Source: Manduca sexta (lineage: Eukaryota > Arthropoda > Insecta > Lepidoptera > Sphingidae). Taken from it: a DNA stretch of 64,000 nucleotides. Below, in pieces: positions 1 to 64,000 of this stretch. Each line of letters starts with the position of its first letter. Position 1 is the first letter of the stretch. The stretch lies in the NCBI RefSeq assembly GCF_014839805.1, contig NC_051123.1:1098727-1162726 (forward strand). The letters are read 5' to 3'. The notes beneath the pieces were generated by a model. That model did no database searches. It was not told the DNA's origin and saw only the letters and a program-made list of their open reading frames with translations. Both the position numbers and the translations under genes were made by a program.

Positions 1-4
1 ATTT

Positions 5-160
5 TTACAATGTAAACAATCACGGCAAGCGGGTTTCTGCAAATTTCGAAGCTTCCAGAACTTCCTGCGATAGAATTATTAAAATAACATGATAGTGAAA
101 ACGCATCTGCAATTTCTTGTGCAATATATTGATGAGAACGTGCTAGTCCAAACTTAATGT
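5..160. repeat. Dispersed repeat copy A (second copy near 40.7 kb)
   Basis: This stretch aligns by eye, with substitutions and small gaps, to 40,706-40,862. Both share the order aatgtaaacaat, tttctgcaa, aagctt, gaattatt and caatatatt followed by an 'aga/aacg' block. It lies in the ataxin-2 intron just downstream of the Lsm exon. I cannot see its ends because one side is close to the window edge. It is probably a degraded mobile element; the class is unknown. Confidence 0.5.
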
Positions 161-168
161 CAACTCAC

Positions 169-322
169 CTCAAACTGAGCACTGAATGTCTTGAACACGC
201 CCTCCCAGAGGCTGCCGGACTGCGTGAGGACCTGCACAATGTCGCCCACGTGTGACGTCGCTGCGTGCATGAAGTGAGCGTTGTTGTACACGCCCTCCGC
301 CACCACGCGGCCCCGCGGCGAC
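169..322 (-). CDS. Atx2: Ataxin-2 coding exon 2 (Lsm domain)
   Basis: This 154-nt exon is bounded by acceptor tcag (324-323) and donor gtgagt (from 168). It encodes the first strands of the Lsm fold, with the HAATSHVGD and WEGVFKTFS motifs typical of ataxin-2. It ends in phase 0 after a Glu codon. The other open frames across it are shadows. Confidence 0.88.
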
Positions 323-3300
323 CTGACGACCAGATACCAGATTACAAAGTGCTAGGTGCATTAGATTAACGACCACAAAATATAAATCCTAGGTCCAGAG
401 GTCGTAGCCGCGACCGCTTTCAATCAGTAATACTAATAGGAAAGAAAATAATGTACAGGAACGACGTATCGGAACGATAAGTCTGTAAGTAGGGCTTGTC
501 AACTTAAATGACTTTTCCCCTTATTCATAGACGTTATTTATCTAAGGACGGAGCATTGCTGTGATAACAAGGCTGTTTTTCAGCTTTGTTTATTTGACGG
601 CTTGCTGTTTGTTCAGCTTTGTTGTAAGTTGTATCTCAATATTAGCCAATCACAACGGCCCTATGTCAACGCACTGCGAAGGCTGCCATGCCGTCAGCAC
701 TGAAAAACAGACTTGTTATCACAGCAATGCTCCGTCCTTAGATAAAAAACGTGTATGAATAATGTGGTTTGTCTACAGGTCTCAAAGAGTTTTATCGCAA
801 AGCGTTAAAAGATGGCAAAAATATATTGTTAAGGTCACTTTTTAGCGTGCGCCACAATGTTCAAATAAAACTTTTATATTAATCTTCTGTTTACCCTTTA
901 TTTGGGAGCTTGAATGTTATACATATTTGGTACCTTTAAATGATATTTGACATCAGGCCAAATAAACGAATTATTTTATTTATAAAAAAGGACAAAAAAA
1001 TTCTTTAATGTCAACCATTTTAAGCCATTGTAATACCACATTCTTCCACTATGATGAGAGTATGAGAGTTCCGAGCGAACAAGTCTTGTGAATGACAAAG
1101 TATATCGTCTTGTAAGCAGTAAGATTCTAGCCGAAATTGGTCCAAACACGCGCCAAATCCGCGGTAGGGTTGCACGATGCCAAAAAATAACTGGGAGGGA
1201 CCAAAATGCTGTTTGATTTTATAAAGATTTTTCTTTATTGTAATAACCGGAAATATTAATGCGAACAAGAGGGCCTTCATTCCCAGATTTTAAATTTTCG
1301 GTTTTTTTAAATAATTTACTCGCATCCGTATTCTTTCTGGCCAAATTTTGGCTACAGCGGTCAATCCCAACGGAGATCAACCAGATACGGCGAAGATATT
1401 ACAGTGCACAAATGTGCACAATAACAGGTGCACTTTGTTCCTTCACTCTGACAGAAAATACGGCAATTTGACATCATCGGAGAAATCAGGCGCAGAACCA
1501 ATAACTTTACGTGCTTTCTGAGGCATGGGTGTATCACTCCGCCAAAACACCGAGCTGCGACTATATCATTTTAAGATGGAAAAACCCAGTCAATCATATT
1601 TGGTCCGACCTGGATTCGAACCCAAGACCTCAACGCGGTCTTACTAGGGGTAGATTTTACATTTTGACTAACGAAAGACATCTAGAAATATGTCAAATTG
1701 CACTCTAAGAACCCAGTATTAAGTCACAAAATAACGTACACTGACAAAGCTATTTTTCGGTTACCACACGATCAAACGTTACACGGTAATTAATCGATAA
1801 GTGATAAAACCAGTAAAGCGTACGAATTAACGGGTTCGTGTCGAGAGAGTGTAACCACGTTATTATTCTACCATGAATATGTAACAGAATGTCAAGCCGC
1901 GGGGCCGCGCTGAAACTGTGCGAGAGTGAATCCACTTTCGGTTTTTAGCCGACTGCGTGATTTAATGGTTATAGTTATAATGGATGAGACTTTTGATTCA
2001 ATATTGTGCTGTTATAGTTGGTTAGAAAATTACAATAGGTTAATGACGTCACAAAAACAAAAAAAATCACGTTAATTCTATATATGTAATAAAATCGTAC
2101 TTTTTCCGTATCTGACAAGAAATATTTTTAGAGAAAATACCTGGAGATACGAGGAATAGGTTACAGAAATTATGATAAAAGATTATAAAACTACATAATA
2201 GGAAGCAGTATCAAGTGGATTGTAATGAAGCGGCAATTAATTATTCATAATGAATATTGATATTATACGAGTGGGTTCAATTTAGACTGTAAAGTTGAAA
2301 TTACAGGCAAATTAATGAATACCTATATTATTATCAAGATTATGTCTACTGGGTCCAGGCATCTAGTAGCATATAGTCTGAAACCATGAAATCTTTACTT
2401 CTATCGAAATACTACCCCAACCCCTTAGACTGTGGCATTACAAACACGACACGAAGGTCCGACTCGTTTGTGATTGGTCGAGAGACCAACGAGAGAATCA
2501 CGTGTTAGTCTCTCGACCAATCACAATGAAACGACACGGACTGACGTGACATTTTTTGACACATTTTAAGGGAGCAGTTTATTTTTAGAACATTTAACGT
2601 GGTTTCTATTAATATGAGTCAGGCATTAGATTTCTACGGCAGCAATAGATCCTAAATGAATATAATAAATATATGAAATGTAAATGACATGAGGCACCGG
2701 ACATAAGCCATCTTGGAGTACTGTACTGGCCCGACATTATCCCCTCTGAACCACTAATCAGAGGCTTTTCCTTTGCATTACAACGTAATCGGATCAACAA
2801 ATTAACCAAATACTGGCCGGACTTTTAACTTTAATAATTTTCGTTAATTAACTAAAAAAAAAACAATATTAATTTAAAAATAAAGAAGTTTCGATTATGA
2901 AAGCTGATTGTAAGGTTACTTGATATATGACACAAAATTATTGGTCTGTAACGTCACCGGTATTGTAAAGCAGTTGTGCGAGGGAGATAGCAAAATGTCA
3001 GCTGCGATTACAGTTGTGTATTTTCATGTCATAAATAAACTGATTTTATGCTATATTTTATAATTTCCTGTGTTGCGCATGAAATGTATTTTAGGCATAA
3101 TTACATAGCATATTAATTCTACATTGCTTGTTAAACTTGCAACATAATATTAATGTCTGACAACTAATTAACATAATAAGTATTCCGACGTCTTCCGCGG
3201 CCTAGCGTGCGAATATCCTAGAATTTAAGACTGCGAATTGGATTTCCCAATCTGTGATTTGCAAACGTTTCTGATTTGCGGCATTTCCTTATTTGAAAGA

Positions 3301-6300
3301 GGCACCTAAAGCGGTGAGTTATGCTTACACGACCGATGACTGGATGAGTTGATGAGAGATGACGTTCGAATGATGGTAAGTGACAATAAAATCTGAAGGT
3401 CAGAACACACACGCCTTTTATTTCTGAAGGAGGTAAGCAAGGGCACAACTATTGCAACCACTTTTCGATGTGTCTATTCTGTTCCATGATGTGGTGGGGA
3501 GCGAGCCTATTGCCTATCGAACACACAAATAAGACTCCAGGCTGACACTGAGCTGCTAATTCTGATATCACTGCCAGACCCGTATACAAATCTGGGACCT
3601 AAGCGCGGCAGTCGGGCCAATTACGTAATACAACTACACCACCGAGCCAGTTAGTCCGAGTGTAACTGAGAACTGAAATGACTTGTACTGTTTCTGTTAT
3701 GTTGACATATTACATTTGAAGTCGGCAAATCAGATATCATGTTTTTTATTAGGTTTTTCTTGTTTAAGGAATCTGTTTACAACTTTTACAATGCCATCTT
3801 TGGATCTCGATAATCGCCGAGGATCTACGGTCTTTGAATCTAACGATATAAATAACCAACATTACGTTCATTTACTGCTTTAACAATGATCTGTGAACAT
3901 TCAGTAATAAACGTAGCTTCGGGGTCAAGGTTTTGTTTCCGATGCCCCACGTTTTATGCTGGGCTCGTGTTTTGTACATTATTTTCTGTCACGGGTTGAC
4001 TCTAAAACAATTAAGCATAAGTAGTTCCGCGCGTCATTCGAACGATACTTTTAAAAGAAAAAGAAAATGTCACAGATAATGGATTGTTTTTTTTTTTAAC
4101 TCAAACAAGGCTAAGTCTGCTTTTGATCACTTAGCACTGTGGTGTAGAAGTTATGATCGGACAACAACTCCAAAATATGGTCTCTGAGACGCTACATACG
4201 TATACATTGGAAATTTTTTAATAACTTCCGTGACGCAGCGGCCGACGAGCCGGCTTTAAATTGAAAGGCTGTGGGTTCCTTAATGAGATAAATAGTGGAA
4301 ACGAAATAATACCGATGCACCTGAAAAAATTAACCCCAACTTCTTAACCATTTAGATGGACCTAAGTTGACAATAAAAGGAACTCTCATGAAAAATAACT
4401 TTTATAAGAGCTATTTAAGCTTTTATATGTACAATAATTTAACAAATTAAAAGTACATACATGCTCCATACAATAATGATTTATTTTTCTGCGCAAAATC
4501 GCCGGCCGGCATCAGACAAGCGGAATTCGATAGATGTAATAGAATTAAAACTAAAACTGGGGCAGAGGCGCATCTTGTGGGTCACGAAGAACTTTTGCTA
4601 ACCAGACAGAGCGCCGGGGCAATTGATTATTCAATGTTCGTCATTAGTGCAATTATGAAAGACAAATGTATTACTACCAAATCTTTTATAACTAGTTGTT
4701 CATTGTTTGTTACGGTTTGTTACCGTTTTGTTAATCCAAGATGTAATCATTCTGCGTACGAAAATTTATCTAAATCTGTTCAGCAATTAATGGGTTTATA
4801 TTATACTAGCTTTTGCTCGCGGCTTCGCCCGCGTAAAGCGGTATATCCGTATAATATTTTTTCCGACTTACTTGATATGTATATTATGACCAAATTACAC
4901 AAAAACATTATAAATTGTAGCCTATGTTATTCTGATGTATAATCAATATTACTGTACATTTTTATCCAAATCCGTTCAGTAGTTTTTTTGTGAAAGAGGA
5001 ACAAACATACATCCATCCTCACAAACTTTCGCTTTAATAATATTAGTATGATGAGAATATAGAAAAAATGCTTCGCTAATAGGAAACAACATATACCTGA
5101 GCTTTTATTTTTGTCTAAATCACCTAACCGCGATCAAATGCTAGCTTGAAACACAACGTATTCTGTACATGTTACACTTATAATATTCTACTCCTTTCTG
5201 AATAAAAAATACTACTTCAGAAACATACGAAAAGGTATGAAAATTTGTTAACATTTAAAAAATTGAATGAACATTCATTAATGAAAGATAACGGACAAGT
5301 TGACCGACATTATATGTTTATGCATCGCTACGTTTCCGTTTAATTAATTATTGCTGATTTAGGTTGATCAATTGAAAACTGAGTTTTTAAAATCTCGCAT
5401 TTATCTGCCATTGCACAAGATTAGCTTCTAATGAGATAGCACCGGATAGCCGGTAGGCGGATATAAAAAATATATAGCAGCATTTTGCCGCCGGTCGTGT
5501 TTTTTGGTTTGAAGGACATTGTAGCCATTGAAATTAATGGACCTGAGATTTAAAATTTCATATTTTAGCATTATGAGCGCAGATCAATTCAATAAACAAA
5601 TTTATTTATTTACTTACACATTTTTATACGCTAAGGTCCAAAGGCGGATGTAATATAGATGGCATTCTCTACCTTTGAGTGATGCAGGGAGGAAACAAAG
5701 TGTTATCTATACTATTATATAAAGCTGATAAGTTTGTTTGTTTGTTTGTTTGAACGCGTTAATCTCGGGAACTACTGGTTTGAATTGAAAAAATCTTTTA
5801 GTGTTGGATAGCCCATTAATCAATGAAGACTTTAGACTAAACATCATCACGCAATGACCAATAGGAGCGGAGCACTAATGAAAAAAATTGCAAAAACGGG
5901 GAAATTTCTTTCACGCGGGCTAAACCGCGGGCAAAAGCTTAACTAATATAATAAAATATAAGATTTTTTTACTTAAAACAATATTATGCTCTATAATTCA
6001 GTTCTGGTTTTACACTCATTTAATTTTTTACTATTTAATTTGTATAGCCAACAATTAGTTACACCAATATAACGGAAACAGTTGATTTAACTATAAGTAC
6101 GAGTAATTACACGCTACTTCCACCTGCACGTTTCAGAATAGGATTTTGAAATAGATAATGAAACGCAAATATATAAAAGTATTTCTCGACAGCATCGCGT
6201 TTACCGCGCGTTATACTTGCGTCTAAATGACGGGAATTATATAAAATGTGTTTATAGACCTCAAGACACTTTTTTTATTGTTTTGAATGACGAGACGAGC

Positions 6301-9300
6301 TTGCCGTTCACCTGATGGTAAGTGATACCGCCCATAAACAATAGAAACACCATCCAACACCATGAATTACAGAATATTGTTTGGTATTCTACTGCGCTCA
6401 CCATCCTGAGACATGAGCTATTAAGTCTTATTATGTCCAGAAGCTACACTGGCTACAATGTCCTTCAAACCGGTACACGACAGTGACTACACACTGCTGC
6501 TTAGCAGCAGAAACAGACATTGCGGAGGTACCCACCCAGACGGACCTTCACGTATGAGTGACCTACCAGTAAACACCTTATTCTCATAACCAGTGGGAAA
6601 CCGGAAGGCTAATTATTTCTAATACAATGACTTGCAGATTTTTGTTAATGTTACATCTTTCCTGGTGTCTGATTAGAATCAAAAATATCTACGTGTTTTT
6701 GAATACCATCTTTATAAGACTAGCACAATACTCTCCCTTATAGTTGGAGGGATAAAATAAGTGCTAAAGGGTCAATACAACCCGATTCTTGCCGGCTTCC
6801 CCTTCGTAATTTATGTAAAATCTAATTATCAGCACAATTTCCACACTACATTTATGCATATTAGTACCTATATATTGTGTCAAAATCTGTGTACCTATAT
6901 ATTGTGTCGAAATCTTCACTATTCGCTACTGCTAGAAATACTTTTTTTTTATTTAACGAGACAATCAGTTTATTCGCCTGATCGTTGCAACTATAAAAGG
7001 AAACAGCAACAAAGGCTTTTAGAGCTTTGTATTCGAAAGTGCTTAACTCGTCATCCTGAGACATCAGATTTCAAGTCTCATATACCAGTAGTTACAAAAT
7101 GACATTAAAACCGGAACACAACGCGCCGTCCACACTATTTTAAAGCAGAAATGGTCAAATAATTGCAACTAACCCGACACATGAAGGACTGCCAACTAAA
7201 TATTATACGTACAACAAAATACGAAATCACGGAGTTCTATTAAAGAACAAAAGTCAAGAAAACTTGCCTACAGCTAATGAAATGTATATAGTATATTATT
7301 AAAATTAAAGTGAATACATTTTTATAAAGGGACAAGTTATTAATCATGTTTCCTACCAATTCTAAAAACAAACTAAGCAACCCACGTAAATATATTTTTA
7401 AATTTCAATATTGATCATATATTTTGTTACAATATCAAATGGAAATATGATTTCTTATGATATGCCATATGAAGCCGACAGCGTTTATTGAGATAGAGAT
7501 ATACGTCTCAAATCCAATTCAGAATCAAATATATCTAAAAAAATATATATTTTTTACATTGTCTATTTGTAATTAAAAATAAAAGGAATCGCAAAAATAT
7601 TTCGTTTTTATTTTGTTTATTTGTAATTAAAAATAAAAGGAATTGCAAACAAGAAATTCTTGAACAGGCGCCACTTGAGTAACATGTTTATTCAAATTTA
7701 GTAAATTAGAACTCCCATACAAATCTTGTATAGATGCCATCAATAAATTGGACTAATCTTTGACTGTCTTATGGTATATATATTTGCAATAAAGTAAAAG
7801 TCACTCAATCACTTTCCACAAGACCTAATGTAACAAGTAGCTATTAATTGTACACTTAAGTATTGCAGTGGCCTCACAGATAATTTTTCATTGTAAGTAT
7901 GCCATACTTCAAATATTAAGGGTCTCACTAATGATTTCAAATTGACAATTAACCCAATTTGTTTTTTTGTCATTTGTGTATCTAATTAACAGATATTTCA
8001 GATAACGTTAAAAATGACATCATCTTCCCCAGAAACATATTCATATTGATTTGAAGATCTAGGGCTGCAGTCAGTCACTTATCAACAACTTGATTGAAAT
8101 GTAAGGAAATCCCAAAATTAAAATAACTCTATAAGATTGTTTACTAATTATCCACTGGCCAGTCAGTAGCAAATATTCAAACTGATAATGACACAGTTTA
8201 ACAACTGTTGCTTTTGATATCCAGAGGAGACAGTTGGCACACTTACACAGACATGCTCTCATACAATTATTAACGGGATTAATAATTATAATATCAGCCC
8301 TGTATTACATACTGTCCCACTGCTGGGCCTCCTCTAGTACTGAGTGGGATTAGACCTTAGTCCACCACGCTTTTCAAATGTAGATTGGTAGATTAACGGG
8401 ATTACTCCCTCACTAATAAAAAAAAAAAAAACTTTTCAACGGGCTTCATTGGTTTAGTAGAAACATCCTTAAGCTGAGATATTTAGTTTCATTCCCAAGT
8501 TGGACAATCTAGTGATATTGATGAAATTTTACTCTTTAATCGCAAGGATTCTAACGTAGTATCAAAGGACACCTATTTTGCACAGAAATACACTATGTAC
8601 CTTGTATTATATTTCATTTCAGAGATTTGTTTGTTATGTAGTTAAAGCACTATATTGCGTCATCCGCGTGCCCTTAACCCAATTCGACATGAAGATGCCA
8701 CATGGTTTCATATAGCTAAGGTAAAATTTTACCAAGGGTTCTTCCTTAGGTGGACTACCTAAAATGTAAATATAAATGGAAAATTAATAAATGTCATACA
8801 ATTACTATAAAACTTGACTAAGGTTGATAGTCAATAATTTTATTAGACATACAAGCTGCCCTAAAACGCTTATGCAGAACTATCTTTTAAACCATTCCTA
8901 AAGGGAGTCTATTGTTAAAATTAAACGGAACCAGGTAAAATTTTACAAAACTGAACAAGTTCTTGCAACATAAAACTGCCCAAGGATAATCAGTTAACTT
9001 CGAAGGTAAAAGTTTAAAAATAAACTATCTCCAGTAAAAAAGCCTTTAAAGGCATAATAAAATGACAAAAAACATCAATTTATTGTACTCTTGTTATTTC
9101 TAGCAATTGCACAAAAAATAACAACAAAAGCTAGTAGCTAGTTTGTAAAGCTGAATGAATTGTTTGTTTTATTTGGGACTAAAAACTAGACATTTACATT
9201 GTTGCCATATTGAAACTCGTTTTCTTGTTTTATTTTTCAATGAAATCTGATATTTGCTGCAAAACTAGCTAACATTATTACTTCTAGGGTATAGCTTTTT

Positions 9301-12300
9301 TTAGTATTGTTTCTAAATATGGGACAAATAGTCACTTTCAGACTATTCCTCTATCACAACATGTAAGAACTTGTAAAGGTTTTGTAGCAGAAATTATTAA
9401 TAAATGATTTGAACCCTCAGCCACAATTCAATGTGAAAATGTCAATTTCACATAATGAAATATGCATACTCCAAACATTTATAAATTTTAATTGCCATCA
9501 TTCATAGTTTTCTCTATATTTCATGTCCAAGGAATCGATTATTACCTAGGGATAGACACAACATTGTTACTCCATCACATAACCATTATGTAAGCAAATT
9601 GGATAACAATTGGTGGCCAAGAAATAAATTATGCATTGACTTCCTACCCCAGTATTGAGGTTTATATCAGCTAGTTTTATGCATCTAGAGGGAATACATT
9701 TAATGTTTTTTTTATTGAATCGTTTCACAGTCCAATAATGGTTTTCTTTCACTAAGAAATTCAGGCTTAACCTCACTCTCATGACAAGCTATTTCTAATT
9801 ACACACGGCTAACGCGCGTTATTGTTTGTAGGCCCCGAACAAAACAGGAGTACTGTGTCCATTTACACGAGTGTCTTACGCTTGTCTTACGGAGTCTAAA
9901 AGCCTTGTACATTAGGAATGTGGATTTGTAACTTTGAATATCAGTAAGGTAAGTAACATAAGGTTTTAAATAACCTTTGTGTACTTACACATCTCTAGAA
10001 CGAAAGCAATAGTAATCAATCGATTTTTACTTTACTACTATTTTAGCCTTGACTGTCTTACAGTAAGTTTAGGATCAGTTAACAATGTATATATTGTGAG
10101 TTACGATGAAGATCTTTTTGTACAGTAAAATCAATACATGTCTTAGGCCATAATAAATAACAATATATTGTAAGAACATTAGAATCCTGCAAAAAATTCA
10201 ATAAAGCCAAATGTTCAATATTTTTGTTTTATTAGAATTTTATAAATTCTTTGTTTCAGGGGATCCACAGAATCCTTAAATGACTGCAATGATAAGATTT
10301 TGATTCCTTCAATGCTACCAAAAGACAATATAGTCTATTATCTGGAGTTTGATTCATAATTCAGATATATTTAAAAACAAAACACCAAACAATTGTTAGA
10401 CATTTGTGATAAACAATATCTGTAAATGCTGACATCATCAAACAAAAAAAAAACGCATGTCGTCCTAACCTTATGACATACAGATAAAAACTTTCTCACA
10501 AAGAGCAAAAACTGCTAATAATTCTTAGAACGGCAACATTTGACCTTTCTAAATGCCAGATTACATTTTATTGTTATAATGTTGACAGACAAATTTAAAT
10601 GACGTTAATTTGCTTTGCATTGAGGGTCTTTCTTTACCAGATACATCTGTTTGTATGATTTTTATATTCTATTGTTATAACTAACTCTACGAGAGGAGGA
10701 CATTAAGTGGCTAGATGTAAAAAATAAGTCAAATCCTTTGTGTATTAAACAGTATTTTGCATCAGTCCCACATTGGTGTAAGGTCAGAGAAAGACAGTTT
10801 GATATGGCTCAATGAGAAATGTTTTATTTTTATGTTACTATGTTTTGGGATGTTAAGATGATATTAAAAAGGTGGCAGGTCCATTATGGATGAGAAAAGC
10901 AAAAGATAGACTGTTGTGGAGAACACTTGGGGAGGCCTATGCTGGAAAGCAAGACAATCAAGAAACCGGTGTCTGTAAAAAAAAAAAAAAAAAAAAATGT
11001 AGCTTATAAGATTGTTAATAAAGGCTATTATTATTATTATGTTTTGGGAATATAACATTCTCAAAAGTTTTAGCAAAACTATTAACGTGATATAGTAAAA
11101 ACCTTAAAGGGATATAGATAATAAAAGGAAACGTGACCCATGCCTTACGTAATATGTAAAAAATAAAAAAAAAAACGAATACAAAGTTGTTAAAATGTGC
11201 AATGTCAATTATATTTGGTATATACATACAAAATAACCTAAGAATGAGAAGGATGTTACTTTTGAAAAGATAATTTAAAAAGCCATTGATAGGATATGAT
11301 GAACATTAATGCTCTCAATCCATACTAATATATAAAGCTCGAGAGTTTGTTTGTATGAACATTCTAATCTCCAAACTCATCAACCAATTTTTAATTTCTT
11401 TCGTTAATAGGAAGTTACATTACTTGTGAGTGCTATACTATTAATGCTACTTTATAGTGTGAAATTATTTACCCTATAAAAACTTTTTCATATGGGTGGC
11501 CCTGCAGCCAAAACCTATTACAGATTTACAGTAGGATATATTGAATGTTTAAATGCATCAGACATTTGACCAAATGGTATTATATTGATATGACACAATG
11601 ATGTACATATCACTGTAGAATTTGTGGATGTTATTCCTCATAGACTTTATTAAGATATGATAAGTGACTGATAATCTGCATTGTTATTCATATTTTATGT
11701 AATTTATTCCTCAAATATAAAACATTATTATTATTCTAATGTTGATTTAAGTAATAGTAAAAATCTTAAAATGATTATTTATTTAAAAAAAATTACATAA
11801 AATATTTAAATTAACCAGGAATGCAAGTTATTTCTAAGCATAAAACAAATAATAGTTGAAGTAGTTTTACTCTAATACCATGTCTGATAATTTCAACCAA
11901 ATATATTTAATTAATTGCAATTATCCTGCAAACTAAGTGTAATTATTTTTAAAACCAAAACAAATTTCTAACTCACTTGAACACACATATCATGCTCAGA
12001 ATCATTACCAGAGAGAAATGACTAGCAAATAATTTCTAGAACTCACTATTCAATATGGATGCTGCAAAAACATGTATTGAGGTTATGTACTAACAAGAAG
12101 AAACATGAAATGATAATATACTTAATGAAGGTGTTAATAGTACTTTACAATGCTCAATAATAAAAGAATTTTGTTGTAATAGTCCTAAACTGTTTAGTAT
12201 GGTGGGGGGAAAGAATGTCACCTTTCATAATAAAAATGTCTCGGGACATGCAAAATAACCTTGTTTTTATGTAGGTAATACAATTCGAGATAAGAGATAA

Positions 12301-12978
12301 CTATCAATTATTAGGTAGGTCATCTCAAAAATTTGCAATGACATGAAAACAAAAGGACTACAATCACTGCTACAAGCATGAGTGAGCACTGTCTAGCATT
12401 TAACAAAGACTAAAAGTGAATTAAATAAAAATGAACACTCTAATTAAGATGTCTGGACTGGTGCCAAGCATTACCATCATGCAACCTCAAGCTATGGAGT
12501 GAAAGTGACGAATGAACAACACTTACTTCCTATGCGTTAAAATGTGCTGTACTCACTTCGACACTCGACAATAGGTTTAAAAATATATGGAAGTAACTGC
12601 AGTGCATTCAATTTGCACTAGATGGGTGCACTTTGCCAGTAGTATACTGGGCCGAGCAGCTGATCAGGTAGCTATATTAATCGTCACGCGTATTCGGGAA
12701 AGTAGGCCAAACTGTAGACAAGACAGCCGCGCGGCGCGGCGTAGACGCCGCACGCGCCGCGCCGCTCGCCGCTCGCGGTCGTCACCACATCTAATCATTT
12801 TGTTTACATAGACATCGTGCTCCACGTTTGAAATACACCCGAAAAACTGTCAACGTGACAGAAAATTCGCAATGCACTACACACTGGGCCGCAGCCCGCA
12901 CAACAAAGACATGTCATGCTCAAAGTTGATGGCGAGTTACCTCGGCGGTCCTTGGCGATTTTTGCGTTTGTTGTTCAT
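169..12978 (-). CDS. Atx2: Ataxin-2, 5' part of gene (runs off left edge)
   Basis: Ataxin-2 is a cytoplasmic RNA-binding scaffold. It works in translation control and mRNA stability and is a component of ribonucleoprotein granules. Two coding exons are visible: 12,941-12,978 (12 codons plus 2 nt, starting [12 protein letters not shown]) and 169-322 (1 nt plus 51 codons). Donor ag|gtaact and acceptor gtcag|g join in frame as an Arg codon. Residues 14-64 carry the start of the ataxin-2 Lsm domain: [18 protein letters not shown], then a beta-strand segment ending in WEGVFKTFS. Exon 2 ends at a clean gag|gtgagt donor, so the rest of Lsm, LsmAD and any PAM2 motif lie outside the window. The ATG is preceded in frame by a stop (TAA) about 20 codons upstream. 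Identification rests on the Lsm segment and the basic N-terminus; I regard it as strong. Confidence 0.88.
521..762. mobile_element. MITE with ~64-bp terminal inverted repeats
   Basis: The left end ttattcatagacgtt...ctaaggacggagcattgctg and the right end, reverse complemented, match over about 64 bp with only a few mismatches, including gtgataacaag and ctgtttttcag. The 110-bp interior has no coding sign. The outermost ttat/ataa is itself palindromic, so the target duplication cannot be told from the TIR. It is a non-autonomous DNA transposon, superfamily not determined. Confidence 0.8.
1259..1720 (+). repeat. Degenerate lepidopteran retro-fragment
   Basis: The region holds ttttggctacagcggtcaat, gatattacagtgcacaaatg and caggtgcactttgttccttc, followed by aaaacccagtcaat and a tRNA-like B-box remnant, tggattcgaacccaagacctc. 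The first part recurs in opposite orientation at 36,550-36,800, so it is dispersed. It looks like the 3' part of a retroelement joined to a SINE-like tail; the open frames across it are accidental. Confidence 0.55.
2464..2534. repeat. Imperfect hairpin inside ataxin-2 intron
   Basis: Arms gtttgtgattggtcgagagac (2466-2486) and its complement (2509-2533, with a few extra bases) flank a 22-nt loop containing cacgtg. It could be the core of a small MITE or a transcribed hairpin; no target duplication is clear. Confidence 0.5.
3400..3655 (-). mobile_element. tRNA-derived SINE, degenerate
   Basis: Read on the minus strand it gives a tRNA-like head (ggtggtgtagttgtat...), a damaged B box, then the family body ending with 'cccaccacatcatggaacagaatagac'. 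The same body occurs at 44,497 and 56,740. It is not a functional tRNA gene: no cloverleaf is conserved. Confidence 0.65.
4806..5051 (-). mobile_element. Non-autonomous Helitron, full length
   Basis: On the minus strand the element starts TCATACTAATATTATTAAAG and ends in the GC hairpin gcgggcgaagccgcg, then agcaaaagCTAG. The host bases are A before TC and T after CTAG, which is the Helitron insertion signature. The body contains the common lepidopteran block 'ctactgaacggattt'. It carries no coding capacity for Rep/helicase. Confidence 0.8.
5706..5946 (+). mobile_element. Non-autonomous Helitron, full length
   Basis: It starts TCTATACTATTATATAAAGC after a host A and ends cgcgggctaaaccgcg (hairpin), ggcaaaagcttaaCTAA before a host T. 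The interior has a gtttg microrepeat, 'aacgcgttaatctcgggaac' and 'gaccaataggagcggagca'. A truncated copy of the same family lies at 61,351. Confidence 0.8.
6290..6570. repeat. SINE-like dispersed repeat
   Basis: It contains 'cacctgatggtaagtgatac', 'catcctgagacatgagctat', 'tgtccttcaaaccg' and 'actgctgcttagcagcagaaa'. Related pieces are at 7035-7190, 26,040-26,200 and around 39,520-39,600 in this window. The class is uncertain; the recurring blocks are the evidence. Confidence 0.55.
7035..7190. repeat. Fragment of the same SINE-like repeat
   Basis: 'tcgtcatcctgagacatcag', 'aagtctcatataccag' and 'aaccggaacacaacg' repeat the order seen at 6290-6570 and 26,040-26,200, with losses. Confidence 0.5.
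8273..8400 (-). mobile_element. 3' tail of a CR1-like non-LTR retrotransposon
   Basis: The minus-strand reading 'tggactaaggtctaatccca...gaggaggcccagcagtggga' followed by 'gggctgatattataattatt' is the same 3' end found on the plus strand at 21,480-21,595. It is a truncated copy with no ORF. Confidence 0.65.
11319..11510 (+). mobile_element. Helitron-type 5' end, truncated
   Basis: It starts TCCATACTAATATATAAAGC after a host A, as the other Helitron-like elements here do, followed by gagagtttgtttgtatgaac. I see no CTRR-type right end with a hairpin, so it is truncated or decayed; the right limit given is approximate. Confidence 0.55.
12700..12830. promoter_or_regulatory. CpG-rich block in ataxin-2 intron 1
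   Basis: About 12,725-12,785 is a sharp GC/CpG island in AT-rich surroundings (cgcggcgcggcgtagacgcc and following). It lies about 160 nt downstream of the ataxin-2 first coding exon. It may be part of the ataxin-2 promoter/5' regulatory region or an alternative start. No protein is recognisable in the arginine-rich open frame. Confidence 0.35.
12941..12978 (-). CDS. Atx2: Ataxin-2 coding exon 1
   Basis: The ATG at 12,978-12,976 opens 12 codons ([12 protein letters not shown]) plus 2 nt, then donor ag|gtaactcgcc. The two left-over nucleotides are completed by the single base of the Lsm exon, giving Arg. The frame stays open upstream to a TAA, and no other ATG is in frame, so this start is the natural one. 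The 5' UTR probably extends to somewhere near 13,100. Confidence 0.8.
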
Positions 12979-14435
12979 GTCTTCGCCCGACTGCCCCGGC
13001 GGGTAGGCACCTTCTCGTCTGCGCGTAGGGACCGGAATTTTGGCTAATTATCACTTCTTTCTTTTACAACACAGTCCTTTCAACTTTCGCGGATGCACAA
13101 AACTGCAGTTAGTATTAGGAGTTAGCACTCGAAATGCGACAACAGGGATGCATCGATTCCACTAAAGTTGTAATACATTTGCCAACAAATATAAATTAAA
13201 ATATATTTGAGTACAAAATCGCAGTTCGATTTATTCTCGGGAACTAATCCCGGAAAATAAACGGGTTGGCAGATTTCTCGTGCCTGCAATCAGCGCAGGA
13301 ATACAACATGGCGCTGTGACGTATTCAATAAGCGAATTGCAAAATTGCAAAATCGCTTTTGTTATACTCCAAATCACACCAAATAAATCACTAAATATGT
13401 AACACTTTTTTTTAATGGCTCAGGCAATAAATATGGTAGCACAATAAATAGAAATAACAAATAAGGTCAACGCTTGACCGACTTCCCACTTTAAAACTTT
13501 CAATATGGCGGATAAGTATTTGACTTTTAGGGCTGCCAGCGTAAAAAATGCATGCAAGCATTGTAAAAAACATTCTTTATTGTTAAAATATGACATATCG
13601 GTCCAGTGTTGAACATTATTCTGGTTTATGAACAATGTATTTCGTATTATTACATAAACATGAATGCTACTTAGACTATTATTTAAGACTGTATAATTTA
13701 AAAATAAGAAGGTTGTAATTTGGTGGCAAATATACTGGGTTAATAAGAATACAACGAGTATAACAACAGGAAGTAGATTTCTTAAAAAAAATATATGATT
13801 TGGATAAATAGCTTGTCATAAATTTGTATAAAATTAAATGATCTAAATCAGGTACACAATACATTCTCTTAAAAAAGCTAATATTAAAAAACACTTTTAG
13901 TGTCTAATACTAGCAACTGTACTATTAATATGTTAAAAATATTCTAAAATAATCTACTATCAGTTAATAATGGAATATTAATTTCAGCGCTAACTTAATT
14001 TATTTGTGAAAAAAAAACAACGTTGGAATGTTTATGACGCCACAATATCGTTACGCGACTCCAGTTTTCACTGAACAGTAACCTTCACCACTTACATCAA
14101 ATATACCCACTTTTATTGTAGGAAAGTATATTATGAATCTAAGGACGATCTAAAGAAATTACACTTTCTTATGTTCCATTTTTTTATTACATTTTAATGC
14201 AATTATTTTTTAATATCTTCGCTTGGGTAAATAATTATAATTAACGAAAATATAACTATATGAATGTAGTATATACTTACAATACACCTACGTCATAAGT
14301 TTCAATATCCGGTTTACAACTTAACAAAGTGAATCGGGCATTCCCGCGCGCGCGCCAAATTCCATTCCGTTGCGTTCCTGTGTCGCGCGGCCAATTACAT
14401 TATTGATCGTAGTTGCTGACTGGGCATCTGAAAAA
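12979..14435. promoter_or_regulatory. Divergent intergenic region, ataxin-2 / C6orf89-like
   Basis: This 1.46-kb head-to-head spacer must hold the 5' UTRs and promoters of both genes. The ataxin-2 side is GC-rich to about 13,030. A CpG cluster, cccgcgcgcgcgcc (14,343-14,356), lies 80 nt before the C6orf89-like ATG and is the likely start region of that gene. The middle (13,380-14,300) is AT-rich; I see nothing else in it. No convincing TATA box was found. Confidence 0.45.
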
Positions 14436-14844
14436 ATGAGTCTCAAAAACTCCCCGAAAATGTCTCAGCGTGAAAAATTCGAGCTAATTAACTCTGAAGT
14501 GCGGTCTTTTTACGAATATTGTAAAGAAGCGGGGATAAGTGATGAGGAGATGAGTATAATTTGCCGCCCATTGACGAATGCTGTGAGAAAGGCTTACATC
14601 AAGAAATGGACGAGGATATTTCTAGTGTTGGTGATGGTTTTCGCGATTGGTTACACGGTGAGCCAGACTGATACGTTTCAGTGGCACGCGTCGGCCGTGG
14701 CTCGCAGTGTTTTGATAAAATTGCTGCCGATATGGGACTGGACCCCGCTGTATTACAACAAGTGCTTGATTGAAAAGTCGCAGCCACAGAATCTGGATAA
14801 CAACATTGTATCGCCCACAGATTGCATCGCTTGTGAAGCAGTCA
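14436..14844 (+). CDS. C6orf89-like exon 1
   Basis: Codons 1-136 plus one nucleotide. It holds the cytoplasmic helix region, the membrane anchor and the CxxC motif. A second in-frame ATG at 14,460 could serve as an alternative start eight codons later. Confidence 0.78.
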
Positions 14845-16765
14845 GTAAGTATTTTAATTTCATGTAGATTTATTAAATGGATTTAAGTAAATATGTAATT
14901 TTACTACGAATGTACCTAATCAAGAATTTTACAAGATTTATATCAAGTTCGAGAAGACTGGAATCTAAAAGAATAGAATAAATTAAGAGAATTCACTTTA
15001 TCAGCTCATAAGAAGCAAATAAATGTTTCATTTATAGTTAAGAAATCGGAAAACATTAACGACCTTTGAAAAACAGAGTGAAGATGACGTCTTGTAAGAT
15101 CCAATTTTAATTGATATTATAACATACCTTTGAGAACTTGTCAATATAGTAAAAATGAAATTAAGTTTAATGTAGAATTGAAATTATTTGGATTATAAAA
15201 ACAATAAAGCGGCAAAAGTATTTCCCATTCTTAGTTTTAATCTATCTATCATGCTGCTTTTGTCCATTTTCTGTGCGGCAGTTATACTAGCTATAGTTTG
15301 GCCAGAGCTTCTTCGTGTCTCGGAGGACTATTGTAGTCCGAAGAGGACATGAAGCCATCAGTCAATCGTGACGACTTCTATTTAGATTCCGATTTTTTAA
15401 AACTAAATCCTGAATAGAACGATTCATAAAATGGAAATTAGTTTTAAGCAAGCTATTGAATCAAAGCAAGTCAGCAATTGCTTTAAGGCAAAACAGGCCG
15501 GCATAATTGTATCTTCTAGGGATAGATCATTTGTCGTCATTCGACACGCTATCTGGAGCCCACTTCTTACCATCAGGTGAAGTAGGTTCACTCTACCGTG
15601 CCCGTATCAAAAAGTTTTAGCTAAAACATCTGCATCCAGCCTTAAATTATCCCAAAAGAAGAACTAATCATCACTAAGGTTTAAAGAGTCAGCAGTAAAA
15701 ACTACTAGGTTCACCAGCCGAATATTTTTGTGCCGCGTGGGCGCATTTACCTTTACAATGACAACAGCGAAGCTGTTTCGGATATCTAAATTGTTATACG
15801 ATAAAACAAAGCAATCTGAATTCTTTAAAATACCGCGTAATGAACCTTCACCTAATTTTACGTGAAGACAGCGACTATTTTCGGAGATTATCAATTCCCT
15901 TCGATTCGCCGCTGATGCGCAGCTGTCTAGTTTACGATTTTTTACCTATATCACTACTATGATCTAAGAAGATAGAGATTGAACAAAGAACAACTACATT
16001 CAACAAAATTGAATTCCTCTATCTAACAAAACATCATCTTATAAATCCATAAAACTGTTCCAATATAAAAATTAGAAATAAATCCGGCACATAAACACAC
16101 ATTCATATAAACTTGTCATCTTTTCAGAAAGCATCGTCCGCGTCTCCGACACCAGCTACAATGAGGTGTTCAACCACCATCTCCTCCGCGGCGCCCCCGT
16201 CATCGTCACAGACGCGTACTACGACTGGTCCCCCTCCCCCAAACTGAACCTCACGAACCTCATCAACAACGATGACCGTCTTCGGGACTCTGTTCCCTGC
16301 AGGATCCTCACTAACATCAGAATAGGCCGTCAACCGATGGACCTTGAAGAAATAGCTTCGCGTATAACCAACACTGAAATTCCAAGTTGGTTCGTTCACT
16401 TCCAAAACTGTGATATTCGTGCCGTGAAATCCTTCAGGATCCTTGCTCCTAGACCTTACTTCCTTTCCCCGCATATCCCGCCTTCCCATTTTAACTGGCT
16501 GGTCCTATCCAAAAACTATGATACTCATCGTTATAAGTATTTGGAGTTGGATGTGGGGCTAATCATCATGTCTCAGTTGAAAGGGAAGAACTTCATACAG
16601 TTAAGACCGCGGTCGCCGTGTGAAGATGACTGTTACACGCTAAACTTCGAATTATTAGAGGGGGAGACCTTAGTCCTAGGCAATTCCTTGTGGGAATTCG
16701 AATATCTACCTGGAAAAGGGGATAATTTGGCCATGATCACCGAGACTGATTGGATTGAATCATGA
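14436..16765 (+). CDS. C6orf89/BRAP-like single-pass membrane protein
   Basis: Two exons, 14,436-14,844 and 16,128-16,765, are joined by donor tca|gtaagt and acceptor ttttcag|aaa. They encode 348 residues, close to the human C6orf89 length. Residues 1-58 are a charged N-terminal region with a helix-rich EYCKEAGISDEEMS segment. Residues 60-76 (RIFLVLVMVFAIGYTVS) form one membrane anchor. CxxC is at 130-133, RGAPVIVTDAYYDW near 157-170, and a C-terminal C-EDD-C pair (301, 305) precedes a beta-rich end. This order (short helix domain, TM, CxxC, 'gkP' motif, cupin/JmjC-like C-terminus with a Cys pair) matches vertebrate bombesin-receptor-activated protein. That protein is reported in the endomembrane system with roles in cell-cycle and stress responses; the biochemical activity is not settled. 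I chose ATG 14,436 (aaaaaaATGag context) over an in-frame non-ATG extension. Single-copy host gene; identification by motif order only. Confidence 0.75.
14845..16127 (+). other. C6orf89-like intron
   Basis: A 1.28-kb GT-AG intron. A SINE-like fragment with 'aggccggcataattgtat' and 'ttaccatcaggtg' occupies about 15,490-15,612. The rest is AT-rich, with a short unexplained inverted pair (cggaggactattgtagtccg) at 15,320-15,339. Confidence 0.75.
15490..15612 (+). mobile_element. SINE-like element (ggccggcataattg family)
   Basis: The body 'aggccggcataattgtat', then a degenerate ~60-nt spacer, then 'cttaccatcaggtga...accgtgcccgtatcaaaaa'. The same head and tail recur at 22,285, 37,650, 50,515, 59,600 and (minus) 63,930. 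Confidence 0.65.
16128..16765 (+). CDS. C6orf89-like exon 2
   Basis: Codons 137-348 and the stop TGA at 16,763-16,765. It encodes the soluble C-terminal domain. A long minus-strand open frame here (16,124-16,489) is a shadow of the codon pattern of the plus-strand gene. Confidence 0.78.
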
Positions 16766-17048
16766 ATCTAAGTAAATAACGCAATGGATACGATAAACGA
16801 ACGATTTTAGGTTTAAGTTGTTGGTTATTGAAATCGCGGATTGTGGAATCAGCTGATCCGTAAAATTTCGACAGTATCTAAATTTTCTAGAACCGAAAAT
16901 TTGCTTATAGTTTTCTGAATGATAGCTATTTAATCTCATAATCTAAATTAATGAAGTATGTTCAAAGATATCGTTGTTTAGATTTAAAAAGAAGTTCCGG
17001 TTTTGATCAAAAAGTCTGAATCAGACATTTATTTTTCAGCAGGTATTT

Positions 17049-17054
17049 AATAAA
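17049..17054 (+). terminator. Putative poly(A) signal of C6orf89-like gene
   Basis: An AATAAA hexamer 284 nt after the stop codon. It is the first canonical hexamer downstream, so it is a plausible cleavage signal. Confidence 0.45.
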
Positions 17055-17432
17055 CGAAATTTTCTGGCTTATTAGCCAGAAACTAATACTGACATAAACT
17101 ATGATCAAAAAGCAAACAAGCAAAAATTAAAACAAAACAAACACAAAATAAAACATTCAATAAACGCCGGCAGTCGCCTTGATACGTTCGAAACAGCTAT
17201 CATTAGTTCCAAGGACGCATAGCCCGACGCTTTAGAAAGTTGGTTCTGCAATCCGCACAGATATATTTAAGAGTATATAAAGTTATTTAATGTTATTAGC
17301 GAATGGGACAGTGGCATAACAATGAATTCGCATATTGCATCAAAATATGTGAAGCGAAATGGCATTGTGGCGCGGCAATCAAGTTCCGGTGCCACCTGGT
17401 AAAGCAAGTCCGCGATTGCCGGATTTATAGTT

Positions 17433-17797
17433 CTTAAGGTGGTAGCTCAAGGTCCATTTTCATACATTTTGTTTCGGCTTTAATCTGGGTAACTAAACAA
17501 GTATTGGCAAGTAAAGAATTTAAATTCACGTCTAGTTAGTGATTAGTTCTCGCAGTTGAAGAAAAATGTAAAAATAATTAATAATCATGGATATTTCGGC
17601 CTTTAAAATTTCGTCATATTAAATTTTAAAGGCCGAAATATCCATGATTATTAATTATTTACGTTTTTCTTCAACTGCGAGAACTAATCACTAACTAGAC
17701 GTGAATTTAAATTCTTTACTTGCCAATACTTGTTTAGTTACCCAGATTAAAGCCGAAACAAAATGTATGAAAATGGACCTTGAGCTACCACCTTAAG
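17433..17797. mobile_element. Fold-back element, near-perfect 177-bp inverted repeats
   Basis: The left arm 17,433-17,611 and right arm 17,621-17,797 are reverse complements. Only one substitution and a 2-bp length difference (at the 17,566-17,576 A-run) separate them, around a 9-nt loop, cgtcatatt. The outer ends are cttaaggtggtagctcaagg and its complement, so TTAA sits just inside each end. There is no ORF. It is either a palindromic MITE with a TTAA target or a recent inverted duplication. Transcripts would fold into a long hairpin. Confidence 0.9.
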
Positions 17798-20789
17798 TAT
17801 AAACCACTCAATTTCTGGGTAGTAATAAAACATCCTAAGATTATGTACACAATTGTAATAATATTAAATTTTACCATCATTGGGTTCGAAACGTCTATTG
17901 TTGGAACCAATGTTGGTCACAATTTGTAGGTGCAAAATTTGGATATATGCGAATTATGCCAAGCTAATCATCACTATGGGCTATTGTTATGCCACTGCGA
18001 GAATGCCAAGTACAAAAAATGTTTTTCCTACGTAAAAGATGCGTGTTGCGTATAGCGTGATAAATAGGATCACTGCCCTCTCAATATTTACAAAGACTCA
18101 GTATTTAGTGTGATGACCATACATTTCACAATTTGCTACTTATTAATAACATAATAGAGTCAGCCAAATCATAAATCGTGCTAAGATAAAGTTGACTCTC
18201 TGGATATATTAGAATTAACTAAATCGTCGAAATGCTTCCCTCTTGCAAGATTTAAAGGTAATTCGTCTGCATAAGTTCAAATTGTGAAAGTTATAGCTCT
18301 GAAAAGAAAATGTCGAATTCTTAATAAAATATCAAGAAAACAGTGATTCTATGTAAAGCTTTTGATGGTAAAACCGAAAATTCTTTCCATAGAGAACTAC
18401 AACCCTATTGCTCAAACCTCTATGGACTTGAAGAAATACAAAGTATTGTGAGAATACTTAACATATCAACGTCGCACTAACGGTTTAGTTTGTACGTTTA
18501 CAATTATAAATCACTTCTTTGTAATTCTGCACAATGATGTAGCTTGAAGGAATCCGTTTTGCCGCCATCGTCCAAAGCATTGGGATGTTACTATAAAATA
18601 TAAACTGAATTTAGGAAGGAAAAAATAGTCTCTACTCTAAGTAGAGTTTTTTGGATGATTTTTCGTTTGGTACTCTATCTGGTGACATGTTTGCCTTCAT
18701 TTGCATTGCTAAAAAAATATTAAACGCAATCAAAGTGAGAAGTTTAATTGCATTTAAAAATACCAGAAATTCTTTGAACTGGAATGATTTGAAGTTAATA
18801 GTAGCCCAGTGCCCCGGTGGTGAGCTAATGGATTCATTAAGAATTAAATAGTGTATCATTATAATAAATATTATAACGTGAAGCAGAAATTTTGTTTTAT
18901 TTTATGCCGTTAACGTATATTTGTTATAGAATTCAATATAACTAAAAGTTTGTTATACGACTGGATTAGGTACAGTAGCATCAAGTATTTCTTATCACAC
19001 CCTAACGAGATGTTTATCAAAAGAAACAGGATCGCAAAATCTGGATGACCTCAAAATATCAACTGTCGGATCCCGTATTTAAAGGGGACACGTTTAACAT
19101 CCTTTATACAGCAACCCTATGTTGTAAACTCGCAGACTTTAAATACGCGGCGGTGAATCTATCTAATGGAAAAAAAATAAACAATTATCTACCCACTTCA
19201 CCGATGTTTTCGATAAATTTAATTTATCACGAAAAAACCAGTAGTTTTATTTAAATGTCAAACATTCATTGACATCAAATAATAGTACTTACTCTATATT
19301 ATTAGTAATAACTATTGTTATCGATAAAATAAATAAAACTATATTAATAGTATGTAATAAGGAGCAATTGTTTTTGACAACATTTATCGAAGAAAATTAT
19401 TTGAAAAGGTAAGTACCTACCTTACCTTAGTACCTACTTAAATATTTTTACTTTAGGTTCAGTTAATCAGATAATCGTTTTCTAATTTTGTAATAACTAG
19501 AAAAAAAAATAAAAATCTGGTGAGAAATAAAACGATGCAAAAGCAGCAACAGCAAAAAAATGTGTTAGTGTCCATAAAATTATACAGCCGATAAAACTGG
19601 AAAATATTTTTTAAGCATATCACGCTCTACACTAAAACAATTTAATTCATTTAGTAATAATAACTATTCTTGTTACTTGTTTCAAAACGTATCATAAGTG
19701 AAACTTTGCAGTGGAATGTTATAAAAAGATATACTCATTTTAAAAATACATAAACTATTGAAACAATGTTTTATGATGTTCTCCATATGTAATTTTAGCC
19801 TGTATGCCGTTTAATGCCATGCAGTGCCCAAACTTAGTTTTAGACAAAAATTGCGAAACACTACTGGCTTAAAAGTATTTTTTGGAAACACAAAAAATGT
19901 CTTATTTTTTTATAAGATCATATTTATGAAGCAATTTTTTACTTACATGAAAATGATAGTAGGATTCTGGCTTAATAGATGAGATGATGAAATAAACTCT
20001 ATTCCGCCACTTAGATTTCTATTTCAAGTGTCCTGATTTTACGTTCTACCGTTCACTATGAGAGTTGTATTCGAACTGAACAACCCCGAGACTGGATCAT
20101 GGTATTCTTCCGCCAAAAATGGCAGTGATGAGCTGATTTTTATCTTTTCGCCCCGTTCCTTAAACGAGGTTTTAATACCATAACAGATGTTGTAATTTTT
20201 ATACCAGATTTCTGGTGTATCAATGACATGCTCAGGGAAAAAAAAACAAATAGTACATATTTGAATTTTTTCTTGTGCAAATCTGATGATTCCGAAAACA
20301 ATAGAGATAATTGAAAAATAAATAAGTAATAGATATATTAAATTTCTTCAAATATCGTAATAGCACGTTAAAGCATTTTTAAAACATTGTTAGAATCAAA
20401 TCCCCCAAATATACTCTTTGACAAATTAACAAAGTAAGTAAGTATAGTACAGTATTTCTTAAAATAAATGTTCGTAACGAAATAGTTTTTACGAAATATT
20501 GTTACGAAGTTTTCTGTCTCATCTGTCTTTTTTGTTTTCTATACATTCGTTCTATCATTATGTAATATATAAAATAATTGTATTAAGAAAAATAAGAAAC
20601 ATACGACGAAAAAAAATCATAAAAATATTTCGTAAAAACAATTTCGATACATACATTTATTCTGAAAAATACTCAGTACACAGTTTAATTTGAACTGCAT
20701 TTTCGACACAATAGTACTGTCCTTTCCATTCCTTCCGATCAATCAATTCCAAAAAGAAACAACATAAAAGATGATAACTATTGTAATAA

Positions 20790-20795
20790 TTTATT
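20790..20795 (-). terminator. PIGS: PIGS poly(A) signal
   Basis: Minus-strand AATAAA, 12 nt after the PIGS stop codon (TGA, 20,810-20,808). This gives a very short 3' UTR if used. Confidence 0.6.
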
Positions 20796-20807
20796 CATAA
20801 TATGACT

Positions 20808-20922
20808 TCACTCAGTCTTCTCCTTGTTGGTGGGCTTGCCCCTGAACCACAGGATAAGATTCTTCAGCGACAGGACCACAGGGAACATTATCGGCAGGAA
20901 TAACGGAATGTAGATGGCGTAC
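20808..20922 (-). CDS. PIGS: PIGS exon 11 (C-terminal TM)
   Basis: Acceptor tttttttag|g; it begins with one nucleotide completing the Lys of DDQK, then YAIYIPLFLPIMFPVVLSL, the C-terminal membrane helix, a short cytoplasmic basic tail and TGA. This end is the most diagnostic part of the protein. Confidence 0.92.
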
Positions 20923-23900
20923 CTAAAAAAAAACAGCATTCTTAATTAAAATTTTGTCAAAATCACTTCCAGACGTGCAATTTACGGCTTTGTGTTAATA
21001 ATTAATTTTGGATAGGTCGTGAAATTGGATCAATCAGGTCGTAGTTTATTTGATATTGATTAGTCATTTATATCGTATTGGTCGGTTGGTTGGTGGTATC
21101 CTTATCCAAGTATTGCTGTTAAATAAGTGGTAGATTTTTTCAGTACATGAAAATTCATTCAGTCCCTACCATGATAATAATAAATGAATGAATAATGTCG
21201 TTGTAGGATTTATAAAAGTCTTATTGGCAGTCCGCCAAGCGACATGGAAGTACGGTTATTAGTGACGTAGTATGGTTTCTTATTGTCCGGGGCGGACGTA
21301 ACTTTGTTATCCCAAGGAATCGAGGGAAGCAAGTAGAAGTCATGTGCGTTCCCTCTAGCTACTGGTACATGCGACATTTTTTAAATTATCGCTTGAACGG
21401 TGAAGGAAAACGTCGTGAGGAAACCTGCATACCTTAGAAGTTCCTAATAAGAATTTTGAGTGTACGTGAAGTCTGCCAACCTACATTAGGCCAGCGTGGT
21501 GGACTAAGGCCTAATCCCTCTCAGTAGTAGAGGAGGCCCGTGCTCAGCAGTGGGACAGCATATATAGGGCTGATATTATTATTATTATTATTATATATGC
21601 GACGGATATCATTCAAAATGTATACTATGTTATAAGCAGAATAGTGACAAGTATTTCTCATCACACCCTAACCGTCTCTCAGTAACAGAAGAGGCCCGTG
21701 TTCAGCAGTTGGACAGTATATAATACAGGGGTGTTAAAGACTAGTATAGAGGAGTCCACTCACTTCTGATCATCCGGGAAGTACAGGAGCGCCAGCAGGC
21801 TGGGCTCGGTGAAGGCGGACTCGGCGGCTGTGCGCGCGGCCTGCGCGGCGGCGTGCGCGCGCACCACGTCCCGCGCGCACAGCGCTGCGCCCGCGCCGAT
21901 GTGACTCACCGCCGCTGTTATGGACGCGCCCACCGAGTCGTTGATTACTATGTTCGATATTTCACCTGGAATGTGTTACAGATGCGTTTAGTTATAAATG
22001 GTATAAATGTACATGTTTCAGTAGATTTTTACATCATAATCCTTTATGTGAAAATAATATCTACACCTGTATTAAAATATAATATTTTGAGTACATTTCT
22101 ACGACAAAATTTAAACAAGAACGCATGTACAACGAATCATTTTTCTTCAGATATTAATAGTTTTAACTAAACAAAATTTCGGTATCCCGTAGCCTACATC
22201 CAAAAAACATTTTACTGTAGTTTTCAAAACAATTCCCCTACAAAAGTATGTCACGTTACGCGATCAGCTTTTATATATTCAATTTCAAAGAAGCCGGTAT
22301 AATTGTGTCGACTGACGAGAGTTAATATCTTTCGTCAGTCGACACTCTATCCTTTACTTATCATCACATACACTGAGGTCACTTTATGGTGACTCCAAAA
22401 ATAAAAGATCTGTCATATTTATAACAATAAGAAACCTCACCCAACAACTGTGCCAGCGACTGTAGCGTCCTCTCGGCGGAGGTGAGCTGCTCGAGGGTCC
22501 TGATGCGGAGCAGACTGTCGATCTCCCAGCGGCGCGGGATCACAGACCGCAGCGGTTCCAAGTAAGCGCCCTCTATGAAATCCTGCAAAAATTACATTTT
22601 TTTTTATGCCAAGTTTCTTCCTCATCATAATTTCGCTGGTTCACCATCACAAAGTTCTATTTTAATTTTTATGGATGTTTAAAAAAATGATTAAAATTTT
22701 CATGTTGGTAAACATTAAAGGATAAATATGGTTTCCCCTCTCTTTCGGATTTATTGAAATATTCACTGAAAATTATTTATAATCAAGTGAAATAAAGAAC
22801 ATAGAGCCTTGTCACAGTGAGCCGTCGGTTTAATAAAGTGCCATCTCACCGGTTCGATCATCCCCAACAGCTTCCGGAGCTGCGACACGAAGGCGCCCAT
22901 GACTTGCGTGACGTCGGGCCGGAACACGCGCCGCTCGGCGCAGGCGGCGGCGGGCGGGCTCGCCAGCACCACGCCGCCCCACTTCGGCGACATGAACGCT
23001 TGCACCGGCGTCGTCAGGGGCTTGTCTGACAACAATATACATTGGTGTATTTTTCTTTTTTTTAGGATCCAAGCATTGCTCTTGACTGTACAGCTTACGC
23101 CCTCCACACCGGCGGAGATGGAAACAGAGGGAGAAAGTTCGTTCGTGCGAAAGTGATACAAAAGGTCACGACCGATATGGAGGAATAACGACGCAAAGAG
23201 AGAGATTTTTATTTCGGGCTTTAACGTCGGTCGAAGTAGTGACATATATTTGATCCATTGATATTTAAATCACAAGCCTATAACCATGATAAAATTACGT
23301 GTACGTTCACAGAGTAGCGACGTCGCTATCTGCATTGTTTTCGGTCGGACATTCTTCCTATTCTTCTATCTGTCTCACTCGCTCCTCTTTGCCGCTCATG
23401 TTCGGTACAGCAGCAGCGACAGCCGGTCCTGCCGCACCGCGTAGTGTCTGTTGTCTCACCGTCGTGTGTGTATATGACGAGCGGCGCGGCGTGGCAGGGC
23501 GTGAGGTAGAGCGCGAGGTTGAGCGCGGGCACGTCGGACACGTGCGTGGCGGCGCGCTCCTCCAGCCGCGTCAGCAGCAGCGACAGCCGGTCCTGCCGCA
23601 CCGCGTAGTGTCTGTTGTCTCACCGTCGTGTGTGTATATGACGAGCGGCGCGGCGTGGCAGGGCGTGAGGTAGAGCGCGAGGTTGAGCGCGGGCACGTCG
23701 GACACGTGCGTGGCGGCGCGCTCCTCCAGCCGCGTCAGCAGCAGCGACAGCCGGTCCTGCCGCACCGCGTAGTGTCTGTTGTCTCACCGTCGTGTGTGTA
23801 TATGACGAGCGGCGCGGCGTGGCAGGGCGTGAGGTAGAGCGCGAGGTTGAGCGCGGGCACGTCGGACACGTGCGTGGCGGCGCGCTCCTCCAGCCGCGTC

Positions 23901-26900
23901 AGCAGCAGCGACAGCCGGTCCTGCCGCACCGCGTAGTGTCTGTTGTCTCACCGTCGTGTGTGTATATGACGAGCGGCGCGGCGTGGCAGGGCGTGAGGTA
24001 GAGCGCGAGGTTGAGCGCGGGCACGTCGGACACGTGCGTGGCGGCGCGCTCCTCCAGCCGCGTCAGCAGCAGCGACAGCCGGTCCTGCCGCACCGCGTAG
24101 TGTCTGTTGTCTCACCGTCGTGTGTGTATATGACGAGCGGCGCGGCGTGGCAGGGCGTGAGGTAGAGCGCGAGGTTGAGCGCGGGCACGTCGGACACGTG
24201 CGTGGCGGCGCGCTCCTCCAGCCGCGTCAGCAGCAGCGACAGCCGGTCCTGCCGCACCGCGTAGTGTCTGTTGTCTCACCGTCGTGTGTGTATATGACGA
24301 GCGGCGCGGCGTGGCAGGGCGTGAGGTAGAGCGCGAGGTTGAGCGCGGGCACGTCGGACACGTGCGTGGCGGCGCGCTCCTCCAGCCGCGTCAGCAGCAG
24401 CGACAGCCGGTCCTGCCGCACCGCGTAGTGTCTGTTGTCTCACCGTCGTGTGTGTATATGACGAGCGGCGCGGCGTGGCAGGGCGTGAGGTAGAGCGCGA
24501 GGTTGAGCGCGGGCACGTCGGACACGTGCGTGGCGGCGCGCTCCTCCAGCCGCGTCAGCAGCAGCGACAGCCGGTCCTGCCGCACCGCGTAGTGTCTGTT
24601 GTCTCACCGTCGTGTGTGTATATGACGAGCGGCGCGGCGTGGCAGGGCGTGAGGTAGAGCGCGAGGTTGAGCGCGGGCACGTCGGACACGTGCGTGGCGG
24701 CGCGCTCCTCCAGCCGCGTCAGCAGCAGCGACAGCCGGTCCTGCCGCACCGCGTAGTGTCTGTTGTCTCACCGTCGTGTGTGTATATGACGAGCGGCGCG
24801 GCGTGGCAGGGCGTGAGGTAGAGCGCGAGGTTGAGCGCGGGCACGTCGGACACGTGCGTGGCGGCGCGCTCCTCCAGCCGCGTCAGCAGCAGCGACAGCC
24901 GGTCCTGCCGCACCGCGTAGTGTCTGTTGTCTCACCGTCGTGTGTGTATATGACGAGCGGCGCGGCGTGGCAGGGCGTGAGGTAGAGCGCGAGGTTGAGC
25001 GCGGGCACGTCGGACACGTGCGTGGCGGCGCGCTCCTCCAGCCGCGTCAGCAGCAGCGACAGCCGGTCCTGCCGCACCGCGTAGTGTCTGTTGTCTCACC
25101 GTCGTGTGTGTATATGACGAGCGGCGCGGCGTGGCAGGGCGTGAGGTAGAGCGCGAGGTTGAGCGCGGGCACGTCGGACACGTGCGTGGCGGCGCGCTCC
25201 TCCAGCCGCGTCAGCAGCAGCGACAGCCGGTCCTGCCGCACCGCGTAGTGTCTGTTGTCTCACCGTCGTGTGTGTATATGACGAGCGGCGCGGCGTGGCA
25301 GGGCGTGAGGTAGAGCGCGAGGTTGAGCGCGGGCACGTCGGACACGTGCGTGGCGGCGCGCTCCTCCAGCCGCGTCAGCAGCAGCGACAGCCGGTCCTGC
25401 CGCACCGCGTAGTGTCTGTTGTCTCACCGTCGTGTGTGTATATGACGAGCGGCGCGGCGTGGCAGGGCGTGAGGTAGAGCGCGAGGTTGAGCGCGGGCAC
25501 GTCGGACACGTGCGTGGCGGCGCGCTCCTCCAGCCGCGTCAGCAGCAGCGACAGCCGGTCCTGCCGCACCGCGTAGTGTCTGTTGTCTCACCGTCGTGTG
25601 TGTATATGACGAGCGGCGCGGCGTGGCAGGGCGTGAGGTAGAGCGCGAGGTTGAGCGCGGGCACGTCGGACACGTGCGTGGCGGCGCGCTCCTCCAGCCG
25701 CGTCAGCAGCAGCGACAGCCGGTCCTGCCGCACCGCGTAGTGTCTGTTGTCTCACCGTCGTGTGTGTATATGACGAGCGGCGCGGCGTGGCAGGGCGTGA
25801 GGTAGAGCGCGAGGTTGAGCGCGGGCACGTCGGACACGTGCGTGGCGGCGCGCTCCTCCAGCCGCGTCAGCAGCAGCGACAGCCGGTCCTGCCGCACCGC
25901 GTAGTGCCGACCCCAGTCGCTCTTGTCCTTTATCTGGAAACCAACGTGGAACTATGAACTACTTTTTATTCACCCCATATAATGAGATTCGCGCCCTATT
26001 ACATGGGACCTAACGTACCTAGCGAAATTTTAATGCGATACATTCGCCATCCTAAAATAGAATTCGTCAAGTACACTAGCTACAATTTCCTTCAAAACGG
26101 AACACAACAGTGAATAAACACTGCTGCTTTGGCGGTAGAAATAGACATGGCGATGGTACCAACCCCGGCGGAATCTTTCATACGAGAGACCTAACACCAG
26201 TTATGTAACTTGATCTTGACAAAAGTTAATCTCGAGGCAAGCTTTTATCTCTACCTTTTTTCTCTACATATGCAGGTTACTTTTTTTAAAGAATTTAAAT
26301 AAAAACTTGACGTTAAAAAAATATATCTTTTAATTTTTCCAGCAAATCTTTTAATTTGATAGCCATATTATAGGAGTGCGTAATGAGTACCTAGTCCGCC
26401 ATCTTAAATGATCTGCCATATTGGATTTAGAGTGAAGTAATTAAATTTTTATATTCTTCTTAGCAAACCATTTCATTTCATATTAGGGGCGTGCATAAAA
26501 AATAACTAGTTCATCATCTTGGACCGTCCGCCATATTGGATTTAGAAACACGTCTCTTACCTAACCGTGTCTTGTCATCCAAACTATATTTGTGTGTCAA
26601 ATTTAATCCTTATCGGTTGAGAAAAACTACATTAAAATTCATTTGCTAAATTAGGCCCAAACCTACATACAAATAAGTTAAATAAAAGCTCGTCAAAAAG
26701 TGCAACATTATAAGACATAATAACGAACTGCGAACCTAATACAGTATCACTGCAAATTAAATCAGTCTAGGAACCAAAACATGCTTATATCTGAATGTAG
26801 ACCTACCTCTTTAGCTTGGAAGTCGAAGTTCAGCAGATAAAGCCACTGGGACTTGAGCGTAAAGTTGTGCAGCACGCTCAACTCGTCCACGAACGAGCCG

Positions 26901-29900
26901 ATGTAATCTGGAACGAGAATATTCGTGTTTAAAGATCTGGTGTGACGAGTGCCGTAATTGGACTTTAAAGGGAAATTATTTGAATGTGGCTTCTTACATG
27001 AAAAATCTTTACCTTCCTATATTTATAGTATAAATTTTTCCGACAAAAAACTTTGTAAATTTTAGCAAAATTTTGGGGTCTCTTGAATTTGGGATCCGTG
27101 ATATTTTTCCCGTAATTTTATCTGTGACTTCTTCGATACCCACTGTCAAGTTGGATGTAAAAGAGGGGGGGGGGGGATAGGGACGAAACTGGATTTGTTA
27201 TATTATACAAAGAGCATCAAATTAATTGTTATGTAAGCAATGTTAAGTGTTATATTATATTACATCATAAATCACTTCAGGATCCTTACCGTCCAGAGCC
27301 TCAGCGGCAGCGAACTCGACCTGCATCTGGTCAGGCTTGGGATGCACCACGGACAGCACCACGTGGTAGGAATCTGCTGGCGGGAAGCGAGTGCGTCGCG
27401 CTGTGTCGGCCGTGTCCGACCGCGCGCCCACCAGCGTGCTAGTCTGGTACACCCAGCGTTTCAGCGCTTGGACTATTGTGGGAGCGGCTAGGAAAAACAA
27501 AAAATCGAATGCATCTTTGTTAAATTGACCGCCGTGAGTTGATATAATAATTAAATTGTTGTATCTATGAACAAATAATTAAAATTCAATACGATTGTGT
27601 TAAAAAACATAAATGTACAAAGAATGGATTTGGCATTACACCCCATTCCTGAAGTCTCTGATTTATACCCCGGATCGAGAAATAATGTTTTTTTTTTTCT
27701 CATATCAACCCGAAGTCCGAAATCATACTCTGTAAATAAGGTATTAATAAATTCACCTCCTACTTGGGAACCAAATGTACTTCGAATGTAAATTACAGTT
27801 CTACCCACCTCTACAGAGATAACCAGATGCTTTATATGTATCAAATAGTACACCGACTCAACGTTCAACCAACCTTTACCATCCCTGAAGAACATGACCC
27901 GCTCAGCGCCGAGCCAAACATCCTGGAACAGTGGCTTCCTCTGCACCAGATGAAACGTATTATGTCTGGTCAGGTCCACACTCTTGGCCACCTCCTCTAG
28001 GGCTTCGTGCTCGTCCGCCACGGAGGTCAGGGTCCGTTGGAGGTCGGCTGGTGTGCGCTGTTTATTTATCTTCAGCTTTATTATGTCTGTAATGTAGTTG
28101 TATTTTTGATTAGATGTCTATCAAGTTTTATCTTTGTGGGATACAATGTATGAACGTATTACATTTGATAGTATAGTGTGATTTATTGTTATTAGTCTGT
28201 TATTTATTAGTATTACAATATCTATGACTAGGAAATCGAATTATACACTACTTAGTCACTGTAAAATTACTTTTGTTGCAGAATTAATCATATCGAAGTA
28301 TAACGCCAAGTAACTAATATGGTAACTAATGCAAAATGTCAACTGTGATCATTTGCCCTTAATCTACAAACACCAGCATCGTGTACGTCTAACAATGGCG
28401 AAGAATGAAATTTTCCAAAAGAAAACCCAACATATATGTTCCAAAAATATGCATACATGTCTGCAAGTCGTTCTATTGATAACTAGATGTTAGATAAATT
28501 ACAAAAGGGAAGTCGATAGTAATCGGGTTATATGGACCTTCGCTACTGTTGTCTAAAAGCATTTTCAATTCAATCTTCGATACGCATCGAGAGACGTGCA
28601 CTAATTTCATCATCAACCAAAAATCTGATTTCTAAGTGATAGAAGAGATTTTTTGAATTTACTTTTACTACATAAGATTATGAATGCCCCTTACTTCCTT
28701 AATAAGTTTTTATTAAAGGGACCACATAGACCACCTTGAAAACTAACTGCTTGTATCTAGAGTTACAATTACATAAGATTACATACTGTTACTATATATG
28801 TACATGTGTGGATTTAAATTGAATTGTAAACTCCGTTAGCAGTCCGTTAATAATTATAAATAAATAAACATACCAGAATCAGCAAAGGCCTTTTCGATTT
28901 CGTCAATGACTACCGCGGCGGTGGCATCGTCGTCGGCCAGGACAGTGAGCTCAGTCGTGATGGAGTGCTTCAGGGGCTCGAAGGCGCTAATCTTGTCGTA
29001 CGGGAGAGCTACTCTGGAATCGAATAAATACCCTTGCTATATCGTTTTGATCCCTCGTTTCTTTGGTTCTGTTTACTCGTCCTGCCAAGCTGCAGTGTTC
29101 AGCTCTCTTGTATTGTAGTATAGGTATAGCCAGTGCAATTAGTTTCATCGAACATCTAACATCGCGGCGTGTCGCTTGTGCTATAAAGTTGTTTAATTTT
29201 GGACTAGTTTCTGCTCAGGGCTTCGCCAGCGTGAAGGAGGTTTCCGCGTTGAAAAATAATCCCGCTTTCTATTTTCCCGAGTGGCCTATAACCTTCCAAG
29301 GGTCTTAAACTATCTCCATACCAAATTACATAAAAACCCGTTCAGTAGATTTTGTGAAAATCGATCATATACAGACAGACAGAAAAAAGGACTTTGATTT
29401 ATAATATGTATAGAATATAGATGTTGTTACTATTTATAGTCGTACCGGTAATCATAACATCAATTTCTTGTTAAAACAATTTTACCCAACGACGTGACAT
29501 TTGGCTCTCTGCCGGCATCCAGATTTTGGTGTGGAATTTTTTAATGAACGCATATGCTATAACGTTGAAATTCGGGGAGCTCATGTGGGGTTACACGAAA
29601 CTGGAAAGTTAACTCCTGTATGTTGGTTATCAGGATGTGATTTTGTTGTTATTAATAAAGCACTTGATGAAACTTAGATAAATGTATTCAAAGAGATAAA
29701 AGGGTATTGTACGTTAAAACAGTCAGAGACAAGAGAGATATAGAGAGGGGACTTAAAAATTAGTGATGTACGGTTTACTCCAACATCCTCCCTTGAACGC
29801 AAACCCATTGCAGTGGTGAAGACACGAAGCTTACAGTGGGGAAGGCCCTTAGTTAATGCATCAGCAATCATCTTGTCAGTGCATATATATTCCATTGTAA

Positions 29901-32900
29901 TTTGCCCAGCTGCGATTTTCTCTTTAATAAAATGGTATCTGACGTCTATGTGTTTGCTGCGTGCTTGATAGGCATCAGAACCTGAAATACTAATAGCACT
30001 CTGATTGTCACAGTATAAAGTTATAGGCATTTCAGAAACATTTTGATGGATGTCATTTTCAAGTTGTTGAAGCCAGAGTGCTTCCTGTGACGCTGAGGCC
30101 ATGGACATATATTCTGCTTCAGTGCTGGAAAGAGCAACTGTAGATTGTTTCTTTGAGTTCCAACTTATACATGCACCCTGAAAAACAAACAAATATCCAG
30201 TACATGATCTTCTATCTATAGTGTCATTGGCCCAATCTGCATCACAGAATCCAACAATATTGTTACTGTTCCTTTTGAAAGTTAGCTTCATATTAATTGT
30301 TCCTTTTTAGGTAGCTGAATATTCTTTTCACAGCAATCCAATGTTGCATTGTAGGATTGTTATTAAATCTGCTTGCAGAGTTAACAGCAAATGTTATATC
30401 CGGGCGAGTACCTTGTGACAAGTATAGTAGGCAACCAACAGATTCTTGATAGGGAACATTTTGCAGAATTTCATTTTCATTTTCAGCCACGGTTTCCAAT
30501 TGGAGTTCCAGCTTCAAATGGTGTTGTGACAGGTTTGCAGTTTGACATTTTAAATCTGTCTAAAATTTTCTCAATGTAAATTGATTGATCCAATGATATT
30601 TCATCTAAATTATTATTTTGTGAAATTTTAAGTCCAATACATTGCTGAGCTTTGCCAAGATCTTTCATTTTAAACTTTTCTTGTAGTTTTTCTTTTATAT
30701 ATGATGCAGATATATTATTATTAAAAAAACAAAGTATATCATCAACATACACTGCTATAAATATTATATCATGCTCATTATTAAGCCTGTAGTATATGCA
30801 AGGATCTACCATTGATCTCTTTAATCCAATCTCTAAAAGAGTGGCATTGAGCTTCTTATTCCATTGACGGCTGGCCTGTTTTAGGCCATACAGGGCTTTG
30901 TTAAGCCGACAAACTTTATTTTCTAGCTCATAACAAGGTGGTAAAGTCATGAATATTTCCTCTTCAACTTCTCCTTGAAGAAATGCTGTAACCGCATCCA
31001 TCTGATGGATTACCAGTTTGTATTTAGCTGCCAAGCCAACTAAGTATCTTATTGATGTATAGCGAACCACTGGAGCATAGACTTCATGATAATCAATGCC
31101 TTTTGTTTGTTTGAACCCCTTGATGACCAGTCTAGCTTTGTATCGCACTATGTTTCCAACATCATTTCTCTTTGTTTTATAGACCCATTTACATGGAATT
31201 AACTTTTTGCCTGGAGGTAAGTCTACTACAGTCCAGGTATTATTTTCAATTAATGACTGATATTCAGTTTCCATTGCCTTTTTCCACAAATCTGAGTCTT
31301 CACAATTTAATGCTTCAATATGACTTTGTGGCTCATTATCCAGGAGACTCATAGTAGACTCTGAGTTTAAACATAAAAATGAATTTAGTTCAGAATTATT
31401 AGTGGTTGTAACATCATTTTCATTATTTATATTTTGTTGTCGGTTTAGTCTGGGTCTTAAATTCATATTAAAAATCTCTGGTGAGCTAGAGCTATCTGTA
31501 GGTATGTAGGTTTCATCATTTGGGTCTTCATATGAGCTTGAATCATGATCTGTATAGCTTGTTTCATTATTTATTTCTTCAAAGTCTGGTTCTTCTTGAA
31601 AATATGTAATGTTGGTCTCATGACTATAATTATCTCCATTTGCTTCTAGATGTTTTTTTACATTAAATTTCTTAATTTTATTTTGAGATTCATCAATATT
31701 TTGGTTGAGGCTTTCTTCTAGAAATACTGCATCTCTACTCATCATAATTTGCTTATTTTTCTCATCAATAAAACGATAACCTTTGGTGCAGTCGCTATAT
31801 CCAATGAATGTCAATTTATGTGATTTGACATCTAATTTGTGACGCTTTTCCTTTGGAATATGAACCATTGCTGGGCATCCAAATACTTTCAAATGACTAA
31901 GGTCAGGCTTATATCCAGTCCATCGCTCTTCTGGTGTTACTTGTGGCAGTGAGCGAGTCGGTGATCTATTGATGATGTATGCTGCAGTTGCTATGGCTTC
32001 TGCCCAATACTCCTTCTGTAAAGAGGCATTAAATAACATGCATTTAGCTTTTTCAACTAAAGTCCGGTTCATCCTTTCACTTACACCGTTCTGTTCAGGT
32101 GTGTATGGAGTACTTGTCTCATGCTTAATACCAAAGTGTTTTAAACATTTGTCAAACTTGTGGTTTCTATACTCTTTCCATTGTCAGTTCTGAATATTTT
32201 AATTTTGCAGTCCAATTCATTTTCAACTTTATTTTTGAATTCTATAAATTTTTCAAACACCTCTGATTTTTGTTTTAGAAAATAGACAAATACTTTTTTA
32301 GAAAAATCATCTATAAATGTTAAAAAGTACCTTGCTCCTCCAATAGACTGATTTTCCATTGGTCCACATACATCACTGTGGATAAGCTCTAATAACTTTG
32401 ATGCCCGGTATCCTTCATGCTTAAAAGGTAGTCTGGTTTGCTTTGCTTGTAAACAAGGAATGCATGTTATTTCTTTGTTCTGCTGAGACATTTTCACACC
32501 TAATGTACAATCTGGAATCTTATTTAAATCATTAAAGTTAATATGACCCAGTCTTTGATGCCATAGATACTTGTCTACAGAAATTGCCGACATTGCTTTT
32601 CCACTATGACAGGATAATAATTTATATGTATTATTCACAAGTTTTGCATTGGCCACTACATGCCCTTGCTTGTTTTTTACTGCACAGCCATTTTCATTGA
32701 ATTCTACTTGATTTCCATTAGAAATGATTTTACTCACTGACAGTAAATTTGTGGATAAGTCAGGTACATATAGAACATCATTAACCTGAATACAGTCAGG
32801 AATTCCAGTAGCTTCATTTGGTACTTGTATAGTAACTGTGCCACAGCTGTGTACACTAAGTACTTTATTATCAGCAATCCTGATGTTGTCAACAGGCGGT

Positions 32901-35900
32901 GCCTTTTTTATTTTGAAGCCAATGGCCATGCATTGTCATGTGGGACGATGCTCCTGAGTCCACATACCAGCTAGTGTTGTCGTTTAGTAAAGAGGCTGAG
33001 AAAGCAGCAACAAAACTATTCTTAGTATCATTATTGTTTTCTTTTTTGTTTCTGAACCAACACTGTTTGCTAACATGACCGTGTTTATTACAATTAAAGC
33101 ATCGGGGTCCTTTAGGTTTTTCTGAATAAGTTGATTTATTTTTATTGTGTTGAGAGTTTTTGTATTTATTTGATTTTACATAAAAAGCAGTAGTAGTATC
33201 TGATCTCACTTCTTGTAACAATTTTGTCTTTATCAGATCGGCACTAATCTTTATACCAGAGCTCTCAATCCCCATTATCATAGGCTTGTATTCTTCGGGT
33301 AAACCAGCCAACATTAGTGTTCCAAGCCACTCACCGTCAACACTAAAACCTATTGCTCTCAGTTTGTGTGCTGCTGACATAATTTTATTAATGTAATCTT
33401 CTACGTTCGTACTTGAATTGAGATTAGTATTTATCAGATCTCTTAGAAGCCCAACTTTACGGAGAAGGCCGGAGTCTTCAAATGCTTTCGATAGCTTGTC
33501 CCATACCAATTTCGCAGTGCTGGCGTCTTGAACATGTACATATAGTTGTGGGTCTATTGATAGTATAATCTTAGACTTAGCTTTAATATCCTTTTTGTTA
33601 TCCACGGAGTCCACGGAGGTTATACATTCCCACAACTCCTCATGTTGCAGATATGCTTCCATTGCGAAATTTCCACGTCGAAAAATTATCTCTTCCGGTT
33701 AATTTTTGTATTGATAATGTGTTTGTAGTCATGTTGATAGTTTCGTAAAGATTTTGAAGCGGAAGGAAAATTTTGTCATGCGGTTTTTTTTTTGAGGTTA
33801 TACTCGAATTTATTAAACTTACTAAAAAGAACTTTTAGAAATCTTTAATAGAACGGGACGGCCCATAACCTGTTGTTATTAATAAAGCACTTGATGAAAC
33901 TTAGATAAATGTATTCAAAGAGATAAAAGGGTATTGTACGTTAAAACAGTCAGAGACAAGAGAGATATAGAGAGGGGACTTAAAAATTAGTGATGTACGG
34001 TGACCGGTGAGCTGTCTATGGGTCACTGGTATTTGCGTTTACTCCAACAGATTTACATATAATTCTTCAACAATGAAAATATCACGCAACTAGATAATAG
34101 GATATATGCAATATTTAAATATACCAAAGTTAACTGTTGAAGTTTAGATTGAAGAAATAGTATTGGTTGAACTTTACGACTTTTACCTTATTGGACCTGC
34201 TGCCCCTAGTAGGTGCCAAGTTATCAATCCTTAGCCTAATTAGGAATCCTATTTGAAAAGAAATGTTTATGATACACACGAAACGAATGTATGATCACAG
34301 GTCTCAAGAGCGTGCTACTGACCTCTCTATCATGAATGCGGGTCTCTTGACACGCACCAGGCCTTATTTACCTCAATGTATTAGATGATGAAATAATTAT
34401 CGTTATTGCTTGCTTTTGTTCTCCGCATTTCATTGTCGATTATATTGGCTAAAGTATGCAAATCATTTTCCGTCTTGAAATCCTTTTTGGAGATAAAATG
34501 TCGTGTGTGAAAAGTCGTTTTTATTCTAAAGTAAGTTTGGAAATCCAGCAACCGTTATTGAAATGAATTCTAGAAGACAATGAGAAATTCAAAAGGCGTT
34601 AGTAAGTTCTAATAGGTACAAATCATATGAACTTGGAAAAGAATTTTTTTATTAATCATAGATAGTGGTGTATTCACATGTATAGATGTAATGATAAAGT
34701 ATTAAAAACGAAAAACATGTTTGTTTTCTCCAAGTAAAACAAAATATGTGAAATGCAATATTATTTTTATCTTCAAGAGGGAATCTCCCAGACGATCAAT
34801 ATAACCTCCATGAGGCTTGAAGGACGCAGCAAATCCAATTAAAATGGCCAGACTATAAAATTAAAATGCACATACAATTCTTTTCCCCTATTTATCCTTG
34901 AAGCTAGGATCACTAACCCCTCAATGTCTTTAGTCTTATAAAATTTTATTACAATGTGTTGCAGAAACAATACTCTGATATTATGCTGTACTATCAAAAC
35001 TAACTAGTTGAATACTGAGTCATTTTATTCCTGAAGACGCGCCCATTACTTTCTCTAATCGCATCGCAATCGCAATACAGGCTGCGTGACTAGCAGGAGT
35101 TCACACACATACTATGAATAGTGTCGGGCAAAGTGCAATACCTCGTAACTGACAGAAAAAATTATAGAATTATCAATCAAAAGTTTCGTATATTAAGTGC
35201 CAATTTTAATTGGAACATTTACACTGTATTTAATGAGAGTTGTAAATTAACTAAGCTCTATGATCTGTAACGTCTGATAGTATTGAGCTAATTGGAAATC
35301 TAGACTTCTGCGTATAGCGATCAAAATCCAGTTCCCACCGCATCAAACACAATATATCAAGTTCAGTCTGTCATTTTCGTTTGATTATATGTGCATAGTG
35401 ACATTGGCGTCCTTCTTACCGATCGATAGCCGGGGTTAAAATGCAAGCTTAAAAAAAAGTAATAAAACTATTATCAGTCGAAAAAAGGTCGAAGTGTAAT
35501 TACTTCTGGCTAAATTGGAACGATACGGACACGAGACCGAATCTTATTGTTTATACTCGCGTTATCTTCTTTCATTTAATCTTTGGTTAATTTTATAGCC
35601 TTTTAAGGGGAAGGTTGAATGGATGTATTGCATCTGAGTGGCAATGGCGAAAGCTCCTTGTGTTTTGTGCTGGCTTCTTGGCAATATTTTCGTCCTTCAC
35701 CACTGCTAAGGGGCTGCTAATAACATTAACTTTGTAATAATATACTCTTCTGTTTCTCGCGGTCGCGTTGCTAGTCACAGGCCTTCTTTGCTATAGAAGG
35801 TTTAGACCTGAGTCTATAACGCTGGCCTAGTGCGGATTGGTAGGCTGTACATGCTCTTTCCTGTCAGCCTGAGCTGGTCTTTTTGTTTATTTTGTAGTCT

Positions 35901-38900
35901 CATTTGTTTTATGTGCAATATAAAATGTCTGTAGTTATATAAGTGACTTAATTGGAGGAATTATAATTATATAATTCTAATATTCTCATGTAACTTGGGT
36001 TATCATAAGTGCAACTATGTTCGCTAACATGAATAAATCATTTTATTTTATACTTTGAAAATTCAGTTTGCTCACAATGATTTTCCTTCACCGTTAACGC
36101 GAGCGATGGTTAACAAAAGTTGAATAGCGTGATGAACCTACGTCCAAGAAGCCACATTTTTAACTTTGATATCAGGTGTTGCGCATTGAACAAATAAACA
36201 ATTAATCACGTGACCATAACTACTTTGTTTGTTAAACCGCGAAATGTTTATATTTTGGTTTCAAACTTGTTTATGGTAAGGATTTTTTACACAAAGATAT
36301 GGCGATTTTAATCTATGTTTATTTTATGTGGATAATTCGAAGACAAGCCTATTAATTATACAATAATATACGTGCGCCGTATCATTTTGTAAGCACGTTT
36401 CCAATTAAATCAACGCTTAGGGGGTAATGTTGTGTTTGGTATAGATAAGACTTAATAAAAATATACAGCACAAGGCAAGAAGAGTAGGCAATTGGAAGAT
36501 AAATGGCTCGCTCTAAGTTTTTATAAGTATTAACTATAAGTAATACCGGGCCAAAATATTGTGACTGAGTTTTGGTGTGATACCCTGTGCCCCGAAAAAC
36601 ACGTAAAGCCGTTGGTCCTGCGCCTGATCTTTCTCCAGTTATGTCGGGTTGTCGTCTCACCGAACTATGAGAGTGAAGGAATAGAGAGTGCTTGTGTATT
36701 GCGCACAAACTTGTGCACTATAATATCTCCTGCGTTCTTGGCTGATCTCCTTGGTCGATTTTGGTCGCCGTGGCCGAAATTCGGTCAGGAAGGAATCAAT
36801 TAATCAAATCTATGCAGGAAAGTGACAATTCACGTCAGTTCCGTGAGAACAATGGTAATACCACAGATTACCTGACGGCATCACCCCGGTCGAGCCTGCT
36901 AGTTCACAAAGATTAACATTTAATATGATCGGCCAAATAAGATCGCAACTGAATCAATCGCTTGAAGGTTGATGTGAAGACTTACCGGTAGACTTCCGTA
37001 GTCTTCCACCAGAGCGGCATGCCGATGATGATGAGCACCCCGACGAACGAGGCGCTCGCCCACATACGGCTCGACTCTGAAATCAATGGGACATTATTAA
37101 TATTGTAAATCTGAAGATGTGTTTTAATTAAACACAGAAACTACTCAAAGGGTTGCTGGGGCCTTATTCTCTATCCCGCACGTTATTTTAACAGTGCTTA
37201 ACAAGCACGTAACACAACGCGTCATGTTTAGGACTATAGAAATTTAGCTTACAGAATACTATTCCACGCACATTTCTCGAAGATAACATGACACGGCCGC
37301 GTTACGCGTTTACACTATCATACAGAATAAGGGCCCTGGTTGTTTTATTTTTATTAAAAAGGTTTTATATAAAATTATATATGTATAAAGTATATTAAAA
37401 GATCGTGTCCTGAATGGCCTATTTTTTATTCCGGGAAAAAAAAATCATGACACCACGTGCGATATCTAGAATTTCATAAAAGCAAAGTAAGACTTATTAT
37501 GCAGCTCGATTCAAGGATTGTCATATGTATGTTAAAAACAGATTTTTCCGTTTGAATCTGTCTCGATTTGAACCATAGTACACAAGGTGTAAAATCCGCC
37601 ATCGTGGCTCACGTAAGCGTGTCGCTTACCTGGAGCCGTCAGTGTATATCTGGTTCAAAAAGGCCGGCATAATTGTGTCGACTGACGAGAGATGTTACCT
37701 CTTGCCAGTTGACACTATCAAGCCCCCTCTTCGCTTACCATCAGGTGTAGTGGCGACAGTGGAGTATCCGAAGAAAATGATAGCTATGGTATTTAAATAG
37801 TTAAGGGAATTTTATATGGTATTAACACAATACGGTGTAGCTGTATCATGGCACTGCAGAGCAGATCCCCGGGTCGGGCAAAGTGATATTAGGTTTCCTA
37901 CTAAAGTATCAGCCCAGAGGGAAATTTGTGCCCGATATCGCAATAGGCTCCGCACTCTATCATGTCCAACAACAGCCACATAAAGGTCTGCAACTATCGT
38001 GTTCCTGCGACTGCAAAGTGCGCTGTGAATGTTTCTTTTGTTTTCCTGACCAGGGTTTGTATCGATTATATCAGCTAGTTTTAGAGCATTGGACATAAAG
38101 ACTTCAACAGATGTCTTACTTGAGGCGCTATCACATCATGGGACGGAATACACATGGCAAAAAATGGGTGCATCAGTTATGACTCTCCCTAGTCCTTAGT
38201 CCTCTACGCCTTAAGGATAAAATGTGCGAGTGAGTGTAAAAAGGTATTTACGTTTATTAGCTCATTCTATAACCTTCATAGTATTTAAAACAAATAATTT
38301 ATAGCTGTCGCAGGACATAAACGGCACGCGCACAATACATGCGTCACACTCATGAGAATGCTGTCCACTCCATTTAATACTAACGAATACAATTTACAGA
38401 ACAATGCATATTTGATGTTATGATATAAAACCAGGGCGTGAATACTTATTAAACATATTGTAATAGTCTTCTTATACAATTAAATGACGAATTGAGTATA
38501 ATATTAGCCCTGTACTATATACTGTCTCTGAGACGGATTAGGTCTTAGTTCACCACGTTGGCTTAGTGCGGATTGGTAGACTTCACCCACCCTCAAAATT
38601 CTTATAAAGAATTTCTCAGGTGCGTAGGATTCCCCACGATGTTTTCCTTCACTGTTAAAGGCAGCAATAATTCACAAAGAATACATAGATTTAGAAGTCA
38701 GAGGTGTGTGCCCTTGGGTTTTGAACCTGTAGCCATTCTTCTGAAGTCTGTTCTGCAACTAACCAGGCTATCGCCGCTGATAATATTTATCATGTTCGAA
38801 TGTAATTTCAGAGCGGGCCGCTATGTTTTTATATACAACGTTCACAGTTTTTCTGTAGTGTATTTAGTATCAGCATCGCACCCGTGCGAAGCCGGGGCGA

Positions 38901-41900
38901 GTCGCTAGTCATACAATAAAGCATTGACACGAGTCATCTATACAGCGTAATGCCCCTGAGTTCCTTCACTTACCAATGCCCTCTTTTATATAAATATCAA
39001 TTGGCTATTATAGGCACTTATAAAAAGGGAGTGTCGGTTTAGAATTTAGACCAGTGTATCTTGACATCCCATTCTATAAATGTAACAGGATGTTAGAGCT
39101 TCATCAATTTGGGCGCAGCAATGACGCTATCAGGTCAGGTGTTAAGTAAAACTAATTGGGTACAATTTACGCAGTGAGGTATCGATTGCTTGTGCGTATT
39201 ATGATTTTATTGAGTTATTTATCTTTATTATTAAGCTGGCCTTTGTTCGGTGAGACGTAGTTTGAAACACAAATACAGTCAATCATGGACAAGGACAGCA
39301 GTAGGGGCCTTAACTAACGCCAGGCTTAGGGCGGCAGATTTTTTTTCTTTGCCTTTTTCAATGGCGAACCCTGGATACTTGTCGTATTCGCCATCCCCTA
39401 ATCCGCCACTGGTATGCAGGTGTCAAGAGAATACGGGAAGTGTGAGAGATAAACAAAGCTAACTTTCGGCTAGTCCCAGAATTTTTATCGTTTTAGTACA
39501 TGCTTGCAGTGAGATTTGCGCATGCCTCATAATGTCTCAGGATGACGAGTGCAGTGCAGTTTCATGCAGCGCTTTGTGATACAGAATTTTGTCAGTGTAA
39601 AAACTTACAAACAAATGAATGGGTTGTTCGTCCAACTTTGCTTTTGTATACAAAATATCGCCTGGAAATCGGCAGCACTTTTATACTAACTCGGTGCGGC
39701 GTGGGTACAACACCGCTCTGAGATTCTGGATTCAAATTCCTGAGGTCTCCCTGCACCCTAACAATATCAATGCTAAATCATAGAACAAATCCCTTATTTC
39801 AAGATGGCCACCCACGTAGCTCCCAATGTCACGAGCCGTTCACCTAGGTCTCCAATTACTTAACCTAGGCACAATTCATCGAGTGTTTCGTTATCAATAC
39901 CGTCTATAATGTCTTGTTTATTGAATGATTATCGATGACGTTTCGTTCAAGATAATAAATAAATTAGAAAGATAATACAAATAACATCACAATGACAGAA
40001 TCAACGAATGCCTCATTCAAAGGACTTGCATTATTTATCTAAATAAATGGTTGTCTTTATTTTCATAAAAGTAAAAGATAATAAATCAACGAAAACCATC
40101 GATATACATATACGTACGCAAACATTTTTACAAAAGTTCGTACATAAGTAGGAGTAAGATGTGAAAGTATTATATTGTAATGTTTGGACATTCGTTAGCA
40201 CGTTACTCAACTGTTGAACAGATTTAGATGTGTGACATAAAGAAAACCACGCCCTCAATTAATATATCGCTTTCTTTTCATCCCGAATATACACACGCTG
40301 AACGAATTGCGACCAAAATAGTATAACGCATAAGTCTATAAATCCAGTGTAATGTATTCCATTAAACGGATATGACGAAACAGCAGCACAATGATAGACT
40401 CAATGAAGAGACAATTCTTCTTAACACACTTGTTCCACAATGCACCCATTTCTCTGCGTCATCCTGAGTTTGACTGAGAAAAAATGCCAGTGTTATTAAG
40501 GTCTTTTATACAACTTTTGTATATTTTTAAACAGGCAGGACAGTGACGTCACAGTTCACTGCGTAGTAAGTGGAGTGGCGTACGCATATATTATCGATTA
40601 TCCATGTTTATCCCTTGCTAGTAAACGCTATTGAGTGTAGCATTACTGACGACCATTAGATTAGAAAACTTATAGAAGTCTACTACCACATACAATATCG
40701 TTTTAAATGTAAACAATTACTGTAAGTTGATTTCTGCAACTTTTAAAGCTTGCAGTATTTACAGAAGTTGCATATCTATCGAATTATTGAAAAACCAGTG
40801 TAAACTCATCTGGACATCTGCCCAATATATTGCAACAAGAACTCGCTAGTTTAACTTAGCGATAAGTGCGTACTTTGTACAAAATCCTCTGCAGTGACGT
40901 CACAAGCCATGTAGGCTTCAAAGGAAAATAACCTGAAAAAACACGTGCTGTTACAGACTTAAAATCTTAGTCATGAGTATTTGTTTAAGATTTGCGATGA
41001 CGTAAAGCCTGATTGTGGAATCTTTAGGCTCCGAAAATGTTAACAAATATACTTGCGCACGAGTCGGTAACTAAACGGAGAGAATAATTCGAGTAATTGA
41101 ACCCGTATTGTTTTATTTGTGGTCAATTAAAGTAACCTGTTTCATTAAAACGGACGAGCGCGCTGCGCCTGCGCGTAAGTGTGAATTACCTTGCAATTCG
41201 TCAGTGCGACTAGAGACTTTACCTGACCACGGATGAAACCCGACCTTAGTGTATCAAGATTATGCGTTTGACTGACCCATTACACTTATTCACGTACATT
41301 GTGAGATCAAAAATAATCCCCATTTGATCACATTACAATGTGATGAAACTTAAACATTTGGCGAAGATAACTCATTCAAGGTTCACGCATTACCCACTTC
41401 GGTGTCGACATTCTATGGTAAACTTATTTTTAATACTAATGTAAATAACAATGTGGAACGATGTCTTGATGCAGCGTAGATAGTCATTCACACGAGCAAT
41501 TGTTTACTGCCGTACTATTAAATTGTGAATCATTTTGATAAAACTAGAGTTGTAGATATTATGCACAATAGATGTAACTGTACAAGGCGTAAGGAATAAG
41601 AAGCTTTATCATGACGTCTTAAAGTCAATATTAGAGTGAATGGTCTCGCTGGAGGATGCATGAGACTGGACGAAGCGGAGGTGAAGGAAAATGGATTCTA
41701 ATACTAAGCAGAGAGAACGCCAGTCAGAAGATGTTAAAACAAATTATAATTCCAAAAATACATTATAATTCGTAGAAAGGCTCTGCACACGCTAGCGAGA
41801 CGACATCCAAGTTTCGTGTTGCACCCCTGCCTGTCAATCTAGAATTACAGGCAAGTACAGTGGCGGCTATAACCGACAATAGGCCCTAGCGAAAGCAACG

Positions 41901-44900
41901 CAAGCTCGCATGATGCACCCCACCCCAAAAGACCACCACTGCGCAAGCGCATGTTTAATGTCTAAAATTGTAAACAAGACTAATTATAATTGCATACACC
42001 AAGAAATTAAACTGTCTAGACACGAAATTTTCAGACGATTTAGAGCGTCATGCAACAAGCGTAATTATTTTTGCCGGTTCTGCAATAAATAGAAGTTACG
42101 ATAACGCGTTACGTATTGCAAAATCTAGCCCAAAATATTTAAAGAAGTTTATTATATGGTAAAATACTGTACTTTCTATGTAGTGTTACATTCCATGGAC
42201 TAAGATATCCTATTGGTTCGTAAAATTATAGTTATTTAGAAGGTTGAATGCCTTGTTTTTAATCAAAGTCTGATTTCTGTTTACATATTTGTGCTACTCA
42301 CAAAAACGGTAGAATTAATTTCGATGCACTATTAGCGAGCAGAACGCATCAAGAAAAAAAACGCCATCATATTTGCAGTCACAATTCTAAAGTTACACAA
42401 TCCATATCAAACCACGTCTAATGTCCTTCAAACCGAGGCCTCCCAAAACACAGCAACCTCGAAATTTTCGTTAGACATTGTCAAATCTAATCTAACTACA
42501 GATAATTCACATTGCGTGATATTCTGATCGTGAATGACGTCGTTGTTGGCGGAAGATGTTAGCAGGTAAAGGACGATGGTGCAATAGCTTAGTACTGGAT
42601 TTGTAGAGATTAGAAGCCGCATTGAGGCCAGTCAAGCTTTAGGGCAGTATCTCGACATCTCTTTAAGACTATAAAGCATGAGGAACGCGTACGAGTTTAG
42701 GTAAATTGATAAACCTTTAAAGGGCAGTGAGAATTACGAAGATATGTTATTATGTTTAAAAAATACGTTAAGTCTAAGTATTAACAAGTATTCCAAAGAA
42801 TATTGACACCAAGCCTGCTGGTTTTTTATTCTCGAAATTGCAGTTAAACAATAAACATGTTTTCAACATTGATCAATTTAAACTATACAGTTAAGTAGAA
42901 TTTGATACGTTTTTAATTGATTCCGTGTATTGATAGTAAATTAATTAATCATTATCCATTAATTCTAAATATGTCTACATTTTATGTGTCTAGATAAATT
43001 AAAAATAAACAAACAAGTTAATGTTAGGTAGTGTACTAACAACATCCTACCGAGATGATGTCAGCACTACACTCCCTACAATAGGGACTAGGGACAAGAC
43101 GAGGACGAATAGAGGCGCATAAGCTCCCACCCCCCACGAACTGCTTTCTATATTGGCACGAAAAAGTGACTACACCTTATGGTAAGTGAAATAAGTCCAG
43201 ATAGTGAGATTTTACATAATCATGCTTTAATATGAAGTAATAGATTCCTGCAGCGATCGAGGATACGAAGGCGTAGGTTCGATACTCATAGGATTTTTTC
43301 CTTTGTTTTCTTCTTTTATATTATGGCTTCTACAGTTTTTTTATGAGTGATTTTGCCAATGTCAAGTTATAATAGCAGATACAAAATAAAGAGACTGAAA
43401 AATCAAATCGCCATTTTGACCTTTTTCTTATGCCTATCAAAATATATCTGTTTGTTTTTAGTATTTAATTTATTTCGCGATAGACAACGGGTTGTCTATG
43501 TCTCTGGGATTGACGATGTCCAATCACGAACAAAGATGTCAATTCACTTATTTTTGTTGATCCATCAGCTTCTCTACCTTAGAAGGCTATAAAATTTTGA
43601 ATCTATGTAGAAGCTAAAGAATTCTGGCTTAGGATTGACATACTATAATATGTTACACCATCAAGCCAACTATATCTTTATTGATTTACCATCAATTTCT
43701 CAACAAGGTGCAGTAATATGTATATATTCTGAATCAGAGATTTGAGATGGAATGACTAATACTTTACATATCTGGAATAGTGTATGGGCGTCTATAAAGA
43801 TAAGGCGACACAGAAATGAGGCATTTATTAGATATCATTACGGTTTCTTACGTGTTTTCATGTGCATTTACATTTAATCTGGTTCTTCTTATGGTCTGTA
43901 GTGATAGATGATCTTAGGCTCCGGAAATTACTTATCTATATATATAAAAATGAATCCCTATTTCCCTAAGTCACGCCATCACGCGTGAACGGCTGGACCG
44001 ATTTCACAATTTTTTTGTTGTGTTTGTTATTGTCAGGAGAAAGTTCTTATGAAAGAAAAAATTCAAAAAATTGCGTGGAAAATTTGAAAATTTAAGAAAA
44101 CTTAACGAAAATATTAATTTTATATAACTATCAATTGTTTGAAATAAGTCAGAATGCGCGCTGCTAATTCATAGTTAAGACAGGACAACGTCTGCCGGGT
44201 CAGCTATTTGTAATAAGGTACACCAGCAGCACTACATATTAGATCATTCAATAAAAAAAAGCAATAAGGTACAGCATCTGATATGTGTGCTACTAATAGA
44301 TTAAAAATCTAGATATAATAATGAGAAGGTAGAAGATAAAAATATAAAGTAGGTACTAAAAATATGAAATCAATGAGTAACTACAATATATGAGTAAATA
44401 TTATGAAATTATAGTGCGGTTTTCAACAATCTTTGGAAATCATTCGAATTATAAATAATTAATTGCTTATTATCATATCTTAGAATCATAAATTACTGCT
44501 TCGGTGGCGTAGTTGTATTGTATGCGCAGTACCGTAGCGCTCTGAGGCACTGGGTTCGAATCCCGGGCCAGGCAAAGTGATATTTGGGTTTTTCTGCTCA
44601 GAGTCTGATATTTGTGCCATATATGGTGATAAGTTCACCCCCTATCACATCATGGGACAAAACACGCTTGGCGAAAAGTGGGTTGGTTGCACCTCTGCAT
44701 ACCGTTTCTTTAAATGCGTGATTTCAGTGTATATAAATAATTGTAATCTACGTTAAGATTGTCATGAACATAAAAAACGATAATTATAACAATATATTAA
44801 AAACCTTAATTAAATTAAAGGATTTTTCCAGATTAAATGGCGGTTTTTTTTGTACAATTTTCTCCTGATGTTTCGAAGACCTTGCAGCCTTCATGGTCAT

Positions 44901-47900
44901 GGGGCGGTCCACATCGATCAAATCAGTAAAATGATTTTATTTCAACGGATCCCAGGATCAAATCTGGCACTGAATATATTCATAGCGTCTTAACTGAGGC
45001 AAGATGCGACAAATCTCTGATCGACGAAAGTCTGAGAGATATTTAAAAAAGCTATTCCGGTCCACAGCACCTTGTAAATTACAAGCAAGGTTATACTTTC
45101 TGCTTTGCTTTACCACTACATGTTTGTTGATTGAATAGAATATACATTTCACTAATTATTAACATGTCTGTTGAAATATTGTATTTTTAGCCGACAGAAA
45201 AATTAGGTTTTTAATTGTCAACGTTTGTGAATGTCAGCATAAACAGGGTCATTTTGTCATTGCATTCTTAAATGAAACCGCTTTCTTTTCTTGAAAATAA
45301 CGCTTGACAATAAGTTACTCGAGCCGTATACTCTATACATCAAATAAAAAATTTAGTTTTGGAACAAAATAAATAACAATAAAATGTAATTTTAATGTTA
45401 CACGAGGCACGAAGGTATTACACCATCATATTCCTGACTTCGAGTTGCGACTAAGCAATTTTTAAAATGGAAAATCCCAGTCACACTTATTTGGCCCCCA
45501 GGATTCGACCCCAGGACCTCAGCGCGGTACTCGTATTCATACCGTGTATAATTAAAACTACGCCACCGAGGCAGTCATTCGAAAATATATTACACAAACC
45601 TTTTATTACTTTTAATTTGAGATGAAATAGCAAACTGCATCAATAGACTGCATCCAAGTTGACCGGACGGAAGAGAATATACAATCTAGATCTTGTCTCC
45701 CGCGGCAAGTCACGAATCTAGACAGCGAGGAAGGCCGACAACCGATAACAATTACAACCGGTTGTGTTCAGGAAGTCATTAATGTTGTATAAATTGTAAC
45801 ATATTTCAACAGGGCAAATGTTTTAAAATCATTCAAGGGGAACATATTCCCTTTGCGGGACCCAAGCTAACCACCGGGTTTTAATGTTACAGCCACTGGT
45901 AATCCTATAATAGTGTCTGCTTGAATGTGGAAAGTTGGTGGAACGTTCTCGAAAGATCTCGATGCCTCCTGAATTTCGTGGAAACTCGATGACAGCTTAA
46001 TTAACGACGGTGTTATTAACCATTCCGGATCTTTGTTCTAACCCATGATGTGATTGGGGGGAAAGACTATCGCCATATCGAGCAAAAATAGAAGCCAATT
46101 GCTAGTTAATAAATATTAGGACATCGTGATTTCTAGTTGGTCATTTAAAAAAATCCTGTTACATAGCCACAGTCATGAAGAGTTGTGTTTAGGAAGATTA
46201 CTTAATTCGAATTAAAAAGCCCATTGCAATGAATGCAGCCCTGTGAGGTAATAAACTAATTATGCGAAGGTGAAGGGAAAAGGGAAATGCTAATACAAAA
46301 ACAAACACAGCATTTATGAGCCAAGTAACGTGCCGTTTTGCCGAGGCCGGTGATCGGGTTTCCACTTCAGACAGATAGATTATCGGAAAGGGCCGACGTG
46401 ATTTCAATGTAGACGTTTCCTTTAGCATCAGCATTGATTTTATTGAAGATTTATTATAAGTATAGATGAAAGTTGCCAGCAATGGGACATTTTTTTGTAC
46501 GAGTCTGAGAAACTTCTAAGCATCCATCAGTAATTGGAGTGGTGTCAAAATTTTATACTTATCTTAAAGTCGACATTATTATGCCAGCCTATTTGAAAAT
46601 GGATGTACACAGGCTGATCCCGGAACGCGAAACACTTACGTGTGTTACCATGCTAGGTATTACACCTTGTTTATATTGGTCATCCGGATACAATTATTCT
46701 ACCACCAGTTGCACACCTGTTACTCTGAATAATTTAAAAACGTCTATGATTCTCCAAACAGCATAAATCTAGACTTAGCACTAGACCTTGATATAGAAAC
46801 GTATGCGATCAGAATACTAACATTCGAAACGAATGTTATTTTCTCTCTGTCTTTCTCACTACATAAACTCTGCTAGAAAGGGACGAGTGTAGTCGAAAGT
46901 GCACGTAATGACGCAACTTTTCGAGGAAGACACACCTACCGAACGTATGATCAAACATACTAATATAGTTTTATTGATGGTAGGTATGCGAAAATCTGGC
47001 CAGGTATATGTCACTGTCTATTTCAGCTCCCAAGCAGCGTTGTGATTTTTATGTAACGGGTTGATATTGAAGTCTTTGTAAATACTTGGTACTTTAAAAA
47101 ATAAATAAATAATAAAATACTTTATTTATCACGTAGGCGTACAAGTGGCACTTATGATACGTCAAAACAAAGCATAAGAATAATTATTATTATTTCTAAA
47201 CAACTTTTAAAATTACTTACATAACTATGGACATTTTAAATTAGGGTAAAAATTTATAATAAAAACAAGGTACAAACCGAAGTAACCAGCTCGGGCTGCT
47301 TTTAGACTTAATATCAAATGTCTCGGAGAGACGTATGCAGCGTAATGCCATGCAGTACTTCTTAGAGTAACTGCTGAATTGTGAAGGGTCCATATAACTC
47401 TATTCCTACCAGCTTCCGTTCATGTAGAATCTAGTTATTATTAGAACGATTTGCAGACCTTCTTTATGCATATTAGTACCTATATGTTGTGTCGGGTTTT
47501 CTTTCGGAAAATTTTACCTTTCGCCAATACTGCATAGTGTTCTTACAGTTAATAGACTATTGTGACTACAAAGTTTTCTTTAAACTTTTACCAAAATTGT
47601 ATACCTTAAAAAATTCAGTTTACTCTTGAATTCGTTGGATCTATTACGAATCGGGAATCGTGTAATACCTCATTAGTGACAAATAAGCCAACTGAATTTG
47701 AACTTTACAATACCAAAAATTAGATTGATTATATTAATTATTTTTAGTCACTTACGTAGTACTTAACAATCTTCAAATATGGCGAGTCATGGCGTGGACG
47801 CTGATTGCTATATTTTGAAAACACAATTCTATGATTCATTCATCAAATAGCTATAGGTAAGTTAAATTTGAAGGATTCAAAATCGTGTCATAAAGACATG

Positions 47901-50900
47901 ACATTAAGAATGAATAATTATATTAATCTGTTCATCATGGTGAAATTCATGCTCATAATTGAGTCATCTACAGATTTACATCAAAAAATGTTATCGGAAA
48001 CTTAGAAGTCTTTCGCGTATAGATAATACAGATATTGAATATGACACAGAACGCGTCGATCGCTATATGAAATCTGATTCTGCTTGCTAACCGTGGTAAT
48101 GCTGAGTCATGTGCAGGTAAAATCATCAAACCTAACCTAAAAGTTGTATTAAACAATGCTTTAAATATAATAATATAAAATTTTTAATAGGATAATCTGT
48201 AAAACTCCGATTTGGGATTACTTTACGAGAAAGAATGTTCGTTAGTTCCTATGACCAGCTCCTTTATCAATGATAGAATTGATAGATAGATCCATGAGCT
48301 TACTCACGCGATATTGTCACTTTCTTTCTCGTTTCATAATACTAATTAGAATATGATTTAGTAATTATAGCATTAAACTAAACACTAGACCATTCCCGCT
48401 AAAACTAATTCTCCGTCTCACGTAAAAATAGTTGAATCTCGCATCTTTTTAGCGGATCCTTAATACACACCAATTTAAATAGGCTCTCGTATTTCTTGAT
48501 ATAAAAGACTAAAATTTTTGCATGACTTGCATCCAGTTATTACGTAATAGAAGCTGATTTATGGACAGTACCATATAAGTAATAAGTATGCGTGGGCAGT
48601 AACCAAAACCAGTTCATAATACATTTTTTGATCAATAAAAACACTCCACACTGATTATAATAATTTAGATTTCCCGACAGATATAACCAAATCAAGGAGA
48701 GTGGGTAAGTGAGGTTATTGCCGGTTTTACGTTTACGACAAAATGATCCTAATGCACTTGATTAAGTGAAGTGGCATCCTGATAGTATATCGAGTGACAA
48801 GTTGTTTGTAGCAATTTTGCTTATTTCTAGCACCAAGCAATATGCAAAGAACATTGAAGAATTTAGAACTGGTTATTTAATTATGAGACTAAGCATATAA
48901 TTTCTCAGGGTGATCAACACATTGACATGCAGACTTTGCAATTCATGATAAGGAGTAACATTTCTTTATGACCTCTCCTGCCTGTCGTAAGAGGTAACTA
49001 AAAGGGAGCTACTGGAAGTCGCGGCTGCGCATCGGCGAATGTGTAACCCCAGAACAACAAATGGTGCGATTCTGAAATACATGGCAGCACGGAATCATCT
49101 TATTGCCATTGATATTAAAGAAAGGGACCTCTGAGCCCTAAAGTGATGAGCTGCTAAGCAGCTTTGTGCGGAGACGGGTACAGAGAATACGGATGGATTC
49201 ACGACCCCCCGGAACCGCCCAACAAGCGCAGGAGCAGGTCATCGCGAGTTTTAGTCGGTATGCTGGCATAGAATTGGTTAAGGATCCAAACCAGAGGTTA
49301 GATAATTATCATCAGGGTCAGAAGGTCAGTGAATCCGACATATATACTCTTCTGATCTTTTGGTTCTAAGAAGGTATCCCATAAGATGGATTATTCCTGA
49401 TTAAGGCCACGAGAATTTGTCACCCGCTGTCTCGACATGTGTTGTTAAAAACACGTCACAGAGTTCACCAGACATATTATTAATTTACAATAAAAAACTT
49501 GCCCACCAAGGTCGATTAGCTATATCATGTTTTACTTCCGAATATTTACTTCCGTAACTTATAATGAGAAATAATTGAAACGGCGATTTCCCGTTTCGCA
49601 AATAGTCACTCATAGTACAGGTGACTATGAGTGACTATTTGTGGAGTCAAGTATATTTGTTTAGTAGGCCGTTAAATTCCTATTGATTTTTAATTAATTC
49701 TAATTAAAATTATATCAAAATTTTGCAGCTAACAGTGCTGTGTCAGTCGCATATTGCAGAAACTATCACGAATAATATTCTTTCAAATATGCCGATGTGA
49801 CACCTATCAAAATACCGGCTAGAATTTCCATTTCCGAGGAGAAAGCAAGTCTTTCTTGAGACAAAAAACTGGACCTAACAATCCGTATTGTACCTGGCAC
49901 GCGGCGTGGTTCTATGGTACCAGTTGCAATCTAAGGAGGTATCGGGAAGCCAATAAACCGGGGTTAGCATTATACAAAGCATCTCGCAATTGCTCAGGTC
50001 TCCGCCTCGATCAGGGTTGCCATTGCAAGCGTCCCAAACCTTTTACAAAAAAGAATGCGTTGGACCACATGAAGATTAAATTCAAAGGCTATTTCATTCA
50101 GAAATCATTCAAAGAATTGCGAACGAGTTTTATACGCAAGACTTCAAAACATACACGCATAATTAGTTAATTAGTGTGAGAACAGACCTTGAAATAATGA
50201 CAATTAAAGCATTAAACGACATTAGCAACGAGTGATAAAGATAAATGCACCGGACTACGCAGTTTCAACAATATCTTAATGCAGAGGTATTACCTATTCA
50301 AATATTATGTCAGAAGATGACATCGTAATATGACATGTATTCAGTGAGTGGTAAGTAATATTTTTGAAGAATTCTCTTTCTCTCTTATTCCTCTGATTTG
50401 AAGACCATCTATAAATCTTCTATTATGTGTGGTTACGATTTGTAAAGATCGCGTAACATAAGGAATCCTACTCGCTTGTGTCCTTCCCGATTTATAGTAA
50501 AAGTCCTATCCGGTTCCAAAAGGCCGGCATAATTGCAACGACTGCCAAGGGGTAATCACGTCACTGGTCTCACGTCAGTCAACATTCCATTGGAAGTTGG
50601 AACCCTACTCTATTTACCATCAGGTGCAGTAAGCATACTTTGTCATGCCCGTGAAAAAATCATAGATAAAAAAGAAATATTGCTCTATTGGCGCTAACCG
50701 CAAGATTCTGGTTTCAATGTCCAATTTGGCGACAATCTCTTTTATCATAGAAATTGATGTGTGTACTTGAGCCTTTGCTAACGACACCACGGATAAAGTC
50801 TAGACTTCAAAATTTTTAAAACATGCAAATTTTTGCATTTACGAATTACAAAACACAAAACTCTATTAACGAATACTTAACTCAAAAATTTACTAACTAC

Positions 50901-52636
50901 CTACGTAACAACTAAAAATCGTTCAGCAAGTGAAACGCAGATGCATACAAAAACTCTCTTAATGGATACTTAACTCAAAAATTTACTAACTACTTACGTA
51001 ATAACAAAAATCGTTTAGCAAGCGAGACGCAGTTGCATACAGATTGCGTGTTTAGATTCTTTCTATGCGCTCGGTCGGAGGTGTGTCCGATGACGTCACA
51101 TCGCGCTATATCCACCGGCACGGATACATAATCACCGACAAATACATTTAAAACAAGCACAGAGTATACATATGCTATTTTTACAGCTGATTGAATGTTA
51201 GTTATACGATTCCATAAGAATTTTGGGTTATTGATGGGTGACCTGCTGCCCAGTTCGTAGATAGAGGTAGCATATATAAGCGACCAAATTCTATTGGCCT
51301 GTGGTAAAAGTTACTGGCTAGCCGGGTTTTAGTGCCCGATTAACCGGATTACACTTCCTTACTGAATTAGGTCGCTCAGCCCTAAGGATTACATTAAGAA
51401 ATTTGAAAAATCTCCCCAATATTAAACTGTTTATAAGCGAGTTATAAATATTTAAATATATTTCTTTTAGAATTGTCATAACATGACGAACCTAATTAAT
51501 TTGGCATCAAAAACTATAGTCGATAAACTACGTAACCTTGAACCTAATCAGCAGGAAAAATACGCAATCGCCACACCCACTTCTGGTTCCACACTACAAT
51601 ACATAATTATATTTATTGTAGGTACTTATTAAAATCAATACTGGCCACCGAAAAGCTAAAACAAAAATTCAAAAAAAGAATCCCGACATATTTGATACAT
51701 TTAAAATTATGCTGTCATGGCGGATAAAACGCACATTGTTACATAAACCGTTAGATATAAATATGGTGCAATCGAAGGCTCGTACGAACCGACGAACACT
51801 GGCCGTTGTTTAATTAGTGATGTGAATGCAAGCGAACATGAACGCGAACGCGAAACGGTCATTCATTTCGGTACAACGCGAAATGCATTTCAATTTTTTA
51901 TTTAAAAAATAATATTTTAATATCGTATGGTGTTCAGAGAAAAACTTTTTATATAAAAAGAAAGCAATACCATCTGCGGTAGCTTTATAGTCGTAAGCAA
52001 TTTGAATAAAGGTCTGGACATGAAGTAATATGTCATTCTTTTCTTTAGTTCGATGTTATGAACATTTTGAAATTAAGATGTCCAAACAATGAAATAAACG
52101 TAAATCTTCCAAGATACCAAAATGGACTAGACATAAACTTTTAAGTGTGAAATGCACTCGTATTTTACAAACGCACGTCAAATCATTAGGGCCTCTGCGA
52201 GATTAATGAAGTTCCTCAACTCTCTCAGGGAATGGAAAGGAATGTTAACGATTTACATTCTACAAGCATTTCAAAGTATAAGACAAGTCAATGCGAGTAG
52301 TGATTTTAATAGTCAGACACAGTATTCTTAGCGTTTGAACTTTAAGCTTTCCTTATCACCAAACGTCCGGTAGCAAGCAGGTATAACCAGTACTTATCTC
52401 ATACACATATAATATACCAAATACAGCAGATTGAATTTATTTATATGTAAGAAGAACATCAACAATTATTTCCTTATACTCCAAGCTAGCACAAAATGAA
52501 AAATAACCTCAAAATAGCGCAGAGCCCCGTAACTTACGAATACGAACACCTCTATCAGCTACATCACTACCAATTGCGTCTGAAACAATCAGACGCTTAA
52601 CCTCATCACAAAAGTCAACCACTAACCTGCGTTCAT
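20808..52636 (-). CDS. PIGS: PIGS, GPI-anchor transamidase subunit
   Basis: PIG-S is a subunit of the ER GPI transamidase, the complex that attaches GPI anchors to proteins. It has a TM near each end and a large lumenal domain. Eleven exons (minus strand): 52,627-52,636; 36,986-37,076; 28,874-29,013; 27,880-28,086; 27,290-27,487; 26,807-26,907; 25,756-25,933; 22,850-23,025; 22,441-22,582; 21,764-21,965; 20,808-20,922. All have GT-AG sites and phases match at every join, giving 1,560 nt or 519 residues (human about 555). Landmarks: TM1 at about 9-24 followed by PLWWKTTEVYR; LPYDKIS; an NFT glycosylation sequon in the lumenal domain; MSPKWGG; VSQLRKLLGMIEP; and LLALLYFPDDQKYAIYIP leading into the C-terminal TM (about 483-508). 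The final residues are basic, GKPTNKEKTE. Only the first exon is uncertain. Oddities are the tandem array of exon 7 and a copia insertion in intron 2. Confidence 0.88.
21300..21595 (+). mobile_element. 3' end of a CR1-like non-LTR retrotransposon
   Basis: It contains 'gaaggaaaacgtcgtgagga', 'aacctgcatacctt', 'ggccagcgtggtggactaag', 'ctcagtagtagaggaggccc' and ends with a (ATT)n tail (21,568-21,592). A 5'-truncated copy inside PIGS intron 10, in antisense orientation. A second short piece of the tail follows at 21,660-21,725. Confidence 0.7.
21764..21965 (-). CDS. PIGS: PIGS exon 10
   Basis: A 202-nt exon, phases 2/2, encoding the Ala-rich lumenal helix region and the conserved LLALLYFPDDQ just before the C-terminal TM. 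Donor gtgagt, acceptor ttccag. Confidence 0.9.
22285..22378 (+). mobile_element. SINE-like fragment (ggccggcataattg family)
   Basis: 'aagccggtataattgtgtcg', 'actgacgagagtt', 'cgtcagtcgacactcta' and 'ttacttatcatcacata' repeat the family order of 37,650-37,780. It lies in PIGS intron 9. Confidence 0.55.
22441..22582 (-). CDS. PIGS: PIGS exon 9
   Basis: A 142-nt exon, DFIEGAYLEPLRSV... to ...LQSLAQLLG, with acceptor tttgcag and donor g|gtgagg. It starts in phase 0 after the Pro codon of exon 8 and ends in phase 1, completed by GT of exon 10. Confidence 0.88.
22850..23025 (-). CDS. PIGS: PIGS exon 8
   Basis: A 176-nt exon containing FMSPKWGG and VSQLRKLLGMIEP, both highly typical of PIG-S. Its acceptor (ttgtcag|ac, 23,027-23,026) is the single 3' splice site downstream of all fifteen exon-7 donors. 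The polypyrimidine tract is weak (tatattgttgtcag). Confidence 0.92.
23408..25906. repeat. 164-bp exon-derived tandem array, ~15.2 copies, in PIGS
   Basis: Fifteen full 164-bp units plus 39 bp, with no difference seen by eye between copies. On the PIGS (minus) strand each unit holds 151 nt of exon 7 coding sequence (from HYAVRQDRL to THDG) followed by donor g|gtgagacaacag and then directly the next copy. The 27 exon bases 25,907-25,933 and the real acceptor occur only once, at the right end. The left end joins ordinary intron DNA at 23,407/23,408. Reading through a junction shifts frame and meets a stop after 16 codons. Each unit has one CACGTG (for example 25,835-25,840) and is visibly GC/CpG-rich. 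There are no unique spacers, so it is not a CRISPR array. Confidence 0.95.
25756..25933 (-). CDS. PIGS: PIGS exon 7, the complete copy
   Basis: A 178-nt exon starting after acceptor tttccag (phase 0, IKDKSDWGRHYAVRQ) and ending THD plus one nucleotide at donor gtgaga (25,755-25,750). It is joined in phase to exon 8 (G+AC = Asp). This is the only copy with an acceptor. The 14 others to its left are truncated by 27 nt at the 5' side and should be spliced out if this first donor is used. Confidence 0.9.
26040..26200. repeat. SINE-like dispersed repeat fragment
   Basis: 'cgccatcctaaaatag', 'tagctacaatttccttcaaa', 'cggaacacaacagtga' and 'actgctgctttggcgg' follow the order seen at 6290-6570. It lies in PIGS intron 6. 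Confidence 0.5.
26807..26907 (-). CDS. PIGS: PIGS exon 6
   Basis: A 101-nt exon, phases 2/0: YIGSFVDELSVLHNFTLKSQ..., with an NFT sequon (lumenal N-glycosylation candidate). Acceptor gttccag, donor gag|gtaggt. Confidence 0.88.
27290..27487 (-). CDS. PIGS: PIGS exon 5
   Basis: A 198-nt exon containing SYHVVLSVVHPKPDQM, equivalent to the 'YEITLTLLNPDP' region of vertebrate PIG-S. Acceptor tttcctag, donor g|gtaagg. Confidence 0.88.
27880..28086 (-). CDS. PIGS: PIGS exon 4
   Basis: A 207-nt exon, phases 2/1: a Lys-rich start (IIKLKINKQRTP) then ...LGAERVMFFRDG. Acceptor cattacag, donor g|gtaaag. Least conserved of the exons, but phases fit both neighbours. Confidence 0.82.
28874..29013 (-). CDS. 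PIGS: PIGS exon 3
   Basis: A 140-nt exon, phases 1/1. It encodes VALPYDKISAFEPLKHSI..., the conserved LPY.QI/KI segment right after the WWKTTEVYR motif of exon 2. Acceptor attccag, donor g|gtatgt. Confidence 0.9.
29204..29421 (-). mobile_element. Helitron-like non-autonomous element
   Basis: On the minus strand it runs from TC at 29,421-29,420 to aaaCTAG at 29,207-29,204 (host A and T outside). It has a 'gcgaagccctgagcaga' right end and the 'ctactgaacgggttttt' block shared with 4806-5051. The ends are decayed. Confidence 0.5.
29644..29785 (-). repeat. copia 3' LTR (142 bp)
   Basis: Matches the 5' LTR without a substitution over the shared part, but lacks 37 bp near its U3 start. It contains aataaa-type sequence only in the complementary sense, so the poly(A) site is unclear. 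Confidence 0.92.
29674..30291 (-). pseudogene. copia RNase H domain (frame fragment)
   Basis: The frame carries GFCDADWAND, ALSSTEAEYMS, LYCDNQSAI and RSKHIDVRYHF: the catalytic D-E-D residues and the C-terminal signature of copia RNase H. Reads to TKGLPH, then continues into the LTR, where it stops. Separated from the RT frame by a shift near 30,292. Confidence 0.9.
30293..30517 (-). pseudogene. copia RT/connection fragment
   Basis: Frame with YQESVGCLLYLSQGTRPDI and the AVNSASRF motif typical of the copia RT-RNase H connection. It is offset from the frames on both sides. Confidence 0.88.
30483..32072 (-). pseudogene. copia integrase C-terminus and reverse transcriptase
   Basis: A long open frame of 529 codons from its first Met. 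It contains the end of the integrase core (INRSPTRSLP, then KVFGCPAMVH), an acidic Ser/Asn-rich linker, and RT motifs WVYKTKRN, YKARLVIKGF, DAVTAFLQGE and the YVDD catalytic box (about residue 444). The upstream part of its frame lies beyond the shift near 32,165. Confidence 0.92.
32141..32929 (-). pseudogene. copia protease tail and integrase N-terminal half
   Basis: Contains the pre-integrase WHQRLGHIN motif, the C-x2-C zinc part (ITCIPCLQAK) and integrase core aspartates in HSDVCGP and FRTDNGKS. The frame ends about ten codons after the second Asp because of a shift, leaving the catalytic Glu in the next frame. Confidence 0.9.
32889..33662 (-). pseudogene. copia gag and protease start
   Basis: 257 codons from the ATG at 33,662. 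A gag region with helical repeats, the CCHC zinc knuckle CFNCNKHGHVSKQCW (about residues 188-202) and protease active site WYVDSGASSH (about 231-240). The frame shifts within the protease near 32,910. Confidence 0.92.
33860..33870 (-). promoter_or_regulatory. copia primer-binding site
   Basis: ggttatgggcc on the minus strand directly follows the 5' LTR end. It is complementary to the anticodon-side sequence of initiator tRNA-Met, the unusual half-tRNA primer known for Drosophila copia. Confidence 0.8.
33871..34049 (-). repeat. copia 5' LTR (179 bp)
   Basis: Starts TGTTGGAGTAAACGC on the minus strand and ends in AACAACA. It has 37 bp not present in the 3' LTR (about 34,000-34,036), which include the inverted pair tgacc/gggtca. 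Confidence 0.92.
34055..36985 (-). other. PIGS: PIGS intron 2, part upstream of copia
   Basis: AT-rich intron. CR1-like fragments occur at 35,790-35,870 ('ctggcctagtgcggattggt') and 36,065-36,125 ('ttttccttcaccgttaa'). A minus-strand retro-fragment is at 36,550-36,800. I see nothing specific in 34,055-35,780. Confidence 0.7.
36550..36800 (-). repeat. Retro-fragment, minus copy of the 1259-1720 family
   Basis: 'gtgcactataatatctcctg', 'ttggctgatctccttggtcg' and 'ggtcgccgtggccgaaattc' are the reverse complement of the order seen at 1330-1480. No coding capacity. Confidence 0.6.
36986..37076 (-). CDS. PIGS: PIGS exon 2 (N-terminal TM)
   Basis: A 91-nt exon, phases 2/2. It encodes the signal-anchor helix WASASFVGVLIIIGM followed by PLWWKTTEVYR, the signature N-terminal motif of PIG-S. 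Acceptor atttcag, donor g|gtaagt. Confidence 0.92.
37640..37790 (+). mobile_element. SINE-like element (ggccggcataattg family)
   Basis: 'aaaggccggcataattgtgt', 'cgactgacgagag', 'ccagttgacactatc' and 'cttaccatcaggtgtagtgg' form one of the best preserved copies in the window. Confidence 0.7.
37850..38250 (+). mobile_element. tRNA-derived SINE, degenerate
   Basis: Damaged B box 'gatccccgggtcgggcaaag', body 'agtgatattaggtttcctac', 'gtgcccgatatcgcaatagg', then after an interruption 'ctatcacatcatgggacgga'. The gap at about 37,965-38,120 may be a later insertion. Not a tRNA gene. Confidence 0.6.
38495..38907. mobile_element. CR1-like 3' piece and Helitron-type right end
   Basis: Minus-strand CR1-like tail ('ttagccctgtactatatact', 'ggattaggtcttagttcacc', 'tttccttcactgttaa') at 38,495-38,660. 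Then a plus-strand end 'cgcacccgtgcgaagccggg', 'gcgagtcgCTAG' followed by host T at 38,908. Confidence 0.5.
39640..39770 (+). mobile_element. tRNA-SINE head fragment
   Basis: 'ctcggtgcggcgtgggtaca', 'accgctctgagattctgga' and 'ttcaaattcctgaggtc' retain a tRNA-like A/B box order with mutations; the family body is missing. Confidence 0.4.
40706..41000. repeat. Dispersed repeat copy B
   Basis: 40,706-40,862 aligns with 5-160. It then continues with 'ctgcagtgacgtcacaagcc', a CRE-like palindrome within the repeat. Class unknown. Confidence 0.5.
43935..44207 (+). mobile_element. Non-autonomous Helitron
   Basis: Starts TCTATATATATAAAAATGAA after a host A; body 'cacgccatcacgcgtgaacg', 'gctggaccgatttc'. 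Ends 'aacgtctgccgggtcagCTAT' before a host T. The final CTAT replaces the usual CTAG. Confidence 0.7.
44497..44712 (+). mobile_element. tRNA-derived SINE, best preserved copy
   Basis: A-box-like 'ggtggcgtagttgtat', B box 'gggttcgaatcccgggcc', body 'aaagtgatatttgggttttt', 'tatcacatcatgggacaaaa' and 'gggttggttgcacctctgca'. The tRNA-like head lacks a proper acceptor stem, so it is a SINE, not a tRNA gene. Confidence 0.75.
45405..45580 (-). mobile_element. SINE fragment, minus strand
   Basis: Reads on the minus strand as 'ctgcctcggtggcgtagttt', then 'ctgaggtcctggggtcgaat' (B-box region), then 'ccaaataagtgtgactggga'. Same head as at 44,497 with a different body. Confidence 0.55.
48960..49370 (+). 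mobile_element. Possible non-LTR retrotransposon remnant
   Basis: 'cctctcctgcctgtcgtaag', 'aggtaactaaaagggagcta' and 'gcgcatcggcgaatgtgtaa' followed by a short GC-richer open stretch (49,166-49,369) with coding-like character, unlike the AT-rich neighbourhood. I cannot assign a clade; it could also be another repeat. Confidence 0.35.
49600..49641. repeat. Short palindrome
   Basis: aaatagtcactcatagt and its complement flank about 8 nt. Immediately upstream a second small inverted pair, gaaacgg/ccgtttc, occurs at 49,577-49,597. Confidence 0.7.
50515..50665 (+). mobile_element. SINE-like element (ggccggcataattg family)
   Basis: 'aaaaggccggcataattgca', 'aaggggtaatcacgtcactg', 'tttaccatcaggtgcagtaa' and 'gtcatgcccgtgaaaaaa' follow the family order to an A-rich tail. 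Confidence 0.7.
50859..51041. repeat. Tandem duplication, two ~92-bp copies
   Basis: Copy 1 (50,859-50,950) and copy 2 (50,951-51,041) share 'acttaactcaaaaatttact', 'acgtaa' and 'aaaatcgtt.agcaag.ga.acgcag'. There are roughly ten differences, so it is an old duplication. Confidence 0.8.
52627..52636 (-). CDS. PIGS: Candidate PIGS exon 1 (10 coding nt)
   Basis: ATGAACGCAG then donor gttagt encodes M-N-A plus one nucleotide. The left-over G joins AG of exon 2 to give Glu, and the whole set then totals 519 codons plus stop. It sits at the edge of a GC-rich, promoter-like block (52,680-52,810). The Kozak context is weak (T at -3) and the exon is tiny, so other first exons remain possible. Confidence 0.45.
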
Positions 52637-52639
52637 CGA

Positions 52640-52945
52640 AACACGCCTCCGAAACCAAGAAATATCAAAAATAAATAGGCCGAACGACGCGCTCTCCGTG
52701 CCCGCGGACTGGACTCACTGTTTAGAAAAAAAAAGAAAAAAACCAGTGGCCGCCAGCCAGCACGTTCAGTGTGCACCCGCGTCGCGAGCAGGACGCTCGT
52801 GCGTACGCAACAATTTCCCGCCAAACACATTTTACGAAGTGTGTATAAATTTTGAGTTGAAACGTAGTGAGTTATTTCCGTCTGCATCGTACTTGATTGT
52901 ATCAGTATTCGTGAGGATACTAAGGATATTAACCCAGTTCGGTGA
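52640..52945. promoter_or_regulatory. Possible bidirectional promoter and plus-strand 5' exon
   Basis: GC-richer than its surroundings at 52,680-52,810. On the plus strand, tgtataaat (52,842-52,850) is TATA-like, and a strong 5' splice site, gttcg|gtgagtatt, follows at 52,940/52,941. A plus-strand gene could begin here with a non-coding first exon and continue right, divergent from PIGS. No further exon of it was recognised. Confidence 0.35.
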
Positions 52946-54944
52946 GTATTCCATATTATTATTTTTTTAAATTACTTTTTAAGTCACAGAAGTTTCAACC
53001 TTGAGGTCCAAAAAATATGTCGGATACAGACAAATGACACTATTTGAATATTTAAATTACAATTAAGGAACTGCACGCAGTATATAAAAACGTTTGGGTG
53101 CTACGATCGCAGATTACAATTTATACGCAATATAAATAACATATAAAAACCGGTTTTGATGTCATAAATTGAGATCAATAAAATAGAAATAAAATATTAT
53201 AATGACGCAAGATGGAGACAAAAAATAAACACACGAAGACATATAAAATGCTGATACAATTTAAATAATGATGCTAATGACATTTCTATTGGTACATCAC
53301 TTTGCATACAATAATGTGTGACTTTTATTTTTCAAGTATACAACCAGCACTTAGTTAATATTCAACTTGGGGTCAAACTTACGTTGGACTTAATTAGAAT
53401 TTTAAAACAGCAAATTAAAGTATTATAACTAACCAGTGGCCATTGTTATTTTGACGTGATATGTATGCCAAAATAAACGAGGAAGTGTTTGACGACATAC
53501 CCAATAATATGACAAATAAAACATATTGAAGTGACGACAGTATATCTTAAAACTCCCAAATGTTAACACTACTATCAGAAGACGTTAATTATCCTCCCCT
53601 TGTTCTTATAGTAAAACTTCTTACAAATACTCAAATCAAGATCGATTCATTTAAATAACTAATATTAGTTTATTACACGTAATATATTAGTTAAAATAAA
53701 ACAAAACAAGGAAAATGATTTATAAATGGGTACCAGACGAGAATTTTAAAACATTCAGCTCTTTGAAAACGTACAATAAACTTTACCTCATTCAGATTCA
53801 TAAACATTGTTCAAAAACTGTTTAACGTGATTTGGTAAAGTTATGCAACTGAAAGTGATATTTGTACATTTTTAGTAAATAAGACTTTAAATCATTTGTG
53901 GTAATGTCTAGATTGCAAGATCAACTGTTTCTTCTTTAGTGGAACTAATGCAATAACGTATGATAATTTTTTTACGTATGACCAAAACTCTTCATGGATT
54001 CAATTGTAGCAATTGTACGAAACAATGCCTGTAAAAACTGCTGGTGGTAGGATATATTATATATCCGCCTGGATAGCGACCACCGTACACAAGATGTTAA
54101 AACTCGCCATTGTGGCCCAAGTAAGTGTCGCGTTCCGGGATCAGCCTGTGTATAACCAAAAAAAACTCATGCCAGACCTAACAACGAATTTGACTTATTT
54201 ATACATGGTATTTATAGACTTAGCAGTCTAGACCTCAGTATCACATAATTTATTAAATACTACGTTTGTATCATTCTGACCAGATCTACATAAAACGAAT
54301 ATAAATTATATTAAAGAATCTCGCTAATCCAGTATCTAAATTTATCTAGACATTTCAACTTGCGAATGTTGATCTAATAAAATATATATTTTATCTAATA
54401 AAATTAACTGGTTCCCAAATTCTTTATGGTAATAAACTAGTAAACCATTAAAGCACAAATGACAAGAGATACAAACGAAAAAAAAACATTATTTTTATAT
54501 TTCTTACAATCTTCACAATTTCCAAAGTCAAGCCTCAGTAGGCCATTAAAATTTCAAAAATGCATCTGCCTTTATATTCCCTTTCATAAATCCATAGAAA
54601 TATCGTCAGATGTCCACCAGATTTGACGCTATTGCGTGATCTCATTGCAAGGACAAATCCAGCAAGAATCGATATTCCTCACGTATCGCAACAAAGTGCG
54701 AATGACGAAGCGTAAACACCGTCTCTTATTTCTAGAGCACGAGATTAAAGTTAATGCTGTCGAGTCTTTTTATAATTGAAAGAAATGAACGCTGTTCACA
54801 ATTAATGTTGACCCTATCTATTGCACGTCAAAAGACTTGCATCGAAAATTCTGGACCTGATATATGGAGAGCGGTTATTGATATCTGTTTGTTCATACTG
54901 AAAACGAAATATTAATATAATAGACAACAACTTTCTGCCTTATT

Positions 54945-55180
54945 AAGACTGGCTCGATGGCTTAGTATGGTATGACTGCAGTGCTGGGGTGTCGATCCCG
55001 GATCGGGCAATGTGATATTAAAATTTTCTACTTAGTAACAGCCCAGAGTCTGGAAAATGTGTTCGATATGGCGATAGGCTTGGCCCCTATCACATCATGG
55101 GACGGAATACGCATGGTGGATGCATCAGTTGCGCCTCTGCCTACCCCTTTGGAGATAAGAGGCTTGAGTGTGTTTAGACG
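54945..55180 (+). mobile_element. tRNA-derived SINE
   Basis: 'ctggctcgatggcttagtat' (A-box-like), 'ggtgtcgatcccggatcggg' (B-box region), body 'caatgtgatattaaaatttt', 'cctatcacatcatgggacgg' and 'catcagttgcgcctctgcct'. Same family as 44,497. Confidence 0.75.
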
Positions 55181-55259
55181 CCATCTTCCATTTAATATTA
55201 CTTGAATTTTTATTTTGTAATTATTTGATTTAAAGTGTTGGCTATTATTTTATAAAGGA

Positions 55260-55412
55260 ATAAATCTATCAATTGTCATACCAATTACATTCCTTGGCCA
55301 TATCGGACACAAATTCCATGATACTGAGTAGAAAAACCCGATATAACTTTCCCCGACGCGGTGTCAAACCCGAGACCTCAGCACAGTAATACATTACGCC
55401 ACCGAAGCAGTC
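55260..55412 (-). mobile_element. SINE fragment, minus strand
   Basis: Minus-strand head 'actgcttcggtggcgtaatg', 'gctgaggtctcgggtttgac', body 'gggaaagttatatcgggttt'. It ends near the family's 'cgatatggccaagg'. It lies only about 80 bp beyond the opposite-strand copy at 54,945. Confidence 0.65.
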
Positions 55413-55814
55413 AAGATGGCGACTGTCATCATTAAACTACGTTTATAGTTCGAATTAATTAATTTTATCGCCATTTAACTGCAACATTATGCACGCTGTC
55501 GAGGAGCCGTAAAATCGATACGATTCAAGAAGCTACGCGTGTCTAATTGATGTGAATTGTAACCTTTTTGTCGTTTGCAAATATGGCTTGGGCTTCGATG
55601 GCATACGAGATTTTCTTTTTAAACACGCGTAATGGCATAAAGCTACTACGTGTAGGCCATATCTGAAAAAATGTTTTACCAAATGGATTTCACTAGCAGT
55701 GGCGAAAGCTGAAATCCAACACATATAGATACTAATATGTGAATGGCGTCTGCAAATCACTCGATAATAATTTGAATCTACATAAAGTGAAGCCGACAGG
55801 AATCGGGTTATATG

Positions 55815-55840
55815 AAAGAAAGAAAGAAAGAAAAGAAATT
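55815..55840. repeat. (GAAA)n microsatellite
   Basis: A run of gaaagaaagaaagaaa followed by A-rich sequence; simple repeat only. Confidence 0.85.
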
Positions 55841-56739
55841 TATTTTGCAACAAACACAAGTTACATTAACATAACAGACAAACAAGCGAAACAGACAAAA
55901 AAAAAAACTTAAAACTATGTTTTGTCACAAAAAAGGCACCAACTCAGCAATATGCTGACAATGAAGCCAGCGCTGATCTTCCGTTGGACATATGGACCCA
56001 TCGCCAACGGTTATTAGAAATAAAAAACTTATTTATTTATTTAAATGCACAGAGATGGATCATAGGATCCCTATTAGGAGTATAAAAACTATGTTTGATA
56101 GTCCCATATCATAAGAGACGGAAATAAGACTGGAGGCTTTGGTAAAGTACAAAGGCCCTACTGTTATCTCTCCTGGCAGATACAGACGTGGTTTTCGTGA
56201 AGTATTCTTTATAATCCAGTACTACTTCAACCCTATTTAGAATGGTGCCGAGACCGAAAATATAGGTAATTCAACTAAAGTTGTTTACACGTATACTTAC
56301 GATAGCTAGTTTTTGTTTGTTCTGTGAGTAATAAAAAACTGAAAGTTTGATCTATAAAACATTCGACTACTTGTCGGAAAAGTTTTGAATTATCTATTTA
56401 TATAGTCTACTTCCATTAGTAGTAAACTTTCCATAACTTGTTTAACGATATCGACTTACTAACTCTTAAGTTAGCTATGCCAACGTACATTTCCATAACT
56501 ATAAGTAGAAACAAGAAAAACTTTAAGATTAATACCGATCCTTAAGTGGCATTAAGACTTGACTCAAGTAATGCTCGTCCCACGGTAAGCACTGATGGTC
56601 TGCTGCAGTCGTTAACTTAGTATTTTAGACATTTAGATTAGTCTAGACTGTAAAAAATGCATAACTTGTCAAATATCAGTTAGTCGTGTAATCATCATTA
56701 AGAGCTGATAGTATAGGGATAACCACACATACACACACT

Positions 56740-56975
56740 TATGCCTTTTATGCGTGAAAGGGTAGGCAGAAGCATAACTGGTGTACCCACTTTCCACCGT
56801 GTCTATTCCGTCCCATGATGAAATAGGGGGCGAGCCTATCACCATACCGGGCACAAATTCCAGACTCCGGGCTGATACTGAGTAGAAAAACCCAATAACA
56901 CTGTCCGACCCGGGGATCGAACCCGAGACCTTAGCACTACAGACGTACTGTAATACAAGTACGCCACCGAGGTCA
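56740..56975 (-). mobile_element. tRNA-derived SINE, minus strand
   Basis: Minus-strand: 'gacctcggtggcgtacttgt', 'gctaaggtctcgggttcgat', 'ccccgggtcggacagtgtta', 'cctatttcatcatgggacgg' and 'tatgcttctgcctaccc'. A well preserved copy of the 44,497 family. Confidence 0.75.
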
Positions 56976-59169
56976 TATATGGATAACCATCAAGGTTTAG
57001 AATTTAGTCACGTAAACGAGTGAGTATATAACTTCATACTAAGTGAACTATTGCGATTGTTTACAAGAATTATGTACTATTTCATAATATATTAGACATT
57101 CAAAATTTTGAAATAGAAACCATCATTTATGAACTCTAATGAGCCCATCATAGAATACACAATTACAAAGTTGTATTCAAGTTAATAGTAATTACCTTAA
57201 GTAATCACAATAAAAAAAAACAGTAAACTGTGACTAATTGTTGACAATGACCAAGCATTTGCGATAAACATGAAGTATCCTTGCGGGGTTCGAAAAGAGG
57301 TATTTACGTATAAGGTATAACATAAGTAAAGAAATTAATGAAAGACATTCTAAAGTTTCAAGAAATGTATGTTTAAACTTCAGATATTCAAATTAAGATT
57401 GTAAGCGTGGTAAAGGAACATGCCAAGTGGAAAGCCATAGTCTCTGCCTACGCCTAAATAACATAGTGCTGTATATTGAGACACGCGTGTTCTACTCGAT
57501 TACAAATAGTACACTATTATATGGCATAGTATTGTTTCCTATGAACTCACTAAGATAAGATTGTTCGACTTTGACATTCTCCTTGGAACTGGGAAAAGTC
57601 GGTTGTAAGCCACGGCTTCAATTAAGCGGGACAATTTTTGTGAGATCCTTAAATATGTGTTTTATTTCGGGGTTTTACTTATACTATGTTTAAGACGAAA
57701 GCCACAAGATACGAACTTAATGTAGTTTTTTTTTGGGTATCGGACCCCACAGTTACCATCGGGGGAAACTCGCGAATGGGATACTCAGGGGGGAACTTAA
57801 TGTGGAGTTAGGTTTTTATGTGTAGGTAATTATTGGCAGCAGTTATTATTTATATTTGTTAGAACAATCTAGTGTTTGTAAATATTGAGGAAAAACAAAC
57901 GTAATATGAATCACAGTGCATATGATAGGAATAGCTCGCAAATTGAATGAAATATGGATTTAGACACAAGAAAAGGGGGGCCTAAAGTTAAAAATAAGAC
58001 ACAAACACTATGAACTGGAAACGAGAATAAAAGGACTTAAAAAATTACACGAAAAATGAATATTTGAAAACGTTTTTGCTCGTTAACATGGAAACTATAT
58101 TAAGACATAAAACAACAATCTACCATTACATCGTAGGGCCTACAATGTCCTACATTAGTCAGCAAGAAGCCGGATAACGGTAGTTCGATTCGCCGCATCC
58201 AGACATGCATATATGTCATACACATTTTAACCATCACATAAAGATTCAAATACACACTCACGCTTTATCCTCGAGGGGGTAAGGTAGAGGAGCAACTATT
58301 AGACCCTTTGTTCACCATTGTTTTTCGTCTCAATATGATAGGATATATCTCATAGTATTTAAAATTGTGAAGGTGTTAAGACATTGCTCTACTCTTCTTC
58401 TTGACGTATCAGATTTTAGAAACCATAAATCTAAGTAATAATATAGTTTATAATGTCCTTTGACTACGAAAATAATAGACGTTTCGCACTACAGTTTGCC
58501 AATAAATACAAAGATACGGTACCTACTCCGACTTAATCATACAAAATACGTGCCATATTAAAAATATCAATCCTGACATCATTCTTCACGTACCCTATAA
58601 TCATTATGAATAATAACCAAAAACGTTGACACATATTTTCTTGCAATGCATTTTCCTGATGCACAGGGAAAATACATTACTATCAAACATAGAAAGATAT
58701 ATCTATTGCATAATCATAATGATTTCTCGGAAAACTAAAGGAAGAAAGATAATGTTTCACGTTCGGCAGAAACTGATCAACAGGAAAATTGTTAACCTTC
58801 TTAGGTAATTACTTAAGGTTTTGATTCAAGGCCCTTCAATCAACTTGATTTTCAATACATGTTTGCAATGTTTTTTTACAATTGATATAGTGATTAGGAT
58901 CAAAATTATTACAATGATAGGGGTCCTTGTCCTTAGCTAGCCTGCAGATTTGATTAGATATAGACAGTTCAGTAAATAACAAATAGAAAACAATTGTGAA
59001 ACAACATTGTTGCATTATGGCCACTTTCTATTAGTGTACCCATTTTATCTTGCCCAAGCTGTCTGGTATCAAAAGAAATTCCACAAACAGTCTCTTCATC
59101 TCATGATCCTACATTTGTATATCCTTTGGTATAGTATTGAACTTATCTACGGAACCAAAACATGGCCTC

Positions 59170-59525
59170 TCTCTATAACAGATTTATAAGAGATCCGCGT
59201 ACCCCAGCACGCCATGGAACAGGCCATGTTAGGTAACCACTCCGTACATCGTGCGCTAAGCGTAGATATTCGACATAGCATTAAAGATATGCATCAACCG
59301 CATCGCCAAGCTGAATTGGAAATGGGCGGGACATTTGGCTAGACGGGACGACGTCAGGGGAACCAAGGTAATTACCGAATGGTACCCGAGGAACTGTCAT
59401 GGTGAGGAGACCAGCAGCCCAATGGTTACATGATATCAGATAAGCAATGAATGTACAGGACCGGAAAGAGTGGCGTGATAGAGAGCAGGCCTTATATCTA
59501 GTAGTGAGTAGAGACGGGCTGATTT
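59170..59525 (+). mobile_element. RTE-like non-LTR reverse transcriptase, C-terminal remnant
   Basis: Coding traces in shifting frames resemble the C-terminus of lepidopteran endonuclease-reverse transcriptases. There is a 'QHAMEQAMLG'-like segment, a 'GHLARRDDV'-like segment with W-x-W-A-G spacing before it, then 'TEWYPRNCHG', 'RPAAQW' and an 'RKEWRDREQALYL' end. Several frameshifts and stops make it a dead fragment. Clade assignment is from memory of the motif order. Confidence 0.6.
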
Positions 59526-59599
59526 CATGATTGTTTTAACCTAAGTCACGGCTACCCATGACAGTAGCAAACAAAACACATAAAAATACAATGTATATG

Positions 59600-59735
59600 C
59601 GGTTCAAACATGCCAGCATAATTGCTTAGACTGGTGAGGGGTAATCATCTCTCGTAAAAGGACATTATCCGGAACTCACTCCGCTTAACATCAGGTATTG
59701 GAGTCACTTTGCTATGCCCGAATTAAAAAATAAAA
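59600..59735 (+). mobile_element. SINE-like element (ggccggcataattg family), diverged
   Basis: 'aacatgccagcataattgct', 'gaggggtaatcatctctcgt', 'aacatcaggtattggagtca' and 'tttgctatgcccgaatta' with an A-rich tail. Confidence 0.6.
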
Positions 59736-60110
59736 CATAATTATAAACCACTGAATTGTGAACAACGGTCGTCATCCTTAAACATTGGAAGTAAAAGCAC
59801 AATTTCAAGATAAATACAAATTTACAACACAACCTCCAGACAAAATATATCAATGTTTTACGATAACTATTCACACGTGAAACAAGTATTGTCCCATCGG
59901 CTAACGAAACATTTGTGCAAATAAGACGCTGACAATGAGAGAGAGAATATGCGTATAATCGACAAAATTAAAACAAATACCGTGGAACTAACTCAGATTA
60001 TGAATAAAGAATTTATAAGAAAAAGAAATGGTAATGCCACGACATTATTTTGCATTTTGAGGAGTTACGCAAAAAACACCTTAATTAGCATTTTCACCAA
60101 ACTAAAAATT

Positions 60111-60116
<6 letters not shown>

Positions 60117-60142
<26 letters not shown>
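60117..60142. repeat. (TC)n microsatellite
   Basis: About thirteen tc units. Confidence 0.9.
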
Positions 60143-60143
<1 letters not shown>

Positions 60144-60433
60144 TGTAATTTTTGCCTTGTCCGAGAGAATCAACGATTATATTTGAATATATCGTTGTTA
60201 CAACCTTTTGTTGACAAAAATTGTAGTTTGCAATAAATTGTAATTGAAACTTTTACATAAGTTAGTATTATAATAATATAATAATAATAATAAACGTTTA
60301 TTATCAAAAGGTAAGTAATATTGACATCACTATACAGCGAGTCTTGAACTAAGCTTAGCTTGTATCTCAAGACTCTTACAATTTTTACTATTTTACCATT
60401 ATACTTATGTTCTAGGTTGTTGACATGTAACAG

Positions 60434-60487
60434 TTTATTATAAAGCTAAGCTAAGCTAAGCTTAAAAGCTTGGGTATGCGCGCGCGC

Positions 60488-60526
<39 letters not shown>

Positions 60527-60534
60527 AGTGTGTG
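60434..60534. repeat. Compound microsatellite (GCTAA)n-(GC)n-(GT)n
   Basis: aagctaagctaagctaagct at 60,443-60,462, then gcgcgcgcgcg and a long (gt)n run. Alternating purine-pyrimidine throughout the second half, so it could adopt Z-DNA. Confidence 0.9.
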
Positions 60535-61350
60535 TACATGGGCGTAGTTTTTATTCGCATATTATATTATAATGTTTTCAGTTTCGTGGTAAGACATGTG
60601 TAAAAAGTTTTTCTTTAGTATTTGAGTGCATTGGGAAGTTGTACAGTTTTTAATGTTAAACAGTTTTGCGACTTTGTTATATGTGTGTGGATGGGAAAAG
60701 GCAGGGAAGGAAAACAACTTACGAAGGTAAATTTGATACGCGAAACGTTTCAACGATTACAAATGGAGGCAACTTATTACCAAGGCAAAACTGCACTTGA
60801 CGTGTAAACTGCATTAAAAATATCCCATCGAGATGCGTGATTACTCGCTGCCATAATTTTGCAGATCATGGTGAATTAATATTACTGTTTTTCTGCTTTT
60901 TGTATTATGAAGGCAGAGATCTACTTTAATGTATTAAACACCAATCCTTTAATAGTAACATAAGGTTCAAATTTGAACACAACGGGATGTATAATATTAT
61001 GTTTATGAATTAGGCAGGTCTTCGTCTCATAACACGTGAGTTATAAATTACCAATGTGCAAATAAAACTTGTCTAGACTTTAATGAAACTAGATGCAAAG
61101 CTGACGATGTCCACCCGGATTTGGGTTCACCTGTATTCGTGCCATCGCTACCTATATCTACATAACTAAATAATTTAAAGCCATTATTCACTAGGCAACA
61201 ATTGAAACGATGTCGCTGTCGCCCAACTTGTTTATAGTGGTGTAACACGACGCGCAACATATTTATGATCATGGAAAACAGGCCTAAAGTGAAAATATAT
61301 TATGACATTCATCCGACCTATTTGTTCTTTGTTACAACGTTTTTTATCTC

Positions 61351-61515
61351 TCTATACTATTATATAAAGCTGAAAAGTTTGTTGTTTGAACGCGCTAATC
61401 TCAGGAACTACTGGTTCGAATTTAAAAAAAATATCGAGATAGACTATAGACTATACAACCATCACGCTATGACCAACAGGAGCGGAGCATCAATGAAAAA
61501 TATTGTAAAGCAAAT
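61351..61515 (+). mobile_element. Helitron 5' fragment
   Basis: TCTATACTATTATATAAAGC start, 'aacgcgctaatctcaggaac', 'gaccaacaggagcggagcat', matching 5706-5900. The right end with the GC hairpin is missing. Confidence 0.7.
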
Positions 61516-62689
61516 TGTTCATAAGCGCTACTCTAATCAAAAACGAACTCATCAAAAAAAGTCCATGTTGTTAAACATGACGAGCAACATTATTTTTCAG
61601 TAGTAAACTTTATGTTGATAAAATTATTGAATTCACCGTATTGAATCAACAGTCAAAGAAAGGTCATCGGGATACGTTGCTCTCGTTTCACTCGCATTGT
61701 GGCCACGCATACATTCGGCTTTGATGCATAAATGAATCGGATTGGCTTATTTATTGTGAGTTAAAATAGCCAAGACAGAAAATATATCGTATTTTAAATG
61801 TGATTTGCCCTGAGGATTTGCCGCCATTTTCAATAACCGATTGCAATACATTTGTACGTTTTATTTCAAAAAGGGACCAATCAGAAAGTATTTTTGACAT
61901 GCGTACAAATTAGTTATTTTGATTGTTTCATTCTAGGAATCAGATTGAAGATTGAGATTGGGATGAAGCAGCATTCAAAGAGACAAAGAGAATCAAAGAT
62001 GAATGTTTACAAGTACAGGCCTACTACTAAACTGACATGGTTATTAAAAAACAACTCTTTTAAGTTGTATTTGCGCTTATAGTCGCTTGCAGTGTAACGT
62101 TTACTGAAAGATCATTGTTACTAAACCTGCAATTTAAATAACAACTTTAATTCCACGAGGAAAAATACATTTCTGAAAATTTACAATTAATTTAAGTGGT
62201 ATGTCAAGTATTCAACAACATGACCGCAAACACCCAATATCATTTATCGGAACACACCTACCATTGCCCTGGCTCTATAGGTGTACCAGCGGTGGCGAAT
62301 ACTAAATATTAACGAGTTGTGTCCACGACTTCGTGTTCGTGGATAATTATTTTTACGATATCAGATTTTAAACAAAGCTTATTTCTGCTCATGATAACAC
62401 TCTGTCTATTATCGAAAAATACATAAATATCCGTTCAGTAGTTTGGCAAATATGCGCTGACGAAAAATTTTAAAACATAAAATAATTTTTAAAGTTGCTG
62501 ATTTGTATTCCATAATTATTTCCTAGTAATTTCTTTTTCATTACCTTATTTCATATCAGTGATCAGGCCTACTGGGTTTTAAAATAAAATAAGGTAAAGG
62601 TTTAATGAAGGCGACCTATCTTTATCAGGTTCTATCCATATTACAGTATAATGCTGTGGTTACTGGTACAATAGCACATACGTCTCGTA

Positions 62690-62862
62690 TCCCCGCAATG
62701 TGTATCCCATGATGTGACAGGGGTGTGCCGTATCGGTCACAAATTCCAGACTCCCGGCTGATACTGATTAGAAAAACTCAATATCACTCCGACATGAGAA
62801 TCAAACCCGAGACCTCAGCACTACAGTCGTATTGTAATACAACTACGCCGAGGCACTCAACC
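62690..62862 (-). mobile_element. tRNA-derived SINE, minus strand
   Basis: Minus-strand: 'gtgcctcggcgtagttgtat', 'gctgaggtctcgggtttgat', body '...gtgatattgagtttttctaa', 'ccctgtcacatcatgggata'. Same family as 44,497. Confidence 0.7.
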
Positions 62863-63924
62863 ACACGTTTTATAATCAATTGAAAACAAATACCGCATGA
62901 AGCAGACCTATTCCACAAAAATCGTACCTTTTAAATGCTGACTCAATTCACAGGCATCATGTACGCTATATTAAAAATAACGCATGACGGCACACGTGAT
63001 CAGTCACACATATTACAAAAACGCATTTGCAAATGTAACTAAAGGTCCAAGGATATAGATCTATTTCTGTCATTGAAATAAAACATAATTCATTATTTAT
63101 TTCTGCCGTCAAGCGCCAGTATGCAAATGGTTTTTCGGCAAATAATCACTCCACTAAACCTGTTTATTTTATTACAGAATCTTGCAGAGGACTAGGTCTG
63201 GTGATTTTAAGTGATTATCATTCACATGGATAAGTTGTTTGCCTTAACAGAGGAGACTAGGGATTAGGAAACAGTTCTTGGTCTTATGAATATCTCATTT
63301 ACCATTGGCATCATCGCGCAACCTAAAAGAAACGTAATGGAAATTAGGGAAGGGCTAGGGTTTATATGGGCTTCTGGATGTCGCTGGCTCACGATTACAA
63401 GGTTCTAAGTCGCATTTTTGCATGAATTGAATTATATGACATATGCATGCCTTGCTAATTAATAATTTTCAATAATCCCGAAAAATAAATAAAGGGCCAC
63501 CATGATACAGTCTATTAAATTTTTCCTAGATAAATAAAAATTAACTTAGGATTTTGTAGTAGCATGCCAGCGATATCTTCTTTATCTTACAAAACGCAAC
63601 AGTTAGATGTCAATTCAATTCAAGCTTGTAATACCCGGTTGAGATGGTCCTTCCATGCTGTACACATAGGGACGTCTTAATTAACCAATCTCACTCTTTA
63701 ATTTGTTCATAAGTAGACATTTAACGTATCGAACTATTTAATAAATAATACATGAGCTGCCATTTGAGCTTCTGTTGTCTGAGTTGGCGTTGTATAAAGA
63801 ATAAAACACAGCTCTCCAAAACCGTCATATGCTGTAACTTAAGATATCATTTGAGATGTTGTTGATATATGTTTATTAAATAGCCACGATCTTAAGATGC
63901 TGACTTTAACACGGACACGGCAAT

Positions 63925-64000
63925 GTGACCTCACTGCACCTGATGGTAAGTGGAGTGGGGTCCAATAAAATGTCGACTGACGAGAGATGATTACCCCTCG
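63925..64000 (-). mobile_element. SINE-like element cut by the window edge
   Basis: Minus-strand 'cgaggggtaatcatctctcg', 'tcagtcgacat' and 'cttaccatcaggtgcagtga' match the ggccggcataattg family. The head lies beyond base 64,000. Confidence 0.65.

Follow-up and report, generated by a model that had tools for sequence, protein, structure and literature searches.

Here, we show that, in the assembly of Manduca sexta, an exon-intron boundary of the gene PIGS appears as a tandem array of a 164-bp unit, repeated about 15 times without a single mismatch, within the 64,000-nucleotide stretch of DNA that we analysed (the window). The array is a genuine feature of the assembly. On balance, and with modest confidence, we read it as a local, single-locus, minisatellite-like expansion in M. 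sexta PIGS, in which a 39-nt seed would have been followed by multiplication of the 164-bp interval, and splicing would still proceed from the first of the repeated donors.

Structure and borders of the array

The features of the array are as follows (positions are those of the window).
23408..25906, minus strand: tandem array, 164-bp unit x 15.24, copies all identical (Tandem Repeats Finder and script)
25743..25906, minus strand: first unit in transcript order, made of 151 nt of exon 7 (25756-25906) and 13 nt of intron 7 (25743-25755)
25868..25906, minus strand: 39 nt within exon 7 from which the seed duplication is presumed to derive
23408..23446, minus strand: terminal partial copy of 39 nt, identical to 25868-25906 and followed directly by intron that matches only itself in the assembly

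Tandem Repeats Finder (TRF) describes 23408-25906 in one row (period 164, 15.2 copies, 100% matches, 0% indels), and a script comparison at period 164 counted 0 mismatches across the 2,499 bp. The periodic run stops exactly at 23408 and 25906, with not one base further on either side, and the window contains no N. Chance is no candidate for the origin of the array. The unit has a GC content of 69.5% and a CpG ratio of 1.34, and a simple pattern search found no quadruplex motifs in it.

A first-pass annotation of the same DNA had placed 15 identical 164-bp copies at these positions, which both tools bear out. It had also described the unit as a PIGS coding exon plus its 5' splice site, and this holds in part: the unit is exon-derived and does carry the donor, but it is not the whole exon. 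The array starts 27 nt inside PIGS exon 7, and the unit comprises the other 151 of the 178 nt together with the first 13 nt of intron 7. New beyond that annotation is the 39-nt partial copy at the end of the array, the total length of which equals 15 x 164 + 39. Outside the 39 nt, the contexts of the two copies (25868-25906 and 23408-23446) show no match to each other.

The PIGS gene

The gene model, with exon borders set by eye, is predicted from sequence.
20808..37076, minus strand: PIGS gene, ten exons provisionally numbered 2-11
37076-36986, minus strand: exon 2 (provisional)
29013-28874, minus strand: exon 3 (provisional)
28086-27880, minus strand: exon 4 (provisional)
27487-27290, minus strand: exon 5 (provisional)
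26907-26807, minus strand: exon 6 (provisional)
25756..25933, minus strand: exon 7 (provisional), 178 nt, the sole copy with an acceptor (acceptor TTTCCAG/ATA, donor ACG/GTGAGACA); its first 27 nt (25907-25933) lie outside the array
23026..25755, minus strand: intron 7 as predicted from donor 1, 2,730 nt
22850..23025, minus strand: exon 8 (provisional); its acceptor, GTTGTCAG/ACA, is the next one used by the gene model and is in phase with donor 1
22582-22441, minus strand: exon 9 (provisional)
21965-21764, minus strand: exon 10 (provisional)
20922-20808, minus strand: exon 11 (provisional)

Joined across nine GT-AG introns, the ten predicted exons give an open frame of 515 aa followed by a stop; no stop-free frame in the window exceeds 566 codons, and a first exon of PIGS was not located. 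The spliced product matches the profile PF10510 over residues 9-504 (E = 8.9e-110; 368.5 bits, cut-off 26) as well as 7wld_S, the PIG-S chain of a solved GPI transamidase, which we take to be the human chain (E = 5e-62). A profile score above the cut-off and one open product thus place PIGS in PF10510. These results uphold the earlier naming of the host gene, and with it the claim that the array lies inside its parent gene, the unit deriving from PIGS exon 7 and sitting in that same gene. When the whole assembly was searched with PF10510, all 18 matches fell at C9:1120489-1124695, inside the window (C9:1098727-1162726), in a search that caught exons 7-10 and the array copies and missed the other exons; the 14 control genomes gave 0 matches. 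Neither a second PIGS locus nor an unplaced haplotig was found among the 4,056 sequences of the assembly, in a search that a fragment holding only the unmatched exons would escape.

Other repeats are present in the introns of PIGS. The intron between exons 2 and 3 holds a Copia-like retroelement at 29644-34001, its likeness to Copia resting on reading-frame pieces recognised by eye. A direct repeat of 131 nt bounds it on either side, and the identity of these two end repeats suggests a young insertion; no flanking target duplication was seen at its borders. Between the array and exon 8, intron 7 contains a dispersed repeat (23066-23216) that many scaffolds match at 71-85% identity, and further dispersed repeats occupy 26072-26700 in the intron that separates exon 6 from exon 7 (flank search, best 40 of 2,701 candidates).

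Occurrence in the genome and relation to known repeat classes

A query of three units was compared with the 470-Mb assembly (470,002,661 bases in 4,056 sequences) by a search that limits scoring to the best candidates and passes over very common words, and 8 of its 8 matches lay inside the array. The array is a single-locus, minisatellite-like structure and not a satellite; the term satellite, used in the first-pass annotation, has to be dropped for a unit found at one 2.5-kb site only. A mobile-element origin is not favoured, as the three-unit query matched this site alone.

We also ran TRF on 218,936 bases in 37 records of the assembly, the window included and 18 other records overlapping it excluded. 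The array was the only one of 27 rows to combine a period of at least 30 with matches of at least 95%, in a sample that covers ~0.05% of the genome, was picked by repeat matches plus a few positions, and is no measure of frequency. The sole other array in this sample with a period of at least 100 is a 138-bp array of 4.9 copies at 87% (L050:8749-9436; two TRF rows), which lies on the same scaffold, ending ~0.6 kb short of the window.

Among known systems, minisatellites, or VNTRs, are the closest: the array is likewise single-locus, GC-rich (69.5%), head-to-tail, a few kb long and located in a gene, and its unit length falls within the tens to few hundred bp that define them. A unit of 164 bp is, however, longer than in most minisatellites, and the PIGS unit is mostly coding exon and spans a splice junction. 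VNTRs also differ in copy number from allele to allele; the PIGS array is seen here in one assembly, with no other PIG-S match among its 4,056 sequences in the search described above. With satellite DNA the array shares its tandem arrangement and homogeneity, and unit lengths of 164 bp are common among satellites. Satellites, however, form long arrays or occupy many loci, whereas the PIGS array is only 2,499 bp long, is intragenic and was found at no other place in the assembly. Tandem exon duplication that creates alternative exons also repeats exon sequence within its own gene, but the PIGS units lack the exon acceptor, their length is not a multiple of 3, and they do not look like exchangeable exons. 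Each copy of a usable exon would have both an acceptor and a donor; here, with cryptic acceptors judged by eye, the acceptor lies 27 nt before the array. A limited literature search, judged by titles and the openings of abstracts, found no comparable array, and the words "tandem" and "duplication" occur 0 times each in the main text of a population study of M. sexta (PMC9073680).

Copy identity and assembly quality

According to the available text of the assembly paper (PMC8022704), JHU_Msex_v1.0 of Manduca sexta was built from Nanopore R9.4.1 reads (19.47 Gb yield, read N50 9,156) with Canu 2.0, followed by nanopolish and then by Racon with Illumina reads aligned by Bowtie2. Dividing the 19.47 Gb by 470 Mb ourselves, we obtain a long-read coverage of ~41x. 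Reads of 150 bases would have no unique placement in a perfect 164-bp array, and polishing is therefore expected to pull the copies to one consensus. The first-pass annotation had taken the identical copies to indicate a very recent expansion, strong homogenisation or an assembly artefact; the identity is there, but the step from identity to youth is weakened by the Illumina polishing reported in PMC8022704, and the artefact that it named keeps some probability. Because a Nanopore assembly was polished with short reads, copy identity proves neither youth nor artefact, and as a sign of youth it is weak. The copy number stands on firmer ground, since long reads can span 2.5 kb, but is still provisional. 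At 2.9e-9 changes per site per generation, as in Heliconius, zero changes in 2,499 bp would correspond to a 95% upper age limit of about 4e5 generations, which applies only if neither polishing nor conversion has levelled the copies.

The same considerations bear on whether the array could be an assembly artefact, that is, one or a few true copies that Nanopore read correction and Canu made or inflated into a 15-copy array and that polishing then equalised. We regard this as unlikely, albeit deserving of serious weight. To our knowledge, no assembly error mode yields 15 orderly copies of an exon piece, which counts against it, and biology offers a simple account of the 39-nt overhang. The window is free of N, and at ~41x coverage with a read N50 of 9,156, many long reads should span the 2.5 kb, although identical copies, from R9.4.1 Nanopore reads processed with Canu, nanopolish and Racon with Illumina data (PMC8022704), are what such an artefact could look like.

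Origin of the array

In the local expansion that we favour, a copy of 39 nt of exon 7 would first have landed in intron 7, 13 nt beyond the donor, so that two 39-bp direct repeats stood 164 bp apart. The 164-bp interval would then have been multiplied to ~15 copies, with the 39-bp repeats as partners for slippage, unequal exchange or rolling-circle copying. Minisatellite expansion from a short direct repeat is a classical model. A simple tandem duplication would produce complete units and, by chance, a few extra bases, so that the 39-nt overhang would mean either a repeat in the progenitor or a later loss at the end. Given a length of 15 x 164 + 39, native sequence on both flanks with nothing further lost requires a progenitor that already contained a 39-bp direct repeat. 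We prefer the 39-bp seed because one event accounts for both borders.

The sequence that adjoins the array end behaves as expected for native intron, at least in its matches: a 118-nt query (23290-23407) returned one match in the assembly at E up to 1, namely itself. Three separate 8-mers of the unit recur in the 120 nt of intron beyond the array (23344-23387), which is above expectation: three are reached in 2 of 5,000 dinucleotide shuffles, and at least three in 8 of 4,084 overlapping windows of real sequence taken from both strands at a GC of 0.40 or more. These words were spotted after the fact, and their order differs from that in the unit. The 39-bp seed model does not explain these shared 8-mers. 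The flank was also considered as a decayed copy of the unit and this was rejected, the best local alignment being an 8-mer whose score was reached in 373 of 1,000 shuffles.

Alternatively, a 164-bp segment comprising the end of exon 7 and the start of intron 7 could have undergone plain tandem duplication and expansion, with subsequent deletion of the end of the array and perhaps of some intron. The outcome would be the same sequence as that left by a 39-bp seed, and the point where the array stops, in exon sequence beside intron that matches only itself, could be a deletion breakpoint. Such a course nevertheless takes two events beyond the expansion, as against one for the 39-bp seed, and we find it distinctly unlikely.

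Predicted splicing past the array

The array repeats one splice signal.
23459..25755, minus strand: 15 identical 5' splice sites, with first intron bases at 25755, 25591, 25427 ... 23459, every 164 bp

Each unit brings one donor, ACG/GTGAGACA, and never the exon 7 acceptor. The first-pass annotation was therefore right that a single acceptor-bearing exon stands at the 5' end of the transcript, the later units having no exon acceptor, and its suggestion that splicing could proceed normally past the array agrees with an intact predicted product of 515 aa via the first donor. In computed splices, donor 1 joined to the exon 8 acceptor gives the full PIGS product, and donors 2-15 joined to the same acceptor all (14/14) run into a stop once 321 residues have been read from the start of exon 2; as 164 cannot be divided by 3, the copies leave the frame. 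On paper, PIGS would be readable past the array if the first donor is used, its acceptor, donor 1 and the exon 8 acceptor being intact and in phase. Without the 2,335 nt of array behind the first unit, intron 7 would measure 395 nt.

Under the favoured expansion from a 39-nt seed, the acceptor-bearing exon would pair with the first donor, the other 14 donors would leave with the enlarged intron 7, and the PIGS protein would still be made. Judged from these predictions, the array is most likely a tolerated accident with no function of its own, and the expansion was most likely recent or homogenised, its tolerance being due to a first donor that remains usable. We consider it quite improbable that the locus, with its natural row of 15 identical donors following a single acceptor, is instead a length-variable splice rheostat that arose from the gene's own exon and in which the number of copies determines the share of PIGS transcript spliced non-productively. 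It is highly improbable that the array is in use through 14 extra donors acting as poison sites, which would send part of the PIGS transcripts to decay and let copy number tune output: each of these donors has the sequence of donor 1 and leads to an early stop, and classical work on duplicated donors shows that the donor nearest the intron can compete well, but no sequence feature demands selection, and the absence of the exon's acceptor from the later copies favours the donor of the real exon.

Implications

For M. sexta, the available text of PMC8022704 describes publicly deposited Nanopore and Illumina reads (PRJNA658700) together with 67 RNA-seq sets, and that of PMC9073680 describes moths that were resequenced and a sample of M. 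quinquemaculata as outgroup (SRP144217, PRJNA639154), so that the questions raised here could be answered without new sampling. If real, the array would show how a tandem array can arise from a 39-bp seed while both of its borders remain legible. It would also constitute a natural experiment on donor choice: within the gene of a GPI transamidase subunit, 15 identical donors would lie between one upstream and one downstream acceptor.
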